Shown here piece by piece: positions 1 through 57,555 of a DNA stretch of 57,555 nucleotides; position 1 is the first letter of the stretch, and each line of letters opens with the position of its first letter. The stretch is from Bryobacterales bacterium. Its GTDB lineage: Bacteria > Acidobacteriota > Terriglobia > Bryobacterales > Bryobacteraceae. The position numbers and the translations under genes are program-made. The notes below the pieces were generated by a model. It ran no database searches, had not been told where the DNA came from, and worked only from the letters and a program-made list of their open reading frames with translations. The stretch covers positions 1 to 57,555 of the forward strand of contig CANIHR010000002.1 of NCBI GenBank assembly GCA_947467185.1, written 5' to 3'.

Positions 1-1548
1 GGCGGGTGCTCCCGTTGGTGCTCCCATGCGAATCGTCGGTGACGCCAGCTTGCGAAATTCCAGATGTTGCAGCGCCGGAGGCTGAGTAGGGGCGAGTGTA
101 AAGAAGGCTCCCACTGTCCCCTTCGCGCAGCTAATATTGAACTGACCGCGCAGCCAGTTCTCGGCGATTACCGGACCGGCCGCAGAGCATTCGCCCACTT
201 CGTCCTTCAGCTTCTGCAAGTCACCTTTGCGCTGGGCAACAGGGGTGTCAAGGAAGAAGTTCATCGCGGCAATCTGCTTCGCTTCGATCTCGTCCCATTG
301 CTTCCAAAGGTTCGCGATGTGGTCGCGCATTTGAGTCAGCGCCGGAGATGCCGGGAGTTCGCGCTTTACTAAACCGCCCGTCTTGAGCAGCACGTCCCAG
401 GCCTGACTGATGGGTTCCGACGGACCAACGTAAGTCTGGTTCGCCATCGCGAACATACCGACACCGTACTCCGGCAGCCAGGCCATGTACGACCCGAAAC
501 CGGGCAGACCACCACCGTGCGCCACGATGTGTTCGAAGCGGCAATCGGTGGTGACTCGCAGACCGTAACCGTAGCCCGATTCGCTTGCCGTGGCTCCTTT
601 GACGGTGAGGTTCGAAGGCGTCCAGAGGTGAGCCATCTCACGGACGGACGCGCGGCGCACCGGGCCAGCATCGGCCTCATCGCGCGGGGGCCAGGCGGAA
701 AGGTGGAAGGCAATGTATTTGCCCAGATCGTTGGCGGTGGTGAGCAGGCCACCCATCGCACCAAATACACCGTGCGGCAGTGGCGCTTCCGCGAGGTACG
801 AGCCGTCGGGCTGCAGACGATAGCCGGTGGCACGAATGTTGGCGGGAACCTTCGAGAATTCAAAGGTCGAATTATCCATGTGAAGCTTCGCCAGGATCTG
901 CGTCCGCACATAAGTCTCGTACGGCACGCCCGCCGCTTTCGTCACGATGCGGCCCAGCAGGCCGAACGCGTAGTTCGAATACTCGTAGCGTGTGCCGGGC
1001 GCGGTGGAAAACGGAATGCCCTTCTGCAGCCATCTGGTGAGGTCGGCATCGCTGGCGGCGAGTTGCTGATCCCCCCACGGATTGTCTTCCGGGAACCCAG
1101 CGGAATGGCTCAGGATATTGCGGATGCGCAGGGGCGCAGAGTCACGAGTGGGCAGTTCCATCTTCGCGAACTCGGGAATCCACTTCGAGACGGGATCTTC
1201 GAGCGACAGCTTGCCGTCATCGCGCAGCTTCAAAATTGCGAGGGCCGTGAAGCTCTTGGTCATCGAAGCGATGCGGAAGACGGTGTCGGCGGTGACGGGC
1301 AGATTCGCCGCGCGGTCGCGAACTCCAGTCGATTGCACGTGTGCGAGCTTGCCATCGATGACTACGCCCCACACCATGCCCGAGATCTTCCGGCCTGAGG
1401 CATAGCGCTGGAAAAGGCGGTCGATCTCCGGCATCGCGGAAGCGAGTTTAGTGCCGCGCGTGGTATCAGTAAAAGCCGGGGGAGGATACGCATCGCTGGC
1501 GCAAAGAAGGGTGGCTGCCAGCAAACCGCACACAGGTATGAAGCGCAT
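1..1548 (-). CDS. Serine hydrolase, class C beta-lactamase-like family, cut by left edge
   Basis: Reading the minus strand from the ATG at 1548 gives an open frame of 516 codons that runs off the window, so the C-terminus is missing. It begins with a hydrophobic signal peptide (about residues 1-18). It then shows the three hallmarks of the PF00144 serine hydrolase/penicillin-binding fold: S95-M-T-K98 (SxxK nucleophile), Y190-S-N192 (YxN) and H344-G-G346 in place of KTG. Members are periplasmic esterases, D-aminopeptidases or beta-lactamase-like enzymes, so the substrate cannot be named. The part after about residue 380 probably corresponds to the variable C-terminal domain often seen in this family. 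The start overlaps the start region of the divergent phosphodiesterase gene, leaving no intergenic spacer. Confidence 0.88.
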   Translation of the reverse strand, partial: MRFIPVCGLLAATLLCASDAYPPPAFTDTTRGTKLASAMPEIDRLFQRYASGRKISGMVWGVVIDGKLAHVQSTGVRDRAANLPVTADTVFRIASMTKSFTALAILKLRDDGKLSLEDPVSKWIPEFAKMELPTRDSAPLRIRNILSHSAGFPEDNPWGDQQLAASDADLTRWLQKGIPFSTAPGTRYEYSNYAFGLLGRIVTKAAGVPYETYVRTQILAKLHMDNSTFEFSKVPANIRATGYRLQPDGSYLAEAPLPHGVFGAMGGLLTTANDLGKYIAFHLSAWPPRDEADAGPVRRASVREMAHLWTPSNLTVKGATASESGYGYGLRVTTDCRFEHIVAHGGGLPGFGSYMAWLPEYGVGMFAMANQTYVGPSEPISQAWDVLLKTGGLVKRELPASPALTQMRDHIANLWKQWDEIEAKQIAAMNFFLDTPVAQRKGDLQKLKDEVGECSAAGPVIAENWLRGQFNISCAKGTVGAFFTLAPTQPPALQHLEFRKLASPTIRMGAPTGAPA

Positions 1549-2299
1549 GTATGTCAGATTCGCACAACTGGCGCTGCTGGCCTCGGCTACTTTCGCGCAG
1601 AGTCGGAACGTAGCGGTGATCGCGCACCGGGGCGAGCATCTGAAGAACCCGGAGAACACGCTGGCCGAATTCGCGGAAGCCGCGCGAGTGGGTGCCGATT
1701 ACTTCGAACTGGACGTGCGAACCACTGCAGACGGGAAGCTGGTACTGATGCACGACGCGACCGTGGACCGGACGACGAATGGGAAGGGCGAAGTTGCCAG
1801 GCTCACGTTCGCACAGATTCGCGCGCTGCAGCCGGCAGTGCCGACCTTTGACGAAGCCCTGGAGTTTGCACGCGGGAAGATCGGTGTCTATGTGGATGCG
1901 AAGGATATTACCGCAGCCGAGGTCGTGGAGCATCTGGCGAAGTATGGTCTGACTGACAAGGTGGTTATCTACTCCGGACGAATCCTCGCGGAGGTTCAGA
2001 AGCTGGAACCGCATTTGAGGGTAATGCCGGAAGCCCGCAGCGTGGAAGTGGCACAGCGGTTGGTGGCTGAACTGCGCCCGAAGGTGATGGCGTTTGATGC
2101 CGGAGACTTCAAGCAGGAAGTCATCGCCGTGGCGAAGCAGGCTGGGGCGCTGGTTTACGTGGACCGGTTGGGTCCGGTGGATAACCCGAAGGGCTGGCAG
2201 GAGGCGATTGATCTGGGTGCCGATGGCATTCAGACAGATCACCCCGAAGACCTGGTCAACTACCTGCGGCGAATGGCTCCCGGCGTGCATCCAAAGTAG
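1538..2299 (+). CDS. Exported glycerophosphodiester phosphodiesterase (GDPD family)
   Basis: Hydrolyses glycerophosphodiesters to an alcohol and glycerol-3-phosphate in this family. From ATG 1538 the protein has a short signal peptide ending near Ala-Gln (residues 20-21). The catalytic core follows: H30-R-G with P38-E-N-T41, E57-L-D59 (metal ligands) and M71-H72-D (second catalytic histidine). At about 254 residues it is a complete single-domain UgpQ-like enzyme. A second ATG at 1547 is equally possible because the 5' end overlaps the divergent serine hydrolase; neither has a strong ribosome binding site. The next gene starts 5 bases after the stop, suggesting cotranscription. Confidence 0.9.
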   Translation: MKRMYVRFAQLALLASATFAQSRNVAVIAHRGEHLKNPENTLAEFAEAARVGADYFELDVRTTADGKLVLMHDATVDRTTNGKGEVARLTFAQIRALQPAVPTFDEALEFARGKIGVYVDAKDITAAEVVEHLAKYGLTDKVVIYSGRILAEVQKLEPHLRVMPEARSVEVAQRLVAELRPKVMAFDAGDFKQEVIAVAKQAGALVYVDRLGPVDNPKGWQEAIDLGADGIQTDHPEDLVNYLRRMAPGVHPK

Positions 2300-2303
2300 A
2301 AAT

Positions 2304-3356
2304 ATGGATTTATTCTCACCTCTCACACTGGGCGACTACACGCTGACGAACCGAATTGCGATGGCGCCGATGACTCGGTCGCGCTCCGATTATCAGGGCG
2401 TTCAGTCGGAACTTGCGGTTGAGTATTACTCTTCCCGCGCTGATGCAGGGCTGCTGATCACCGAGGGTGTGGCTCCTTCCGCAATGGGCCTGGGCTATGC
2501 CCGGACGCCTGGGATCTACAACGACGAGCAGATCGCGGCGTGGAAGAAGGTCACCGACGCGGTGCACGCGAAGGGCGGTCGGATTTTTGTGCAGATCATG
2601 CACGTGGGCCGGATTGCGCACTCGGCGAATCGCACGATTGCGGATCAGCCGGTAGCTCCGTCGGCGATTCAGGCTGCCGGGCAGATGTGGACCGACAGCC
2701 AGGGGATGCAGCCGAACGATGTGCCGCGCGCACTGGAAACCTCGGAGATTCCCGGCGTGATCGCGGAATTCGCGACGGCGACGAAGAACGCGCTGGCCGC
2801 AGGCTTCGACGGTGTGGAACTGCACGCGGCATCTGGCTATCTGCCGAATCAATTTCTCAGTCCGAGCGCGAATCAGCGGACCGACCAGTATGGCGGTTCG
2901 ATTGAAAACCGGATTCGGTTCGTGGTGGAGACGCTCCAGGCGATGATTGCCGCGGCGGGTTCGGCGGGCAAGGTGGGCATCAAGGTAAGCCCCGGCATGA
3001 AGTTCAACGCGATCGACGATGCGGATCCGATTCCGACGTTCGTGGCGCTGGCCGAAGCGATTTCGCCGATGGGCCTGGCGTATCTGCACGTGATGCGCGC
3101 CGGGATTTCAGCGGAAACGAATCTTCGGGCGGCCTACAAAGGCACGCTGCTGGTGGGTGGCGGCTTCGATAAAGCGCAGGGGAACGACGCGATTGCCTCC
3201 GGTGCGGCCGATGGCATCGTGTTCGGTAACAAGTTCCTGGCGAATGCGGACCTGGTGAAGCGCCTGGCGACGGATGCTCCGCTGAATGCCCCGGATCCCT
3301 CGACGTTCTACACGCCCGGTCCGGTGGGTTATTCGGACTACCCGCTCCTTGGTTAA
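2304..3356 (+). CDS. Old yellow enzyme family alkene reductase
   Basis: FMN-dependent, NAD(P)H-using ene-reductase acting on alpha,beta-unsaturated carbonyls or nitro compounds (NemA/OYE family). The ATG at 2304 gives 350 residues, the usual family length. Visible hallmarks are the N-terminal APMTRSR stretch (residues 21-27, FMN binding), Q-I-M-H-V-G-R, the GFDGVELH segment and the NQRTDQYGGSIENR signature. The substrate pocket that is HxxN in many OYEs reads H-A-A-S here, which may shift substrate choice. The gene follows the phosphodiesterase by 4 bases. Its stop codon overlaps that of the facing carotenoid oxygenase by 4 bases. Confidence 0.92.
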   Translation: MDLFSPLTLGDYTLTNRIAMAPMTRSRSDYQGVQSELAVEYYSSRADAGLLITEGVAPSAMGLGYARTPGIYNDEQIAAWKKVTDAVHAKGGRIFVQIMHVGRIAHSANRTIADQPVAPSAIQAAGQMWTDSQGMQPNDVPRALETSEIPGVIAEFATATKNALAAGFDGVELHAASGYLPNQFLSPSANQRTDQYGGSIENRIRFVVETLQAMIAAAGSAGKVGIKVSPGMKFNAIDDADPIPTFVALAEAISPMGLAYLHVMRAGISAETNLRAAYKGTLLVGGGFDKAQGNDAIASGAADGIVFGNKFLANADLVKRLATDAPLNAPDPSTFYTPGPVGYSDYPLLG

Positions 3357-4786
3357 TCCTCGAATTCGAAGCTGGTGTGGAAGCCTGCGTGGATCATGTG
3401 CTTCAGCGGCAGTTTCGCAATCGGGCCTTTGGAGATATTGAAAGCGTCGAAGATCAGAAATTCGACGCGCCCTTCGGCCGGGAGGAAGTGTTCACTGATA
3501 ATGACCGCTTCCTCCGGGTTGTTGGGGTTATAGACCGACACCGGTTCCCCACCCAGGTACTCCTGCTTCGGAACGCGATAGGCATCGGCGATGGAAGTGG
3601 TCTTCCATGAGCCGTGGATCAGTTCATCGAAGAACTTGCGGCCATCGGCGTGGAATTCGCCGATACCCAAGGCCCAGAAATCGTTGAGTTCCGTGCCGGC
3701 GCGGGCGGCGTCAACTGCGGGGAAGTCGGGCGACTTGTCGTATTCCATGGCGACTCGCTGCACGAGAGCTTTGGTGTCGAGATCTATCACGTAGCGAACC
3801 GGCCGGCAGGCCGGCGCGGTCCCGAACAGGTCGGGGATCGGCTGGTATTCGCCGTAGATGGGCCGCTCCATTTCGAAGACGTCCATGTAGAATTTCCGGC
3901 CCTCTTCATGGCAGTTGATGACGTGGAGGCAGTAACCGGGTTCCACGTCGACGCGGAAGGCTTCTTCTGTCTTCGACGAGCGCGGTGTCACCAGTATAGT
4001 TGACCCTTTTTCCGGTTCCCAGCTTAGGGATTCCATCACGGAGACTCCCTCGTTGACGAAGCGGTTGAAGTCCATGATGAGTGGGCTGAGATAGAACGCG
4101 ACGTAGTTCGTCGTGAAGCCCATGTCGTGCAGGGAATGCTGGTACTTCAGGGGATGACGGCGGCGGCGCAGCATCTCACCCTGGGCATCGAACTCGTAGA
4201 CGTTGAGCATCGGTTCAAGGGCTGAGAAGGAGACCCCGAAGTTCAGGAGATGGCCGTTGGTGGGGTCGGTCTTGGCGTGGGCGGCGAAGGGTGTGATTTC
4301 ACTGACCGAACCGTTGAAGTCGTAATCGCCCAGGGATTCAAGGGTGTAGGGATGGAGCTCAATCGGCATGGCCTGTTCGGCAAAGGCGAGGAGCTTGCCG
4401 TTATACCGATAGACGCTGACGTTGTTGGGCGGCTCCAGCATTACGTTGCGCTTCGTTTTGTCACCCGGGAAGGCGGTTCCGAAGCCGCGATACAGGAAGC
4501 GTCCGGCGGCCTCTTCCTCCTTCAGTTTGATGGTCTGGACGAAGCGGTTAGTGAAGCGAACACCCTGGTCGGTGAAGCGCAGCGTGGAGACCATACCGTC
4601 GCCATCGAGCCAGTGCTTATAACGCATGCCCGCCCGCTCAAAGCGCGACGGGCCGTTCACATAGTAGGAGCCCCGGAGCCAGGTTGGTATCTGGCCCTCG
4701 ATCCCCGCAATGTCGTAGGAATCCTCGGTGGCGTCGAAGAGAAAACAGCGTTCGAGAAGCGGGGCGGCGTCGATTTGGGCGGGCAT
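3353..4786 (-). CDS. Carotenoid cleavage oxygenase family protein
   Basis: Non-haem Fe(II) dioxygenase of the RPE65/apocarotenoid oxygenase/lignostilbene dioxygenase family, which cleaves an interior C=C bond to two carbonyls. All four iron-binding histidines are visible: H170 (before AKTDP), H220 (SLHD), H288 (CLHV) and H470 (GFH). The length of 477 residues from ATG 4786 is normal for bacterial members. I rejected an upstream start at 4888 because it would run into the flavoprotein gene and adds no family sequence. It is the last gene of a minus-strand operon, 11 bases after the flavoprotein. Carotenoid versus stilbene specificity cannot be read by eye. Confidence 0.92.
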   Translation of the reverse strand: MPAQIDAAPLLERCFLFDATEDSYDIAGIEGQIPTWLRGSYYVNGPSRFERAGMRYKHWLDGDGMVSTLRFTDQGVRFTNRFVQTIKLKEEEAAGRFLYRGFGTAFPGDKTKRNVMLEPPNNVSVYRYNGKLLAFAEQAMPIELHPYTLESLGDYDFNGSVSEITPFAAHAKTDPTNGHLLNFGVSFSALEPMLNVYEFDAQGEMLRRRRHPLKYQHSLHDMGFTTNYVAFYLSPLIMDFNRFVNEGVSVMESLSWEPEKGSTILVTPRSSKTEEAFRVDVEPGYCLHVINCHEEGRKFYMDVFEMERPIYGEYQPIPDLFGTAPACRPVRYVIDLDTKALVQRVAMEYDKSPDFPAVDAARAGTELNDFWALGIGEFHADGRKFFDELIHGSWKTTSIADAYRVPKQEYLGGEPVSVYNPNNPEEAVIISEHFLPAEGRVEFLIFDAFNISKGPIAKLPLKHMIHAGFHTSFEFED

Positions 4787-4797
4787 GGTTTTGGGTT

Positions 4798-6555
4798 TTA
4801 AGAAACAGCTGACTCCATTGTTTTTTCCTCCATCGCGGTGGAGGTGGTGTTGACGAAGTTCTCCAGCGCGAACGGGTTCAGGTTCCACTGGTAGACATCC
4901 TCACAGGAAGCGTGCCTGGCGTAGTGTTCGCGCATTTTTTCGGGGTCGAACATGGTGTCCCGAAGCTTGATGCTGTTGATGAATGAGGCGTTCACCAGAG
5001 CGCGTTTGTCGGCTACCACCGAGGCGTAAACCTGGGCAATGATCCAGCGGGCGAACTCGCGGAGCCGTTCCACGTGCATATCGAGCTTGTCCTCGGCCTG
5101 CTCGTTGGTGAGCCCGACCTCGTAGAACAGCTTTTCCGACATGCGGAGCGGTTCGATCGAGTAAAACTCGACGTGCTCGGCGTTGGCGCGACCCAGCAGG
5201 TCGTTCGCCTTCTTCCAGTCGAAATAGTCGTGGAGGAGATGCTGGACGGTGCGGTTGATGGGGCCGAAGATGGCGAACCGGCGAAGGTAGGCCATCATGA
5301 ATTTCTTGTCGGCGAAGAGCTGGTTGACGAACGGCATCACGTAGAAGCCGAAGTAGATGGCCAGTTCCCAGGTGTACTTGAGGGTCAGGGTCTCCTGATC
5401 GCCGAGGCAGTTGTAGCTGAGTTGGTAAGACGGGATGTACGCGTCGTACATGACGCGCATGATCTGTTCGAAGAAACTGCACTTGGCTTCCAGATCACCG
5501 CCTTCCGGAGTCTGGATCGCATCCACGATGAGGGAGTTGTAGATGGCGATGAGGTCGGTGCCGGGGCTGTACAGGGGGTCGGAGAAGCGACCAGCTTCGC
5601 CAGTGATGGCCCATTTGGAGGCGTCGATGGTCTGCCGGGCGTCGTAGGAGTAGCTGACGAAGCGACCTTCATCGATAATCTTCCGTTTGGCGAAGTCTTC
5701 GGCGAACAGGGGCCAGTCTTTGGCGACCCAGTCAAGCATCTTGCGGCCGTTGGAGACTTCTTCGGGGTTGACGACGGCGTGATCGTAGACCAGACCCAGG
5801 CTGGTCTTGCCGTGGAGTGGAATCACCCAGAACCAGCGTCCTTCTCCGCAGAAGTGACCGGTGCCGAGGAAGAACGGGAAATTGCCGAGTTCCTGGCGTC
5901 GGGGGCTGTTGATCATTTCCTTGTGGGAGAGTTCGGTGAACCGTTCATAGTTCACGATGCCATCAACCCAGGCCCAGGTGGAGCCGTGCTGAATCTGGTT
6001 CGGTTTCTCTAACCCCAGACTTCTCTTGAGGATACCGGGACGACCGGAGGCATCGACAACCCACGGACTGATAGCTTCCCCTGTTGCCCAGGAGACCTTG
6101 TGGGCACCGCCGTCTTTTGCCAGATCCACCTTGATATTCTTCGCGCCGCCTATAAATTTGAACCGGGGATTCTCCTGGTTCAATTTCATGAGGTGTTCCT
6201 CGAGCAAGTTTCGGTCCACCTGGAAAGTGGCGATGTTCGAGATCGTGCGGATGGCGGAGGAGGAGATGTCCTTCCAGTAATCGCGCTTGCCGCCGGTGGT
6301 CTTCCAGTGGAAGCGGAGGTTGTATTTCAGGAAGTGTTTGGTGAGGAGATGTTCTTCGAGGTCGAGCGTGCGGTAGAGATAGTAACCGCCCAACTGAACC
6401 AGCGATTCCCCAACCTTCATGGATTTACCGGGGACGGTTTCCAGTTTGTCGAGAATCAGGACTGTTTTATCGGTGTAGAGGAGCAGTTGGCGGGCAAGGG
6501 TAAGGCCAGCCAATCCAGCGCCAGTGATAATGACGTCGGCTTGCACAGGGTTCAT
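4798..6555 (-). CDS. FAD-dependent oxidoreductase, flavin-dependent halogenase-like
   Basis: A 585-residue flavoprotein with the N-terminal dinucleotide fold G12-x-G14-x-x-G17. It has the halogenase-type signature W241-F-W243-V-I245-P246 (WxWxIP), K47-V-G-E-S51 in the position of the halogenase GES loop, and DPLYSPGTD at 326-334, similar to the FxPxSxG region. Flavin-dependent halogenases use reduced FAD, O2 and halide, but related proteins are plain monooxygenases or reductases, so halogenation is only a hypothesis. The C-terminal 200 residues are helical and of unknown role. The start codon overlaps the redoxin stop by 4 bases (ATGA), so translation is coupled. The carotenoid oxygenase gene follows after 11 bases. 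The flavin reductase partner is not in the window. Confidence 0.8.
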   Translation of the reverse strand: MNPVQADVIITGAGLAGLTLARQLLLYTDKTVLILDKLETVPGKSMKVGESLVQLGGYYLYRTLDLEEHLLTKHFLKYNLRFHWKTTGGKRDYWKDISSSAIRTISNIATFQVDRNLLEEHLMKLNQENPRFKFIGGAKNIKVDLAKDGGAHKVSWATGEAISPWVVDASGRPGILKRSLGLEKPNQIQHGSTWAWVDGIVNYERFTELSHKEMINSPRRQELGNFPFFLGTGHFCGEGRWFWVIPLHGKTSLGLVYDHAVVNPEEVSNGRKMLDWVAKDWPLFAEDFAKRKIIDEGRFVSYSYDARQTIDASKWAITGEAGRFSDPLYSPGTDLIAIYNSLIVDAIQTPEGGDLEAKCSFFEQIMRVMYDAYIPSYQLSYNCLGDQETLTLKYTWELAIYFGFYVMPFVNQLFADKKFMMAYLRRFAIFGPINRTVQHLLHDYFDWKKANDLLGRANAEHVEFYSIEPLRMSEKLFYEVGLTNEQAEDKLDMHVERLREFARWIIAQVYASVVADKRALVNASFINSIKLRDTMFDPEKMREHYARHASCEDVYQWNLNPFALENFVNTTSTAMEEKTMESAVS

Positions 6556-7103
6556 AGAGATCTCGGAAGGATGTAGTAGACGGACTGGACGGCGCAGCCG
6601 AAGCTGGCGGTTTCGGTACGACCGATGGGTTCACCGGCGAGGAAATTGTCGATGGCGGGTTCGAGGTAGCCGAGATATTCGGGATCTTCGGGGTACTTGA
6701 AATTGTCGACGGCGCCACGGTAGAGGAGGCGGAGGTCGGCATCAAAGAGGAAGGCGCGGGGGGTCTGCTGGGTGTACCACTTCGCGGCGGTCTTGCCCAT
6801 GGGATCGAGCAGAACGGGGAATGTAATTTTTCGCTCCTTGGCGGCCTTCTTCACGTCATCGGCGGTTTCACCGTGCCGGGAGGCGAGGATGAAGAATGCG
6901 AGATCGGGGTGGCGCTCCGGGAAGGTGTTGAAGGTCTGGTCGTAGCGGACGCAATGGGAGCAGGTGCTGGACCAGAAGATGACCACGCCGCCTTTCTTGC
7001 CTTCCATGGCGGTTGCGAGGTTGACATCGACGCCGTCGAGGCCTTTGAGGGTGAAATCGGGCAACGGTGCCCCAAAATCCTGCTTTACGTTCACTGTTTC
7101 CAA
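6552..7103 (-). CDS. Thioredoxin-fold redoxin (AhpC/TSA-like)
   Basis: A 183-residue thioredoxin-fold protein with the redox pair C48-S-H-C51 after a beta-strand ending in FW, and a cis-Pro loop in QQTPRAFLFD. A late cysteine sits in a SFGCAV segment (C170), typical of redoxin-domain proteins where it may act as a resolving residue. No signal peptide is seen. The start is a TTG at 7103 with a GGGAG ribosome binding site 8 bases away; an internal GTG is the alternative. It is the first gene of a tight operon with the halogenase-like flavoprotein and the carotenoid oxygenase. A role as their electron or thiol partner is inference from position. Confidence 0.85.
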   Translation of the reverse strand: METVNVKQDFGAPLPDFTLKGLDGVDVNLATAMEGKKGGVVIFWSSTCSHCVRYDQTFNTFPERHPDLAFFILASRHGETADDVKKAAKERKITFPVLLDPMGKTAAKWYTQQTPRAFLFDADLRLLYRGAVDNFKYPEDPEYLGYLEPAIDNFLAGEPIGRTETASFGCAVQSVYYILPRSL

Positions 7104-7111
7104 GATGAGAT

Positions 7112-7116
7112 CTCCC
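7112..7116 (-). promoter_or_regulatory. Ribosome binding site deciding the TTG start of the redoxin gene
   Basis: On the minus strand GGGAG lies 8 bases upstream of the TTG at 7103. No ATG in frame is better placed, so the unusual TTG start is preferred. Confidence 0.6.
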
Positions 7117-7173
7117 GTGGGTTTGCCGCAGAAAAGCGGTCTTTAAAGATAGATGCGCGAGACGCTGGCGCTT

Positions 7174-8469
7174 TTAGTCAAGTTCCATTGTGTCACCGGA
7201 GTTATTTAGTGCAAGTCCGAAGACGGATGTGTCACCCAATTCCCAACTCACCAGGTAAGAAATGCCTCCGGCGATGATTCCGGGGAGCAGAAGCTGGTGG
7301 TAGCAGCCGCTCATATCGGCGATCATCAACAGGCCGCTGAGGTAGCCCTTTACGATGGACCCAAACATAACGATCATGCCAAGTAGCACAAAAAGCTCGG
7401 GTTGCGGGGCAGCCTCGGGCCAGAGGGCGTGCAGGCCGTAGCCGAAAGCACCGCCGTAGAGCGAGCCCATCACGAGCGTGGGGGCGAAGAGGCCGCCGAC
7501 AGCTCCGGACCCGAAGGTGACCGAGGTAGCGAACATCTTCAGCAGCAGCAACACAACAAAAAGGGTGACGGTGAATTGTCCGTGGAGACCGGCAAGGATG
7601 GTGGGGTAGCCGGCCGAGAGGACCTGGGGATACCAGACGCCGAGGGTGCCGACGATGAGGCCACCGAGGGTGACGCGCGCCCAGAGGGGGAGGGATTTCG
7701 GGAAAAACCTGGGCATGGCGCGGAACATCGAAATAAAAAGGTGGCCGGTGGGGGCGGCCAGGAGGCCCATGAGGGGGACAGCGGTGAGGAGGGTCAGGGT
7801 GGGAAGGGGGTTCTGGGGGGCAGTGGGCTGGAACGGATAGGCGTCTCCCAGCAGCGTGGTGCGGAGGAGGTAGCCGAGGCCGGCGGCGGTGGCGATGGCG
7901 GTGAGTTCGCGATTCAGTTTGGCACCGAAAACCTCAAGGACCAGGAGGACCGCCCCGGCAGGGGAGCGGAAGGCTGCGGCGACCCCGGCGGCGGTTCCGG
8001 CGCGGACAAGGGTCCGAAGGTGGCGTCCGGAGAGGCCGAAAAGCTGGCCGGACTGGCTGCCGGCGAGGGCTCCAAGCTGGACCATGGGGCCTTCCGGGCC
8101 AACTGAGCCGCCGAATGCGAGGACCAGGCCGCTGGCGATGACGTTCAGGAGCCGAATGAGGCCGATTTTGCCGGATTCGGGGCCGGAGTACTGGCCGACG
8201 CGGTGGTGCAGGACTTCGAGGACTTCGCGGACGCCGCCGAGTCGGGTTTCGGGACTGAACTGGAGCCAGAGGCCGATGAGGAAGAGGCCGACGGTGGGGA
8301 TTCCGATGACATAGAGGGGGCGGGCTGCGGCCCAGCTGAAGAGAACTTCGTCGAGGTGGTTGGCAATAAAGTGGAAACCGATGGAACCGAGGCCGGCGAG
8401 GATACCGGCGAGGATGGTGGCTCCGAGGAGGCGGTGGACTCCGGTAGTGGAGGACGCGTGGGATGCCAT
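7174..8469 (-). CDS. ClC-family voltage-gated chloride channel/antiporter
   Basis: A 431-residue integral membrane protein with about ten hydrophobic segments. ClC signatures are present: GSVGPEGP (ion-selectivity loop carrying the gating glutamate) and GAVGGLFAPTLVMG (GxFxP loop). The helix between them reads SPAGAVLLVLEVF. Retention of the gating glutamate fits either a gated channel or an H+/Cl- exchanger. The canonical first GSGIPE loop is replaced by LGGVREV, a common divergence in bacterial members. I set the start at ATG 8469: an upstream extension to 8622 would translate the tRNA-Pro gene in antisense and is spurious. No CBS or TrkA-C domain is attached. Confidence 0.9.
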   Translation of the reverse strand: MASHASSTTGVHRLLGATILAGILAGLGSIGFHFIANHLDEVLFSWAAARPLYVIGIPTVGLFLIGLWLQFSPETRLGGVREVLEVLHHRVGQYSGPESGKIGLIRLLNVIASGLVLAFGGSVGPEGPMVQLGALAGSQSGQLFGLSGRHLRTLVRAGTAAGVAAAFRSPAGAVLLVLEVFGAKLNRELTAIATAAGLGYLLRTTLLGDAYPFQPTAPQNPLPTLTLLTAVPLMGLLAAPTGHLFISMFRAMPRFFPKSLPLWARVTLGGLIVGTLGVWYPQVLSAGYPTILAGLHGQFTVTLFVVLLLLKMFATSVTFGSGAVGGLFAPTLVMGSLYGGAFGYGLHALWPEAAPQPELFVLLGMIVMFGSIVKGYLSGLLMIADMSGCYHQLLLPGIIAGGISYLVSWELGDTSVFGLALNNSGDTMELD

Positions 8470-8505
8470 GAAGGAAGGGTAGCGTACCGGTGTTTGGAGC
8501 GGATG

Positions 8506-8535
8506 TTGGGTGCGGAGAGTGAGGGGGTGTAGACT
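8506..8535 (+). promoter_or_regulatory. Putative sigma70-type promoter of tRNA-Pro
   Basis: TTGGGT (8506-8511) and TAGACT (8530-8535) are separated by 18 bases. The -10 box ends 8 bases before the mature 5' end of tRNA-Pro. The match to consensus is partial (3/6 and 4/6), so this is a prediction only. Confidence 0.4.
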
Positions 8536-8543
8536 AGAGAAAT

Positions 8544-8621
8544 CGGGCTGTAGCGCAGCCTGGCTAGCGCGCTTGCTTGGGGTGCAAGAGGTCCCGGGTT
8601 CGAATCCCGGCAGCCCGACCA
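8544..8621 (+). tRNA. tRNA-Pro (anticodon GGG)
   Basis: Full cloverleaf: acceptor CGGGCTG pairs with CAGCCCG. The anticodon stem CTTGC/GCAAG encloses TTGGGGT, giving anticodon GGG. The T arm has GGTTCGAATCC. The discriminator A at 8618 is followed by an encoded CCA (8619-8621). It reads proline codon CCC, and CCT by wobble. Confidence 0.97.
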
Positions 8622-8705
8622 TTACCTCCTTTTCTTAGCCAGGAAATTCCTCCTTCGTTTTTGTTTAAGCACACCACAAGTTGGTTTGCTTCGACTGCGC
8701 TGCTT

Positions 8706-11462
8706 TCAGTTTCCTGAAACGGCTATCCAGTTCGCCCCCGAAACGGTAGAAACTCCCCCGATCGTCAGCACCACCGGAACGTATCCGCCAGGCTGAACGC
8801 CGGATGGGATTTGCAGGTTTAACTGCATGACGCCGGCGACAACCCCATATACACTCCCCGCGTATTGAACCGGTGCCGGGATTCCTCCAATGGTTGCGGT
8901 CACCTCCCCTCTCGGCTGAACCCAGGGCAGCGTTCCCAGTCTGCCATCAACAGCATCGGGAGTGGTCAGGCCTTCTCCTGTGGCGAAAAGGCCGACATAT
9001 TCGCCGATGCGCGCCGGGTTAATAGCGCTGTTCTGCTGGCCATTCGCGACATTGAATCCAGAGATTTGGCCGGAGCCCCAGCCCGTCCACGAGAAGAATG
9101 CGGGGGCCACTGGTGCTACCGGAACAGTGAAGGGCACCGAACTCTGTCCCTGAAATGTGACCGTGACGTTTGTTGTCTGCCCGGTCACCGTATACGGCAC
9201 CAAAGCGGCGACGGCAGATGGCAGCGTGTAGTAAACCGGGGCGGGAATTCCGCCGAAAGAGACGCTTGTGGATCCCAGCGAAGTGGAAACTCGGCCTCCG
9301 GAAGGCTGATTTACGGCCAACCCTGGTGATGCGAGATTGTCGCCGTAAATCAGAACGAATTTCCCGGGGGAAACAGCTGAAGTACGCTCGCTGGCAGCGT
9401 CCACGACTTCTGAAACGACGACGTTGCGGGTGGTGGACCTGAGAACACGCACCGCATTGTGTCCGGAGTCAGCTACCAGAAGGCTTCCCGCCGAATCAAA
9501 CGCTATGGCGGTCGGCGCGGCAAGATTAGCGCTCAAAGCAAACCCACCGTCGCCGTAGTGGGCGAGCGTTGAGGTAGTATTGGTACCCGCAACGGTAGTG
9601 ATGATCCCACTGGTGGAAACCATGCGGATGCGGTTACATGCCGAGTCTGCGATGAAAATATTCCCTGACTTGTCCACCGCCAGGCTCACCGGGCGGGCGA
9701 GTTGAGCCTGGAGCGCCGGACCTCCATCACCGGAACATCCCCGAGAGCCATTACCAGCCACCGCAACAATGAATCCGTTGCTCTGTACTTTCCGGATGCG
9801 ACTTGAGGCCGCATCGGCGATCAGCAATTGGCCCAGGCTGTCGAAAGCGAATCCGCCGATGTCGGACACCTGCGCAAGGAGCGCCGGCCCGTCATCCCCT
9901 GAGTAGCCAGTGACCCCATTTCCGGCGACCGCACTTACCACGCCGCTGGGCGTAACCTTTCGAATCCTGCCCTCAAAACGAAAATAGTAATTGCTTGAAG
10001 TGTCGACTGCCACCGTGGTGACTCTGGGAAGGCTTTCGGCCGGTTGCGGCAAATCGCAGCGATGGTCGCCGATGTAACCGGGGGTGCAGGCTGGAGGCTC
10101 ACCGCCAGCAGGGGTCAGGATGTTCCCACCAATGGTTACGAGCCGAATGCGACCATTTCGTGTGTCGGCAATCCAGATGTGCCCCGAATTATCGACCGCC
10201 ACACCTTCGGGAGAATTCAGCTGCGCGTCAATTGCGGGTCCGCCGTCACCCGAATAACCCGCGACTCCGGTACCTGCCACTGTGGTGACGAGACCCGTCG
10301 CCGAAACTTTCCGAACCCTGTTATTGGCTGTATCCGCGATGTAAACGTTCCCTGAGTCATCAACGGCGACTCCCGCCGGGGATCGCAGAGGTGCTGAGGT
10401 TGCCGGGGCACGGTCGGGGGAGTTGCCGGGTTTTCCTCCCCCTGCCAGGGTGGCAATGGTGTTGCCGGCGATGATCCGAATACGACCATTTAAGGTATCG
10501 CCGATCAGGATGTTCCCTTTTTCGTTTACCGCGAGGGCAGCGGGGCGATTGATACGAGCCTTAGCAGGGGGGCCATCATCACCTGAGTAACCCGGCTGGC
10601 CACCACCCGTCAGGACCGTCCTGACCCAACTGCTGGAAATCCTTACGACCGTATTGGCCAGGCTGCTCACAACGACCATACTTCCGTTGCGCTCCGCGGC
10701 CACGGCCACCGGACAAAATGCATCCGGTGAATAAGACAGGAAGCAACCAACGCCATCGTGCGGTGCGATTGCTGTCAGAATGCCCCCGGGCGAGAGCGTG
10801 CTCAGGCCATCCCCCTCGGCGATCAGCAGGTTACCGGACGAGTCGAAGGCGATCGCCCAGGGGCGGATCGGTAAGCTGTACCCAGCCGTGATAATGCCGG
10901 ATCGCCCAACCTTTCGAAGCGTGTTTCCGGAAATATCACCGATGTACAGGTTGTCGGCTGAGTCGACAGCGAGACTCCGCGGAATAATCTTCGAATCCAC
11001 TGCGGGGCCATTGTTGCCAGAGGAACCGGGCGTCCCGGTACCCGCAATAGTGGTAATGATGCCCGTGGGTGACACTCTTCGGACCCTTGCGTTGCCCGTG
11101 TCGGCTATAAACAGGTTGCCTAAGGAATCTGTCGCGAGGCCGTTCGGATTGAATAGCTGCGCAGCCACTGCAGGGCCACCATCACCGGAGTAACCGGGCC
11201 GGGCCGTACCAGCAACGAGGGTTACGATGCCATCCGGGGAGAGTCTGTAGACGCAATTCTCTGCCGCAAAGAAGGCATTCCCGCCCGAATCAAGGGTAAG
11301 GCTGTCTATCTGTGGGAATGCAGAATCCAGGGCACTGGCTGGCGTTGGTGCCGGGGCGGCGCCGGCCAGTGTTGAAACTACGAACTGTTGTCCCCGGCAA
11401 ACGCTGATTGCGAACATGCAGATCACGCCGATAGCGCAACTGCGAAACGGCAATATGCTCAT
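8706..11462 (-). CDS. Secreted NHL beta-propeller protein with C-terminal TIGR03437-type domain
   Basis: About 918 residues. A signal peptide (hydrophobic segment ending near C-R-G-Q-Q) is followed by roughly eleven NHL-like repeats. Their recurring units are GYSGDGGPA, LAVDSSGNxxIADxxNxRVRKV and GxIxTVAGTG, building one or two beta-propellers. The last 230 residues (from about VVDAASER) match the TIGR03437 domain, an Ig-like module that ends many Solibacter exported proteins. The role is unknown; such propellers usually bind ligands or proteins outside the cell. I chose ATG 11462 because the longer frame to 11525 adds a charged stretch before the signal peptide, and GGAAGGA precedes this ATG. 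It diverges from the kinase gene at 11586. Confidence 0.88.
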   Translation of the reverse strand: MSILPFRSCAIGVICMFAISVCRGQQFVVSTLAGAAPAPTPASALDSAFPQIDSLTLDSGGNAFFAAENCVYRLSPDGIVTLVAGTARPGYSGDGGPAVAAQLFNPNGLATDSLGNLFIADTGNARVRRVSPTGIITTIAGTGTPGSSGNNGPAVDSKIIPRSLAVDSADNLYIGDISGNTLRKVGRSGIITAGYSLPIRPWAIAFDSSGNLLIAEGDGLSTLSPGGILTAIAPHDGVGCFLSYSPDAFCPVAVAAERNGSMVVVSSLANTVVRISSSWVRTVLTGGGQPGYSGDDGPPAKARINRPAALAVNEKGNILIGDTLNGRIRIIAGNTIATLAGGGKPGNSPDRAPATSAPLRSPAGVAVDDSGNVYIADTANNRVRKVSATGLVTTVAGTGVAGYSGDGGPAIDAQLNSPEGVAVDNSGHIWIADTRNGRIRLVTIGGNILTPAGGEPPACTPGYIGDHRCDLPQPAESLPRVTTVAVDTSSNYYFRFEGRIRKVTPSGVVSAVAGNGVTGYSGDDGPALLAQVSDIGGFAFDSLGQLLIADAASSRIRKVQSNGFIVAVAGNGSRGCSGDGGPALQAQLARPVSLAVDKSGNIFIADSACNRIRMVSTSGIITTVAGTNTTSTLAHYGDGGFALSANLAAPTAIAFDSAGSLLVADSGHNAVRVLRSTTRNVVVSEVVDAASERTSAVSPGKFVLIYGDNLASPGLAVNQPSGGRVSTSLGSTSVSFGGIPAPVYYTLPSAVAALVPYTVTGQTTNVTVTFQGQSSVPFTVPVAPVAPAFFSWTGWGSGQISGFNVANGQQNSAINPARIGEYVGLFATGEGLTTPDAVDGRLGTLPWVQPRGEVTATIGGIPAPVQYAGSVYGVVAGVMQLNLQIPSGVQPGGYVPVVLTIGGVSTVSGANWIAVSGN

Positions 11463-11585
11463 GAGCAGACGGGTCCTTCCGACCGCCCTCAGTGTACTCC
11501 CAGCGAGACGAAACCTGAAATACACTTCAATGCGTCGACGTCTGGTTCATCCCCGTTGTAGTATTGAAGCCTCCGCATAGCGAAC

Positions 11586-14500
11586 ATGCAGCTCCAACCT
11601 GGTGACAACCTCGGGGATTACGAAATCGTCTGCCTGCTTGGCAAAGGCGGAATGGGCGAAGTTTGGAAAGCCCGTGACGGGCGGCTCGGACGCGATGTTG
11701 CGATTAAGACGTCGGCTCAGCAGTTCTCCCATCGTTTCGAAAGCGAGGCACGTGCCATTGCCTCGCTCAATCATCCCAATATCTGCACGCTTTATCACAT
11801 CGGTCCCAACTACCTTGTGATGGAACTGATCGAGGGACCGACCCTGGCTGAGCGGATGAAACAGGGTGCGATTCCTCTGGAAGAAGCGCTGGGGTACGCG
11901 AAACAGATCGCCTCTGGCCTGGAAGCGGCGCACCAGAAATCCCTCGTGCATCGTGATCTGAAACCGGCCAACATCAAGATCCGGCCCGACGGTTACGTCA
12001 AAGTGCTGGATTTCGGTTTGGCAACCACCGACACAGTGCTCGGCCCCGATGATCCGACCGAGCTGATCACTACCGGACAATTGCTTGGGACAGTTCCCTA
12101 TATGTCTCCCGAGCAGGCTCGCGGCGAAATGGTGAGCAGTTCATCGGACATATTTGCTTTCGGAATTGTGCTCCATGAGTTCCTGGCGCACCAGCATCCG
12201 TTCCGTTCCGGCTCAGCGGCGGCGACCCTGAACGCAATCGTTTCCTCCACGGTTCCCCCGCCGTCGCAACTCGAACCCGCAATCACGCCGGAACTGGACA
12301 TGCTGATTGTCGGCATGCTGGAAAAGAACCCTGCGCTGCGTCCTTCCGCTCGGGAAGTTGCAGAGGCACTGGAAGGTCTCACGCAAGGCAGGACGCGGGT
12401 GTTTCCCCGCCGCTCTTCCGTTACGACAGCCCCCCGACCCTTAGCCGGACGTGACCTGGAACGCGCCGCAATGTTTACCGCATACGACGAAGCCGCCAGA
12501 GGGCGGGGTGTGTTGCTGTGCCTGGCAGGGGAAGCTGGCGAAGGGAAGACCACGCTGGCCGAGGACTTCCTATCCCGGCTCCCCGAATATTCGGCAGACT
12601 GTCTGATTGCCCGCGGCCTTTGCTCCGAGCGTCTGGCAGGCAACGATGCGTGCCTGCCGTTTCTGGAGGCGCTGGAAGGAATGCACCGCATCGGAGGAAT
12701 TGCCGGACGCCTGATGCCACTACTCGCGCCGAGCTGGTTCGTACAGATCGCGAGCACCGGGTCTCTGCCCGAAGCGCCGTCGCCCGAGAGGATGAAATGG
12801 GAGTTGGGGCGGTATCTGGAAGAGCTTTCGAAACACCGCCCGGTTGTCCTGTTTTTTGATGATCTGCATTGGGCGGGGTTAGCGACAGTAGATCTGGTCG
12901 CGTATCTGGGGACCCGGTTGGGATCGCTCCGAATCCTCATGGTGGCGACCTACCGCCCGGGCGATCTGCTTCGTGACCGACATCCCTTCCTGCCGGTTCG
13001 GCTTGAACTGGAAGGCCGCGGGATGTGCAGGGAAATCCGTACCGTACTACTGGACCTGAACGCAGTCGCAGAGTATCTGCAACTGGAATTCCCTGGCCAC
13101 GCATTTCCTCCGTCTTTTGCGGCCTCCCTGCACAGGCGCACGGAGGGCAATCCCCTGTTTCTGGTGGACCTGCTGAAATATCTGCGGGACCGTGGCGCCA
13201 TCACATCGCAGGAGGGTGTGTGGCGGCTCAATGAGTTGGCGGCGGATTTTGAACGCGACCTGCCTGCTTCGGTTCGAAGCATGGTGGAGAGAAAAATCGG
13301 GCAAATCCAGGAGACTGACCAGAAGCTTCTCGACGCCGCGAGTGCACAGGGACAGAAATTCGATTCCGCAGTTGTTGCCCGGGTTCTCGGCGTGTCGGCG
13401 GATGAAATTGAAGATCGCCTGGATGCACTGGAACGTCTCCATGCCGTCGTACGGCAGGTGGAAACCCGGGAACTGCCAGACCGAACTCTGACGCTCCGGT
13501 ACCGGTTCGCTCATGCTCTGTACCAGAACGCGATCTATGCTGCCATTCGCCCCACACGGAAGGCAACGCTGAGCGGTGCGGTGGCTCAGGCACTACTCGA
13601 GTTTCACGGGGATCGAAGCGATGATCTGGCGGCGGAGCTGGCGCTGTTGTTCGAAGTGGCCCGCGACGCGAACCGGGCAATCCAGTTCTTTGCGATCGCG
13701 GCGCAAAATGCCGTACAGGTGTTTGCGAATCGCGAGGCGGTTGTCTTCCTCCGCTCCGCGCTGCGTTTACTGAAGACGCTTCCGCAGGATAGTGATCGGG
13801 ACTTCCGGGAGTTCGGGTTGCAGGTCGCGCTGGGCCCCTCTCTTGTGGCCACACGAGGCTATGCCTCGCCTGAAACGAGAGAGGCTTACACGCGCGCCCG
13901 ATTTCTCAGCCACGGTCTGGGAAACCCAGGGGCGCATTTCGACGTGTTGTTTGGCCTGTGGAATTTTCACGAAGTTTCGGGACGCCTGCAGGATGCCGGA
14001 GAGATGGCAAATGAGCTTCTGGCGCTGGCGGAAGAGAGCGGCGAACGGACCCGCCTGCTGCTGGCTCATCGTGCCATCGCGAATGTCGCACTATGGACTG
14101 GTGATCCACGCACTGCCAAAGCCGAATTTGAGCAGGCACTGGCCATTTACTCGCCGGAGCACCATCATGAAGCACTCCGGGGAGCCGTCGTTCCCGGGAT
14201 GGCCTGCCTCGGCATGCTGGGCTGGACGGAGTGGTTGCTGGGCAATACCGCGCATGCGACTGAATGTATCGACAAACAGTTCGCCATGGCCCGTGAGATC
14301 GCGCAACCCTTCACGACTGCCATCTCCCTTATCGATGCCAGCCTGTTTTACCAGTTCTGCGATGATCCTGCGGCGGTGAGAAGAACGTCAGCGGCTCTGA
14401 TTCATCTCGCAGAGGAGCAGGGTTTTGCTCTGTGGCTGGCAGGCGCCCGGGTGATGCATGGGTGGGCAACATTCCAGTCTGGCGAGTGCGAGGACGGGTT

Positions 14501-14822
14501 GGCGGAAATGCGCCAGGGGATCGAGCAATGGGAGGCGACAGGAGCTCAATTGGCGAGTCCCTATTATCACTCTCTGCTGGCAGCAAGTCAGGGGCAGGCG
14601 GGCGACACAGAAGGCGGTCTGGCCACGCTGGAACTGGCGCTGAGCCGGACGAAAGAAACCGGCGAGACGTGGTGGATGCCGGGTCTGCTTCTGGTCCGGG
14701 GCGACCTTCTGGCGGCGAACGAACCCGACGCTTCCAAAGAAGCCTGGACCGCAGCACTGGAACTGGCGCGATCCTCAGGAGCGATGGCGTTCGAACTGCG
14801 CGCGACGGAACGACTGAGATAG
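11586..14822 (+). CDS. Ser/Thr protein kinase fused to AAA-type ATPase and TPR-like region
   Basis: A 1078-residue cytosolic regulator. Residues 12-265 form a PknB-type kinase with a glycine loop (GKGGMGEV), K41, H122-R-D124-L-K-P-A-N and D142-F-G144. From about 287 an AAA/STAND-type ATPase begins: P-loop GEAGEGKTTL with K321, and Walker B FFDD ending at D425-D426. The remaining 500 residues are helical repeats of TPR type, with conserved GNPLFLVDLLKYL like other kinase-ATPase regulators. No transmembrane segment or DNA-binding domain is visible, unlike LuxR-type relatives. It probably integrates a signal through the repeats and phosphorylates unknown targets. The ATG at 11586 is well placed before the kinase fold but has no clear ribosome binding site. 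Confidence 0.92.
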   Translation: MQLQPGDNLGDYEIVCLLGKGGMGEVWKARDGRLGRDVAIKTSAQQFSHRFESEARAIASLNHPNICTLYHIGPNYLVMELIEGPTLAERMKQGAIPLEEALGYAKQIASGLEAAHQKSLVHRDLKPANIKIRPDGYVKVLDFGLATTDTVLGPDDPTELITTGQLLGTVPYMSPEQARGEMVSSSSDIFAFGIVLHEFLAHQHPFRSGSAAATLNAIVSSTVPPPSQLEPAITPELDMLIVGMLEKNPALRPSAREVAEALEGLTQGRTRVFPRRSSVTTAPRPLAGRDLERAAMFTAYDEAARGRGVLLCLAGEAGEGKTTLAEDFLSRLPEYSADCLIARGLCSERLAGNDACLPFLEALEGMHRIGGIAGRLMPLLAPSWFVQIASTGSLPEAPSPERMKWELGRYLEELSKHRPVVLFFDDLHWAGLATVDLVAYLGTRLGSLRILMVATYRPGDLLRDRHPFLPVRLELEGRGMCREIRTVLLDLNAVAEYLQLEFPGHAFPPSFAASLHRRTEGNPLFLVDLLKYLRDRGAITSQEGVWRLNELAADFERDLPASVRSMVERKIGQIQETDQKLLDAASAQGQKFDSAVVARVLGVSADEIEDRLDALERLHAVVRQVETRELPDRTLTLRYRFAHALYQNAIYAAIRPTRKATLSGAVAQALLEFHGDRSDDLAAELALLFEVARDANRAIQFFAIAAQNAVQVFANREAVVFLRSALRLLKTLPQDSDRDFREFGLQVALGPSLVATRGYASPETREAYTRARFLSHGLGNPGAHFDVLFGLWNFHEVSGRLQDAGEMANELLALAEESGERTRLLLAHRAIANVALWTGDPRTAKAEFEQALAIYSPEHHHEALRGAVVPGMACLGMLGWTEWLLGNTAHATECIDKQFAMAREIAQPFTTAISLIDASLFYQFCDDPAAVRRTSAALIHLAEEQGFALWLAGARVMHGWATFQSGECEDGLAEMRQGIEQWEATGAQLASPYYHSLLAASQGQAGDTEGGLATLELALSRTKETGETWWMPGLLLVRGDLLAANEPDASKEAWTAALELARSSGAMAFELRATERLR

Positions 14823-14832
14823 TCCTTCGGCT

Positions 14833-15386
<554 letters not shown>

Positions 15387-15477
15387 GCAGAATACTCTGA
15401 GCTACGGAGCGCTTCCAGCGAATATGCTGTATGGGAGCGGATGTTGCTCGTCTGCTCTTGTAAAGGACTGGATTCCG

Positions 15478-16067
15478 ATGCTACAGAAGAGCTTCGTTGT
15501 TTTGTTGACCACTCTCTCGCTCTCCCCGGGACTTCATGCCCAGCAGCAGGGTCAGAGACCGGCGGTCGTTCAGGCGGACCCGCACCGGATCGACATGTTC
15601 CTGTGGTGCCCGCCGAGTTCAAGCCTGGGACGAAGGTTCTGGTGCGGGATGTGAATTTGCAGCCGATTCGCGGGACTACTGGTCACTGGGTCCACATCGT
15701 GAAGAACATCTTCACGCCGGCAGATGGCCTGGCGACACTGCGGCAGACGATCACGGTGGCGCTGGATCCGATGACTGTAGGTGAACCGCATGCGCACACG
15801 GCGGGTTCGGAAGAGGTTTGGATTCAGATCAAGGGCAAGTCGCTGGCATTTATTGGTACCCAGTTACGGTGGCAGACCCCGGGGATGGGATATCTCGCAC
15901 CGCCCTTCGCAGAACAGACGAAGGAGAATGTGACTGCTGGTCTTTCGTTCCCCCACTCGAATATCAACCCCGGCACCGAGCAGGTGAAGTTCCTGTACTT
16001 CCAGACGTCTGGCGGTCGTGGCGGGCGCGGGGGCACGGCAGTTCCTCCGGCGCCCCCGGCCCGGTAG
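15478..16067 (+). pseudogene. Frameshifted gene for an exported cupin-like protein
   Basis: ATG 15478, preceded by AAAGGA, opens a convincing signal peptide (LQKSFVVLLTTLSLSPGLHAQQ) and continues ADPHRIDMFLW. The rest of the protein is in another frame, beginning VPAEFKPGTKVLVRDV and continuing through a cupin-like core (GEPHAHTAGSEEVW) to a Gly/Arg/Pro-rich end at 16067. The join lies near 15600-15612, so a one-base indel breaks the gene. Either it is a pseudogene or the indel is a sequencing error. Without the break it would be an exported cupin of about 195 residues, a fold used by isomerases, dioxygenases and sugar binders. Its stop lies 2 bases from the stop of the facing gene. Confidence 0.7.
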
Positions 16068-16069
16068 GA

Positions 16070-16420
16070 CTATTTCGCGCGCGTCACGTCCAGTGTGGCC
16101 GTATCGGTCTGGCCTTCACGCTTCCGCAGAATCGTGCCCGTAATGTGGTCGCCGTCCAGTTTCAGGTCGAATTCCATTAGGTTTACGTCCTGGATCTGGA
16201 AGGTAATCTTGCCGTCTTCGACCTTACCGTTAGAGATGGGATGCTGTTCTTCCTGGTCCGGACCGCCGCTGCCCGTGAGCCTCGGGCCGTCCTGTTTGAG
16301 CAAAAGAAGCGCCGGTTGGGGATCGCGGCCGGCAGGCGTGAACATTCCGCGCCAGGTGCCGGTTGCGTCGGGTGCCGCCAGGTTCAGGGCGGCGAGGGTA
16401 AGTAAGAGGATGTATTTCAT
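16070..16420 (-). CDS. Small secreted beta-rich protein of unknown function
   Basis: 116 residues with a clear signal peptide (KYILLLTLAALNLAAP). A compact beta-rich domain follows (GTWRGMFTPAG, LLLLKQDGPRLTGSGG, NGKVEDGKITFQI, GDHITGTIL), resembling short lipocalin-like repeats seen in exported acidobacterial proteins. No catalytic motif is visible. It is monocistronic: its start faces the protease-hydrolase gene across 175 bases, and its stop lies 2 bases from that of the cupin gene. Confidence 0.8.
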   Translation of the reverse strand: MKYILLLTLAALNLAAPDATGTWRGMFTPAGRDPQPALLLLKQDGPRLTGSGGPDQEEQHPISNGKVEDGKITFQIQDVNLMEFDLKLDGDHITGTILRKREGQTDTATLDVTRAK

Positions 16421-16595
16421 GGGACTCTTTACTGCGCTCTTACGCGCCGGGGAGTCTTTGGTTTACGATTCTGCCAGCGCCTACTCTTAGCATGTCCTGT
16501 TTCTCCCCGGATTTCCGCTTTCATAAGTGTTGCCCGCCACTGTGATACAGAACGGGTGGACAGACATCGACTCCAGAAAGACAGAGGGCACCCAA

Positions 16596-18500
16596 ATGGC
16601 CAAACAAGGGACGCAATCGCCACGCAAGAAGACAGGTACTCCGTTTACGAAACTCAAGCGGAACGTTGTACCTGACAGCATTGACTTACGGGACCGACTG
16701 TATATGCCTTCGGTCCGCCTGGCCCCCATGGAGAGCTTGCCGCCAGGCGTCGATATTCCAGTGCTCAATCAGGGTGAAACGAATGCCTGCACCGGCTTTG
16801 CACTCGCCAGCGTGATCTATCACCTCCACCTGAAAGCGGGCCGCAAACCATCCGAGGCGACGGTTTCGCCCTTCATGCTCTACTCAATGGCGCGCCGCTA
16901 CGACGAGTTTCCCGGCGATCCCGACCGGGACACCGGATCGAGCCTGCGTGGGGCCATCAAGGGTTGGTACAAGCATGGAGCCTGCTCGGCAAAATTGTGG
17001 CCCGACGGAAACGTTGCGCCACCCTCCTCGACCGATCCCAGGAAAGACTGGTGGCTGGACGCCGTTCGTCGGCCTCTTGGGGCCTACTACCGCGTGGATC
17101 CGCGTTCCATCGCGGATATGCATGTGGCACTCAACGAGATTGGAGCTCTCTACGCCAGCGCCGTCGTGCACGAGGGCTGGCAAAAGAGGCCATCTTCGGA
17201 CAACACCCGCGGATACTGGACGATACCCAAAGAGCCGGTGAAGCCGACTGACGGTGCTCACGCATTCGCGATCATTGGCTACACGAGTCACGGGTTCATC
17301 ATCCACAACTCCTGGGATACCGACTGGGGCTCTCAAGGTCGGGCCGTCCTCAGTTACGACGACTGGCTTGAAAATGCGATGGACTGCTGGGTGGCCCAAC
17401 TCGGCGTGGTCACTGACATGCACCTCGAGATCGCTGGTTCGAAGACACTGGGCCGCGCCTCGGGTGCCGTCGAACTTGCGGCGAACCGAGAACTGCGGCG
17501 CCACCAACTCGATCCGTACATCGTCGACATGGAGAACAATGGCCGACTGAGCGGCACGGGCGAATTCAGGACACGCCTCGCCGATATTGAGTGGCTGGTG
17601 ACGCAGCAACTGGGTGATGCACGGAAACTCTGGGGTCTGAAGGACTCCGATCCCGTCGACATTGCGATCTATGCACACGGCGGCCTCACCTCCGAGAGCA
17701 ACGCAGCCGATACCGCCGCGAAGTGGATAGAAGCTCTATATGAGAATCGGATTTTCCCCATCTTTCTGATGTGGGAGACGGACCTTCTGTCCACGTTGAA
17801 GAACATGGGCGAGGATCTGATTGCAAAGTACCGGACCACTGGTGGGGTGCTCGACATCGCGAAGCGGCTGTGGAATGAGCGCCTGGAGCGAATGCTCTCC
17901 GTGCCAGGTACCGCTGTCTGGGGCGAGATGAAAGAAAATGCCGATGCAATCTCCGGGCACAAGGATGCCGGCGGGATTCTTCTGTACGAGGCATGTAAGA
18001 AATCGCCCTGGTTCCAGGACCGGTCAAAGGTTCGTTTGCACCTGATCGGCCACTCCGCCGGGGCGATCGTCCACAGTTCCATTGTCGAACGTCTCACCCA
18101 GGAGGGCTGGGTTTTCGAGACAGTCAACTTCATGGCGCCCGCCATTCGGAGTGAACGCTTCGTCTCCCAGGTGCTTCCTGCGCTCCAGAGCGGCAAGGTG
18201 AAGCGATACAACCAGTTCCATCTCTCCGATGACGTGGAGCAAAAGGACTCCAGTTGCGAACTGCTTCTGGGGTATAGCCGCTCGCTGCTTTACCTGGTCT
18301 CAAACTCCTTTGAAGCCAGAGGGCAGGTGACGCCGATTCTCGGGATGCAAAAGTACTTTGACAAAATCCGGGCCAGTCTGCCCGGCGATCGCATAAAAGT
18401 CATCGTCGCCCCGGGAAATGAATCCGGGAGCACGGAACATGGCGATTTCGATGACGACGCCCGGACTTTGCAGAGCGTGATAGCCCTGATTCGGGGATAA
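16596..18500 (+). CDS. Papain-like (C1) cysteine protease fused to alpha/beta hydrolase-like domain
   Basis: 634 residues from ATG 16596, which has AGAGGG 7 bases upstream; there is no signal peptide. Residues about 50-265 form a C1 peptidase: oxyanion glutamine Q59 and nucleophile C65 (NQGETNACTGFA), catalytic H222 (GAHAFAIIGY) and N238 (IIHNSWDTDWG). Residues about 350-634 look like an alpha/beta hydrolase: HGG at 361-363 after a strand, then nucleophile elbow G485-H-S487-A-G489. A hydrolase-type acid and histidine are not certain. The two halves are joined by about 80 residues that match nothing I know. Bacterial C1 proteases process proteins, and the second domain may be a lipase or esterase. 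The intracellular location and fusion are unusual. Confidence 0.85.
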   Translation: MAKQGTQSPRKKTGTPFTKLKRNVVPDSIDLRDRLYMPSVRLAPMESLPPGVDIPVLNQGETNACTGFALASVIYHLHLKAGRKPSEATVSPFMLYSMARRYDEFPGDPDRDTGSSLRGAIKGWYKHGACSAKLWPDGNVAPPSSTDPRKDWWLDAVRRPLGAYYRVDPRSIADMHVALNEIGALYASAVVHEGWQKRPSSDNTRGYWTIPKEPVKPTDGAHAFAIIGYTSHGFIIHNSWDTDWGSQGRAVLSYDDWLENAMDCWVAQLGVVTDMHLEIAGSKTLGRASGAVELAANRELRRHQLDPYIVDMENNGRLSGTGEFRTRLADIEWLVTQQLGDARKLWGLKDSDPVDIAIYAHGGLTSESNAADTAAKWIEALYENRIFPIFLMWETDLLSTLKNMGEDLIAKYRTTGGVLDIAKRLWNERLERMLSVPGTAVWGEMKENADAISGHKDAGGILLYEACKKSPWFQDRSKVRLHLIGHSAGAIVHSSIVERLTQEGWVFETVNFMAPAIRSERFVSQVLPALQSGKVKRYNQFHLSDDVEQKDSSCELLLGYSRSLLYLVSNSFEARGQVTPILGMQKYFDKIRASLPGDRIKVIVAPGNESGSTEHGDFDDDARTLQSVIALIRG

Positions 18501-18518
18501 GCTGCCGCAGGGCTATCA
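18478..18518. terminator. Inverted repeat spanning two converging stop codons
   Basis: TGATAGCCCTG (18478-18488) and CAGGGCTATCA (18508-18518) form a perfect 11-base stem with a 19-base loop. The stop codon of the protease-hydrolase gene is in the loop and that of iolG is in the right arm. No long T run follows on either strand, so it may be a bidirectional terminator or an mRNA end-protecting hairpin. Confidence 0.5.
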
Positions 18519-19532
18519 GTTCTCGATTTCGCTGAGGCGGACGGGTCGGCCTTCGTCGTAAGATTTGCGGGCTGCCATTGCCATTACGACGGGGATACGG
18601 CCGTCGACGCCTTCCACTTCGGTGGGCTGGTTGTCCAGGATCGCGTTCACGAAGGAACGAAGTTCGCTCACATAGCTATCGGTATAGCGGTCCATGAAGA
18701 AGTTGAAGGGCAGGTCGCGGCGGATATTGCTGCCGGTGCTGACTTCGGCCTGGTTGGGGAAGTTGTTGGCGGTCGAGATCTTGCCTTCGCTGCCGAAGAC
18801 TTCCACGCGCTGGTCGTAACCGTAGGCGGCCTGGCGGCTGTTTTCGATGGTGCCGATGACTCCGTTGCGGAAGCGGAGCGTAATGATCGCGGTGTCGAGG
18901 TCGCCCGCTTCGCCGATGGCGGGGTCCACCATGACGGCACCGGCGGTGTAGATTTCCTCGACCTCGTCACCGATGAGGAAGCGGGCCATGTCGAAGTCGT
19001 GGATGGTCATGTCCATGAACATGCCTCCGGAGACTTTGATGTAGCTGAGTGGGGGCGGAGCGGGATCGCGGCTGATGATGTGGAGCAGGCGCGCGGTGCC
19101 GATTTCACCGCTGAGAATGGCCTGGCGGACGCGGGCGAAGTTTGAATCGAACCGCCGATTGAAGCCGATCTGCAGCTTCACTCCGGCCGTATTCGCGGCG
19201 GCCAGGGCGGCGTCGATTTGCGGCAGGCTGTGCGCGATCGGCTTTTCGCAGAAGATGTGCTTACCGGCCTGCGCGGTGAGCGTAATGAGGCCGGCGTGGG
19301 TGTCGGTGGAGGAGCAGATCAGGACCGCGTCGATGCGGGGATCGGCCAGGATCTCGGCGGCGGAATTGGCGACGGCCGGGATGCCACATCGGGCTGCGAC
19401 AGCTTCCGCGGCTGGGCGGTTTACGTCGAAGATCGAGAGGACCTGCGATTCCGGGAGGCGGAACGACGCGGTTTCCGCGTGCACGGCTCCGATACGTCCG
19501 GCGCCAATGATGCCCACGCGCAGTTTGCTCAT
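18516..19532 (-). CDS. iolG: Inositol 2-dehydrogenase (IolG), Gfo/Idh/MocA family
   Basis: Oxidises myo-inositol to scyllo-inosose with NAD+, the first step of inositol catabolism. From ATG 19532 the protein is 338 residues with a Rossmann motif G10-A-G12-R-I-G15, the family E96-K-P98 (catalytic lysine) and a [18 protein letters not shown] segment, where the D-x-x-x-H pattern holds the catalytic histidine. The symbol is supported mainly by the operon: its start overlaps the iolE stop by 4 bases (ATGA) and iolD precedes. An upstream start at 19739 would run into iolE and is rejected. The protein is cytosolic. Confidence 0.85.
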
Positions 19533-20458
19533 AGTGTTTCCTCGATTCCGCGCAGATATTCGCGATTGCGCCGCGCACTTTCCTTTGGTGAACCCATGCC
19601 GGGCAGGATGTCCTGTTCTACCAGGACGTAGCCTGCATAACCGCGCTGTTGCAGGCGCTTCAGGAAGCCGGGGAAATCGACGCAGCCTTTGCCCAGTTCG
19701 CAGAAGACGCCGTGACGGAGGGCTGTGAAATAGTCCCACTGTTCGGCTCGGGCTCGGGCGGCGATGTCGGGGTGACAGTCCTTGCAGTGGATATACCAGA
19801 CACGGTCGCCAAGGTGGTCGAGCGCGGCGGTAACATCAATGGTCTGACCGGCAGCCCCGTAGCAGTAGTGGCCGGTGTCGAAGACGAGGCCGACGAGCGA
19901 GGGGTCGGTGAGGCGCAGGAAGGTGTCGATTTCTGCGGGAGTTTCCACGTAGCCGGCGCAGTGGTGGTGGAAGACCGTCTTGAGGCCGGTTTCCGCCAGA
20001 ACCGTGTGAGCCAGGTGGTTCGCGCCATCGGCGAAGATCTGCCATTCGGCGGCGTTCAGGCTGAGGTCGGGGGTGATGCGGCCCGCGCGACTGGTGCGCT
20101 CCGGGATGGTGCCGTTGTTATCGGCCAGTACCAGGTACGGGGCCGGATTTCCGGCGACGGCGGCGAGGAGGCGGGCCGTTTTGACGGCGTTCGCGATGCC
20201 TGCGGCATGGGCGCCGGGGTCCTTCAGCGCCACCGGGACGAAGGCCCCCAGCATGACGAGTTTGCGTCGCGCCAGTTCGGCGGCGAGAGCGGCGGGGTTG
20301 GTGGGCATGTAGCCCCAGTCGCCCAGCTCCGTGCCGGTGTACCCGGTCTCGGCGAGCTCATCCAGCATCTGGCTAAAGCCAAGCTGACCAGCCTTCGCGT
20401 CCTCGAATTCCAGCGTGCCCCAGGAACAGGGGGCGTTCCCAACCAGCAACTTCGCCAT
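19529..20458 (-). CDS. iolE: Inosose dehydratase (IolE)
   Basis: Dehydrates 2-keto-myo-inositol to the trihydroxycyclohexane dione, the second step of inositol catabolism. At 309 residues it is a TIM-barrel enzyme of the xylose isomerase-like fold with the IolE start NAPCSWG. It has a likely metal site formed by [25 protein letters not shown] and the HCKDCHP histidines. It lies between iolD (27 bases upstream) and iolG (4-base overlap), exactly in pathway order. No signal peptide is seen. Confidence 0.9.
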
Positions 20459-20485
20459 GTAATGGCCCTCGAACGGTTCTGTGCT

Positions 20486-22357
20486 TTAGAGGTGATACCG
20501 CTCGCGTTTGCGAGCTTCCACGTAGCGGGCGTGAGCTTCACGCACGCCTTCCGATTCCGAGACTTCCGCTACCGCCACATCCCACCAGGATTCGTAACCG
20601 GGCACCCCAACGGAGGGGTCGGTTTCGATAACCACGACGGTGGTGCGGTCGGTCGTCTTTGCGGTTTTGAGCGCTTCCTTCAGCTCCGCCAGATTGGTGG
20701 CGCGGATGGCGATGGCGCCCAGGCTGCGGGCATTCGCCACATAGTCGACCGTGAGGGTCTCGCCATCCAGTTGGCCGGACGCCTGTGAACGAACCTTGTA
20801 GCTGGTGCCGAAGCCCTTCTGGCCGAGTGACCGGCTGAGGCCGCCGATACTGGCGAAGCCGTGGTTATCGACCAGCACGATGATGATCTTGATGCCCTCC
20901 TGCACGGAGGTGGTGATTTCGGTCGGCATCATCAGATAGGTGCCGTCACCGAGGAAGACGTAGACTTCGCGGGTGGGGTCGGCCAGCTTCGCGCCCATCG
21001 CGCCGGGGATTTCGTAGGCCATGCAGGAGTAGCCGTACTCCATGTGATAGCCGTTGGGGGTGCGGGTGCGCCAGAGTTTGTGGAGGTCGCCCGGGTGACT
21101 GCCGGCGGCGGAAAGCAGAATGTCGCGGGGGCCGGAGGCTTCCCACATGGCGCCGATGACTTCGCTTTGGATGGGAGGGCCGGTGTAGTCCGCCGCGTTG
21201 TAGTGGAAGAGGCGATCGACTTCGGCTTCCCAGGTGGCTTTGAGGTCGGCGATTTCGACGACGTAATCGGCGGGAACCTTGTAGTCCGCCAGGGCGGCGG
21301 TCAGCTGTTCCAGAACGGTGCGGGCGTCGCCGACGACGGGGATTGCGCCCACTTTGTACGCATCGAATTCCGCCGTGTTGATGTTGACGAAGCGAACATG
21401 CGGGTTCTGGAAGGCGGTCATGGACGCGGTGGTGAAATCGGCGTAACGGGTGCCGATGCCGATGACCACGTCGGCCTTGCCGGCCAGGCGGTTGGAGGCG
21501 AGCGTGCCGGTGGCGCCGATGGCTCCCATGGATTGCGGGTGGTCCCAGGCGAGAGAACCTTTACCGGCCTGGGTTTCGCCAACCGGGATGCCGGTCTGGG
21601 CGACAAACTTCGAGAGTGCCTCGGAGGCCTCGCTCATCAGAACACCACCGCCGGCGACGATGAGGGGCTGGCGCGCGCTGCGGATGGCTTCCACGGCACG
21701 GGAGAAGGAAACGGTATCGGGCTGGCCCCGGCGGATGAGCCACACGCGCTTGCGGAAGAGTTCTTCGGGGTAGTCGTACGCTTCGGCCTGCACGTCCTGT
21801 GGGAGGGCGAGGGTGACGGCGCCGCAGTCGCTGGGCGAGGTGAGGACGCGCATCACTTCAGGAAGTGCGGTGATGAGCTGCTCGGGGCGATAGATGCGGT
21901 CCCAATAGCGGGAGACGGGCTTGAAGCAGTCGTTGACGCCGATGTCCTGGGTGGTGGGCGATTCGATTTGCTGGAGGACAGGGGCGACAATGCGGCGGGC
22001 GAAGATGTCGCCGGGCAACAGCAGGACGGGCAGGCGGTTGATGGTGGCCATGGCCGCACCCGAGATCATGTTGGTGGCGCCGGGGCCGATGGACGAAGTG
22101 CAGGCGAACGCGCGCAGGCGGTTGGCGGTCTTGGCGTAGGCTGCGGCCAGGTGGACGGCTGACTGTTCGTTGCGGACCGGAATGTAGGGGAAGTCGGGGT
22201 TCTGCTGGAGGGCCTGACCGATGCCGGCGATGTTGCCGTGGCCGAAGATGCCGAGGACGCCAGCGAAGAACTGGTGCTGCTGGCCGTCGCGTTCGACATA
22301 CTGGTTCTTCAGGAAGGTCACCAGGGCCTGAGCCATTGTTAAGCGGCGCGTTTCCAT
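20486..22357 (-). CDS. iolD: Trihydroxycyclohexane-1,2-dione hydrolase (IolD), ThDP-dependent
   Basis: Opens the ring of the inositol-derived dione using thiamine diphosphate. At 623 residues it is close to the family length of about 637. It has the three-domain ThDP layout: an N-terminal pyrimidine-binding half with IGPGATNM and the cofactor motif GDGTYLMM...VLVDNHGF (GDG to N about 28 residues) near the C-terminus. The start at 22357 is decided by a strong AGGAG 7 bases upstream; the frame extending to 22825 would add about 150 residues antisense to the Dabb gene and is rejected. It leads the iolD-iolE-iolG operon. iolB, iolC, iolA and a transporter are absent here. Confidence 0.92.
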   Translation of the reverse strand: METRRLTMAQALVTFLKNQYVERDGQQHQFFAGVLGIFGHGNIAGIGQALQQNPDFPYIPVRNEQSAVHLAAAYAKTANRLRAFACTSSIGPGATNMISGAAMATINRLPVLLLPGDIFARRIVAPVLQQIESPTTQDIGVNDCFKPVSRYWDRIYRPEQLITALPEVMRVLTSPSDCGAVTLALPQDVQAEAYDYPEELFRKRVWLIRRGQPDTVSFSRAVEAIRSARQPLIVAGGGVLMSEASEALSKFVAQTGIPVGETQAGKGSLAWDHPQSMGAIGATGTLASNRLAGKADVVIGIGTRYADFTTASMTAFQNPHVRFVNINTAEFDAYKVGAIPVVGDARTVLEQLTAALADYKVPADYVVEIADLKATWEAEVDRLFHYNAADYTGPPIQSEVIGAMWEASGPRDILLSAAGSHPGDLHKLWRTRTPNGYHMEYGYSCMAYEIPGAMGAKLADPTREVYVFLGDGTYLMMPTEITTSVQEGIKIIIVLVDNHGFASIGGLSRSLGQKGFGTSYKVRSQASGQLDGETLTVDYVANARSLGAIAIRATNLAELKEALKTAKTTDRTTVVVIETDPSVGVPGYESWWDVAVAEVSESEGVREAHARYVEARKRERYHL

Positions 22358-22364
22358 GCGATAA

Positions 22365-22369
22365 CTCCT
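22365..22369 (-). promoter_or_regulatory. Ribosome binding site fixing the iolD start
   Basis: AGGAG on the minus strand lies 7 bases before ATG 22357. It favours this start over the internal ATG at 22336 and the long upstream frame. Confidence 0.7.
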
Positions 22370-22474
22370 GGAGGCGGCAAACCAGGCCGCATCAAATCCG
22401 ATAGTACTCCCATGTGTTCTTTCGCTTACCTTTGCCGTTAACGGGTTCTGGCGAAATGCCGGTAAAATAGCGTT

Positions 22475-22840
22475 ATGAAGAAATTGTTGTTGGCCATGGT
22501 TGCCGCAGTAGTTCTGTCCGCCGGTGTGATGCAGGCCGCCGAGCAGCCGAAGAGTGTGATCCACGTGGTCACGATTAAATGGAAGGCCGGCACCACGCCT
22601 GCGCAGATCAAAAGCGCGCTGGATGGCGCCGCGACGATTGCCGGGAAATACCCCGGAATCACGCGCGTGTGGAATCGTTCCATCAAGGTGCAGGGTGCGG
22701 GCTATTCGAACGCGCTGGTGATGGAGTTCAAAGACGAGCAGGCGCTGAAGGATTATGTGGACAGCCCCGCGCAGAAGGAGTGGTACAAGGTTTACCTGCC
22801 GCTGCGCGAGGAGAGCACGACGCACGACATTACCAACTAA
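22475..22840 (+). CDS. Exported Dabb (dimeric alpha/beta barrel) protein
   Basis: 121 residues with a signal peptide (KKLLLAMVAAVVLSAGVMQA). A stress-responsive A/B-barrel domain follows: IHVVTIKWKAGTTPAQI, ALDGAATIAGKYPGI, and the C-terminal YSNALVMEFKDEQALKDYVDSPAQKEW. The Dabb family is small and mostly uncharacterised; some members are plant stress proteins or polyketide-type cyclases. The exported form is frequent in Acidobacteria. It is divergent from iolD across 117 bases and is followed after 18 bases by the esterase. Confidence 0.88.
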   Translation: MKKLLLAMVAAVVLSAGVMQAAEQPKSVIHVVTIKWKAGTTPAQIKSALDGAATIAGKYPGITRVWNRSIKVQGAGYSNALVMEFKDEQALKDYVDSPAQKEWYKVYLPLREESTTHDITN

Positions 22841-22858
22841 GCCTGATAGGATTTGAGC

Positions 22859-23791
22859 GTGAAAAGTTTCCGTTTCGCGCTTGGGTTCATTTTTGCAGTT
22901 TCGATGTTTGGACAGACACCGCCGGCTGGCGGACGGGGCAGATCCATGACGCCTCCTCCGAAAGCCGGCGTTTGTCCGTTACCGATCCTCCAGGCGCTGC
23001 CCGCGGCGAGCGATACCGCGTTCTGGGCGTCCACCTCCGTGCCGCACGGGACAGTGGAAAAGATTCCCTACAAGAATTACGCGGGCGAAGAGAAGCGGAT
23101 GCATGTCTATCTGCCGCCGGGTTATGCGGCGTCAGACACGGCGCGGTTTCCCGTGCTTTATCTGAACCATGGTGGCGGGGATGACGATTCGAAGTGGACC
23201 GCGACCGACCAGCGCGGTGGCGCGGCGCATCTGATTCTGGACAATCTGATCGCGGCAGGGAAGGCGAAGCCGATGATCGTGGTGATGCCGCACACGAAGT
23301 GTTCAGTGGCGACGCCGTCGGCTCCGGGCAAGGACGATGCGTGCACACAGGAGTATCTGAAGGACATCATTCCGTATATCGACGGCCACTACCGGACGAA
23401 GGCCACGCGGGAGGGTCGGGCGCTGGCTGGGTTGTCGATGGGCGGGTTTGTGGTGATGAATACCGGGCTGCCGCACCTGGACACGTTCAGCGAATTGTAT
23501 GTCTACAGCTCGGGGTATTTCCCGGATCAGCAGAAGGCGTTTGAGGACAACTACGCGGAGATGCTGAAGGACCCGAAGACGAACGATCTGTTCCGCGTGC
23601 CGTTCTACATGGCGGCGGGCGAGACGGACATCGCACTGAAGAATGGCCAGGCGTCGCTGAGTGTGGTGAACAAGTACGGGTTGCGGAACTTCTGGGTTCT
23701 AAGCACCGGCGGGCACGAGTGGATGAACTGGCGGCGGTATCTGCACCAGACGGCTCAGGTGATGTTCCCGACTTGCGAGGCGGCGAAGTAG
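22859..23791 (+). CDS. Secreted esterase, alpha/beta hydrolase (esterase D/enterochelin esterase-like)
   Basis: 310 residues. The start is taken as GTG 22859, which has AGGA at a good distance; a TTG at 22853 is too close to it. A signal peptide (residues 1-20) precedes a proline/glycine-rich stretch. Catalytic features: an oxyanion region NHGGGDDD, the nucleophile in GLSMGG, and a terminal histidine in TGGHEW with an acid before it (AAGETD). Such enzymes release ferulate, acetate or phenolic esters from plant polymers. Its stop is directly adjacent to the stop of the facing DUF1349 gene. Confidence 0.88.
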   Translation: MKSFRFALGFIFAVSMFGQTPPAGGRGRSMTPPPKAGVCPLPILQALPAASDTAFWASTSVPHGTVEKIPYKNYAGEEKRMHVYLPPGYAASDTARFPVLYLNHGGGDDDSKWTATDQRGGAAHLILDNLIAAGKAKPMIVVMPHTKCSVATPSAPGKDDACTQEYLKDIIPYIDGHYRTKATREGRALAGLSMGGFVVMNTGLPHLDTFSELYVYSSGYFPDQQKAFEDNYAEMLKDPKTNDLFRVPFYMAAGETDIALKNGQASLSVVNKYGLRNFWVLSTGGHEWMNWRRYLHQTAQVMFPTCEAAK

Positions 23792-24367
23792 CTACAGCCC
23801 CGACCGGACATCGCCGAGTGTTTCGTGCCGGAAGCGAATGTTGCTGAAGTCGGCGCGAAGGCCCTGGCCTGTGGGCGACTGGACGAGGAAACCAGCGTGG
23901 AGCGGTTTATCTGCCATACGGAACTTGCGCACCAGGTGCCAGTAAGTGCCGTCTTCGGAGTAGTGGAAGACGCAGCCCGGGCCGCGTTTTCCGATTCTGA
24001 GGTGGACGCGATTCCTGCTGATGATAGTCCCGTTACAGTCGTCGGAAAAACCCTGTGTGACAACGGACACGACCATCGGTTGCGCCTCCGGGGTGAACTC
24101 GAAACAGAGCTTGGCCCAGCTGTGCTCGTCCTGCCAAAGCAGCAGGATCCCGGCGTCGAAGGTTGCCGCGAAGTCCGGTGAGACTTCGGCTTCCAGCAGG
24201 AAATCGCCTTCCACTTGGAACAGGAGCGTGGGGGCGTTTTGGATTCTGCGGTCGGCCAGTGGGTCGATGAAAAGGTCAGAGTATGGTCCGGCTGTTCCGA
24301 CCAGGCCGGTTTGCGTCGTCTCCCAGCTTTCGGGGGAGGCTGTAACGAGTTGGGCAGGCAGGTTCAT
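23792..24367 (-). CDS. DUF1349 family (concanavalin A-like) protein
   Basis: 191 residues without a signal peptide. The sequence fits DUF1349, a jelly-roll fold: GPYSDLFIDP, the LLFQVEGDFLLEAEVSPDF strands, DAGILLLWQDEHSWAKLCFE and GCVFHYSEDGTYWHLVRKF. Such domains are associated with carbohydrate binding or enzymes, but no catalytic residue is assured. It starts 3 bases after the stop of the upstream SGNH hydrolase and so ends a three-gene minus-strand operon with two SGNH hydrolases. Confidence 0.85.
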   Translation of the reverse strand: MNLPAQLVTASPESWETTQTGLVGTAGPYSDLFIDPLADRRIQNAPTLLFQVEGDFLLEAEVSPDFAATFDAGILLLWQDEHSWAKLCFEFTPEAQPMVVSVVTQGFSDDCNGTIISRNRVHLRIGKRGPGCVFHYSEDGTYWHLVRKFRMADKPLHAGFLVQSPTGQGLRADFSNIRFRHETLGDVRSGL

Positions 24368-24370
24368 CAG

Positions 24371-25672
24371 TTATTGAAACAGAGCCATCAGGGCATCTGC
24401 GAAGAGTCGCATTCCCCGGGCGTCGGGGTGATTGATCGCGTTGAGCAGCAGGGCGCTGTGCGGCAGACCCTGACGCCACAAGCGGCCATAGCGCAGTGAG
24501 GCATCGGCCAGCGCGACATCGTGTGTGGCCGCGAACTGGCGGACTCCGGCGACGTAGGGCCTCGGGTCATCGTCGATGTCGCGTTCGCGAGTCAGATCCA
24601 TCCAGTCGGGGCGGACGTAGTGGGGCGTAAGGATGATCCACTCGGCTCCGATGGCTTTGAAATCGGCGAGGAGTTTGGTGTAGCGCTCGTTCACCTGCGC
24701 GGGCTTCAGGCTGGCGTCATTCACGAATTCGGAGATGATGACGTCGGGCTTCAGGGCGAGGACCGTCTCCTGGTAGTTGTGGGGGCTCCCGGGAGGCTCG
24801 GCCAGATAACTGCCGGTGTTGCGGCCACCCCAGGCCTGCGTCATTAGTTCGATTTTGGCTTTCGGGAACCGCTGGCGCAGGCGGGTGACGAACTGCTGCT
24901 GCCAGCGCTGGTTTTCGCGGTCTGCCAGGTAGACGGCGTCGGTCACGCTGTCGCCCCATGCGAGGATACGCAGGGTTTCTCCCGCTTCGAGGCGCTTCGT
25001 GATGCGGATAATTGCCGGGGTCTTTGCGACGGGCTTTTCGGGGTACGCGTTTTCGAGGACAGGGAAGAGATTTTCGGGCGCCAGTTTGGTGAGGAAGACC
25101 GGCAGGTAAATATTGCCAAGATGGCGTTCGCCGGGGCTGATGGCGGGAGCGTTGGGGGCAGCGGCGCGGGGTTCTCCCTGGCGGACTGTGATCTTGCCGT
25201 CGGGTGATAGGACCACGGCGTCGAGACGCATTTGGGCGTGGCGGTAGGTGGCGTAAACCGGTTGGTCGGTACCGATGTGGCTACCGTCGACGCGGCCGAA
25301 TGTCCCCCAGCTCAGGTCCACTTCGTAGTCGGTACCGCGGGCGAAAAGCAGTGCGTCGGGTTCGGGACCGGCGCGGAGGGCGAAGCTGGCGGGGTCGAGG
25401 AGGTTCGCGCTGGTGGTCTCCTGCGCCTTCACGCCGTTGAGTTGCGCACCCCTGACCCAGCCACCGGCCTTGGGATTAAAGACCGGGATCTTATCGTGCT
25501 TTTCCGCCGCCACGCTGAGCATCACGGGCGGGTTGATGTGCACAGTCTGGGCGGGTTTGCCGGGGACGGTAACAGCGACATCCCACGGACCGGTGAGCGT
25601 GAACGTAGCCGGTTCCTGGGCTACAGAAACTCCGGCGAACAGCAAAAGACCAATGGCGGTGCGGCGCAGCAT
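24371..25672 (-). CDS. Exported SGNH/GDSL hydrolase
   Basis: 433 residues with a signal peptide (RRTAIGLLLFAGVSVAQ). The N-terminal half is a beta-rich domain of unknown role. The catalytic SGNH domain occupies the C-terminal half: nucleophile serine in AWGDSVTD, glycine in AWGGRNTG, asparagine in FVNDAS and a histidine in AINHPD. The usual Asp three residues before that histidine is not seen, so the catalytic acid may differ. Related enzymes are acetylxylan or rhamnogalacturonan esterases. It follows the second SGNH hydrolase by 9 bases. Confidence 0.85.
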   Translation of the reverse strand: MLRRTAIGLLLFAGVSVAQEPATFTLTGPWDVAVTVPGKPAQTVHINPPVMLSVAAEKHDKIPVFNPKAGGWVRGAQLNGVKAQETTSANLLDPASFALRAGPEPDALLFARGTDYEVDLSWGTFGRVDGSHIGTDQPVYATYRHAQMRLDAVVLSPDGKITVRQGEPRAAAPNAPAISPGERHLGNIYLPVFLTKLAPENLFPVLENAYPEKPVAKTPAIIRITKRLEAGETLRILAWGDSVTDAVYLADRENQRWQQQFVTRLRQRFPKAKIELMTQAWGGRNTGSYLAEPPGSPHNYQETVLALKPDVIISEFVNDASLKPAQVNERYTKLLADFKAIGAEWIILTPHYVRPDWMDLTRERDIDDDPRPYVAGVRQFAATHDVALADASLRYGRLWRQGLPHSALLLNAINHPDARGMRLFADALMALFQ

Positions 25673-25681
25673 GGTGACAGG

Positions 25682-26788
25682 CTACCGCAGGATGGGTCGC
25701 AGGACGCGCTCGAACTCAGCGGCCTGGCGGGCGAATCCGAGGTCGGTGGGGTGAGAACCGTCGATAGTGGCTTCGCTGTCGTAGCCAAGCAGATCGTCGG
25801 CCTTCAGGTAGTGAATGTTGGGAACCTTCGCGGCCTGCAGCGTCGCGTACGCTTCGCGGAGGGCGGCGTGATTTGCTTCGTGACCATCGCGGCGGGATTT
25901 CACCAGGTACGCGTTGTCGAAGACGCGGTCTTCGACCAGCAGGATGGGCGTTTGCGGATGGGCCTCGCGGAGGATCTTCACGCCGGGGACAGTGCGCTCG
26001 GCGGTCTGTGCGGCGGTCATGTTGGGGAGGCAGTCGAGGACGAAGACGGCGGGGTCGAGTTCGGCGACGAACTTCACGGTTTCCGGTTCCATTCTGCCGT
26101 TGCCCGAAAAGCCGAGGTTGATGACTTCGCGGTTGAAAGTCCGGCCCAGCATGGCGACATGCGTCATGCCGGAGCGGGAGGCGGAGAAGCCGTGGGTGAT
26201 GGAGGTGCCGTAGAAGAGGATGGGCTTCTGGCCGGCGGGGCGCGCCGGGGCGGGTGCAATTGTGCCGCCCTTCACGATACCGATTTCGAGCGAACTGACC
26301 GGATTGTGCAGCGGCAGATAAAGCATGAATTCGCGCGGCTTCGCTTCCATACCCGTGATGAGCGCGCCCACGTTATCCGGGAGCTTGGTGGGGCTGCCCA
26401 CGCCGGCCCAGCGCCACTTGCCTGCATCGTCGCGGGCGTAGAGGTCCAGACCGCTGCTGGTGATGGGCGTGGCGTTGGCTCCGGAGAGTGACTTTCCGGT
26501 CACGCTCCAGCGGGCATGGATGGCGGTGGTGGAAGCGGTAAAGCGGACGAGGATCCCCGCAGCGTCGCGGCTCAGATTCCAGATTTCGGGGCGGACGACA
26601 CCTTCGGCGCGGCCGGGGAGACGATCCCACGGCGACTTAACGTCGCGGAAGCCCTGACCTTCCACGGTGAACTTCTTCGCGTCAAACCATTCGAGTTCGG
26701 GGGCTGGCGCGGCGGCGGGAGCAGGTGCGGGAGTTTGCGCGAAGAGAGGCACGGCGGCGAGCGAGGTCACAAAATGGCGGCGATTCAT
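25682..26788 (-). CDS. Exported SGNH hydrolase with N-terminal jelly-roll domain
   Basis: 368 residues. The start MNRRHFVTSLAAVPLFAQ looks like a twin-arginine or short Sec signal, followed by a Pro/Ala linker. Residues about 30-170 form a beta-sandwich typical of the SGNH N-terminal accessory domain. The hydrolase follows: YGTSITHG (nucleophile serine), GFSGNG, LPNM (block III asparagine) and DGSHPTDLG (catalytic Asp and His). This catalytic set is complete, unlike its downstream neighbour. The gene diverges from the O-methyltransferase across 50 bases. Confidence 0.88.
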   Translation of the reverse strand: MNRRHFVTSLAAVPLFAQTPAPAPAAAPAPELEWFDAKKFTVEGQGFRDVKSPWDRLPGRAEGVVRPEIWNLSRDAAGILVRFTASTTAIHARWSVTGKSLSGANATPITSSGLDLYARDDAGKWRWAGVGSPTKLPDNVGALITGMEAKPREFMLYLPLHNPVSSLEIGIVKGGTIAPAPARPAGQKPILFYGTSITHGFSASRSGMTHVAMLGRTFNREVINLGFSGNGRMEPETVKFVAELDPAVFVLDCLPNMTAAQTAERTVPGVKILREAHPQTPILLVEDRVFDNAYLVKSRRDGHEANHAALREAYATLQAAKVPNIHYLKADDLLGYDSEATIDGSHPTDLGFARQAAEFERVLRPILR

Positions 26789-26838
26789 AGCTACGCCAGT
26801 TTATCGCTTCGTACACCTGCTTCGTACACTGGGGTTGC

Positions 26839-27510
26839 ATGCTGGCATTCAACGAACACACCGCGCAGAGTATCGACAACTACATTGAGGCCCTCTTTGT
26901 GCCGGGCGATCCGGTGCTGGAGGCGAACATCGATCGCGCCGATGAGGCCGGTTTGCCCCCGATTCAGGTGACGGCGAATCAGGGCAAGTTTCTCTATCTG
27001 TTGGTAAAAATTGCCGGGGCGCGGCGCGTGCTGGAAGTGGGGACACTGGGCGGCTACAGCACTACCTGGATGGCGCGGGCACTGCCGGAAGGCGGGCGGT
27101 TGATCACGCTCGAGTTCAGTCCGAAACATGCGGAAGTGGCGACGGCGAATCTGGCGGCGGCTGGGCTGGCAGACGTTGTGGAAGTTCGCGTGGGTGACGC
27201 GGCCGTGTCGCTGCAGGCTATGGTCGACGCCGGCGAGGCTCCATTCGACTTCATTTTCCTGGATGCGGACAAGAGCGGGTATGTGAAGTATCTCGACCTG
27301 GTGATGCAGCTCTCGCGCAGTGGGACCGTGATACTGGCGGACAACATCATTCGCAACGGCGCAGTGCTGGAAGAGAATCCGGTGGAGGCTTATGACATCG
27401 GGGCGAAGCGTTATAACGCCGTGCTGGCGGCGGATGAGCGCTTGGAATCGCTCGCGTTGCCGATGTTTAAAGATAAAATTGATGGCATTGTGATTTCGCG
27501 CGTGAAATGA
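26839..27510 (+). CDS. SAM-dependent O-methyltransferase (class I, family 3)
   Basis: 223 residues, the normal length of the caffeoyl-CoA/catechol O-methyltransferase-like family. The SAM motif reads EVGTLGGYSTTWMARALP and is followed by LITLEFSPKHAEVA and DFIFLDADKSGYVKYLD, where the aspartates bind metal and SAM. The late DNIIRNGAV supplies further metal ligands. The substrate is probably a catechol-type compound. It has no signal peptide. The next gene starts 1 base after its stop, implying translational coupling. Confidence 0.9.
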   Translation: MLAFNEHTAQSIDNYIEALFVPGDPVLEANIDRADEAGLPPIQVTANQGKFLYLLVKIAGARRVLEVGTLGGYSTTWMARALPEGGRLITLEFSPKHAEVATANLAAAGLADVVEVRVGDAAVSLQAMVDAGEAPFDFIFLDADKSGYVKYLDLVMQLSRSGTVILADNIIRNGAVLEENPVEAYDIGAKRYNAVLAADERLESLALPMFKDKIDGIVISRVK

Positions 27511-27511
27511 G

Positions 27512-30052
27512 ATGAGATTCACTTCCCTGCTTCTGCTGGCGGCACCCTTGGTGGCGGCCCCTGTGCCTGCGCCGGTGCGGGCTTTCGTGGAGAAGCAATG
27601 CGTCGGTTGCCATAACGCGAACGTGACGCAGGGGAAGCTGGATCTGACGGCTCTGGCGTTTGAGCCGGGGCGCGCCGAGAACTTCGCTGTCTGGACGAAG
27701 ATTCATGACCGCGTCCGCGATAACGAAATGCCGCCGGCGGTGCCGCCGAGTCTGACGAAGGCTGCGCGAGAGGGTTTTCTGGCCAGCCTGGCGGCACCAC
27801 TGATTGCGGCGGATAAGGCGAGATACGCCGCGTCGGGACGGGCCGTGATCCGCCGGATGAATCGGCAGGAGTACGAGAATACGCTGCGGGATCTTCTGGG
27901 CGCTCCGTGGCTACAGGTGCAGGAGATGCTGCCGGAAGACGGCATCGCCAACAAGTACAACAAGGTCGGCGAGGCTCTGGATGTTTCGCATGTCCACGTG
28001 AATCAGTACCTGGCGGCGACGGACTATGCGCTGCGCGAGGTGCTGCCGACAACGCTGACGAAGCCCGCGCCGGTGACCACGCGCTACTACTCGCGGGACC
28101 AGAATTCGTTCTTCGGGCAGATCCGGTTTCCGAAGTCGAACGAGCGTGATGCGTACCCGGTGATTGGCAGCAAGGCGGATCTGGAAACGCTGCATGCGAC
28201 GGGACGGAGAAAGCCGGGGGATCCGAAATCGCCTACCCGCGAGATTGAGGGGATTGCGGTCATCTGCAGCAGCTATGAACCGATTGAGCTGCACTTCAAT
28301 AAGTTCAAGGCTCCGGTGGCCGGGCGATACAAGCTGCGGCTCAATGCACACTCGGTGTGGGTGGGGCCCGAGAAGAGTGAGAAATGGTGGCGGCCGGACC
28401 CCGAGAACATCTCGGAGGGCCGCACGCAGGAGCCGATCACGCTGTATTCTGAACTGCCCCCGCGACAGCAGCGTTTGCTCGGTACGTTCGACGTGCGCCC
28501 CGAAGCCACGGTCAGTGAGATCGAAGTCTACCTGCTGAAGGGCGAGACGATCCGCGTGGATGCGGCGCGGTTCTTCCGGTCGCGGCCGGTGGCGGGTGGG
28601 TGGCGAAATCCGCTGGCAACGAAGGATGGTCAGCCGGGCGTGTCGTTCCGGTGGATGGAAGCGGAGGGGCCGCTGGTGGAACAGTGGCCGGTCGCGGGGC
28701 AGAAGTTGCTCTTCGGCGACCTGCCGTTCTCGGTCAGCGATAAGGGTGTTGCGGCGTTTGAATCGAAGGCTACGGCGGCGGATAGTCGGCGCTTGCTGGC
28801 GGCGTTTTTGAAGCGGGCGTATCGGCGTCCGGTGCCGGAAGGCGAAACAGAGCGGTTCGGAAAACTGGCGGACAAAGCGCTGGCGGCGGGGTATTCGTTC
28901 ACGGACGCGATGCTCTCGGCGTACTCGGCGGTGCTGGTGTCTCCCGCGTTTGTTGCGCTGGACGCGAAGCCGGGGCGGCTGGATAGTTATGCGCTGGCCT
29001 CGCGGCTGTCGTACTTCCTGTGGAACACGGAGCCGGACGCAGAACTGCGGCAACTGGCGGAGCGGAATCAACTGCAGGACCCTGCCGTGCTGCGGGCGCA
29101 GACGAAACGCCTCCTGGGGGATGCGCGAGCGGAACGGTTCGTCAAAGCGTTCCTCGATTACTGGCTGGACCTGCGGAAACTGAACAATACATCGCCAGAT
29201 GAATCGCTGTATCCGGACTACTATCTGGACGATTACCTGGTGGAGTCGGCGGGCAATGAGACGCGGGCGTTCTTCACGGAGATGCTGCGGAAGAATCTGC
29301 CGGCGCGGAATATCGCGGCGTCGGATTTCGCCATGCTGAACGAGAAACTGGCGGAACTGTACGGCATTCCTGGGGTGAAGGGGTCGGCGATTCGGGCGGT
29401 GCCACTGCCTGCCGATTCGGTGCGCGGCGGGCTGATGACCCAGGCCAGCATTCTGAAGGTGACGGCGAATGGGACGACCACTTCGCCGGTACTGCGGGGT
29501 GTCTGGATTTCCGAGCGAATTCTGGGGCGCACGGTACCGCCTCCTCCGAGCGGAGTGCCGCCACTGGAGCCGGATACTCGGGGTGCGAAGACAATTCGCG
29601 AGCAACTGGCGCAGCACCGCAGCCAGGCGTTCTGCAATTCCTGCCATGCGCGAATTGATCCGGCGGGGTTTGCGCTGGAGAGCTTCGATGTGGCTGGTGG
29701 CCTGCGCGAGAAGTATCGGGCGATGGGGGAGGGAAAAGCGGCGGAGGGTGTGGGCAAGAACGGGAATCTGTTCCGCTTCCACTACGCCCTGCCGGTGGAC
29801 CCTTCCGCAACCCTGCCCGATGGTCGTTCATTCGCAGATGTCCGGGAGCTGAAGAAGCTGCTGCTGGCCGATGAACGGCAACTGGCGCGGAATCTGACGA
29901 CCCAACTGGTGACCTATTCGACGGGGTCTCCGGTGCGGTTTGGCGATCGTCCGCGTCTGGAAGCGATTCTGGATCAGGCGAAGGCCAGCCAGTACGGGAC
30001 GGTCTCGCTGATCGACGCCATCATTCAGAGTGAGCTTTTCCGCTCAAAATGA
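27512..30052 (+). CDS. Exported DUF1587/DUF1592/DUF1588/DUF1585 protein with c-type haem sites
   Basis: 846 residues with a signal peptide (RFTSLLLLAAPLVAA). A c-type haem site C30-V-G-C33-H34 (PSCyt1 type) comes first. The known domain order of this family follows: RRMNRQEYENTLRDLLG (DUF1587), LKRAYRRPVPEGE, SRLSYFLWNTEPDAELRQLA (DUF1592), a second CxxCH at 708-712 in the conserved SCHARIDPAGFALESFD (DUF1588), and a C-terminal DUF1585 stretch. These large proteins of Planctomycetes, Verrucomicrobia and Acidobacteria are of unknown function. They pair with DUF1552 proteins, as here (33 bases downstream), suggesting a periplasmic redox pair. Confidence 0.92.
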   Translation: MRFTSLLLLAAPLVAAPVPAPVRAFVEKQCVGCHNANVTQGKLDLTALAFEPGRAENFAVWTKIHDRVRDNEMPPAVPPSLTKAAREGFLASLAAPLIAADKARYAASGRAVIRRMNRQEYENTLRDLLGAPWLQVQEMLPEDGIANKYNKVGEALDVSHVHVNQYLAATDYALREVLPTTLTKPAPVTTRYYSRDQNSFFGQIRFPKSNERDAYPVIGSKADLETLHATGRRKPGDPKSPTREIEGIAVICSSYEPIELHFNKFKAPVAGRYKLRLNAHSVWVGPEKSEKWWRPDPENISEGRTQEPITLYSELPPRQQRLLGTFDVRPEATVSEIEVYLLKGETIRVDAARFFRSRPVAGGWRNPLATKDGQPGVSFRWMEAEGPLVEQWPVAGQKLLFGDLPFSVSDKGVAAFESKATAADSRRLLAAFLKRAYRRPVPEGETERFGKLADKALAAGYSFTDAMLSAYSAVLVSPAFVALDAKPGRLDSYALASRLSYFLWNTEPDAELRQLAERNQLQDPAVLRAQTKRLLGDARAERFVKAFLDYWLDLRKLNNTSPDESLYPDYYLDDYLVESAGNETRAFFTEMLRKNLPARNIAASDFAMLNEKLAELYGIPGVKGSAIRAVPLPADSVRGGLMTQASILKVTANGTTTSPVLRGVWISERILGRTVPPPPSGVPPLEPDTRGAKTIREQLAQHRSQAFCNSCHARIDPAGFALESFDVAGGLREKYRAMGEGKAAEGVGKNGNLFRFHYALPVDPSATLPDGRSFADVRELKKLLLADERQLARNLTTQLVTYSTGSPVRFGDRPRLEAILDQAKASQYGTVSLIDAIIQSELFRSK

Positions 30053-30085
30053 TGTACAAAAGATAAGTAAGAGGAGCCACGGTCC

Positions 30086-31396
30086 ATGGCGTCAGTGATT
30101 ACGAAACAGAACCTGCATCGGCGCCATTTTTTGCGTGGTGCAGGTGTGGCGCTTGCGCTGCCGCTGCTGGACGCGATGACTCCAGCGCTGGCTCGCGCCG
30201 CCACCACTCCGGTTCCCCGCCGTTTCTTCGGCATCTGCAATAACCTGGGCCTGCTGCCTGACCTGTTCTTCCCGGCTGCAGATTCGGCAGGTGCGGGATA
30301 CAAGGCCTCCACTTACCTGGAGCATCTGGCTGAGTTCCGCAATGACTTCACAGTATTTTCGGGCGTGTCGCATCCCGATGTTGACGCCGGTCATCCGGCT
30401 GATAACTGCTTCCTGACCGCCGCGCCGCACCCCAGCAGCGGTGGTTTCCGCAATACGATTTCGCTCGATCAGTACGCGGCGGAGCGCCTGGGTAACCAGA
30501 CCCGCTTCCCTTCTCTGACGCTGGGCGTGAACGTGCAGCAGGGTCAGCGCAGCCTTTCCTGGACGCGCGGCGGCGTGCTGATTCCGTCGGAAGAGAAGGC
30601 CGCCACCGTCTTTAAGCGTATGTTCATCACTGGCACGCCGGATGAGATTCAGGCGCAGATGCGGCGGCTGTCGCTGGGCCAGAGCATCATGGACACGGTG
30701 GCGGACCAGACGAAGAGTCTGGAGCGGAAAGTGGGCGCGGCGGATAAAGCGCGTTTGGATCAATATCTGACGGGCGTGCGCGATCTGGAAGGCCGGCTCG
30801 CGTCGGCGTCCGAATGGGAACAGAAGCCGAAGCCGGTCGTGCAGGACGCCGTGCCGGTGGACCCGACCGATCCCCGCCTGTACATGGAAAAAGTGCGTCT
30901 GATGTACGACATGGCGCGACTGGCTTTTGAAACGGACTCGACGCGCTTCGTGGCGCTGCTGCTGGATAGCGTGAATTCGCCCGCGATCACGGTGGATAAC
31001 CAGCCGACCGACGACGGATATCACAATCTTTCGCACCACGGGAAGAAGCCCGAGAAGCTGAGTCAACTGGAGATGATCGACCGCGGGCACATGAAGCTGC
31101 TGGCCAAGCTGTTCGGCGATTTGAAGGCGCGCAGCGAAGGTGGCGAGACGCTGCTGGACCGGACCATGATCCTCTATGGCAGCAACATGGGCAACGCGAA
31201 CACACACACCACGACCAATCTGCCGGCGCTATTCGCAGGTGGCGGCTTCCGCCATGGCCAGCACCTGGCGTTCGACCGCGAATGGAATTATCCGCTGACG
31301 AACGTGTTCCTCTCGGTGCTGCACCGCCTGGGAATTGAAGACGATCACTTCGCTTCTGCGAAGGCGTCTATGCGCGGCCTGGAAATGAAAGCGTAA
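30086..31396 (+). CDS. DUF1552 family protein with Tat signal
   Basis: 436 residues. The start has a twin-arginine motif ([18 protein letters not shown]), so it is likely exported folded, perhaps with a cofactor. It matches DUF1552: [57 protein letters not shown] and a C-terminal [26 protein letters not shown]. The fold resembles the DUF1501 and alkaline-phosphatase-like families, but the chemistry is unknown. An AGAGGAG site lies 10 bases before the ATG. The pair with the preceding DUF1592 gene is conserved in related phyla. Confidence 0.92.
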
Positions 31397-31399
31397 GCG

Positions 31400-33655
<2,256 letters not shown>

Positions 33656-33735
33656 GTGGATCTCCCTGGTGCGTCGCGAAAGACCGCGACACTTCCAAGT
33701 ATCCCCTCCACCCGCTTCTGAACGGCCGAACGGTT

Positions 33736-33867
33736 CTAGTTCTGAACGGGCTCGTCGCCTGCGCCGTCGAGGTTTTCGACCGTCGTTTCACTGACACCGG
33801 TCAGATTCTGGACCGGCTCGTCGCCTGCGCCGGGGTTGTCATCGGGACGTTCCATCTGAGGACTCAT
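33736..33867 (-). CDS. Hypothetical 43-residue acidic protein with internal repeat
   Basis: A short frame on the minus strand starts 24 bases after the TPR kinase stop and fills the gap before maeB. It encodes 43 residues beginning [11 protein letters not shown] and contains GAGDEPVQN twice: once in the middle and once as the exact C-terminus. The composition is strongly acidic with no hydrophobic segment, so it would be a disordered cytosolic peptide. A weak AAAGG lies about 12 bases before the ATG. Either it is cotranscribed with the kinase, possibly as a partner, or the frame is chance. The repeat argues mildly for a real peptide. Confidence 0.45.
33749..33831. repeat. Direct repeat, 17 bases, 66 bases apart
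   Basis: GGCTCGTCGCCTGCGCC occurs at 33749-33765 and 33815-33831. The period of 66 bases equals 22 codons, so the repeat stays in frame within the 43-residue ORF and produces its duplicated GAGDEPVQN motif. Confidence 0.8.
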
Positions 33868-33891
33868 ACGCGAATTGTACCTTTCAGAAAT

Positions 33892-36414
33892 CTACTGCTG
33901 GTTCGGATTGGGGAACCGGAATCGCGGGTCTTCGCGAAGCTTGCTGAAGTCGGGACTTCGCCGAATCATGTCCGCCGGATAGCCGCGTTTCAGGGCGCGG
34001 ATTACCAGGGGCAAAGCCAGTTCTCGCTGACCAAGTATCTCATAACCTTCGGCCACCCGGCCTAATACATTGGGGTTATCAGGATCGAGCGCGATGGCCT
34101 GCCGGAGCAGCGGCTGACTCTTTTTTCCATCGTTCAGACTGGCGTAATAACTGCCCAGGCGTGCCAGTAATTCTGCGTCGGTTGGCGTTACTTTCCGGAC
34201 AGCTTCGGCCAACTCGACTGCCTTCTGATAGGCGGGCATGGCGCGTCCCATGCCACCACTCCCCCAATGCCAGGCGGATGCGAGATTCGCCCAGGTCAGA
34301 TAGTTGGAAGGGTTGATTGTGACCGCCTTCTCATACGCCGTCGCAGCCTGTTCGAAGTCCCCCTGGCGCTCATACAAACTGCCGAGCGCGACTAGTGTCG
34401 CATAGTTGTCGGGCGCGAATTGCAGGGCCTTTTCGTACGCCTCGCGGGCCTCGGGCAACTGACCCTGACGGGCGCGGACCACTCCCAGATTGCTCCATAC
34501 GCGGGGATTATCGGGCGTGATTTCGAGCGCTCGCTTGAGCTGCTCCGCAGCCTGATCCACCTTGCCTGCGCTCAGGTAGTGCAGGCCGAGAGAATTCGTG
34601 TTCCGCCAATCGTTCGGACTCAGATCCACGGCCTTTTGCAGGGACTCTTCAGCTTCAGCGGTGCGGCCATCGGTGTCATACAGTTGGCCGAGTTCGCGAT
34701 ACAAGTCGGCATTGCGGGGGTCAAGCTGGCGGCCGCGGCCGAAGTTCTGCACGCCGAGATTTCGTTGCCCGGTACCAGTGTGGATCTTGCCCAGAACGAC
34801 ATAGACTGGCGCCAGATCTTTGTCGAGAGCGAGAGCCTTTTCGGCGTTCGCGAGCGCGGCGTCGCGGTACTTCGCTTCCGTCGTGCGGCGGAACTCCTCC
34901 CACTGCGCGTCGGCCAGTTCGGCCCAGGCGAGGGCGAATTTCGGGTCCCTTTGAATAGTTTGTTCATAGAGCCCGATGGCCTTCGCTACGTTGCCGGACT
35001 GGTCGCGGCGCAGCAGCAGAGCGTGGGCCTCCTGATAGCTCTGGTTGGCACCAGCGGAGGGTCCGCCACGCATCGTCCAAAAATATGCGGCCAGCCCCAC
35101 TACGACCACAGCACCTGCCACCCATGGCATCCGCGACCGGGGTTTCGCCACAGACTCTGCTGTTGCGTGGAAAGCCGTGAGTGCCTGCAACATGCCTTCG
35201 GGGCCGACAAACCGACCCTCCGACCGGCCCGCAGTGGCACGTTCCACAATCTCCAACAAGGCACCCGGCAGGCCAGGCTTCACCTCACGCAGTGGCTTGT
35301 AAGTACCACTGATTGCCGCCGCCCGGATCTCTCCCAGCGAGCCACCGGCGGGGAACAGGCCACTCAACAGGAAATAGAGCAGAGCGCCCAGTGCATAGAT
35401 ATCCGATGCTGGCGAAGGCGCTTTGCCGAGAAACAATTCCGGAGCCATATACGCGGGGGTTCCACCTGCTTCACGGCCAATACCCGACTCGTGACTCAGA
35501 CCGAAATCCATCAGCAGAATGCGCCCGGTCTTTGCCTCACGGATCACATTCTCGGCTTTAATGTCGCGGTGCAGCATACCTGCCGCATGCACTGCCACCA
35601 TTGCCTTGCAGACTTCAGCCACGACAGCGGCCGCTTCGCGAGGTGGCAGTGGACCGCTCCGCCTCACGATGGCGGAAAGCGTTGCGCCCTCCACGAACTC
35701 ACTCCAGAATCCGACGCGTCCGTCATGCGTTTCCACGCCGTAAACCGGGACGATATTCGGGTGTCGCACACGCGCCATCATGCGGGCCTCATGCAGTGCC
35801 GCCGCCTGATCCACTTCGGTGGAATCGCTGCCCGTTCGGAGCAGCTTGAGGGCGACATCGCGCAGCAGTTGCGTGTCCCACGCGCGATAGACCGAGCCAA
35901 AGCCACCGCCTCCCACGGGTCGCAGATCGTGGAACGGGCCCCACTCGCGCGGATGCCACAACTCCTCGCCGCGACTGATCGCGTCGAGGGTCTCCCGATC
36001 CATCACGACAGTCTCGTCCGTCTGAGCACCTGCCGCGGCCATGCGCAGACGCGAGAGCGTATCGAGACGTCCCCGAATCACCGCGATTCGCCCGGCAACC
36101 GCAGGCGTTTGTCCATGCAGGATCTGGTTCGTCGCATCGACCACGTCGCCGGACCTGATACCAGTCCCGCGAGTCACCATCCGCGACAGAATCGAAGCAG
36201 CGTGCTGCCGGTGGACCTCCGCCAGCGGAACGCAAAACTCAATTGCGGCAACAACCAGTGATCGGTCTTCCGGCGAGAGTGTGGTCAGAGCCTCTTCGTA
36301 ATCCGCCCGTCCGGCCGCATCAGTGGCGGTGACCAGGCGCGATGCCAAAGCCCCGCCCTGGACACGTGCCTCGACGCTCGAACGAAAAGATGCGTAGTCC
36401 GGGTATGAGGTCAC
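33892..36414 (-). CDS. Membrane-anchored Ser/Thr protein kinase with TPR C-terminus
   Basis: 840 residues. A 150-residue helical N-terminus precedes a PknB-type kinase (about 161-415) with the glycine loop VGGGGFGSVYRAW, K190, H282-R-D284-I-K-A-E-N and D303-F-G305, plus the TPAYMAPELF activation segment. One transmembrane helix (about 430-447) follows. The remaining 390 residues are roughly ten TPR repeats ((ALA)WAELADAQW, AEESLQKAVDLSPNDW, AREAYEKALQFAPDN). The kinase would be cytosolic and the TPR array outside the membrane, a design suited to sensing envelope proteins. It is followed by the 43-residue ORF and preceded 29 bases away by the aminotransferase stop. Confidence 0.92.
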   Translation of the reverse strand: MTSYPDYASFRSSVEARVQGGALASRLVTATDAAGRADYEEALTTLSPEDRSLVVAAIEFCVPLAEVHRQHAASILSRMVTRGTGIRSGDVVDATNQILHGQTPAVAGRIAVIRGRLDTLSRLRMAAAGAQTDETVVMDRETLDAISRGEELWHPREWGPFHDLRPVGGGGFGSVYRAWDTQLLRDVALKLLRTGSDSTEVDQAAALHEARMMARVRHPNIVPVYGVETHDGRVGFWSEFVEGATLSAIVRRSGPLPPREAAAVVAEVCKAMVAVHAAGMLHRDIKAENVIREAKTGRILLMDFGLSHESGIGREAGGTPAYMAPELFLGKAPSPASDIYALGALLYFLLSGLFPAGGSLGEIRAAAISGTYKPLREVKPGLPGALLEIVERATAGRSEGRFVGPEGMLQALTAFHATAESVAKPRSRMPWVAGAVVVVGLAAYFWTMRGGPSAGANQSYQEAHALLLRRDQSGNVAKAIGLYEQTIQRDPKFALAWAELADAQWEEFRRTTEAKYRDAALANAEKALALDKDLAPVYVVLGKIHTGTGQRNLGVQNFGRGRQLDPRNADLYRELGQLYDTDGRTAEAEESLQKAVDLSPNDWRNTNSLGLHYLSAGKVDQAAEQLKRALEITPDNPRVWSNLGVVRARQGQLPEAREAYEKALQFAPDNYATLVALGSLYERQGDFEQAATAYEKAVTINPSNYLTWANLASAWHWGSGGMGRAMPAYQKAVELAEAVRKVTPTDAELLARLGSYYASLNDGKKSQPLLRQAIALDPDNPNVLGRVAEGYEILGQRELALPLVIRALKRGYPADMIRRSPDFSKLREDPRFRFPNPNQQ

Positions 36415-36443
36415 GCGAGTTTCATCTTAACAACGAAACAGCG

Positions 36444-37688
36444 TCAGAGCAGCTTCAGTTCCTGCTCCACTGCTGCCGCGAACGTGTCGACCTCGGCCAC
36501 CGTCGTATAGACGCTCGGGGTGATGCGGATGCCCGTATACTCCGCGTGGGCGACTGCGACCGAGTAAATCGCGTGCTTCGCCTGCAGGGCGGCCACCAGC
36601 TTATGCGCGTCGGCGTCTTTCAGGCCCAGCATGCCGATTCCGCAGGACATCGACGGATCCGGGTTGTGCAGGATCCGGCAGCGGGGATTCTTCGCCAACT
36701 GGTTGGCCCAGCGGTCCTTCAGATATCGCAGGCGTGCGGCCTTGCGTTCGATACCGATGTTCTGGTTGAAAGTGAGCGCCTCGCAGATGGCGTCAAAATT
36801 GGCAGCCGGGTGCGTTCCCACTTCCTCGAACTTGCGGATGTTGTCGTCCTGCCGCTCGGCCGACGCCATCATGGCCCAGGTTTCTTTAATGCGCGACTTG
36901 CGAACGTAGAGGAACCCAGTTCCGATGGGCGCAAAGGTCCACTTGTGCAGGCTCACGCCGTAGTAATCGCAGTTCAGGTCAGAGATCTTGTACGGGAACT
37001 GGTTGAAGGCGTGTGCGCCGTCCACAATCACCGGGATGCCGCGTTCATGCGCCATGTCGCAGATACGCCGGACCGGGAAGATCTGGCCCGTCCGGTTGGT
37101 GATGTGGCAGAGCAGGATCAGCTTCGTTTCCGGAGTAATAGCCTTTTCGAACCGGGTGTACAGGTCATCCATGCTGACCACCGGCACAGGAAAGGAAATC
37201 TCCTTCAACTTGATCCCGTCGCGGCGGACGCGCTGGCGAAACGTGGTGAGCATGCGGGGATAGTCCTGGTTCGTCGTCAGGACTTCGTCGCCGGGCTTCA
37301 GTGTCACGCCCAACTGCGCGATTTCCAGCGCTTCGCTCGAATTCCGGGTTATGGCGATCTCTTCCGGGTCGCAGCCGGCGGCCTCGGCGATCATACGGCG
37401 GGCACGCTCGATCTTCGGGTCCAGCTGCATCACCATCGTGTGATACGGACCCATGTTGGTGAAGTCGAGATAACGCTTCATCGCCTCCTGAACAGTGCGG
37501 GGCGCGGGGCTCGCGTACCCGTTGTTCATGTTGATCACGGTGCGGTCCGTGGTGAACTCGTTCCGGATCGCCATCCAGAAGTCCTCGTCTGTAGCGAGTT
37601 CTTCGGAAGTTTTGCCTTTGGTAGCGGCGAATGCCAGTTGGGCGGCGAGGGTGCTAGTGGTGGCCTGAAAAAAGCTGCGGCGATTCAT
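36444..37688 (-). CDS. Exported class V aminotransferase-like PLP enzyme
   Basis: 414 residues from ATG 37688. The start MNRRSFFQATTS is a twin-arginine-type signal. Class V fold features: NSSEALEIAQLG, V222-D223-G-A-H (PLP pyridine-binding aspartate) and the Schiff-base lysine K249 in SLHKWTF. This resembles isopenicillin N epimerase and cysteine desulfurase-like proteins, and the substrate is unknown. Tat export would allow a PLP-loaded enzyme outside the cytosol, which is unusual. I rejected an upstream start at 37718, which only adds ten residues before the RR motif. Confidence 0.88.
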   Translation of the reverse strand: MNRRSFFQATTSTLAAQLAFAATKGKTSEELATDEDFWMAIRNEFTTDRTVINMNNGYASPAPRTVQEAMKRYLDFTNMGPYHTMVMQLDPKIERARRMIAEAAGCDPEEIAITRNSSEALEIAQLGVTLKPGDEVLTTNQDYPRMLTTFRQRVRRDGIKLKEISFPVPVVSMDDLYTRFEKAITPETKLILLCHITNRTGQIFPVRRICDMAHERGIPVIVDGAHAFNQFPYKISDLNCDYYGVSLHKWTFAPIGTGFLYVRKSRIKETWAMMASAERQDDNIRKFEEVGTHPAANFDAICEALTFNQNIGIERKAARLRYLKDRWANQLAKNPRCRILHNPDPSMSCGIGMLGLKDADAHKLVAALQAKHAIYSVAVAHAEYTGIRITPSVYTTVAEVDTFAAAVEQELKLL

Positions 37689-37778
37689 AATGCGGACTCC
37701 GGCGGTGTCAGTTTGCAAAGGGGTATTGCGGAGACAGACGGGGAACTCGCGGCGCAGCGGGGCGACCCTGTGATTCTA

Positions 37779-38390
37779 TCAGCGTTTTGTGCGAATCGTA
37801 ATCGTTTTGATGACCACCGGCGTTTTCGGGCGCTCGCCTTCCACCGGAACAGTAGAAATCGCCACCGCGACGTTGAAGCCGTCCAGCACCTGACCGAAGA
37901 TCGTGTGCCGCCCGTTGAGGTGCGTCGCGCGGCCCGTTGTGATGAAGAACTGGCAGGACCCGGTATTCGGACGTCCCGTGTTCGCCATCGCGAGCGACCC
38001 TGGGTTGTCGAAAGTGACCTTCGTCCCGATCTCGTCCGGAATCAGGGGAATGCCGCAATCCCCTGCGCCGCTGCCTTTTACGTCGCCGGTCTGGATCATG
38101 AAGCCTTTAATGACACGGTGGAAGATCAGGCCGTCGTAGTAGTTTCGGCGCACCTGCTTGCCCTTCGTATCTTTGGTGATCTTGTTGCCCTGGGCCAGAT
38201 CGACGAAGTTCTTCACGGTGATGGGGGCCAGGTCGTCGTAGAGCAGCGCAATCATGCGGCCCACTGAGGTGTCGATGATGGCGTAGAGTCCGGGGGTGTC
38301 GGGAAGCTCCACCTCATTCGGGGCGGTGGTCTGGCCGAAGCAGAGGGTGGCGGCAGCGGCCAGCGTCAGAAGATATTTGCGGAAGCCCAC
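37779..38390 (-). CDS. Exported cyclophilin-type peptidylprolyl isomerase
   Basis: 203 residues. A signal peptide (RKYLLTLAAAATLCFGQ) precedes a cyclophilin domain with hallmark blocks: YYDGLIFHRVIKGFMIQTGD (catalytic arginine after FH), GSLAMANTGRPNTGSCQFFITTG and HLNGRHTIFGQV. It would assist folding of exported proteins. The cysteine after the signal cleavage region could allow lipid attachment, but the lipobox is weak. It diverges from the TonB receptor gene across 60 bases. Confidence 0.92.
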   Translation of the reverse strand: MGFRKYLLTLAAAATLCFGQTTAPNEVELPDTPGLYAIIDTSVGRMIALLYDDLAPITVKNFVDLAQGNKITKDTKGKQVRRNYYDGLIFHRVIKGFMIQTGDVKGSGAGDCGIPLIPDEIGTKVTFDNPGSLAMANTGRPNTGSCQFFITTGRATHLNGRHTIFGQVLDGFNVAVAISTVPVEGERPKTPVVIKTITIRTKR

Positions 38391-38450
38391 AGGGTGATTT
38401 TATGACGGTTCGGTTTCAGTGCTTGTTACCCTGACGATTAAGTCCCTCTC

Positions 38451-41030
38451 GTGCCCACGTTTCTACTCTTACTCGCGCTTCTGGCTCAGAACCAGGAAGC
38501 GACGCCCAAACCAGCACCTCCGGCGACGGTTAGCGCGCCGGCAACCGCCCCTGCCGACAGCAACCTGCTGGGCAAAGTGAACAGCGACGTTGGCGAGAGC
38601 CGCCGCAACGAGAACGTCCAGTTCAACCAGATCGACAACAATGGCCAGAAGGAAACGCAGAACCGCATGGGGACCGCCGCTACAGCGGTCACGGAATTCA
38701 AGCCGGAGCAGAACTATTTCGGTGCGGAATTCGGTAACAAGCCCGGCGGACAGATCCACCTCACGCCGGTCGCCCGAGTTCTCATCCGTCCGCATTTCTC
38801 GCTCTACGAAACCCACGGTGACAGTGCCGTTACAGCGCGCTCCTTCTTCCAGTCCGGTGGCGTGAAACCTGCCCGTTCCAACCAGTATGGTTTTCAGGCA
38901 GAAACCGCCCTCTGGAAGAACGCGTTCCTGTCGCTCTCCGGCTCGCAGGATAAAAGCAGCGGCTTTGTGAACGGCAACGTGCAGGTTCCGCTGCCGTCGG
39001 AGCGTACCGTTTTGACGAAGAATCCGGTGGCCGCGCCGATCCTGCAACGCTTCCTCAGCGCTTATCCTGCGGAACTGCCAAATCGCACGGACATCGACCC
39101 TCGAGCCCTGAATACCAATGCGCCCCAGACAATCGGGACCAATTCCACATCGGAACGCCTCGACCAGAAGCTGACTTCACGCGACCGCCTTGTCTTCCAG
39201 CACATCCTGCTCATGCAGAAGGTGGATGCGTTCCAGTTGATCGCCGGACAGAATCCGGACACCACCACAAAGAACCACGAAGCGCGGATCACCTGGCTCC
39301 GCACCGTCAATCCACGAATGCAATTGCAGGCGTCGACCGGCTTTGACCGGAATCACACGCTGCTGGCACCGGAACCCAACGCCGTTGGGCCAACCGTCAG
39401 TATTGGGACCGCCTGGACCGGGCTGGGTCCGGGTTCCACCATCCCCATCGACCGCGTGCAGAATCGCTTCCGCCAGGCCGCGAATCTGGCGCTGACGCAC
39501 GGTGCGCACCGCATGACGCTGGGCGGTGAATTCTCCCGGCAGCAGTTCAACGGGCGTGAGACCTCCAGCAACCGGGGCACCCTCTACTTCCGCAACGACT
39601 TCGGCAACGATGCGATCACCAACTTCCGCCTGGGTCTGCCCAACCGCGCGTCGATCGGCTTCGGCGAACTCGACCGCGGCTTCCGCTACCACCGCGAGCA
39701 GTTCTACGCCGGTGACATCTGGACCGCAGCCAAACACCTGACTGTGAATTTTGGCCTGCGCTACCAGCCCATCACCGCGCCCAGCGAAGTGAATCACCGG
39801 ACGCCGGTTGCCTTCCCCTGTGCCTGTGCGAACCTGGCGCCCAGTCTCGGCCTCGCCTACCGCCTGCCAGGCGCCTGGGGTACGCTGCGCGCCAATTACG
39901 GCCTCACTTACGGCGAGATCTTCAATACCACCTTTCAGCAGCTCCGCTGGAATCCGCCCGATTTCCTGAAAGCCGAAGTACAGGCGCCCGACTTCCTGAA
40001 CCCTTACGGGACCCTGAATCGAGGGCCGAACGCGCGCGCCATCGTCTACCGTCTCGCCGCCGACGTCCAGGCGCCCTACTCGCACCAGTACAACTTCCAG
40101 TGGGAGGTCGCGATCCTCAAAAACTGGAAGGTACAAGCGGCCTACGCGGGCAGCCGTACGTGGAAGCTCTTCTACATGGACTACGCGAATCGCGCCCTCC
40201 CCATCGGCACGCTGACCACGCAGAACATCACCGACCGCCGCCCCGATGCCCGCTACTTCGACGTCCGCCTGGTGGAAAATGCCTCCCGCGCATACTTCGA
40301 TTCGGCCCGCGCCACGCTCCAGATTCCCGGTTGGCATGGCCTGTCGGGTGACGCTTCCTACTGGTTCAGCAAAGCCATCGACACGGGCGGTTCCTACACC
40401 AATACCGCAGCGGGCGACGACATTACACAGGGCTACAGCCAGAGTGAGTATCTTGTCGCGCAGGACCTGAAGGGTCTCAGTTCCTTTGACCAGTCTCACG
40501 CTTTACTGGTACGGCTGAACTACGCCCTCCCTGGCACAGGACGCCACCTGCGGGTCGTTACCTCAAAGTGGCAGGCGTCCACCATCTGGCTGGCGAAATC
40601 GGGTCTGCCATTTACTGTCTTCACCGGCTCCGACAGCCCGGGTTTCGGCAACGTGGACGGTGTACAGGGCGACCGCCCCAACATCGTGAACCCGACGATC
40701 CTGGGCCGCGAAATCGGCAACCCGGACACCTCCACCGCGCTGCTGCCCCGCTCAGCCTTCAGTTATATCCGGCCCGGCGAACTGCGCGGCAACATCGGCG
40801 TCAGCACATTCCGCCGCGGCGGTATCCGCAACATGAACGCCACGCTGACGCGGTCGTGGACGCTGCACAGTGACTGGTCCCTTGCCTTCCGCGCCGAGGC
40901 CATCAATCTGATGAATACTCCGCAGTTCGCGGCACCCGTCACCGACCTGACTTCGCCCGCCTTCGGCCGGATCACCAATACCCTGAACGATGGCCGCGTC
41001 TTCCGCTTCTCCCTGCGGCTTAGTCTTTAA
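38451..41030 (+). CDS. Oar-like TonB-dependent receptor
   Basis: 859 residues from a GTG start, with a signal peptide (PTFLLLLALLAQ) and a Pro/Ala/Thr-rich linker. A plug-like segment (GESRRNENVQFNQIDNNG, NYFGAEFGNKPG) follows, then a long beta-barrel with alternating aromatic strands. The last residues FRFSLRLSL are the terminal outer-membrane strand. The carboxypeptidase regulatory-like domain that fronts most acidobacterial Oar homologues (about 1100 residues) is missing. It is the first gene of an operon with an NHL protein (3 bases on) and a NIPSNAP protein. The ligand is unknown, probably a glycan or peptide. Confidence 0.9.
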   Translation: MPTFLLLLALLAQNQEATPKPAPPATVSAPATAPADSNLLGKVNSDVGESRRNENVQFNQIDNNGQKETQNRMGTAATAVTEFKPEQNYFGAEFGNKPGGQIHLTPVARVLIRPHFSLYETHGDSAVTARSFFQSGGVKPARSNQYGFQAETALWKNAFLSLSGSQDKSSGFVNGNVQVPLPSERTVLTKNPVAAPILQRFLSAYPAELPNRTDIDPRALNTNAPQTIGTNSTSERLDQKLTSRDRLVFQHILLMQKVDAFQLIAGQNPDTTTKNHEARITWLRTVNPRMQLQASTGFDRNHTLLAPEPNAVGPTVSIGTAWTGLGPGSTIPIDRVQNRFRQAANLALTHGAHRMTLGGEFSRQQFNGRETSSNRGTLYFRNDFGNDAITNFRLGLPNRASIGFGELDRGFRYHREQFYAGDIWTAAKHLTVNFGLRYQPITAPSEVNHRTPVAFPCACANLAPSLGLAYRLPGAWGTLRANYGLTYGEIFNTTFQQLRWNPPDFLKAEVQAPDFLNPYGTLNRGPNARAIVYRLAADVQAPYSHQYNFQWEVAILKNWKVQAAYAGSRTWKLFYMDYANRALPIGTLTTQNITDRRPDARYFDVRLVENASRAYFDSARATLQIPGWHGLSGDASYWFSKAIDTGGSYTNTAAGDDITQGYSQSEYLVAQDLKGLSSFDQSHALLVRLNYALPGTGRHLRVVTSKWQASTIWLAKSGLPFTVFTGSDSPGFGNVDGVQGDRPNIVNPTILGREIGNPDTSTALLPRSAFSYIRPGELRGNIGVSTFRRGGIRNMNATLTRSWTLHSDWSLAFRAEAINLMNTPQFAAPVTDLTSPAFGRITNTLNDGRVFRFSLRLSL

Positions 41031-41033
41031 GAG

Positions 41034-41918
41034 ATGCACCGAAAACTCCTCTCCCTTGCTCTGCTGGCCCTCGCCGCCCACGCCGCGGACAGCCATTACA
41101 AACTCTCCGAACCCTGGGCGCAGGTGCCCGGTGGCAAGTGGGGCGCGGCGACCGGGGTCGACGTCGACGCGAAGGACAACGTCTACGTTCTGAACCGCAA
41201 TGAAGAAACGCCCATCATGGTGTTCGACGCCTCGGGCAAGTTCCTGCGCGGTTGGGGTAAGGGCCTGATCAAAACCACGCACTTTCTGAAAGTGGATCGC
41301 GAAGGCAACGTCTGGGTGACAGATCGGGGCGACATGCAGGCGCTCAAGTTCAGCAACGATGGCAAGCTCCTCATGACTGTCGGCAAGAAGGGCGTCCTCG
41401 GCGACAACAACTCGCATGACGCTTACAACGGCATGGCCGATATCGCTTTCGCGAAGAACGGCGACATCTTCATCGCCGATGGCGAAGGGCCGAACACCCG
41501 TGTAGTGCGGCTTTCAAAGACCGGAAAGTTCCTGCAATGGTGGGGAGGCAAAGGCACTGCCCCCGGCCAGTTCGACGTTCCGCACAGCATCGCCATCGAC
41601 GCGAAGGGCCTCGTTTATGTGGGTGATCGCACGAATAACCGCATCCAGGTCTTCACCAAAAAAGGCAAATTCCTCAGGCAGTGGACCAACTTCGGGACGC
41701 CCTGGGGCATCACCATTCACGGCGACCGGATCTACGTGGTGGATGGCACCGCCAACAACTGCCTCTTCATCGCCAGTCTGAAGGATGGCGCAATTCTTGA
41801 GAAAATCACCGGCCTGGTCAACGCCACCGCTGTGGCGGTCGATTCCAAAGGCGCAATATACGTCGGCGAAGTGAACGGCGCCAACGTGAAAAAATTCGTT
41901 ACAGGATCTCCCAAATGA
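41034..41918 (+). CDS. Exported six-bladed NHL beta-propeller protein
   Basis: 294 residues with a signal peptide (HRKLLSLALLALAAHAA). NHL-type blades follow, with repeated G-V-D-V-D-A-K-D-N-V-Y-V, REGNVWVTDRG, IAIDAKGLVYVGDRTNNRIQVF and VAVDSKGAIYVGEVNG. Similar propellers include peptidyl-amidoglycolate lyase-like and SMP-30-like proteins. A lyase metal site cannot be assigned by eye. It lies 3 bases after the TonB receptor and overlaps the NIPSNAP start by 4 bases, so the three probably act together at the envelope. Confidence 0.9.
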   Translation: MHRKLLSLALLALAAHAADSHYKLSEPWAQVPGGKWGAATGVDVDAKDNVYVLNRNEETPIMVFDASGKFLRGWGKGLIKTTHFLKVDREGNVWVTDRGDMQALKFSNDGKLLMTVGKKGVLGDNNSHDAYNGMADIAFAKNGDIFIADGEGPNTRVVRLSKTGKFLQWWGGKGTAPGQFDVPHSIAIDAKGLVYVGDRTNNRIQVFTKKGKFLRQWTNFGTPWGITIHGDRIYVVDGTANNCLFIASLKDGAILEKITGLVNATAVAVDSKGAIYVGEVNGANVKKFVTGSPK

Positions 41919-42685
41919 CCCGCAGAAACGCTCTCATCACAACCGCCGCCGGAACCTCCGCGCTGGCTGCCCAGACTACCAAAGCCCCGTCATTCCTGGA
42001 ACTGCGCTACTACTACATGCGCAACAGCCGGACCAACCAGACACAGCGCACCTCGGAATTCCTCGCCGGCACTTATGTCCCGGCGATCAAACGGGCGGGG
42101 GCCGGCCCGGTTGGCATCTTCAACGCCACCATCGCAGCTGAATCGCCTTTTGCCCTGGTGGCCACCAGCTATCCGTCACTTGCCGCTATGCAGACCGCGC
42201 TGGAAAAACTCGCCGCCGATGCGGTGTATCAGAAAGCGCACAAGGCCTGGAATTCCGGCGTCGAAATGCCCTACGTCCGGATGGAGAGCACGCTGCTCCG
42301 CTGTTTCGGTGCCATGCCCACCGTGGATCCCGGTACCCCAGGCCCATCACCCCGCACGTTCGAACTGCGCACCTACGAATCCGATAACGAAGCCACGCTG
42401 CAGAAGAAGATCCGCATGTTTGAAGACGCCGAGATCGACATCTTCCGCAAGTGCGGCATGCACCCCGTCTTCTTCGCCGAAGCCATCGTCGGCCCCAAAC
42501 TGCCGTGTCTCACCTACATGCTGGCCTACGACAGCCTGCCCGGCCGCGACAAGGCCTGGTCCACCTTTGGCAGCCACCCCGACTGGCTCAAACTCCGTGC
42601 CACTCCGGGGCTATCCGATCCCGAGATCGTCTCCAATATCAGCAACGCGATTCTCAAGCCAGGCTCGGGCTCCGAAATTCGCTAA
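41915..42685 (+). CDS. Exported NIPSNAP family protein
   Basis: 256 residues. An N-terminal RRNALITTAAGTSALA signal (twin-arginine-like) precedes two ferredoxin-like NIPSNAP repeats: SFLELRYYYMRNSR and RTFELRTYESDNEATLQKKIRMFEDAEIDIFRKCG, each with a TYML/VATSYPSL-type strand and a final WSTFGSHPDWLKLR. The function of bacterial NIPSNAPs is unknown. The start overlaps the preceding stop by 4 bases. The stop overlaps that of the facing CheB-CheR gene by 4 bases. Confidence 0.9.
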   Translation: MTRRNALITTAAGTSALAAQTTKAPSFLELRYYYMRNSRTNQTQRTSEFLAGTYVPAIKRAGAGPVGIFNATIAAESPFALVATSYPSLAAMQTALEKLAADAVYQKAHKAWNSGVEMPYVRMESTLLRCFGAMPTVDPGTPGPSPRTFELRTYESDNEATLQKKIRMFEDAEIDIFRKCGMHPVFFAEAIVGPKLPCLTYMLAYDSLPGRDKAWSTFGSHPDWLKLRATPGLSDPEIVSNISNAILKPGSGSEIR

Positions 42686-45600
42686 CCTACGACGGCGCGT
42701 TCGGTAGTGGCGATCGCGTAGGTCTTCCCTGCATCGTCCAGAAGCGGCGAAACGATGAGCGAGACCTCCAGGGTGCGGCCATCCTTCGTCCGTCGCTGGG
42801 CACGCTTCGGTTCCAGACTCCCGGTATCGGCGTCTTGCCGGACTGCGAGCAGCGCCGAATCCGGCAAGATGTCGGGCATGAGGTCGCGGATATTCATCGC
42901 GAGGGCCTCCGGTTCCGTCCAGCCGTACATCCTTGTTGCACCCTGGTTCCACGCCAGAATCCGGCCCGTCAAATCCTGCACAAGAATGGCGTCGCGCGAA
43001 TCGCGTACCACTACCGCCAGCCGCCGCAAAGCTTCGGAATCCCGCAGCGCCAGTTGGGCGGTTTTCAGCGCTGATATGTCGGTAAACGTAATCACCGCGC
43101 CATCGATCACATTGTCCAAAGTACGGTAGGGCCGGATTCGCAGCAAATACCATTCCCCCGATGCCGCCTGGACTTCCCGTTCTTTCGGAACCAGACTTTC
43201 CAGAACGGCCTTCAGATCCGCAGTGAGGTCGTCATAGCCCACCAGTTTCGACCGGACCTGGTCCACGGGACGTCCCACATCTGTTTCGATCAAATTGATC
43301 AGCGCAGAAATCGTCGGTGTGAAGCGCAGAATGCAAAGCTGCCGGTCCACGAAGATGGTGGCAATGCCTGTCCCGCTCAGCAGATTGACCATATCGTTGT
43401 TGGAACGCGTCAGGTCCAGAACTTTGGCCTGCAGTTCGCTGTTCACCGTGGCCAGTTCCTCGTTCACCGATTGCAGTTCTTCCTTCGAGGTCTCCAGTTC
43501 TTCGTTGGTGGACTGCATCTCCTCATTCACGGACTGCATCTCCTCGTGGGCTGAGCGCAGTTCTTCGTTGGATGTCTCCAACTCTTCGATGGTGGTCTGC
43601 AGGTATTCGTCTTTCCCCCGCAGTTCCTCCTTCAGTCGCAGAATATAGCTGTCCAGATCGGGACCGAGGGCATTCGGCCGATCCGTCGCGTCCACCTGGG
43701 GCACCCGGACCTGTCGGGGTTCCTCCACTACCGCTCTCTCTTCCAGCAGCACCAGGTACAGGCCACGCTGAATGGTCCCTTCGGCGTTCGGTGGAACGGG
43801 TAGCACGGTCAAATCCAGCACGATGGTCTTGTTGTCGTCCACGACGCGCAGACCCGTCGAACGCATTAAGATTCCCTGCGAAACCGCGCGATGCAGGGCG
43901 ATGGTCAAGTCACCCCGCAGGCCCGGCCGCGCCATACGGAAGATATTGAGACTGGCCTCGCCCGGCGGCGATTCCAGATAGCGGCCCGTCCGGCCCAGCA
44001 GGTACAGAATCTCTCCCAGCTCGTTCACCAGCGCACCCACCGGTGAATAGTGCGTCATCAGGGTTCGCACGGCCACTTCCTGCAAGGGCAGGCGGGCATC
44101 GCCCTTCGACATATTTCCGGTATGGCGCGTGTTGTCGGAGGCGGGCGGCAGAGTCGAAGTTGCTACCGCGAGGCGATGATGACTGGAGTCCCCCGGCTTT
44201 CGCTGGAAAATTTTGGCGGTGCGGTCGAGCGTGGCAAATAGTTTGGCGGATTCACCAACGCTCTCTGACGATCCCAGTACCAGAATTCCACCCGGGTTCA
44301 GCGCATAGTGGAACAGGGGCATCAGGCGCCTTTGCAGTTCCGGCCCCATGTAGATCAGAAGATTCCGACAGCTGATCATGTCCAGCCGGGAAAACGGTGG
44401 GTCCTTGATCAGGTCGTGCTCGGAGAAAATCAGCATGTCCCGGATGTTCTTGTGGATACGGTAGGTATTGCCTTCCGTATCCTCGGGGCTGAAGAACTGC
44501 GCCAGACGCTCGGGTGACACGTCAGCGATGATGCTGGCAGGATAAATTCCGGCCCGCGCGGTGTCGATCGCTTCGCGATCAATATCGGTTGCGAAGATCT
44601 GTACGCGGAAGCTCTCGTGCGTCTCTTCCATCCGCTCCCGCAGCAGAATCGCGAGCGAATACGCCTCTTCTCCGGTGGAACACCCCGGCACCCAGACACG
44701 AACCACCGCATCTGCTGACTTACCTGTCAGCAAGGCCGGGATCACCTGCTTGCGAATCTCCTCGAAGATCTCGGAGTCGCGGAAGAAATTCGTGACCCCG
44801 ATCAACAGATCCCGGAAGAGGGCTTCCACCTCGTCGCGCGTGAGCTGCAGGTAGCGCAGGTAGTCTTCCATCTTCTCGATCTGGTGGACCGCCATGCGCC
44901 GGGCGATTCGCCGCAGGATCGTGTTCCGTTTGTAGAGTGAAAAATCGTGGCCGGTCTGGGCTCGCAGCAGCAGGAAGATGCGCTCCAGACCGTCCGCAGG
45001 ATTCGGGGCCTGAGGAGACGCCGGCGTCAGTGACGGGGTAAAGGCGTGGGATGCGTAAGCCAGCAACTGCGGCAGCATCTGGTCGGCCGGCAGCACGAAG
45101 TCCACCATACCGGTGGCGATGGCGCTCCGAGGCATGCCGCCATATTCTGTGGTTTCCGGCGTTTGCGCCATCACCATGCCGCCCTCGCCCTTAACCGCGC
45201 GCACCCCGAGAGTGCCGTCACTGCCGGTTCCGGAGAGCACGATGCAAATAGCACGGTCCCGCTGGTCCTGGGCTAGTGAACGGAAGAAGAAATCGATTGG
45301 CAGGCGGATGCCGCGCGCCAGCGTGGGTTCCAGCAGATGCAGGGTGCCGTTCATCAGCGCCATGTCCCGGTTTGGCGGAATGATGTAGGCGCAGTTGGGC
45401 TGCACCACCATCCCATCCTCTACCTCGAAGACCTGCAGCTTCGTGTAGCGGCGCATCAGCTCGGAGAGGATACTTTTGTGGTCCCTCGCCAGATGCTGGA
45501 CGAGAACAAACGCCATCCCCGGCGCATTATCTGTGGGCATGCTGGAGAAAAAGGCTTCGAAGGCCTGGATGCCTCCAGCGGAGGCACCGATCCCGACGAT

Positions 45601-45696
45601 GGGGAAGGAGTGAGAACTGTGGCTGGCGGGCGGCTCCGTTGGGTCCGTGACTACCGCGTCATCGGGTTCCTGGGTACTTTGGCTCATCTCGGCCAT
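42682..45696 (-). CDS. CheB-CheR fusion with coiled coil and PAS domains
   Basis: 1004 residues. Residues 31 to about 215 are a CheB-type methylesterase (GIGASAGG with S39, VLVQHL with H68, SGTGSDGTLG). A CheR-type methyltransferase follows (about 235-500: YLRYLQLTRDEVEALFRDLLIG, VWVPGCSTGEEAYSLAI, DIDREAIDTARAGIYP). A long coiled coil with repeated TNEELETSKEEL and SVNEEL units precedes two PAS-like domains. No histidine kinase or GGDEF domain ends the protein. Such hybrids methylate or demethylate proteins outside the main chemotaxis array. The start has GGAGG 8 bases upstream. No chemoreceptor gene is nearby. Confidence 0.93.
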   Translation of the reverse strand: MAEMSQSTQEPDDAVVTDPTEPPASHSSHSFPIVGIGASAGGIQAFEAFFSSMPTDNAPGMAFVLVQHLARDHKSILSELMRRYTKLQVFEVEDGMVVQPNCAYIIPPNRDMALMNGTLHLLEPTLARGIRLPIDFFFRSLAQDQRDRAICIVLSGTGSDGTLGVRAVKGEGGMVMAQTPETTEYGGMPRSAIATGMVDFVLPADQMLPQLLAYASHAFTPSLTPASPQAPNPADGLERIFLLLRAQTGHDFSLYKRNTILRRIARRMAVHQIEKMEDYLRYLQLTRDEVEALFRDLLIGVTNFFRDSEIFEEIRKQVIPALLTGKSADAVVRVWVPGCSTGEEAYSLAILLRERMEETHESFRVQIFATDIDREAIDTARAGIYPASIIADVSPERLAQFFSPEDTEGNTYRIHKNIRDMLIFSEHDLIKDPPFSRLDMISCRNLLIYMGPELQRRLMPLFHYALNPGGILVLGSSESVGESAKLFATLDRTAKIFQRKPGDSSHHRLAVATSTLPPASDNTRHTGNMSKGDARLPLQEVAVRTLMTHYSPVGALVNELGEILYLLGRTGRYLESPPGEASLNIFRMARPGLRGDLTIALHRAVSQGILMRSTGLRVVDDNKTIVLDLTVLPVPPNAEGTIQRGLYLVLLEERAVVEEPRQVRVPQVDATDRPNALGPDLDSYILRLKEELRGKDEYLQTTIEELETSNEELRSAHEEMQSVNEEMQSTNEELETSKEELQSVNEELATVNSELQAKVLDLTRSNNDMVNLLSGTGIATIFVDRQLCILRFTPTISALINLIETDVGRPVDQVRSKLVGYDDLTADLKAVLESLVPKEREVQAASGEWYLLRIRPYRTLDNVIDGAVITFTDISALKTAQLALRDSEALRRLAVVVRDSRDAILVQDLTGRILAWNQGATRMYGWTEPEALAMNIRDLMPDILPDSALLAVRQDADTGSLEPKRAQRRTKDGRTLEVSLIVSPLLDDAGKTYAIATTERAVVG

Positions 45697-45757
45697 AACT
45701 TGATCCTCCGGTTTTCTTACTGCAAATCCGGCAAGCCGGCCACATCTGATGATAAGC

Positions 45758-46711
45758 CTATCGCAGCTTCATCGGTGCGCCACCGGCGGCTTTACTGCGC
45801 TGCGCGGCGTCCATAAAAGCAATGGTCTCCAGCGTCTCGGCGTTTGAAACAGGCATCACGCCGGTCTCGAAAAACTTCGTGATCTGCTTGAGCAGTAGTA
45901 CGTAGCTGAAGGGCGCTACATCCGTCCGGCCCTGCTTCACTTCCTTCGGTCCGAACGAAATCGCGCCGTAACCGCCATTGGGACGCAGCACGCGGACACT
46001 TCCCACGCGGCCATCTTTCCAGCGGCAGTTGATCACGTCGGTCCCGGCCGCATCGGTGCCGCCGGTGGTACGCGTTACCGTCTCACAGCCCGGACCCATC
46101 AGCGTGTACAGCATCTCTACAGGGTGAACGCCGTACCAGGAGAGATCCAGCGCATGGTGCTCTTCAATCGGCCCCGGTCCCCAGACGGTCACGCCCACGG
46201 TATCGGCCAGCTTCGCCGAAGCCACCAGTTCGCCAAAACGCAGGGATGATGCACTGAACCACGCGACTTTCGCTTCCGCCGCCAGCTTTTCAATCTGCCG
46301 GGCGTCTTCCAGAGTCGATGCCAGAGGCTTATCGATGAACATCGGCTTGTGCAGCGCAAACGCCTGTTTTGCCTGCGCCAGGTGCGTCCGGCCATCCACG
46401 CTTTCCAGCAGAATGGCGTCCACTTTACCGGCCATGTCGGGAATCCCGGACAGGATCTCCACCTTCCACTTATCCCGCAGCTCCCCCGCGTATTCTTCAA
46501 TGCGCGACTTACTGGAAGGGATATCCATGCTGCCACCCTTTACCGCGGCGACAACGCGGAAGCCTGGAATGTGATCGGGATTCGCCGGGTCGTTCAGAAC
46601 CCGTGTGAACGCGACCACATGGGAGGTATCGGTACCGATGATGCCAATTCGCAGGTCGGCCCCGAAAACGGGCAGAGCGGCCAGCAGAAGGATGCCATAG
46701 CTTTTGCGCAT
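45758..46711 (-). CDS. Exported Gfo/Idh/MocA-like protein with altered Rossmann motif
   Basis: 317 residues with a signal peptide (YGILLLAALPVFGAD). It fits the Gfo/Idh/MocA fold: VDAILLESVDGRTHLAQAKQAF, then FIDKPLASTLEDA in place of EKP, and SWYGVHPVEMLYTLMG in the C-terminal domain. The nucleotide loop reads GIIGTDTSH instead of GxGxxG. NAD binding may therefore be lost or different, as in a known exported subfamily. The enzyme activity is uncertain. It is 10 bases after the M16 peptidase gene, so probably cotranscribed. Confidence 0.85.
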   Translation of the reverse strand: MRKSYGILLLAALPVFGADLRIGIIGTDTSHVVAFTRVLNDPANPDHIPGFRVVAAVKGGSMDIPSSKSRIEEYAGELRDKWKVEILSGIPDMAGKVDAILLESVDGRTHLAQAKQAFALHKPMFIDKPLASTLEDARQIEKLAAEAKVAWFSASSLRFGELVASAKLADTVGVTVWGPGPIEEHHALDLSWYGVHPVEMLYTLMGPGCETVTRTTGGTDAAGTDVINCRWKDGRVGSVRVLRPNGGYGAISFGPKEVKQGRTDVAPFSYVLLLKQITKFFETGVMPVSNAETLETIAFMDAAQRSKAAGGAPMKLR

Positions 46712-46721
46712 AGCGCTTAAG

Positions 46722-48014
46722 CTAACAGACCAGGTCGTCGTGTGTCACTTTGAAGTCGCCCAGGTTGCCCAGAACGCTCAAAGCCACCAGTTCTGACTTG
46801 AAAAACTCTCCGGCGATACGCTGAATGTCTTCCGCCCGAACCTTCTCAATGCTCTCGACGAGTTCGTCCAGGGAGAAGAACTTGCCGAAGTGCATCTGCT
46901 GGCGAGCCAGATTCGACATCCGGCTGGACGTCGATTCCAAACCCAGCATCAGCGAACCCTTCAGGTGATCCTTGGCGCGGCGAAGCTCTTCCGCCGGAAT
47001 CGCTTCCTGCTTCAGTTGCGTGAACTCTTTCAGAACGGAATCGATCACCTGACGCAGCGTTTCCAGCGAAGTCCCCGCATAGACAGCCAGGCAACCGGTA
47101 TCCGTGTACGGATTCAGTTCTGAGAACACCGAATACGCCAGACCCTGCTTCTCGCGAATATTCTGGAACAGCCGCGAACTCATGCCGCCGCCCAGCAACG
47201 TATTCATCACGTAGCAGTTGAAACGGTCGTCATGCTTGATCGGATAGGAAGGCACGCCCAGGCACATGTGTACCTGCTCCAGTTCCTTCTTGGTCTTCAG
47301 GGAAATACGTGCAAAGGTTTCGGGCACCTTCTGCTCGGGCACCGGTCCGCGCGCCGGCAGATCCTTAAACCGTTCCGTCGCCAGTTCCACCATGCGTTCG
47401 TGCTGCAGGTTGCCCGCCGCCGTCACCAGAATGTTCTCCGGCGTGTAGACCTCTTCGTAATACGCCCGAATGCGTTCGCTCGTCAGGCTCTTCACGGTCT
47501 GTTTGGTGCCCAGAATCGGACGCCCCAGCGCGTGGTCCTTCCAGAAATTCGCCGAGAACATCTCGTGGACCAGATAGTCGGGGCTATCGGCATCCATCTT
47601 GATCTCTTCCAGCACAACGCCCTTTTCCTTCTCCACGTCTTCTTCGCGGAACAGGGGGTTGAGCACCAGATCGCTCAGCACGTCAACGGCGATCGGCACG
47701 TGTTCATCCAGCGCCTTCGTGTTGAAGCACACCATTTCCTTGCTGGTGAAGGCGTCGAGGTTGCCGCCGATGGAATCCACCGACCGGGCAATGTCTTCCT
47801 GGGACCGGTGCGTGGTCCCCTTGAACAGCATGTGTTCAATGAAGTGGGAGATGCCGCCCTGCTCGGGTGTCTCTCGCCGGGAGCCGGTCCCGATCCAGAC
47901 TCCGACAGAGACGGAGCGGACGTGGTGCATGGCTTCGGTGATGACTTTGATCCCGTTGGGGAGCGTCGTGGTGAGGATGTCGCGTTCGGCGCTGGGCGTC
48001 GATATAGTGGGCAA
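46722..48014 (-). CDS. M16 zinc metallopeptidase (processing peptidase-like)
   Basis: 430 residues, one complete M16B subunit. The inverted zinc motif H57-F-I-E60-H61 is followed 76 residues after H61 by E137 (LEEI), the exact family spacing. Other conserved parts are [22 protein letters not shown] and the C-terminal [20 protein letters not shown]. No signal peptide is seen. Such peptidases resemble mitochondrial processing peptidase and degrade small peptides or signal peptides. It precedes the exported Gfo/Idh-like gene and diverges from rlmN across 76 bases. Confidence 0.94.
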
Positions 48015-48090
48015 GCGGATAGGACCTGTTTCGTTTGTACCATTTTCAGGGGTTCAATCCCCGGCTTTTCCGCGTGCTAAACTTGAAACA

Positions 48091-49119
48091 ATGCCGCAAG
48101 CTCTTGTAGGAATGGAACTTAGCGACCTTCGGCAGGCTCTCCCTCCGGACCTGCCCGCCTTTCGTGCCGCCCAGCTCTACCACGCCATTTACCGCGACAA
48201 GGCCACGGATCTTGTTCAGATCACTACCCTTCCCGCGAAAATCCGTACCGAACTGGCATCCACAACTGAGGTGGGTCTGCCCACGCTCCAGACCCGATAC
48301 GAATCCACCGATGGCACCCGCCGCTATCTGCTGACGCTCCACGACGGCCGGACCGTTGAGACCGTTTTGATGCCGGAAGGCGACCGCGACACCGTCTGTA
48401 TCTCCAGCCAGGTCGGCTGCCCGGTCGATTGCAAATTCTGCATGACGGCGCTGATGGGCCTCGAACGCTCCCTCACCGCCGGCGAAATCGTGGGCCAGGT
48501 CCTCTACATCGCCCGCGACAACAACCTGCTGCAGGACACCAAACGCTTCAACATCGTGATGATGGGCATGGGCGAGCCGCTGCTCAACCTCCCCAACGTC
48601 CTCAAAGCGACCCGTATCCTGACTGACCCCGAAGGCGTCGGCATGAGCGAGCGCCGCATCACGCTCTCTACTTCCGGCATCATTCCAAAGATCGAAGAAC
48701 TGGGCCAGGCCGAAGTTCGCCCGAAGCTCGCGATCTCCCTCAACGCCTCCACCGAAGAAATGCGCCAGGAGCTGATGCCGATCACCCGCAAGTGGCATCT
48801 GAAGGATTTGATGGAGGCCTGCAAGGCTTACCCTCTGCGCCCCTGGGAAAAACTGACCTTCGAATACGTCCTGCTGCATGGCGTCAACGATACGGATGCC
48901 GATGCCCGACGCGTCGTTGGTTTGCTCGGCAACCTGAACTGTAAGGTGAACCTGATTGCCCTGAATCCTGGCCCGGGCATCCCTTACGAAACCCCGCTGC
49001 CGGAGAGAGTCGCCTCTTTCCAGGCCATTATCAAGCGCTCGATACCATGTTTCATTCGGCGCCCGCGCGGGCTCGACATCTACGCCGCCTGCGGCCAATT
49101 GAAACGGAACCTTTCATGA
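48091..49119 (+). CDS. rlmN: 23S rRNA (adenine2503-C2)/tRNA-methyltransferase RlmN
   Basis: Radical SAM methyltransferase that modifies A2503 of 23S rRNA and A37 of tRNAs. At 342 residues with the ATG at 48091 it is normal length. The iron-sulphur motif is C110-P-V-D-C114-K-F-C117. The C-terminal [15 protein letters not shown] carries the cysteine (C334) that receives the methyl group. Motifs [27 protein letters not shown] and LIALNPGPG complete the family pattern. Starts further upstream run through the M16 peptidase gene in antisense and are rejected. The stop overlaps the next start. Confidence 0.96.
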
Positions 49120-49439
49120 CAGTAACTGTTGCACACGGGAAAACCAAAGAAGAAGCCATCGCCATCGTGGACGGTTCTCTCGAAAAACTGATCGCCGGTA
49201 TCGGCGGAGACAGCCTCGAAGTCGCCAATCTGAAGCAGGCCTGGGACGGGCCGAGAATGGACTTCTCGCTCATCGCCCGCCTCGGTTTTATTTCGATTCC
49301 GATCTCCGGCACGGCGCTGGTGGACCCCGCCAGCCTCACCATCAATCTCAATCTGCCGCCTATGGTGAATACCTTCATCGGAGAAGATAAGGTCCGCGAA
49401 GGCATCACCCACAAGTTCGGCGAGCTGTTCTCGCAGTAG
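49116..49439 (+). CDS. Polyhydroxyalkanoic acid system family protein
   Basis: 107 residues from ATG 49116, overlapping the rlmN stop by 4 bases. It matches the PHA_gran_rgn family: an initial [19 protein letters not shown] helix, [23 protein letters not shown] strands and a final [23 protein letters not shown]. The family was named from polyhydroxyalkanoate granule clusters but appears widely without them, as here where no PHA gene is nearby. The actual function is unclear. No signal peptide or cysteine is present. Confidence 0.85.
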
Positions 49440-49443
49440 TTAA

Positions 49444-49466
49444 GGTCGTCCGTCTACTCGACGACC
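49444..49466. terminator. Hairpin between converging PHA-system gene and response regulator
   Basis: GGTCGTC (49444-49450) and GACGACC (49460-49466) form a perfect 7-base stem with a 9-base loop that includes the response regulator stop. No strong T run follows, so it is a weak bidirectional terminator candidate. Confidence 0.35.
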
Positions 49467-50164
49467 GCAGCCACCGGCAATTCCAGCCTGTAGCCAATTC
49501 GCGGTTCGGTCATGATGAACACGAACTTCCCGCCGGGAGGCTCAATCTTCTTGCGTAACTGGTTGATGAAGACGCGCAGGTATTCCACTTCCTCCACGTA
49601 TTCCGGGCCCCAGATCGCCTGCAGCAACTTGCGGTGCGGTACGGGCTTGTTGGCATTCGCCACCAGGTAGCGGAGCAGGTCGAATTCGGTCGGCGTCAGG
49701 CGTACCGGAACGCCGGAAGCGACGATGCGGCGGTCCTCGAAATCGATCTCCAGCCCTGGCACCGACACCTTCTTCGGCGTCGTGTCAGTCGCAAACCCGG
49801 TGCGGCGCAGCGCTGCCCGGATTCGCGCCATCAGTTCTTCGAAACTGAACGGCTTGGTGACATAGTCGTCCGCGCCGGCGTCCAGGGCTTCCACTTTGTC
49901 GGTCCCGGAGTCGCGTACCGACAGGACAATAATCGGGACATTCCACGCCGCACGAATGGCGCGGCAGGTTTCCAGGCCACCCATGCCCGGCATGTTCAGA
50001 TCAAGTAACACCAGATCCACCGTCTCACGGCGCAGAATATCCAGTGCTTCTTCTCCCGTTTCGGCGGCAAGGACAATCCCCCCCTGCGATCCCAGGCTTG
50101 TCTTCAGGACACGCCGGATTTGGGGTTCGTCGTCAACTACTAAGATGGTGCGCTTCTCTATCAT
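49454..50164 (-). CDS. OmpR/PhoB-type response regulator (KdpE-like)
   Basis: 236 residues from ATG 50164. The receiver domain has the acidic pair D11-D12, phosphoacceptor D55 (LVLLDLNMPG) and the lysine in VTKPF. A winged-helix effector follows, with RLTPTEFDLLRYLVAN, HRKLLQAIWGPEY and RVFINQLRKKIEP, matching KdpE-type regulators. The 5' end overlaps the sensor kinase by 32 bases, giving a coupled pair. An ATG 11 codons upstream, at 50197, lies still deeper in the kinase gene and is less likely. No kdpFABC genes are in the window. Confidence 0.92.
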   Translation of the reverse strand: MIEKRTILVVDDEPQIRRVLKTSLGSQGGIVLAAETGEEALDILRRETVDLVLLDLNMPGMGGLETCRAIRAAWNVPIIVLSVRDSGTDKVEALDAGADDYVTKPFSFEELMARIRAALRRTGFATDTTPKKVSVPGLEIDFEDRRIVASGVPVRLTPTEFDLLRYLVANANKPVPHRKLLQAIWGPEYVEEVEYLRVFINQLRKKIEPPGGKFVFIMTEPRIGYRLELPVAAVVE

Positions 50165-51539
50165 CTGTTTCTCCGCCAACTCCAACCGGTAGTGCAAAAC
50201 AAAACGCCTGGCCGTCCGGCCGTACTTCCAGTGTCAGTTTGCCCGCGTGGGCTTCCGCGATGGACCGTGCAATCGACAGGCCCATGCCCGTGCCCTCCAC
50301 GTGGGAGGATGTCTGCCGTCCTCTGTAGAATTTGGAGAAAATCCGCTCCCGATCTTCCACCGGAATCGGAGCTCCCTGATTGAAGACCTCCACGAACATA
50401 CTGCCGCCCGTCCGTGCCACGCGAATCCGAATTTCGGCCCCCGACTTTGAGTACTTCCAGGCATTGTCCACCACCTGGATAATCATCTGCTCCAGCAGAA
50501 ATCGGTCTCCAAAAATCTGCGGCAGATCGTCGTCGATCTCCAGGATGAGCTTGCGCCCCCCCAGGTAGCGGGCCACGCGTTCGGCTACCGACTCCACAAT
50601 GGCAGTCATTGAGCACGCCTCCAGGCGGGGGCTCGCCTGGTGCGCTTCGATCCGGGCCAGATCCAGTGACTCACGAATCATGCGGTCCAGGCGATCCGCT
50701 TCCTCATCGATCACCGCCGCCAGTTCCTTGGCATTCTCGGTCGGAATCGCCCGCTTGCCACGCAGGATTGAGGCGGCGGCTTTAATCGATGTCAGCGGGG
50801 TTTTGAAATTGTGCGCCAGCGAGTTCAGCACCGTGCGACGGAACTCTTCTCCACGCTCGGTCGCCTCCACCCGCGCGCGCTGCTGGGCCGACCTTGCGCG
50901 GTCCAGAACCAGCTCAATCAGGTTCTTCAACGCGATACGGACTTCGGCCGAAGGTGGCTCACCGAATAGTTGCAGATGATAACGGCCATCTTCGGCCACG
51001 ATCTCCGCATCAGCCCTTCCTGACGATTCGCCCTCCACAAAAGGCGCCGGCTGACCCTGAATCGCCAGTTCCGCGGCTTTCAGGCCAAATAGCCGGACGA
51101 GATTGCCCACGGTATCCTGCGCTGCTTCCGCAATCGAAGAGGACACCAGCAGCGCCGTTCCCAGCTGGTGCAGCCGTTCCATTTCCTCTTTGCGCCGGAT
51201 GGCCTCGGCCGCCCGTTCCTGCGCCCGAATCGCCAGGTGGCTTCCGGTCAGCGCTGTCAGCGTCATCATGCCAAACGTGAAGGCGCCTTCCGCTGTCTCA
51301 ATGGCAAAACTGCCCACGTCGTCCACGAAAAAGTAGCTGAAACCCAGTGCGGCCGAGATCGAAGTAATGATCGCCAGCATGCGGTCGCCCACCGTCGAAG
51401 TTGCCAGCACTTCCAGCACCAGGACCATTGACGCGATGGATCGGTTGGACCCTGGAATATGTCTGACAATTGCCACCGTCCCCGACGTGACAGCGATTGC
51501 GGTGAGCATTCTGGCGAGTCTGAGGCCGACGTTTTTCAT
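50133..51539 (-). CDS. Sensor histidine kinase, KdpD C-terminal-like
   Basis: 468 residues from ATG 51539; ATGs at 51578 and 51557 are alternatives and none has a clear ribosome binding site. Four closely spaced hydrophobic segments (about residues 8-105) form a DUF4118-type membrane domain. A GAF-like middle follows, then a kinase core with H243 (SLAHNFKTPLTSI), an N box (VVDNAWKYSKSG) and the G boxes (GTGMGLSIARSI). The N-terminal KdpD sensor and USP domains are missing, so it is not full-length KdpD. Its end overlaps the response regulator start. Confidence 0.88.
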   Translation of the reverse strand: MKNVGLRLARMLTAIAVTSGTVAIVRHIPGSNRSIASMVLVLEVLATSTVGDRMLAIITSISAALGFSYFFVDDVGSFAIETAEGAFTFGMMTLTALTGSHLAIRAQERAAEAIRRKEEMERLHQLGTALLVSSSIAEAAQDTVGNLVRLFGLKAAELAIQGQPAPFVEGESSGRADAEIVAEDGRYHLQLFGEPPSAEVRIALKNLIELVLDRARSAQQRARVEATERGEEFRRTVLNSLAHNFKTPLTSIKAAASILRGKRAIPTENAKELAAVIDEEADRLDRMIRESLDLARIEAHQASPRLEACSMTAIVESVAERVARYLGGRKLILEIDDDLPQIFGDRFLLEQMIIQVVDNAWKYSKSGAEIRIRVARTGGSMFVEVFNQGAPIPVEDRERIFSKFYRGRQTSSHVEGTGMGLSIARSIAEAHAGKLTLEVRPDGQAFCFALPVGVGGETDDREAHHLSS

Positions 51540-51615
51540 CCTGGCGGATGCTACCATTAGACAACAAAAGTGCCCCAATCGGTCTCAGGACGATATAAAG
51601 GCCACCCTCTTTCTT

Positions 51616-52494
51616 ATGCTGATTCGGGACCTTCTCGCCTCCCGCGAACCGTCGATCTCCTTTGAGTTCTTCCCTCCGAAGACCGATGAAGCGGCAGCGC
51701 AACTCCAGGCCACTATCGGCGAACTTCGCGCCCTCTATCCCACTTTTGTCTCAGTGACCTGGGGGGCCGGCGGCAGCACCCGCGACAAGACCATCGACAT
51801 CGTCTCGCACATCAAGCGCGATACCGGCATCGAGGCCATGGCCCACCTCACCTGCGTCGGTTCCTCCCGCGCGGACCTCACGGCTATCCTGAAACACCTC
51901 ACCGACGCCGGTGTCAGCAACATTCTGGCTCTTCGGGGAGACCCGCCCAAAGGGGAGACCAACTTCCAGCCCGTCGCCGATGGTCTCCGCCACGGGTCGG
52001 AACTGGTGGAGTTCATCCGGGGCAGCCACGGCAGCCGTGTCAGCCTGGGCGCGGCCGCTTATCCCGAATGCCACGTCGAATGCCCCGATCCCGCCGCCGA
52101 CCTGCAAAATTTGAAGCGTAAGGTTGACGCCGGAGCCGACTTCCTCATCACCCAGCTCTTCTACGACAACGGCTACTACTGGGATTTCGTGGAGCGCGCC
52201 CGCGCCGCCGGCATCACGGTGCCCATCATCCCGGGCATCATGCCCATTTCGAACATCAATCAGGTAGGTCGCTTCGGTGCGAAGCTCCCCCCGGCGCTCG
52301 AGACGGAACTCGGGCATCTTCGCAACGACCCGCAGGCCGTCCAGCACCTCGGCGTGGCCCACGCCACATCCCAGTGCGTGGAACTCCTGCACCGTGGAGC
52401 CCCCGGCATCCATTTCTACACCCTGAACCGCAGCACCATCACCCGCGCCATCTACAGCGCTCTCCGCATTCAGGGCCTAGTGCCGAGCCACTAA
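51616..52494 (+). CDS. metF: Methylenetetrahydrofolate reductase (MetF)
   Basis: Reduces 5,10-methylene-THF to 5-methyl-THF for methionine synthesis. At 292 residues it has the bacterial length. Features: the N-terminal SFEFFPPKT with the catalytic glutamate, VTWGAGGSTRDKT, MAHLTCVGSSR, LALRGDPPKGE and GADFLITQLFYD with FAD-binding residues, and HFYTLNRS at the end. The start at 51616 is the first methionine before the family homology; upstream starts lie antisense in the sensor kinase. No ribosome binding site is obvious. It faces away from the two-component pair across 76 bases. Confidence 0.95.
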   Translation: MLIRDLLASREPSISFEFFPPKTDEAAAQLQATIGELRALYPTFVSVTWGAGGSTRDKTIDIVSHIKRDTGIEAMAHLTCVGSSRADLTAILKHLTDAGVSNILALRGDPPKGETNFQPVADGLRHGSELVEFIRGSHGSRVSLGAAAYPECHVECPDPAADLQNLKRKVDAGADFLITQLFYDNGYYWDFVERARAAGITVPIIPGIMPISNINQVGRFGAKLPPALETELGHLRNDPQAVQHLGVAHATSQCVELLHRGAPGIHFYTLNRSTITRAIYSALRIQGLVPSH

Positions 52495-52496
52495 CT

Positions 52497-53372
52497 ATGC
52501 CGCAGGACCCGCCGCCCCCTCCCCGCTTCGGTAACGCCGCACCCAAACGGCTGATGCCGCTGCTTTGCGTTTACTCGGGAAATCTGGCGAAGGTGCCTTA
52601 TTTTCAACTGGGCGACATCGCCTCGCAACTCGGGTTCGACGGTGTCGATCTCACCGTCATGATTGGCGGTCACGTCGATCCCCGTATCACCAATGTGGAT
52701 CTCGTCCGCGCCTTCGAAGCGGTTCGAGGCTCCGGCCTCGAAGTCCCCATGATCGCGACCAACATCTTCGGGCCGCAGGATTCCACCGCATTCCCGGTTC
52801 TCTACCTCACTGGTCGCTCGCAGGTTCCGCTCTACCGCCTTGGCTACTGGCAATACGGCAACACCGTCCCGATCGAACAACGCCTGGTGCAGGTCCGGCA
52901 GGATCTGGTCCAGTTGCTTCCTCTCGCCCAGCGGTCCACTATCACGGCCATGGTCCACAACCGCGCGGGAGGCTTCGTCGGCCAGTCGATCTGGGACACG
53001 CAGACAGTCATCTCCACCATCGACAACCGCTGGGTGGGCTACTGTTACGACCCGGCCGAAGCCATGATCGAAGGCGGCCTGGGCTGGGAAGCAGGGCTCC
53101 GTCTGGCGCTGCCCCGCCTCAAAGCGTTAGTCCTGCAGGACTTCTACTGGGCCAAAACCGACGCCGGCTGGACCATGACCAAATGCCCTCTCGGCGAAGG
53201 CATGGTCAACTGGGAAAAATTCTTCGCCATCGTGGCGGAATCCGGCTTCACCGGACCCATCTCAATCCGTCAGGATTACGTCGTCCCCGACGCGCTCGGC
53301 GCTCTCACCCGCGACCTCGAGTTCGCTCGGCGTCACGTTCAGCGAGCCTGGACGCCGAAAGCTCCCCGCTGA
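52497..53372 (+). CDS. Sugar phosphate isomerase/epimerase-like TIM-barrel protein
   Basis: 291 residues from ATG 52497, 2 bases after metF. The sequence fits the xylose isomerase-like TIM barrel family (PF01261): IASQLGFDGVDLTVMIGGHVDP, an MIATNIFG strand, MVHNRAGGFVG and a GPISIRQDY end. A Pro-rich N-terminus (PQDPPPPPRFG) has no signal character. The metal ligands are not all clear and the substrate is unknown; sugar or cyclitol isomerisation is typical. The last 111 bases overlap the antisense Cys-rich gene. Confidence 0.82.
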   Translation: MPQDPPPPPRFGNAAPKRLMPLLCVYSGNLAKVPYFQLGDIASQLGFDGVDLTVMIGGHVDPRITNVDLVRAFEAVRGSGLEVPMIATNIFGPQDSTAFPVLYLTGRSQVPLYRLGYWQYGNTVPIEQRLVQVRQDLVQLLPLAQRSTITAMVHNRAGGFVGQSIWDTQTVISTIDNRWVGYCYDPAEAMIEGGLGWEAGLRLALPRLKALVLQDFYWAKTDAGWTMTKCPLGEGMVNWEKFFAIVAESGFTGPISIRQDYVVPDALGALTRDLEFARRHVQRAWTPKAPR

Positions 53373-53522
53373 TTCCGGCCTCTCGTCCAGCGTGATTCCG
53401 CAGCCGCAGCAATCGCTGCAGCGGCCACACCGGTCACACAGGTGGTTGCCACAGGCGTCCTTCGTGCAACTGACGCAGATACGCGTGGATTCCTCTTCGC
53501 AGATGCTGCACAGAAACGGCAT
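53262..53522 (-). CDS. Small Cys-rich zinc-binding protein
   Basis: 86 residues. The first half is packed with C-x-x-C units: CSIC, CVSC, CGNHLC, CDRC and CSDCCGC, like a B-box or treble-clef zinc domain binding about two metals. The second half (from about GITLDERPE) lacks cysteine and is encoded opposite the end of the TIM-barrel gene. It may be a disordered tail, or partly chance. It starts 16 bases after the coiled-coil gene and probably ends that operon with the FecR gene. The function is unknown; an RNA, DNA or protein adaptor is possible. Confidence 0.7.
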   Translation of the reverse strand: MPFLCSICEEESTRICVSCTKDACGNHLCDRCGRCSDCCGCGITLDERPESAGSFRRPGSLNVTPSELEVAGESAERVGDDVILTD

Positions 53523-53538
53523 AAGCCCAGTTTAAGCT

Positions 53539-54108
53539 TTAGGGAGTCTTGCGGACCGGTCGCGCCACCGGCACAGGCTCTTTCATGATCACGCCGCGGC
53601 ACCGCTGTGCCTCGCGTTCCACCACCGCATACTCCTTATCCTTCTGCGTGGCCACCTCCAGCAGATGCTCCTCCAGTTTTTGCAGGTCGGGCGCATCCTC
53701 GCTCGCCACCGAGACAATCAGGTCGGCCAGTGCCGGATTCTGGTAGCGACGCAAGCCGCTCAATACGGAATCCAGTGTCCGATGGAACGCCTGCACCCGG
53801 AACAGTGCCTTCATCCCTTCCTGCAGTGCGTCCGGATGCTGCTGCAGAGCCGTCATATCCTGCCGGACCGCCTTCAACTGCACTGCCGCCGACTCCGCCT
53901 GCAGCACGTACGTCTCGGAAGCTCCCTTCGCGACCCACTCCTTTGCCCGGATCTGCTCCAGCATCGGCAGCAACCGTCCCGCCTGATCGGCCAGACGGCC
54001 AAAAAGCGCGATGGTGGGTTGGTCTCCCGCGATAGCAGCAACAGGCTCCTGGGCAAAGACCGGGACAGACAGGGTTACTAAAAGACAAGGAAGGATTCGG
54101 AGCCACAT
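53539..54108 (-). CDS. Secreted coiled-coil protein of unknown function
   Basis: 189 residues. A signal peptide (WLRILPCLLVTLSVPVFAQ) precedes an alpha-helical body with heptad-like spacing (TIALFGRLADQAGRLLPMLEQIRAKEWVAKG, and LQKLEEHLLEVATQKDKEYAVVE) and a short Pro-rich end. I recognise no domain. It sits between the FecR-like gene (31 bases upstream) and the Cys-rich gene, in a three-gene minus-strand operon. It may be a periplasmic partner of the FecR-like protein. Confidence 0.75.
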   Translation of the reverse strand: MWLRILPCLLVTLSVPVFAQEPVAAIAGDQPTIALFGRLADQAGRLLPMLEQIRAKEWVAKGASETYVLQAESAAVQLKAVRQDMTALQQHPDALQEGMKALFRVQAFHRTLDSVLSGLRRYQNPALADLIVSVASEDAPDLQKLEEHLLEVATQKDKEYAVVEREAQRCRGVIMKEPVPVARPVRKTP

Positions 54109-54139
54109 CGTGCTCCCAGACTAACACCGAAAACCGAGA

Positions 54140-54943
54140 TTACGGCTTGGGCGGAGCGGGCGGCGCATCGCTGCTGTTCTTATCGCCGGGGGCACCCACG
54201 GTGGAGGTTCCGGTGCCAGCCACCGACCCACCACTCTGCCGGGCATTCACTGCAGCGCGATAAGCCACTTCAACGGCAATGCGGGCAACACGCTGCATCA
54301 GGTCGCTGTCGACTTTCGCTTTGGCGACGGGTTCGTTTTTGTTAATCCGGACCCACTCACCAGCGGTCAGGATACGCGAAGGCCCCGGCTTCAGCAAATG
54401 CCGGACTTCCACAGAACCTTCTTCGTCCAGCACCGTGGTCGCTTCGGTTTCTTCATCCACTTCCACGTCAAAGACAGTGCCACGAACCGAAACTACCGCG
54501 CTCGGCGTGCGAACACGGTTGTTGTTCGGCAGGTTGCCGATATGTTCAATCTGAACGCGAACTTTGCCCAGCCAGACTTCCAGGAGATCTTTCCAGTCGC
54601 CACGGTTGGCGCGGAAGACGACGCGGGAGTTGGCGTAGACCTCAAATTTGCTGCCGTCGGAAACCTGGAACAGCCCCCAGCCTTCCGGCCCGGTCACGAT
54701 CACCTGCTGCGGATTGACCGAATCGCCCGTGTGCAAAGCCCACGGCGTGCTGTCGCGCATCACCGAAATCTGCCCGGTGAAACTCAGCAGCTTAGCGGCA
54801 CCTTCGGAAGTGGTCTGCGCCATCGCACTTCGCGCCAGCACAAAGCCGCCCACCAGCAGGGCAGAGAACATCGGCAATGTGCGCAGTCGAAGCAAAGCAA
54901 TTCCGTTCGTAGAAGCTAAAGGTACCCATTTACCAGACACCAC
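54140..54943 (-). CDS. Exported FecR-domain protein
   Basis: 267 residues from GTG 54943; an internal ATG at 54871 is a possible start nearer the signal segment (MFSALLVGGFVLARSAMAQ). The FecR domain follows: GQISVMRDSTPWALHTGDSVN, FQVSDGSKFEVYANSRVVFR and TPSAVVSVRGTVFDVEVDEETEATTVLDEEGSVEV, a jelly-roll repeat domain. The C-terminus is Gly/Ser/Pro-rich. FecR proteins usually act with an ECF sigma factor, but none is adjacent. Stand-alone exported FecR-domain proteins are common in Acidobacteria with unknown roles. Confidence 0.85.
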   Translation of the reverse strand: MVSGKWVPLASTNGIALLRLRTLPMFSALLVGGFVLARSAMAQTTSEGAAKLLSFTGQISVMRDSTPWALHTGDSVNPQQVIVTGPEGWGLFQVSDGSKFEVYANSRVVFRANRGDWKDLLEVWLGKVRVQIEHIGNLPNNNRVRTPSAVVSVRGTVFDVEVDEETEATTVLDEEGSVEVRHLLKPGPSRILTAGEWVRINKNEPVAKAKVDSDLMQRVARIAVEVAYRAAVNARQSGGSVAGTGTSTVGAPGDKNSSDAPPAPPKP

Positions 54944-55080
54944 CAGCGACTACACCAACAATACCACTCCTGGAGGCAGAATTTCTCGCCCCCCGCCGGG
55001 AAAACGAAGTCAAGCCAAACGGAATCAGGCGCTTCCGGAAACCGCCTGGAGATTTTGGGGTAGAATCAGGATACGTCGCC

Positions 55081-55108
55081 GTGTGTCTGAACACACGCGG
55101 TAACCGCG
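55081..55108 (+). promoter_or_regulatory. Tandem hairpin leader before the Asp-box gene
   Basis: Two short perfect hairpins, GTGTG/CACAC (55081-55096) and CGCGG/CCGCG (55096-55108), share one base and end 9 bases before ATG 55118. No ribosome binding site is visible between them and the start. They could mask or replace one. Function is inferred only. Confidence 0.35.
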
Positions 55109-55117
55109 TAACACCAG

Positions 55118-56977
55118 ATGCTTCGCACTGACTCCAATTCGGCGCTCCGGCTCGTTCGAGCCGCTGTTGCCATGGCTGCGCTCTCGGCAAGCCTGTACGC
55201 ACAAATTCCCGCAGGCTCGCCCGAACTCGTCTGGAAACGTGTCGGCGGCACCACCATGAACCAGGGTCTGGCAGCACCTTCCACCGGCCCGGTCCGAACC
55301 CTCTGGTACAACGAACGCGGCTCCGGCCTCACCGTCCGCACCGCATCCGGCCGCGTGCTCGAAACCACTGACTTCCAGCACTGGCGTCTGAACACCACGG
55401 ACCTGCAGTCTCCCGCTCAGCCCGAAATGGCTGCGCCCGTCTCGGTTCCCGAAACCGGTGCCCGCGTCCAGGCTGCCGCAACGCGCCTCTATGCCGCGGG
55501 GGCCAATAATATCTATGCTTCCGATGACCAGGGCCGCAGCTGGCTGAACCTTACCGGCTTCAACGGACGCTCCATCATCGGCGACGGTTTTACCGCCTTC
55601 GCCGTCTCTCCGGCCGACCCCAAAGACATCAGCGCGGCCAACCGCCATGGCGTCTGGCGGTCCCTCGATGGCGGCCTCTCCTGGCACGGTTTGAACGAAG
55701 ATCTTCCCAATCTTCCAGCCCGCCGTCTCACGGGTCGCCGCTCCCTGCTCCTGGATGATGCGACGCAGGTTCAGCTGGAAACCGGCGTCTGGAGCCCCAC
55801 CGCCGCCCAGGCCGCCGACCCCGAAGCCGCCCTCATCGCCCGCGCCTCCCGCCCGGGTATTCGGATCTCCGCAGCCGCCCAGGCAGCCGGCATCGCTTAC
55901 AGCGGTTCGGCCGACGGCAAGCTCTACACTTCCCGCGACAATGGCGACACCTGGACCGAAGCACCCCAGTCCACCGGCGCCCCCGTCAGCCGCATCTGGG
56001 TCGATTCGGACCGGTCCCAATCGGCCCTCGCTATCGCCGGTTCCCGCATTTTTCGCACTGTCAACGGCGGTCTCTTCTGGGATGACGTCACCGGAACCCT
56101 GCCCCCGACCCGAATTCACGCCCTGGCCGCCGACCGTTCCGCCGCCGTCATCTACGCCGCCACCGACCGTGGAGTCCTCTCCGCAACTCTTTCGCTGGAT
56201 GACGCCGGGCCCGCCGCTTCCAACTGGCGCTCCATCAACCGCAACCTTCCCGCCGCCATCGCCTGGGATCTCCGCCTCAACCCCGACAACACCTTAACCG
56301 TCGCTCTGGATGGTTACGGTGTCTTCGAAGCGCAGGCGCCCCACCGCTCCCGCGCCGTTCGAATCGTGAATGCCGCCGATCTCTCCGACCGCCCGGCCGC
56401 TCCCGGTTCCCTGCTCACCATTCTGAATGCCGGTGTCGCCGATGCGAAGGCCGGTACCCTGGCCTACCCCGTGATCGCCACTTCCGCCCAAAGCTCACAA
56501 CTGCAGGTTCCGTTCGAAGCCACCGCCGGTGCCTGGCAGCTCGCCATGAACGGCACCGATGGCCGCTGGCTGCTCCCGGTCAGTGTCAGGGACACCGCGC
56601 CGGCCATCTTTGTGGATTCCGAAGGCGCTCCCCTGCTGGTCGATTCCGCCAGCGGTCTGGTGATGGACACGAATATCGCGGTTCGCGCCGGAGCTTCCGT
56701 GTCGCTCCTCGCTACCGGCCTGGGTCGCGTGACCCCCGAATGGCCCGCCGGCATCCCGGCTCCGGTGGATGCCCCGCCGGTGGTGAACGGTACCGTCACC
56801 GCGTGGCTGGATGGCATTCCGGTGGAAGTGGGTCGCGCGACGCTCGCGCCCGGATACGTCGGCTACTACCTTGTGGAACTCCGTCTGCCCCGCATCGTCA
56901 ATCGCGGAGCCACAGACCTTCGCCTGGTGATGAACGGCGAAGAAAGCAACCACGTCCGCCTCTACATTGAGCCGTAA
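55118..56977 (+). CDS. Secreted Asp-box/BNR beta-propeller protein with TIGR03437-type C-terminus
   Basis: 619 residues with a signal peptide (RLVRAAVAMAALSASLYAQ). Asp-box units SDDQGRSW, SLDGGLSW and SRDNGDTW mark a sialidase/VPS10-like beta-propeller. The last 220 residues (from about IVNAADLSDRPAAPGS to NHVRLYIEP) match the Solibacter TIGR03437-type domain, as in the NHL protein at 8706-11462. Glycosidase residues are not evident, so a binding role is likely. The gene diverges from the FecR operon across 174 bases. No T-run terminator follows on this strand. Confidence 0.86.
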   Translation: MLRTDSNSALRLVRAAVAMAALSASLYAQIPAGSPELVWKRVGGTTMNQGLAAPSTGPVRTLWYNERGSGLTVRTASGRVLETTDFQHWRLNTTDLQSPAQPEMAAPVSVPETGARVQAAATRLYAAGANNIYASDDQGRSWLNLTGFNGRSIIGDGFTAFAVSPADPKDISAANRHGVWRSLDGGLSWHGLNEDLPNLPARRLTGRRSLLLDDATQVQLETGVWSPTAAQAADPEAALIARASRPGIRISAAAQAAGIAYSGSADGKLYTSRDNGDTWTEAPQSTGAPVSRIWVDSDRSQSALAIAGSRIFRTVNGGLFWDDVTGTLPPTRIHALAADRSAAVIYAATDRGVLSATLSLDDAGPAASNWRSINRNLPAAIAWDLRLNPDNTLTVALDGYGVFEAQAPHRSRAVRIVNAADLSDRPAAPGSLLTILNAGVADAKAGTLAYPVIATSAQSSQLQVPFEATAGAWQLAMNGTDGRWLLPVSVRDTAPAIFVDSEGAPLLVDSASGLVMDTNIAVRAGASVSLLATGLGRVTPEWPAGIPAPVDAPPVVNGTVTAWLDGIPVEVGRATLAPGYVGYYLVELRLPRIVNRGATDLRLVMNGEESNHVRLYIEP

Positions 56978-57002
56978 AACCGGAGCCGTAACTCCTACAA
57001 AA

Positions 57003-57039
57003 CACAAAAATTAAGGGCCCCGGCTTGCACCGGGACCCT
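57003..57039 (-). terminator. Intrinsic terminator of the cold-shock gene
   Basis: On the minus strand AGGGTCCCGG pairs with CCGGGGCCCT around a 6-base loop (57014-57039), with one mismatch. It is followed by AATTTTTGTGTTTT. It lies 37 bases past the cold-shock gene stop. No T run follows it on the plus strand, so it serves the minus strand. Confidence 0.8.
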
Positions 57040-57075
57040 GTTAGAAATCGGTTGGGCTTTGGCCTGTTCCGCTAT

Positions 57076-57279
57076 TTAGACGCGTGTAACGCGCTCCGCT
57101 TGAAGTCCTTTGGGACCCTGCTTAACTTCGAACTCCACGGTCGCTCCCTCGTCGAGCGAACGGTAACCGTTCGATTCGATCGCGGAAAAATGGACGAACA
57201 CGTCGTCTCCGGTTGAACGCTGAATGAAGCCAAAGCCCTTGGCAGCGTTGAACCACTTAACTGTACCTTTTTCTCTCAC
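57076..57279 (-). CDS. Cold-shock domain protein (CspA family)
   Basis: 67 residues, the standard length, starting with GTG 57279, which has AGGAG 7 bases upstream. RNP1 is K14-G-F-G-F-I and RNP2 is V27-F-V-H-F; the protein starts [15 protein letters not shown] and ends ERVTRV. It binds single-stranded RNA/DNA and acts as an RNA chaperone. A longer frame from 57327 adds residues translated from the leader and is rejected. It is monocistronic, with a strong terminator downstream and a hairpin with a T run 40 bases upstream. Confidence 0.95.
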
Positions 57280-57286
57280 AAACCTT

Positions 57287-57291
57287 CTCCT
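57287..57291 (-). promoter_or_regulatory. Ribosome binding site deciding the GTG start of the cold-shock gene
   Basis: AGGAG on the minus strand is 7 bases from GTG 57279. It supports the 67-residue form rather than the longer frame. Confidence 0.75.
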
Positions 57292-57318
57292 GGTATTTGC
57301 CGGAACTACCGGGGTCCC

Positions 57319-57349
57319 AAAAAACAAAAAGCCGCGACGTCATCGCAGC
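57319..57349 (-). terminator. Terminator-like hairpin with T run in front of the cold-shock gene
   Basis: On the minus strand GCTGCGA and TCGCGGC pair (one G-T wobble, formed only on this strand) around TGACG, followed by TTTTTGTTTTTT. It ends 40 bases before GTG 57279. It either ends the upstream acyl-CoA synthetase transcript or acts as an attenuator in the cold-shock leader. Confidence 0.7.
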
Positions 57350-57390
57350 TTCACTCTCGTTCTCCGTTTGGACCGGCAAAACAACACTTT

Positions 57391-57450
57391 GATACTGCGC
57401 TTCGCAGTATCGCACACGCGGAGGCCCGGAGCAAATCCGAGGGCCCCCGC
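57391..57450 (-). terminator. Two hairpins after the acyl-CoA synthetase gene
   Basis: The first hairpin after the stop is 57418-57450 (9 paired bases with one mismatch). The second, 57391-57411, is a perfect 9-base stem with a 3-base loop (GATACTGCG/CGCAGTATC). A weak TTGTTTT follows 8 bases later. They probably aid termination. Confidence 0.45.
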
Positions 57451-57469
57451 ACTGTGCGCAGAGTTTCGG

Positions 57470-57555
57470 TTAACCCTGAACTCGCCGGTCTTTACCTGCC
57501 CAGAATTTCTCGCGAAGCTCCCGCTTCAGGATCTTGCCCGTGCCGCCTTTCGGCA
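57470..57555 (-). CDS. Acyl-CoA synthetase/AMP-dependent ligase, C-terminal end only
   Basis: The minus strand is open from the right edge to TAA at 57470-57472 and encodes the last 28 residues. It begins PKGGTGKILKRELREKFW, the conserved C-terminal motif of AMP-forming acyl-CoA synthetases; the lysine in GTGK is the adenylation residue. The rest lies outside the window. Fatty acid or aromatic acid activation is the usual role, and the substrate is unknown. Confidence 0.85.
   Translation of the reverse strand, partial: PKGGTGKILKRELREKFWAGKDRRVQG

Follow-up and report, generated by a model that had tools for sequence, protein, structure and literature searches.

Do a redoxin, a halogenase-like flavoprotein and a carotenoid oxygenase (CCO), encoded in one tight gene run, make up a pathway of their own, or are they part of a larger one? 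The three genes lie on the minus strand of the window, by which we mean the whole 57,555-nucleotide stretch of Bryobacterales DNA analysed here. The redoxin (7103–6552, TTG start, 183 aa) is followed by the flavoprotein (6555–4798, ATG start, 585 aa) and the CCO (4786–3353, ATG start at 4786, 477 aa). The first two genes overlap by four bases (ATGA, 6552–6555), and an 11-base gap separates the flavoprotein stop from the CCO ATG. This order and spacing, described in an earlier note on this DNA, were re-found exactly, and the motifs it listed were all located: WxWxIP (as WFWVIP), DPLYSPG, the four iron histidines and CSHC. In mechanical ORF calls the CCO begins instead with the GTG at 4888; the ATG at 4786 matches the N-termini of most aligned homologues.

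We judged the halogenase relationship of the flavoprotein by profile, motif and fold tests. The protein matches Pfam Trp_halogenase (1.4e-08, 34.5 bits, cut-off 21, with no single stretch alone below 0.001), and its profile matches include PltA, CmlS, ChlB4 and PltM. It carries GxGxxG, K77, WFWVIP at 241–246 and DPLYSPG at 326–332, followed by an extra C-terminal helical region (about 380–585). In a 22-row alignment (one gene, L023/L060, being entered twice), the FAD-binding residues of the GxGxxG and GES motifs (G12, G14, G17, G49, E50) are invariant, as is K77 at the catalytic-lysine position. K77 aligns by profile with K76 of PltA chain 5dbj_E, which we take to be K73 in native numbering; on CmlS its placement is ambiguous between two neighbouring lysines. 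W241, W243, I245 and P246 occur in all CCO-linked flavoproteins aligned, those of G232 and G394 lying outside the alignment. The nearest folds to the predicted model (pLDDT 74.3, pTM 0.80; residues 326–331 below pLDDT 50) are CtcP, PltM, CmlS and Bmp2. With these halogenases and PltA the flavoprotein has in common the fold, the FAD motifs, WxWxIP, the catalytic-lysine position and D-P-x-[YF]-S-x-G; it differs in identity (only 15–20%), in its helical C-terminal half and in being set among type II polyketide synthase (PKS) genes. The conserved motifs and closest folds thus bear out the earlier assignment to the halogenase type. Grouping with the geranylgeranyl reductases, which would have undone that assignment, does not hold, the score against TIGR02032 being 24.8 bits where the cut-off is 158.8. 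We therefore regard the protein as a halogenase-like enzyme that may halogenate its substrate.

The reaction could also be an oxygenation, with the flavoprotein, although descended from halogenases, serving the same polyketide pathway as a monooxygenase or epoxidase, a reading compatible with our main explanation below and one to which we give only slightly less than an even chance. Monooxygenases have this fold too: the best halogenase score is Z 28.3, against 27.4 for PqsL and 26.8 for PHBH, with differences below 1 treated as a tie. We recognised no gene for a flavin reductase close by. Halide supply is at best a possible role for the ClC-type chloride channel/antiporter (7174..8469, minus strand; Pfam Voltage_CLC 1.2e-65) that lies 70 bases upstream of the redoxin on the same strand, and its membership of the locus is doubtful: the gene is also upstream in G015, G007 and G002, and it was found neither at the G010 locus nor, among the distant loci retrieved, next to the pair. 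(Its start at 8469 is a chosen one, the ORF reaching 8622, into a tRNA gene.) Against the monooxygenase reading stands the invariance of K77 and WxWxIP in the CCO-linked members compared, as the catalytic lysine and WxWxIP together mark halogenases.

The third protein matches Pfam RPE65 at 6.5e-94, and its nearest solved structure is the apocarotenoid-15,15'-oxygenase ACO (6c7k, 6.1e-40). Comparison of 18 distinct subfamily members and one outgroup shows the iron ligands H170, H220, H288 and H470 to be invariant in all 18, in agreement with the four histidines first noticed. In the second shell E137 and E414 are kept, and the third position is D354 where ACO has E370, Asp being present in 18 of 18 members and Glu in the outgroup (L105). 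The shell is therefore not one of three glutamates; the change to Asp is a conservative one, and membership of the CCO family stands by fold and Pfam match. The likeness to ACO (6c7k/2biw) comprises a whole-length match, the four iron histidines and two of the three second-shell glutamates; the differences are the Asp in place of E370, Gly or Ala in place of ACO W149, and linkage to KS, CLF and ACP genes. On sequence grounds it is an RPE65/CCO-fold enzyme in a subfamily of its own, which would be expected to cleave a polyene double bond.

The flavoprotein and CCO genes form a conserved pair, as the earlier note implied, and they do so outside the window's class as well. They are adjacent on the same strand in the window and 13 sister loci, and neighbours in 13 of the 16 genomes found to hold both (they lie apart in G232, G394 and G006). 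Among 61 near-home genomes the CCO occurs in seven, the window's genome included, and a homologue of HMG-CoA reductase (HMGR) occurs in the identical seven; the flavoprotein (at least 61% identity) is found in six of these, and the seventh genome's contig ends inside the CCO. Across 396 genomes of the phylum, searched with profiles built from the window's genus alone, the CCO is present in 11 (E 1e-101 or better), all of which hold the flavoprotein, itself present in 12 (3e-165 or better). CLF scores at least 457 bits in nine of the 11, and a tenth has a borderline CLF. Only the best three or four candidates per genome were scored, so absences in these searches are not firm: G068 has the pair and no CLF above background (best four candidates scored), and G286, 77% complete, has CLF and flavoprotein and no CCO match. 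A scan of genome contigs gave three loci, matching G015, G007 and G010, and no new lineage. Distance matrices of flavoprotein and CCO correlate at r = 0.93 (16 genomes) and at 0.71 with near relatives excluded (11 genomes). For CCO and CLF the correlation falls to 0.37 over 10 genomes, a value reached in 443 of 5000 shuffles, and is therefore of little weight; what stands in this matrix as the CLF of G075 may be that genome's KS. Hypergeometric values, which take no account of relatedness, were set aside.

What the pair works with is suggested by its neighbours elsewhere. Ten genomes with the CCO were found outside the class: in six of them pair and type II PKS genes (KS, CLF and usually ACP) stand in one gene run, and in seven KS-CLF stands in one run with the flavoprotein. 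The simplest runs are KS-CLF-flavoprotein-CCO (L096, in which no ACP was seen) and ACP-KS-CLF-flavoprotein-CCO (L100, L101). HMGR and CrtI homologues join some of them, as in ACP-KS-CLF-HMGR-flavoprotein-CCO (L099, in G428), ACP-KS-CLF-flavoprotein-CCO-HMGR-CrtI (L103, in G378), ACP-KS-CLF-HMGR-PlsC-flavoprotein (L140) and KS-CLF-HMGR-CrtI-ACP-PlsC-...-flavoprotein-CCO (L142 with L097). In the window's genome, contig C109 brings together ACP, KS, CLF, an HMGR homologue, a FabG-like ketoreductase and a CrtI-like enzyme. Pair and PKS half are on different contigs there, and the link between them in this genome thus rests on the relatives.

The Cys-His-His set of the KS (C176, H309, H346) is intact and invariant in 11 sequences; none of the 11 CLFs, read by motif, has a His at either site, and four of them lack the Cys as well. 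The ACP (L054:8529-8798) matches PP-binding at 3.6e-13 and has a DSL serine, with homologues in L055, L056, L099–L101, L103, L121–L123, L140, L142 and L144–L147, and a ketoreductase (KR) is present in the window's genus. By these features KS, CLF and ACP are a type II PKS with a dedicated ACP. The KS scores 346 bits against 6kxd, presumably a polyene type II KS, 303 against the best FabF-type entry and 252 against the actinorhodin KS, a similarity on which we base the view that the product is probably a polyene. Structure 9s5h is the best match of both KS (485 bits) and CLF (213 bits); no paper on 9S5H was found in the open PMC literature.

We think it likely that the flavoprotein and CCO tailor a type II polyketide, probably a polyene, and the window's trio is best read as half of a type II PKS cluster that is divided in two, the other half being on C109. 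The earlier proposal of a dedicated oxidative pathway acting on a conjugated substrate remains plausible in the light of the conserved pair; its other element, a trio that is the pathway in itself, we reject, as the KS/CLF half belongs to the pathway. In the scheme that we propose, KS, CLF, ACP and the ketoreductase would build a long unsaturated polyene chain, with dehydratase perhaps supplied by fatty-acid synthesis, and the CrtI-like enzyme would desaturate or isomerise it. The flavoprotein, with reduced FAD and O2, might then halogenate or oxygenate the conjugated chain, the CCO with O2 could cut a double bond to give an aldehyde, and the HMGR homologue may reduce the thioester so that an alcohol or aldehyde is released. 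Product, halogenation and cleavage are all inferred. Several observations weigh against the scheme: among the cluster ORFs searched no dehydratase, starter-loading or flavin reductase gene was recognised, the two halves lie on different contigs in the window's genome, and the exceptions described here for G068, G286, G232, G394 and G006, for HMGR in G428, G394, G306 and G378, and for the CrtI family in G016 do not fit it well. If this is right, the CCO gains a polyketide substrate and the HMGR homologue a chain-release role outside the mevalonate pathway, in a cluster family that combines polyketide and carotenoid-type enzymes in several genera of one phylum. A more specific version is tentative and rather less probable: that the whole pathway mimics carotenoid metabolism, with a PKS-made polyene, a CrtI relative, a CCO cut, halogenation and reductive release by the HMGR homologue. 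This would lead to a polyene alcohol or aldehyde, halogenated or resembling a retinoid, which the PlsC-like enzyme might attach to lipid.

A true carotenoid or apocarotenoid pathway, in which the CCO cleaves and the flavoprotein oxidises an isoprenoid carotenoid and HMGR and CrtI provide supply and desaturation, appears improbable to us. ACO as nearest solved relative of the CCO and the CrtI-like and HMGR homologues within the clusters argue for it. The HMGR homologue has E118, K247, D321 and H411 invariant in nine of nine sequences, at what we take to be the catalytic Glu, Lys, Asp and His positions of Class I HMG-CoA reductase. In the window's genus it is nonetheless probably repurposed, outside the mevalonate pathway, because the MEP-pathway GcpE is present in all seven genus genomes and HMG-CoA synthase (PF08540) has no match in any of them. 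G176 and G075, with the HMGR homologue inside the cluster, likewise have GcpE and no HMG-CoA synthase match. PF08540 does match in five of 11 distant genomes, all five without GcpE, which favours the carotenoid reading; since G428, G394 and G306 have the synthase family match and no GcpE, HMGR may serve isoprenoid synthesis in them. G378 has neither. A PF00494 match of some kind occurs in 15 of 15 genomes searched, and G016 holds a phytoene-desaturase/CrtI-family protein at 430.7 bits (cut-off 238.1). In the window's genome, however, the only PF00494 matches are two genes in tandem, which read as the hopanoid-synthesis proteins HpnC and HpnD (HpnC above its cut-off, HpnD at 259.2 against 278.6), and a carotenoid pathway leaves no place for KS, CLF and ACP.

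The polyketide reading has partial parallels among known polyene systems. As CrtP is a CrtI-type flavoenzyme, the simocyclinone protein SmcC4 may parallel the CrtI-like gene of the present clusters, not the CCO. SmcC4 is placed with CrtP in the carotenoid oxygenase family and proposed to oxidise a polyketide polyene (PMC11727611). The limocrocin pathway, as described there, resembles our clusters in its type II KS pair, ACP, KR and DsbA-family proteins; it differs in its ABM monooxygenase Lim18 and DH genes, and the covered part of its gene list includes no HMGR homologue or halogenase (PMC11727611). In the aryl polyene/xanthomonadin clusters, too, the polyene synthase is of type II and its CLF is unusual, and in two Xanthomonas species the cluster has a halogenase gene; the Lysobacter cluster described differs in its two DH genes, starter-unit gene and transporters, and the text covered mentions no CCO, HMGR or CrtI (PMC3691225). 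Among the open PMC titles listed, a set outside which most subscription journals fall, none described a type II PKS cluster with a CCO, a halogenase-like flavoprotein and an HMGR homologue. Within the open PMC literature we also found no paper joining HMGR with a type II polyketide and polyene, and no description of a polyketide cluster borrowing carotenoid-type enzymes.

Oxidation of aromatics or stilbenes in the manner of the lignostilbene dioxygenases, in which phenols would be the substrates of the flavoprotein, is very improbable. Phenol halogenases are among the nearest flavoprotein folds, and a lignostilbene dioxygenase model gives the CCO its best NCBIfam score, although at 163 bits where the cut-off is 800; structure searches match the CCO better to ACO. 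Stilbene, one of two substrate classes first entertained, becomes less likely because the phenol-binding lysine, which we take to adjoin the first second-shell Glu, is missing, its site being Gly in 16 of the 18 members and Ala in two.

The redoxin is the weak link of the trio. It is a ResA-like thiol-disulfide redoxin by its CxxC and family match (Pfam AhpC-TSA, 8e-13), with CSHC at 48–51 and C170 within a C-terminal S-[FY]-G-C motif; C48, S49, H50, C51 and C170 are invariant in 11 same-genus homologues. It lies upstream of the pair in five loci, with one or two FG-GAP/UnbV genes intervening in two of them (L022, L030), and within the genus it usually precedes an FG-GAP/UnbV gene. Among the distant loci retrieved from outside the genus, none showed it next to the pair; a single candidate (L095) turned up there, and it is TlpA-like, 32% over about 85 residues. 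The expected three-gene order is thus not conserved beyond the genus in the loci examined, where the pair is; a fixed partnership is not borne out, and the redoxin is probably a genus-level accessory, which might keep a cysteine partner reduced or act with the FG-GAP/UnbV protein. That redoxin and ClC genes were not found next to the pair in those distant loci would suit an accidental neighbourhood of housekeeping oxidoreductases, the least probable reading of all and for the pair already contradicted, since its recurrence outside the class, its adjacency in 13 of 16 genomes and its common distribution over 396 are not chance.

A long FG-GAP/UnbV protein (at least 500 residues at at least 52% identity) is found in the same seven of 61 near-home genomes as the CCO, with at most the 17 best candidates per genome scored; shorter matches above 52% occur elsewhere. 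An enediyne link, suggested by the name UnbV and a 483-residue family, was dropped: there is no usable Pfam or NCBIfam match, and a Foldseek search with the family's model (pLDDT 69.9) gave nothing that reached E 0.001. Tail to tail with the CCO, with its stop codon at 3356, lies a gene for an Old yellow enzyme, considered as a possible flavin partner; it stands beside the CCO in G015 and G007 and was not found there in L022 or L030. In these last two loci only, an NMT1-type ABC transporter lies downstream.

Three genes lie close together on the minus strand of the window: a redoxin with a TTG start (7103–6552), a halogenase-like flavoprotein (6555–4798) that overlaps it by 4 bases and, 11 bases further on, a carotenoid cleavage oxygenase (CCO; 4786–3353). 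These coordinates, re-derived here, bear out the placement given in the earlier note, and the motifs claimed there for the three proteins were found as well. A scan of 3000–8700 revealed no terminator-like sites at either junction, and 3 across the whole region against a mean of 6.1 in shuffled sequences. When the three-gene order was sought in other genomes, the flavoprotein–CCO pair recurred, at 14 loci in 13 genomes: nine loci outside the class, where the flavoprotein directly precedes CCO on the same strand (L095–L101, L103, L104), together with G015, G007, G002, G010 and the window. The two genes lie apart in G006, G232 and G394.

We suggest that a type II polyketide pathway probably uses the flavoprotein and CCO for oxidative tailoring of its chain, which is likely a polyene. 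Gene linkage, co-distribution and intact active sites are shown by the sequences; the polyene nature of the chain and the order of the steps are inferred. Ketosynthase (KS) and chain length factor (CLF) genes share one gene run with flavoprotein and CCO at L096, L099, L100, L101, L103 and in G176 (L142 and L097), where the run reads KS, CLF, HMG-CoA-reductase homologue (HMGR), CrtI, ACP, acyltransferase, ABC1-kinase-like, unassigned family, ABC1 kinase, a weakly similar unassigned gene, flavoprotein, CCO. The KS–CLF run of G394 (L140) holds the flavoprotein without CCO; G075 carries HMGR and CrtI ~20 kb from the pair on one contig (L144), together with KS and a CLF that reads as broken. HMGR homologues occur in L099, L103, L140, L142, L144 and L146, and CrtI homologues in L103, L142, L144 and L146. 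In the window's genome, contig C109 (L054) carries, in transcription order, ACP, KS, CLF-like KS, HMGR, FabG-like reductase, CrtI-family enzyme and UnbV protein. The ACP-to-CrtI run is also present in G015, G007, G006, G002 and G010, and in G016 up to the contig end; in G006 it lies on the same contig as CCO (C44), ~10 kb away, with UnbV-type genes between (L121).

A CCO profile made from the window's genus only and searched over 396 phylum genomes reached 18 of them to E 1e-20, 11 at 1e-101 or better and seven at 3e-59 or weaker. With the flavoprotein profile, 12 genomes scored E ≤ 3e-165 and the following one 2e-74; all 11 CCO genomes fall within these 12, the extra one being G286 (77% complete). 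A CLF profile, built without G394, G176, G232, G075 and G286, gave 10 genomes with at least 457 bits, then G075 at 327, with FabF background up to 316 among the best four candidates per genome; a loose cut-off was passed by 340 of the 396. Within the same best four candidates, CLF is clear in nine of the 11 CCO genomes, borderline in G075 and not seen in G068. Among 61 genomes searched nearer home, the window's own included, CCO is found in seven (G000, G015, G007, G002, G010, G006 and G016, whose contig terminates within the gene), and the HMGR homologue is restricted to exactly these. The flavoprotein occurs at 61% identity or more in six of the seven, with any match at 0.001 in 13 of the 61. 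An UnbV protein of at least 52% identity over at least 500 residues marks the same seven (among the best 17 or fewer candidates per genome), weaker or shorter matches extending to 47 of the 61. An unnamed family, predicted to be all-helical and without a usable Pfam or NCBIfam match (L059:11135–12586, L066:1715–3142, L097:15350–16708, L122:17836–18882), occurs in all seven genus genomes with CCO, none of nine tested without it and four of 11 distant ones (profile rows from five of these genomes).

The active sites are intact. KS residues C176, H309 and H346 are invariant (n = 11), as are HMGR residues E118, K247, D321 and H411 (n = 9), and CLF lacks His at either catalytic place in 11 of 11 and Cys in four. 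Against solved structures KS scored 485 bits with 9s5h_B, then 346 with 6kxd, which we take to be the ishigamide polyene KS, 303 with a FabF-type entry and, lower, 252 with the actinorhodin KS. CCO matches the RPE65 family over its whole length (Pfam 6.5e-94), with ACO its nearest solved structure. Across 18 distinct subfamily members (L073/L121 and L074/L126, each the same gene, being taken once), two second-shell glutamates and the four iron histidines, shared with ACO, are invariant, whereas ACO E370 is replaced by Asp in all 18 and W149 by Gly in 16 and Ala in two; L105, the outgroup, agrees with ACO at both positions (Glu, Trp). A particular lysine marks stilbene dioxygenases, and at the position expected for it the subfamily lacks this residue.

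The sole Pfam family listed for the flavoprotein is Trp_halogenase (34.5 bits, cut-off 21, no single stretch passing alone). Geranylgeranyl reductase, the class whose match would, by the earlier note, have refuted its reading, scored 24.8 bits where 158.8 are required, and the flavoprotein is not of that family. A profile from six relatives first matched PltA, CmlS, ChlB4 and PltM. The AlphaFold2 model (pLDDT 74.3, pTM 0.80) best matched CtcP, PltM and CmlS; in a second fold comparison Bmp2 and PltM reached Z ~28, but fold alone cannot decide the class because PqsL (27.4) and PHBH (26.8) score close to the halogenases. K77 aligns with a PltA lysine, presumably the catalytic one, and K77, W241-x-W243-x-I245-P246 and D326-P-x-Y-S-x-G are present in all CCO-linked flavoproteins compared, a set that left out G232 and G394. 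In descent and in its active-site signature the protein resembles halogenases. AMP-binding/NRPS-like surroundings are a second setting of this type, ~30% identical relatives adjoining such genes in G018 and G005 (L024:7084–8880, L025:7051–8661, L026:7023–8642).

All seven genus genomes have GcpE (MEP pathway) and no HMG-CoA synthase match, and the same holds for two further carriers of the HMGR homologue, G176 and G075. G428, G394 and G306 combine the homologue with an HMG-CoA synthase family match and no GcpE match, so that a double role of HMGR is possible there; G378 matched neither GcpE nor HMG-CoA synthase. In the window's genome PF00494 is represented by two genes in tandem, apparently HpnC and HpnD (the latter just below cut-off), and thus by no clear phytoene synthase. 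G016 may make carotenoids; its third PF00494 gene adjoins a phytoene-desaturase-family protein scoring over cut-off.

In the proposed pathway the type II synthase would build a probably polyene chain, on which flavoprotein and CCO would then act oxidatively. Cleavage by CCO seems an even call, reductive release by the HMGR homologue falls slightly short of that, and halogenation by the flavoprotein is a tentative suggestion. CrtP is a CrtI-type enzyme, and SmcC4 of simocyclinone, having been grouped with it, may parallel the CrtI-like gene of the present clusters, not CCO. A paper that places SmcC4 with carotenoid oxygenases including CrtP, and proposes that it acts on a polyketide polyene, also describes limocrocin, in whose type II polyene cluster DsbA-family proteins are encoded (PMC11727611). 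Xanthomonadin clusters combine a type II polyene PKS and a halogenase gene (PMC3691225). Type II PKS clusters have been catalogued, with KS-CLFs from Acidobacteria among them, and a word search of that main text for carotenoid, halogenase and HMG found none (PMC10132072). As far as the literature was searched, none of these systems shows the combination present here.

The earlier note had placed the redoxin in the operon as thiol partner. It is an AhpC-TSA/ResA-type protein whose C48-S-H-C51 motif, like its third cysteine (C170), does not vary among the 11 homologues compared, all from same-genus genomes. Its adjacency to the flavoprotein holds in the window, G015 and G007, but in the other eight homologues it directly precedes a long TPR/FG-GAP/UnbV_ASPIC gene. 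UnbV genes separate it from the flavoprotein in L022 (one) and L030 (two), and for the window's genome as well as for G015 and G007 the nearest UnbV copy, 70% identical to the G002 copy, lies on another contig. The redoxin thus seems to belong to a redoxin–UnbV two-gene module visiting the trio locus. Neighbours of this module vary (Na/H antiporter, FadL-like porin, GMC oxidoreductase further on; L058, L059, L061, L064, L065, L022, L030). Arrays of at least four FG-GAP/UnbV and TPR genes directly precede the ACP-KS-CLF run in the window's genus (L054:8803–16607, L121:1658–11511, L122:2–9222).

A ClC gene, which would fit halide supply, lies immediately upstream in four of five near loci; the distant loci examined yielded none. 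In the window a plus-strand tRNA-Pro(GGG) (8544–8621) sits inside the 5′ end of the mechanically called ClC ORF (7174–8622), so the gene must start further in, probably at 8469. Neighbouring ORFs, judged from translation, are a 939-residue repeat protein with an NHL look (8706–11525) and a 1078-residue protein with a serine/threonine kinase-like N-terminal part (11586–14822). Downstream of CCO on the opposite strand, L022 (10990–14370) and L030 (10431–13835) carry an NMT1-type substrate-binding protein, two permeases and an ATPase, 83–88% identical between the two genomes.
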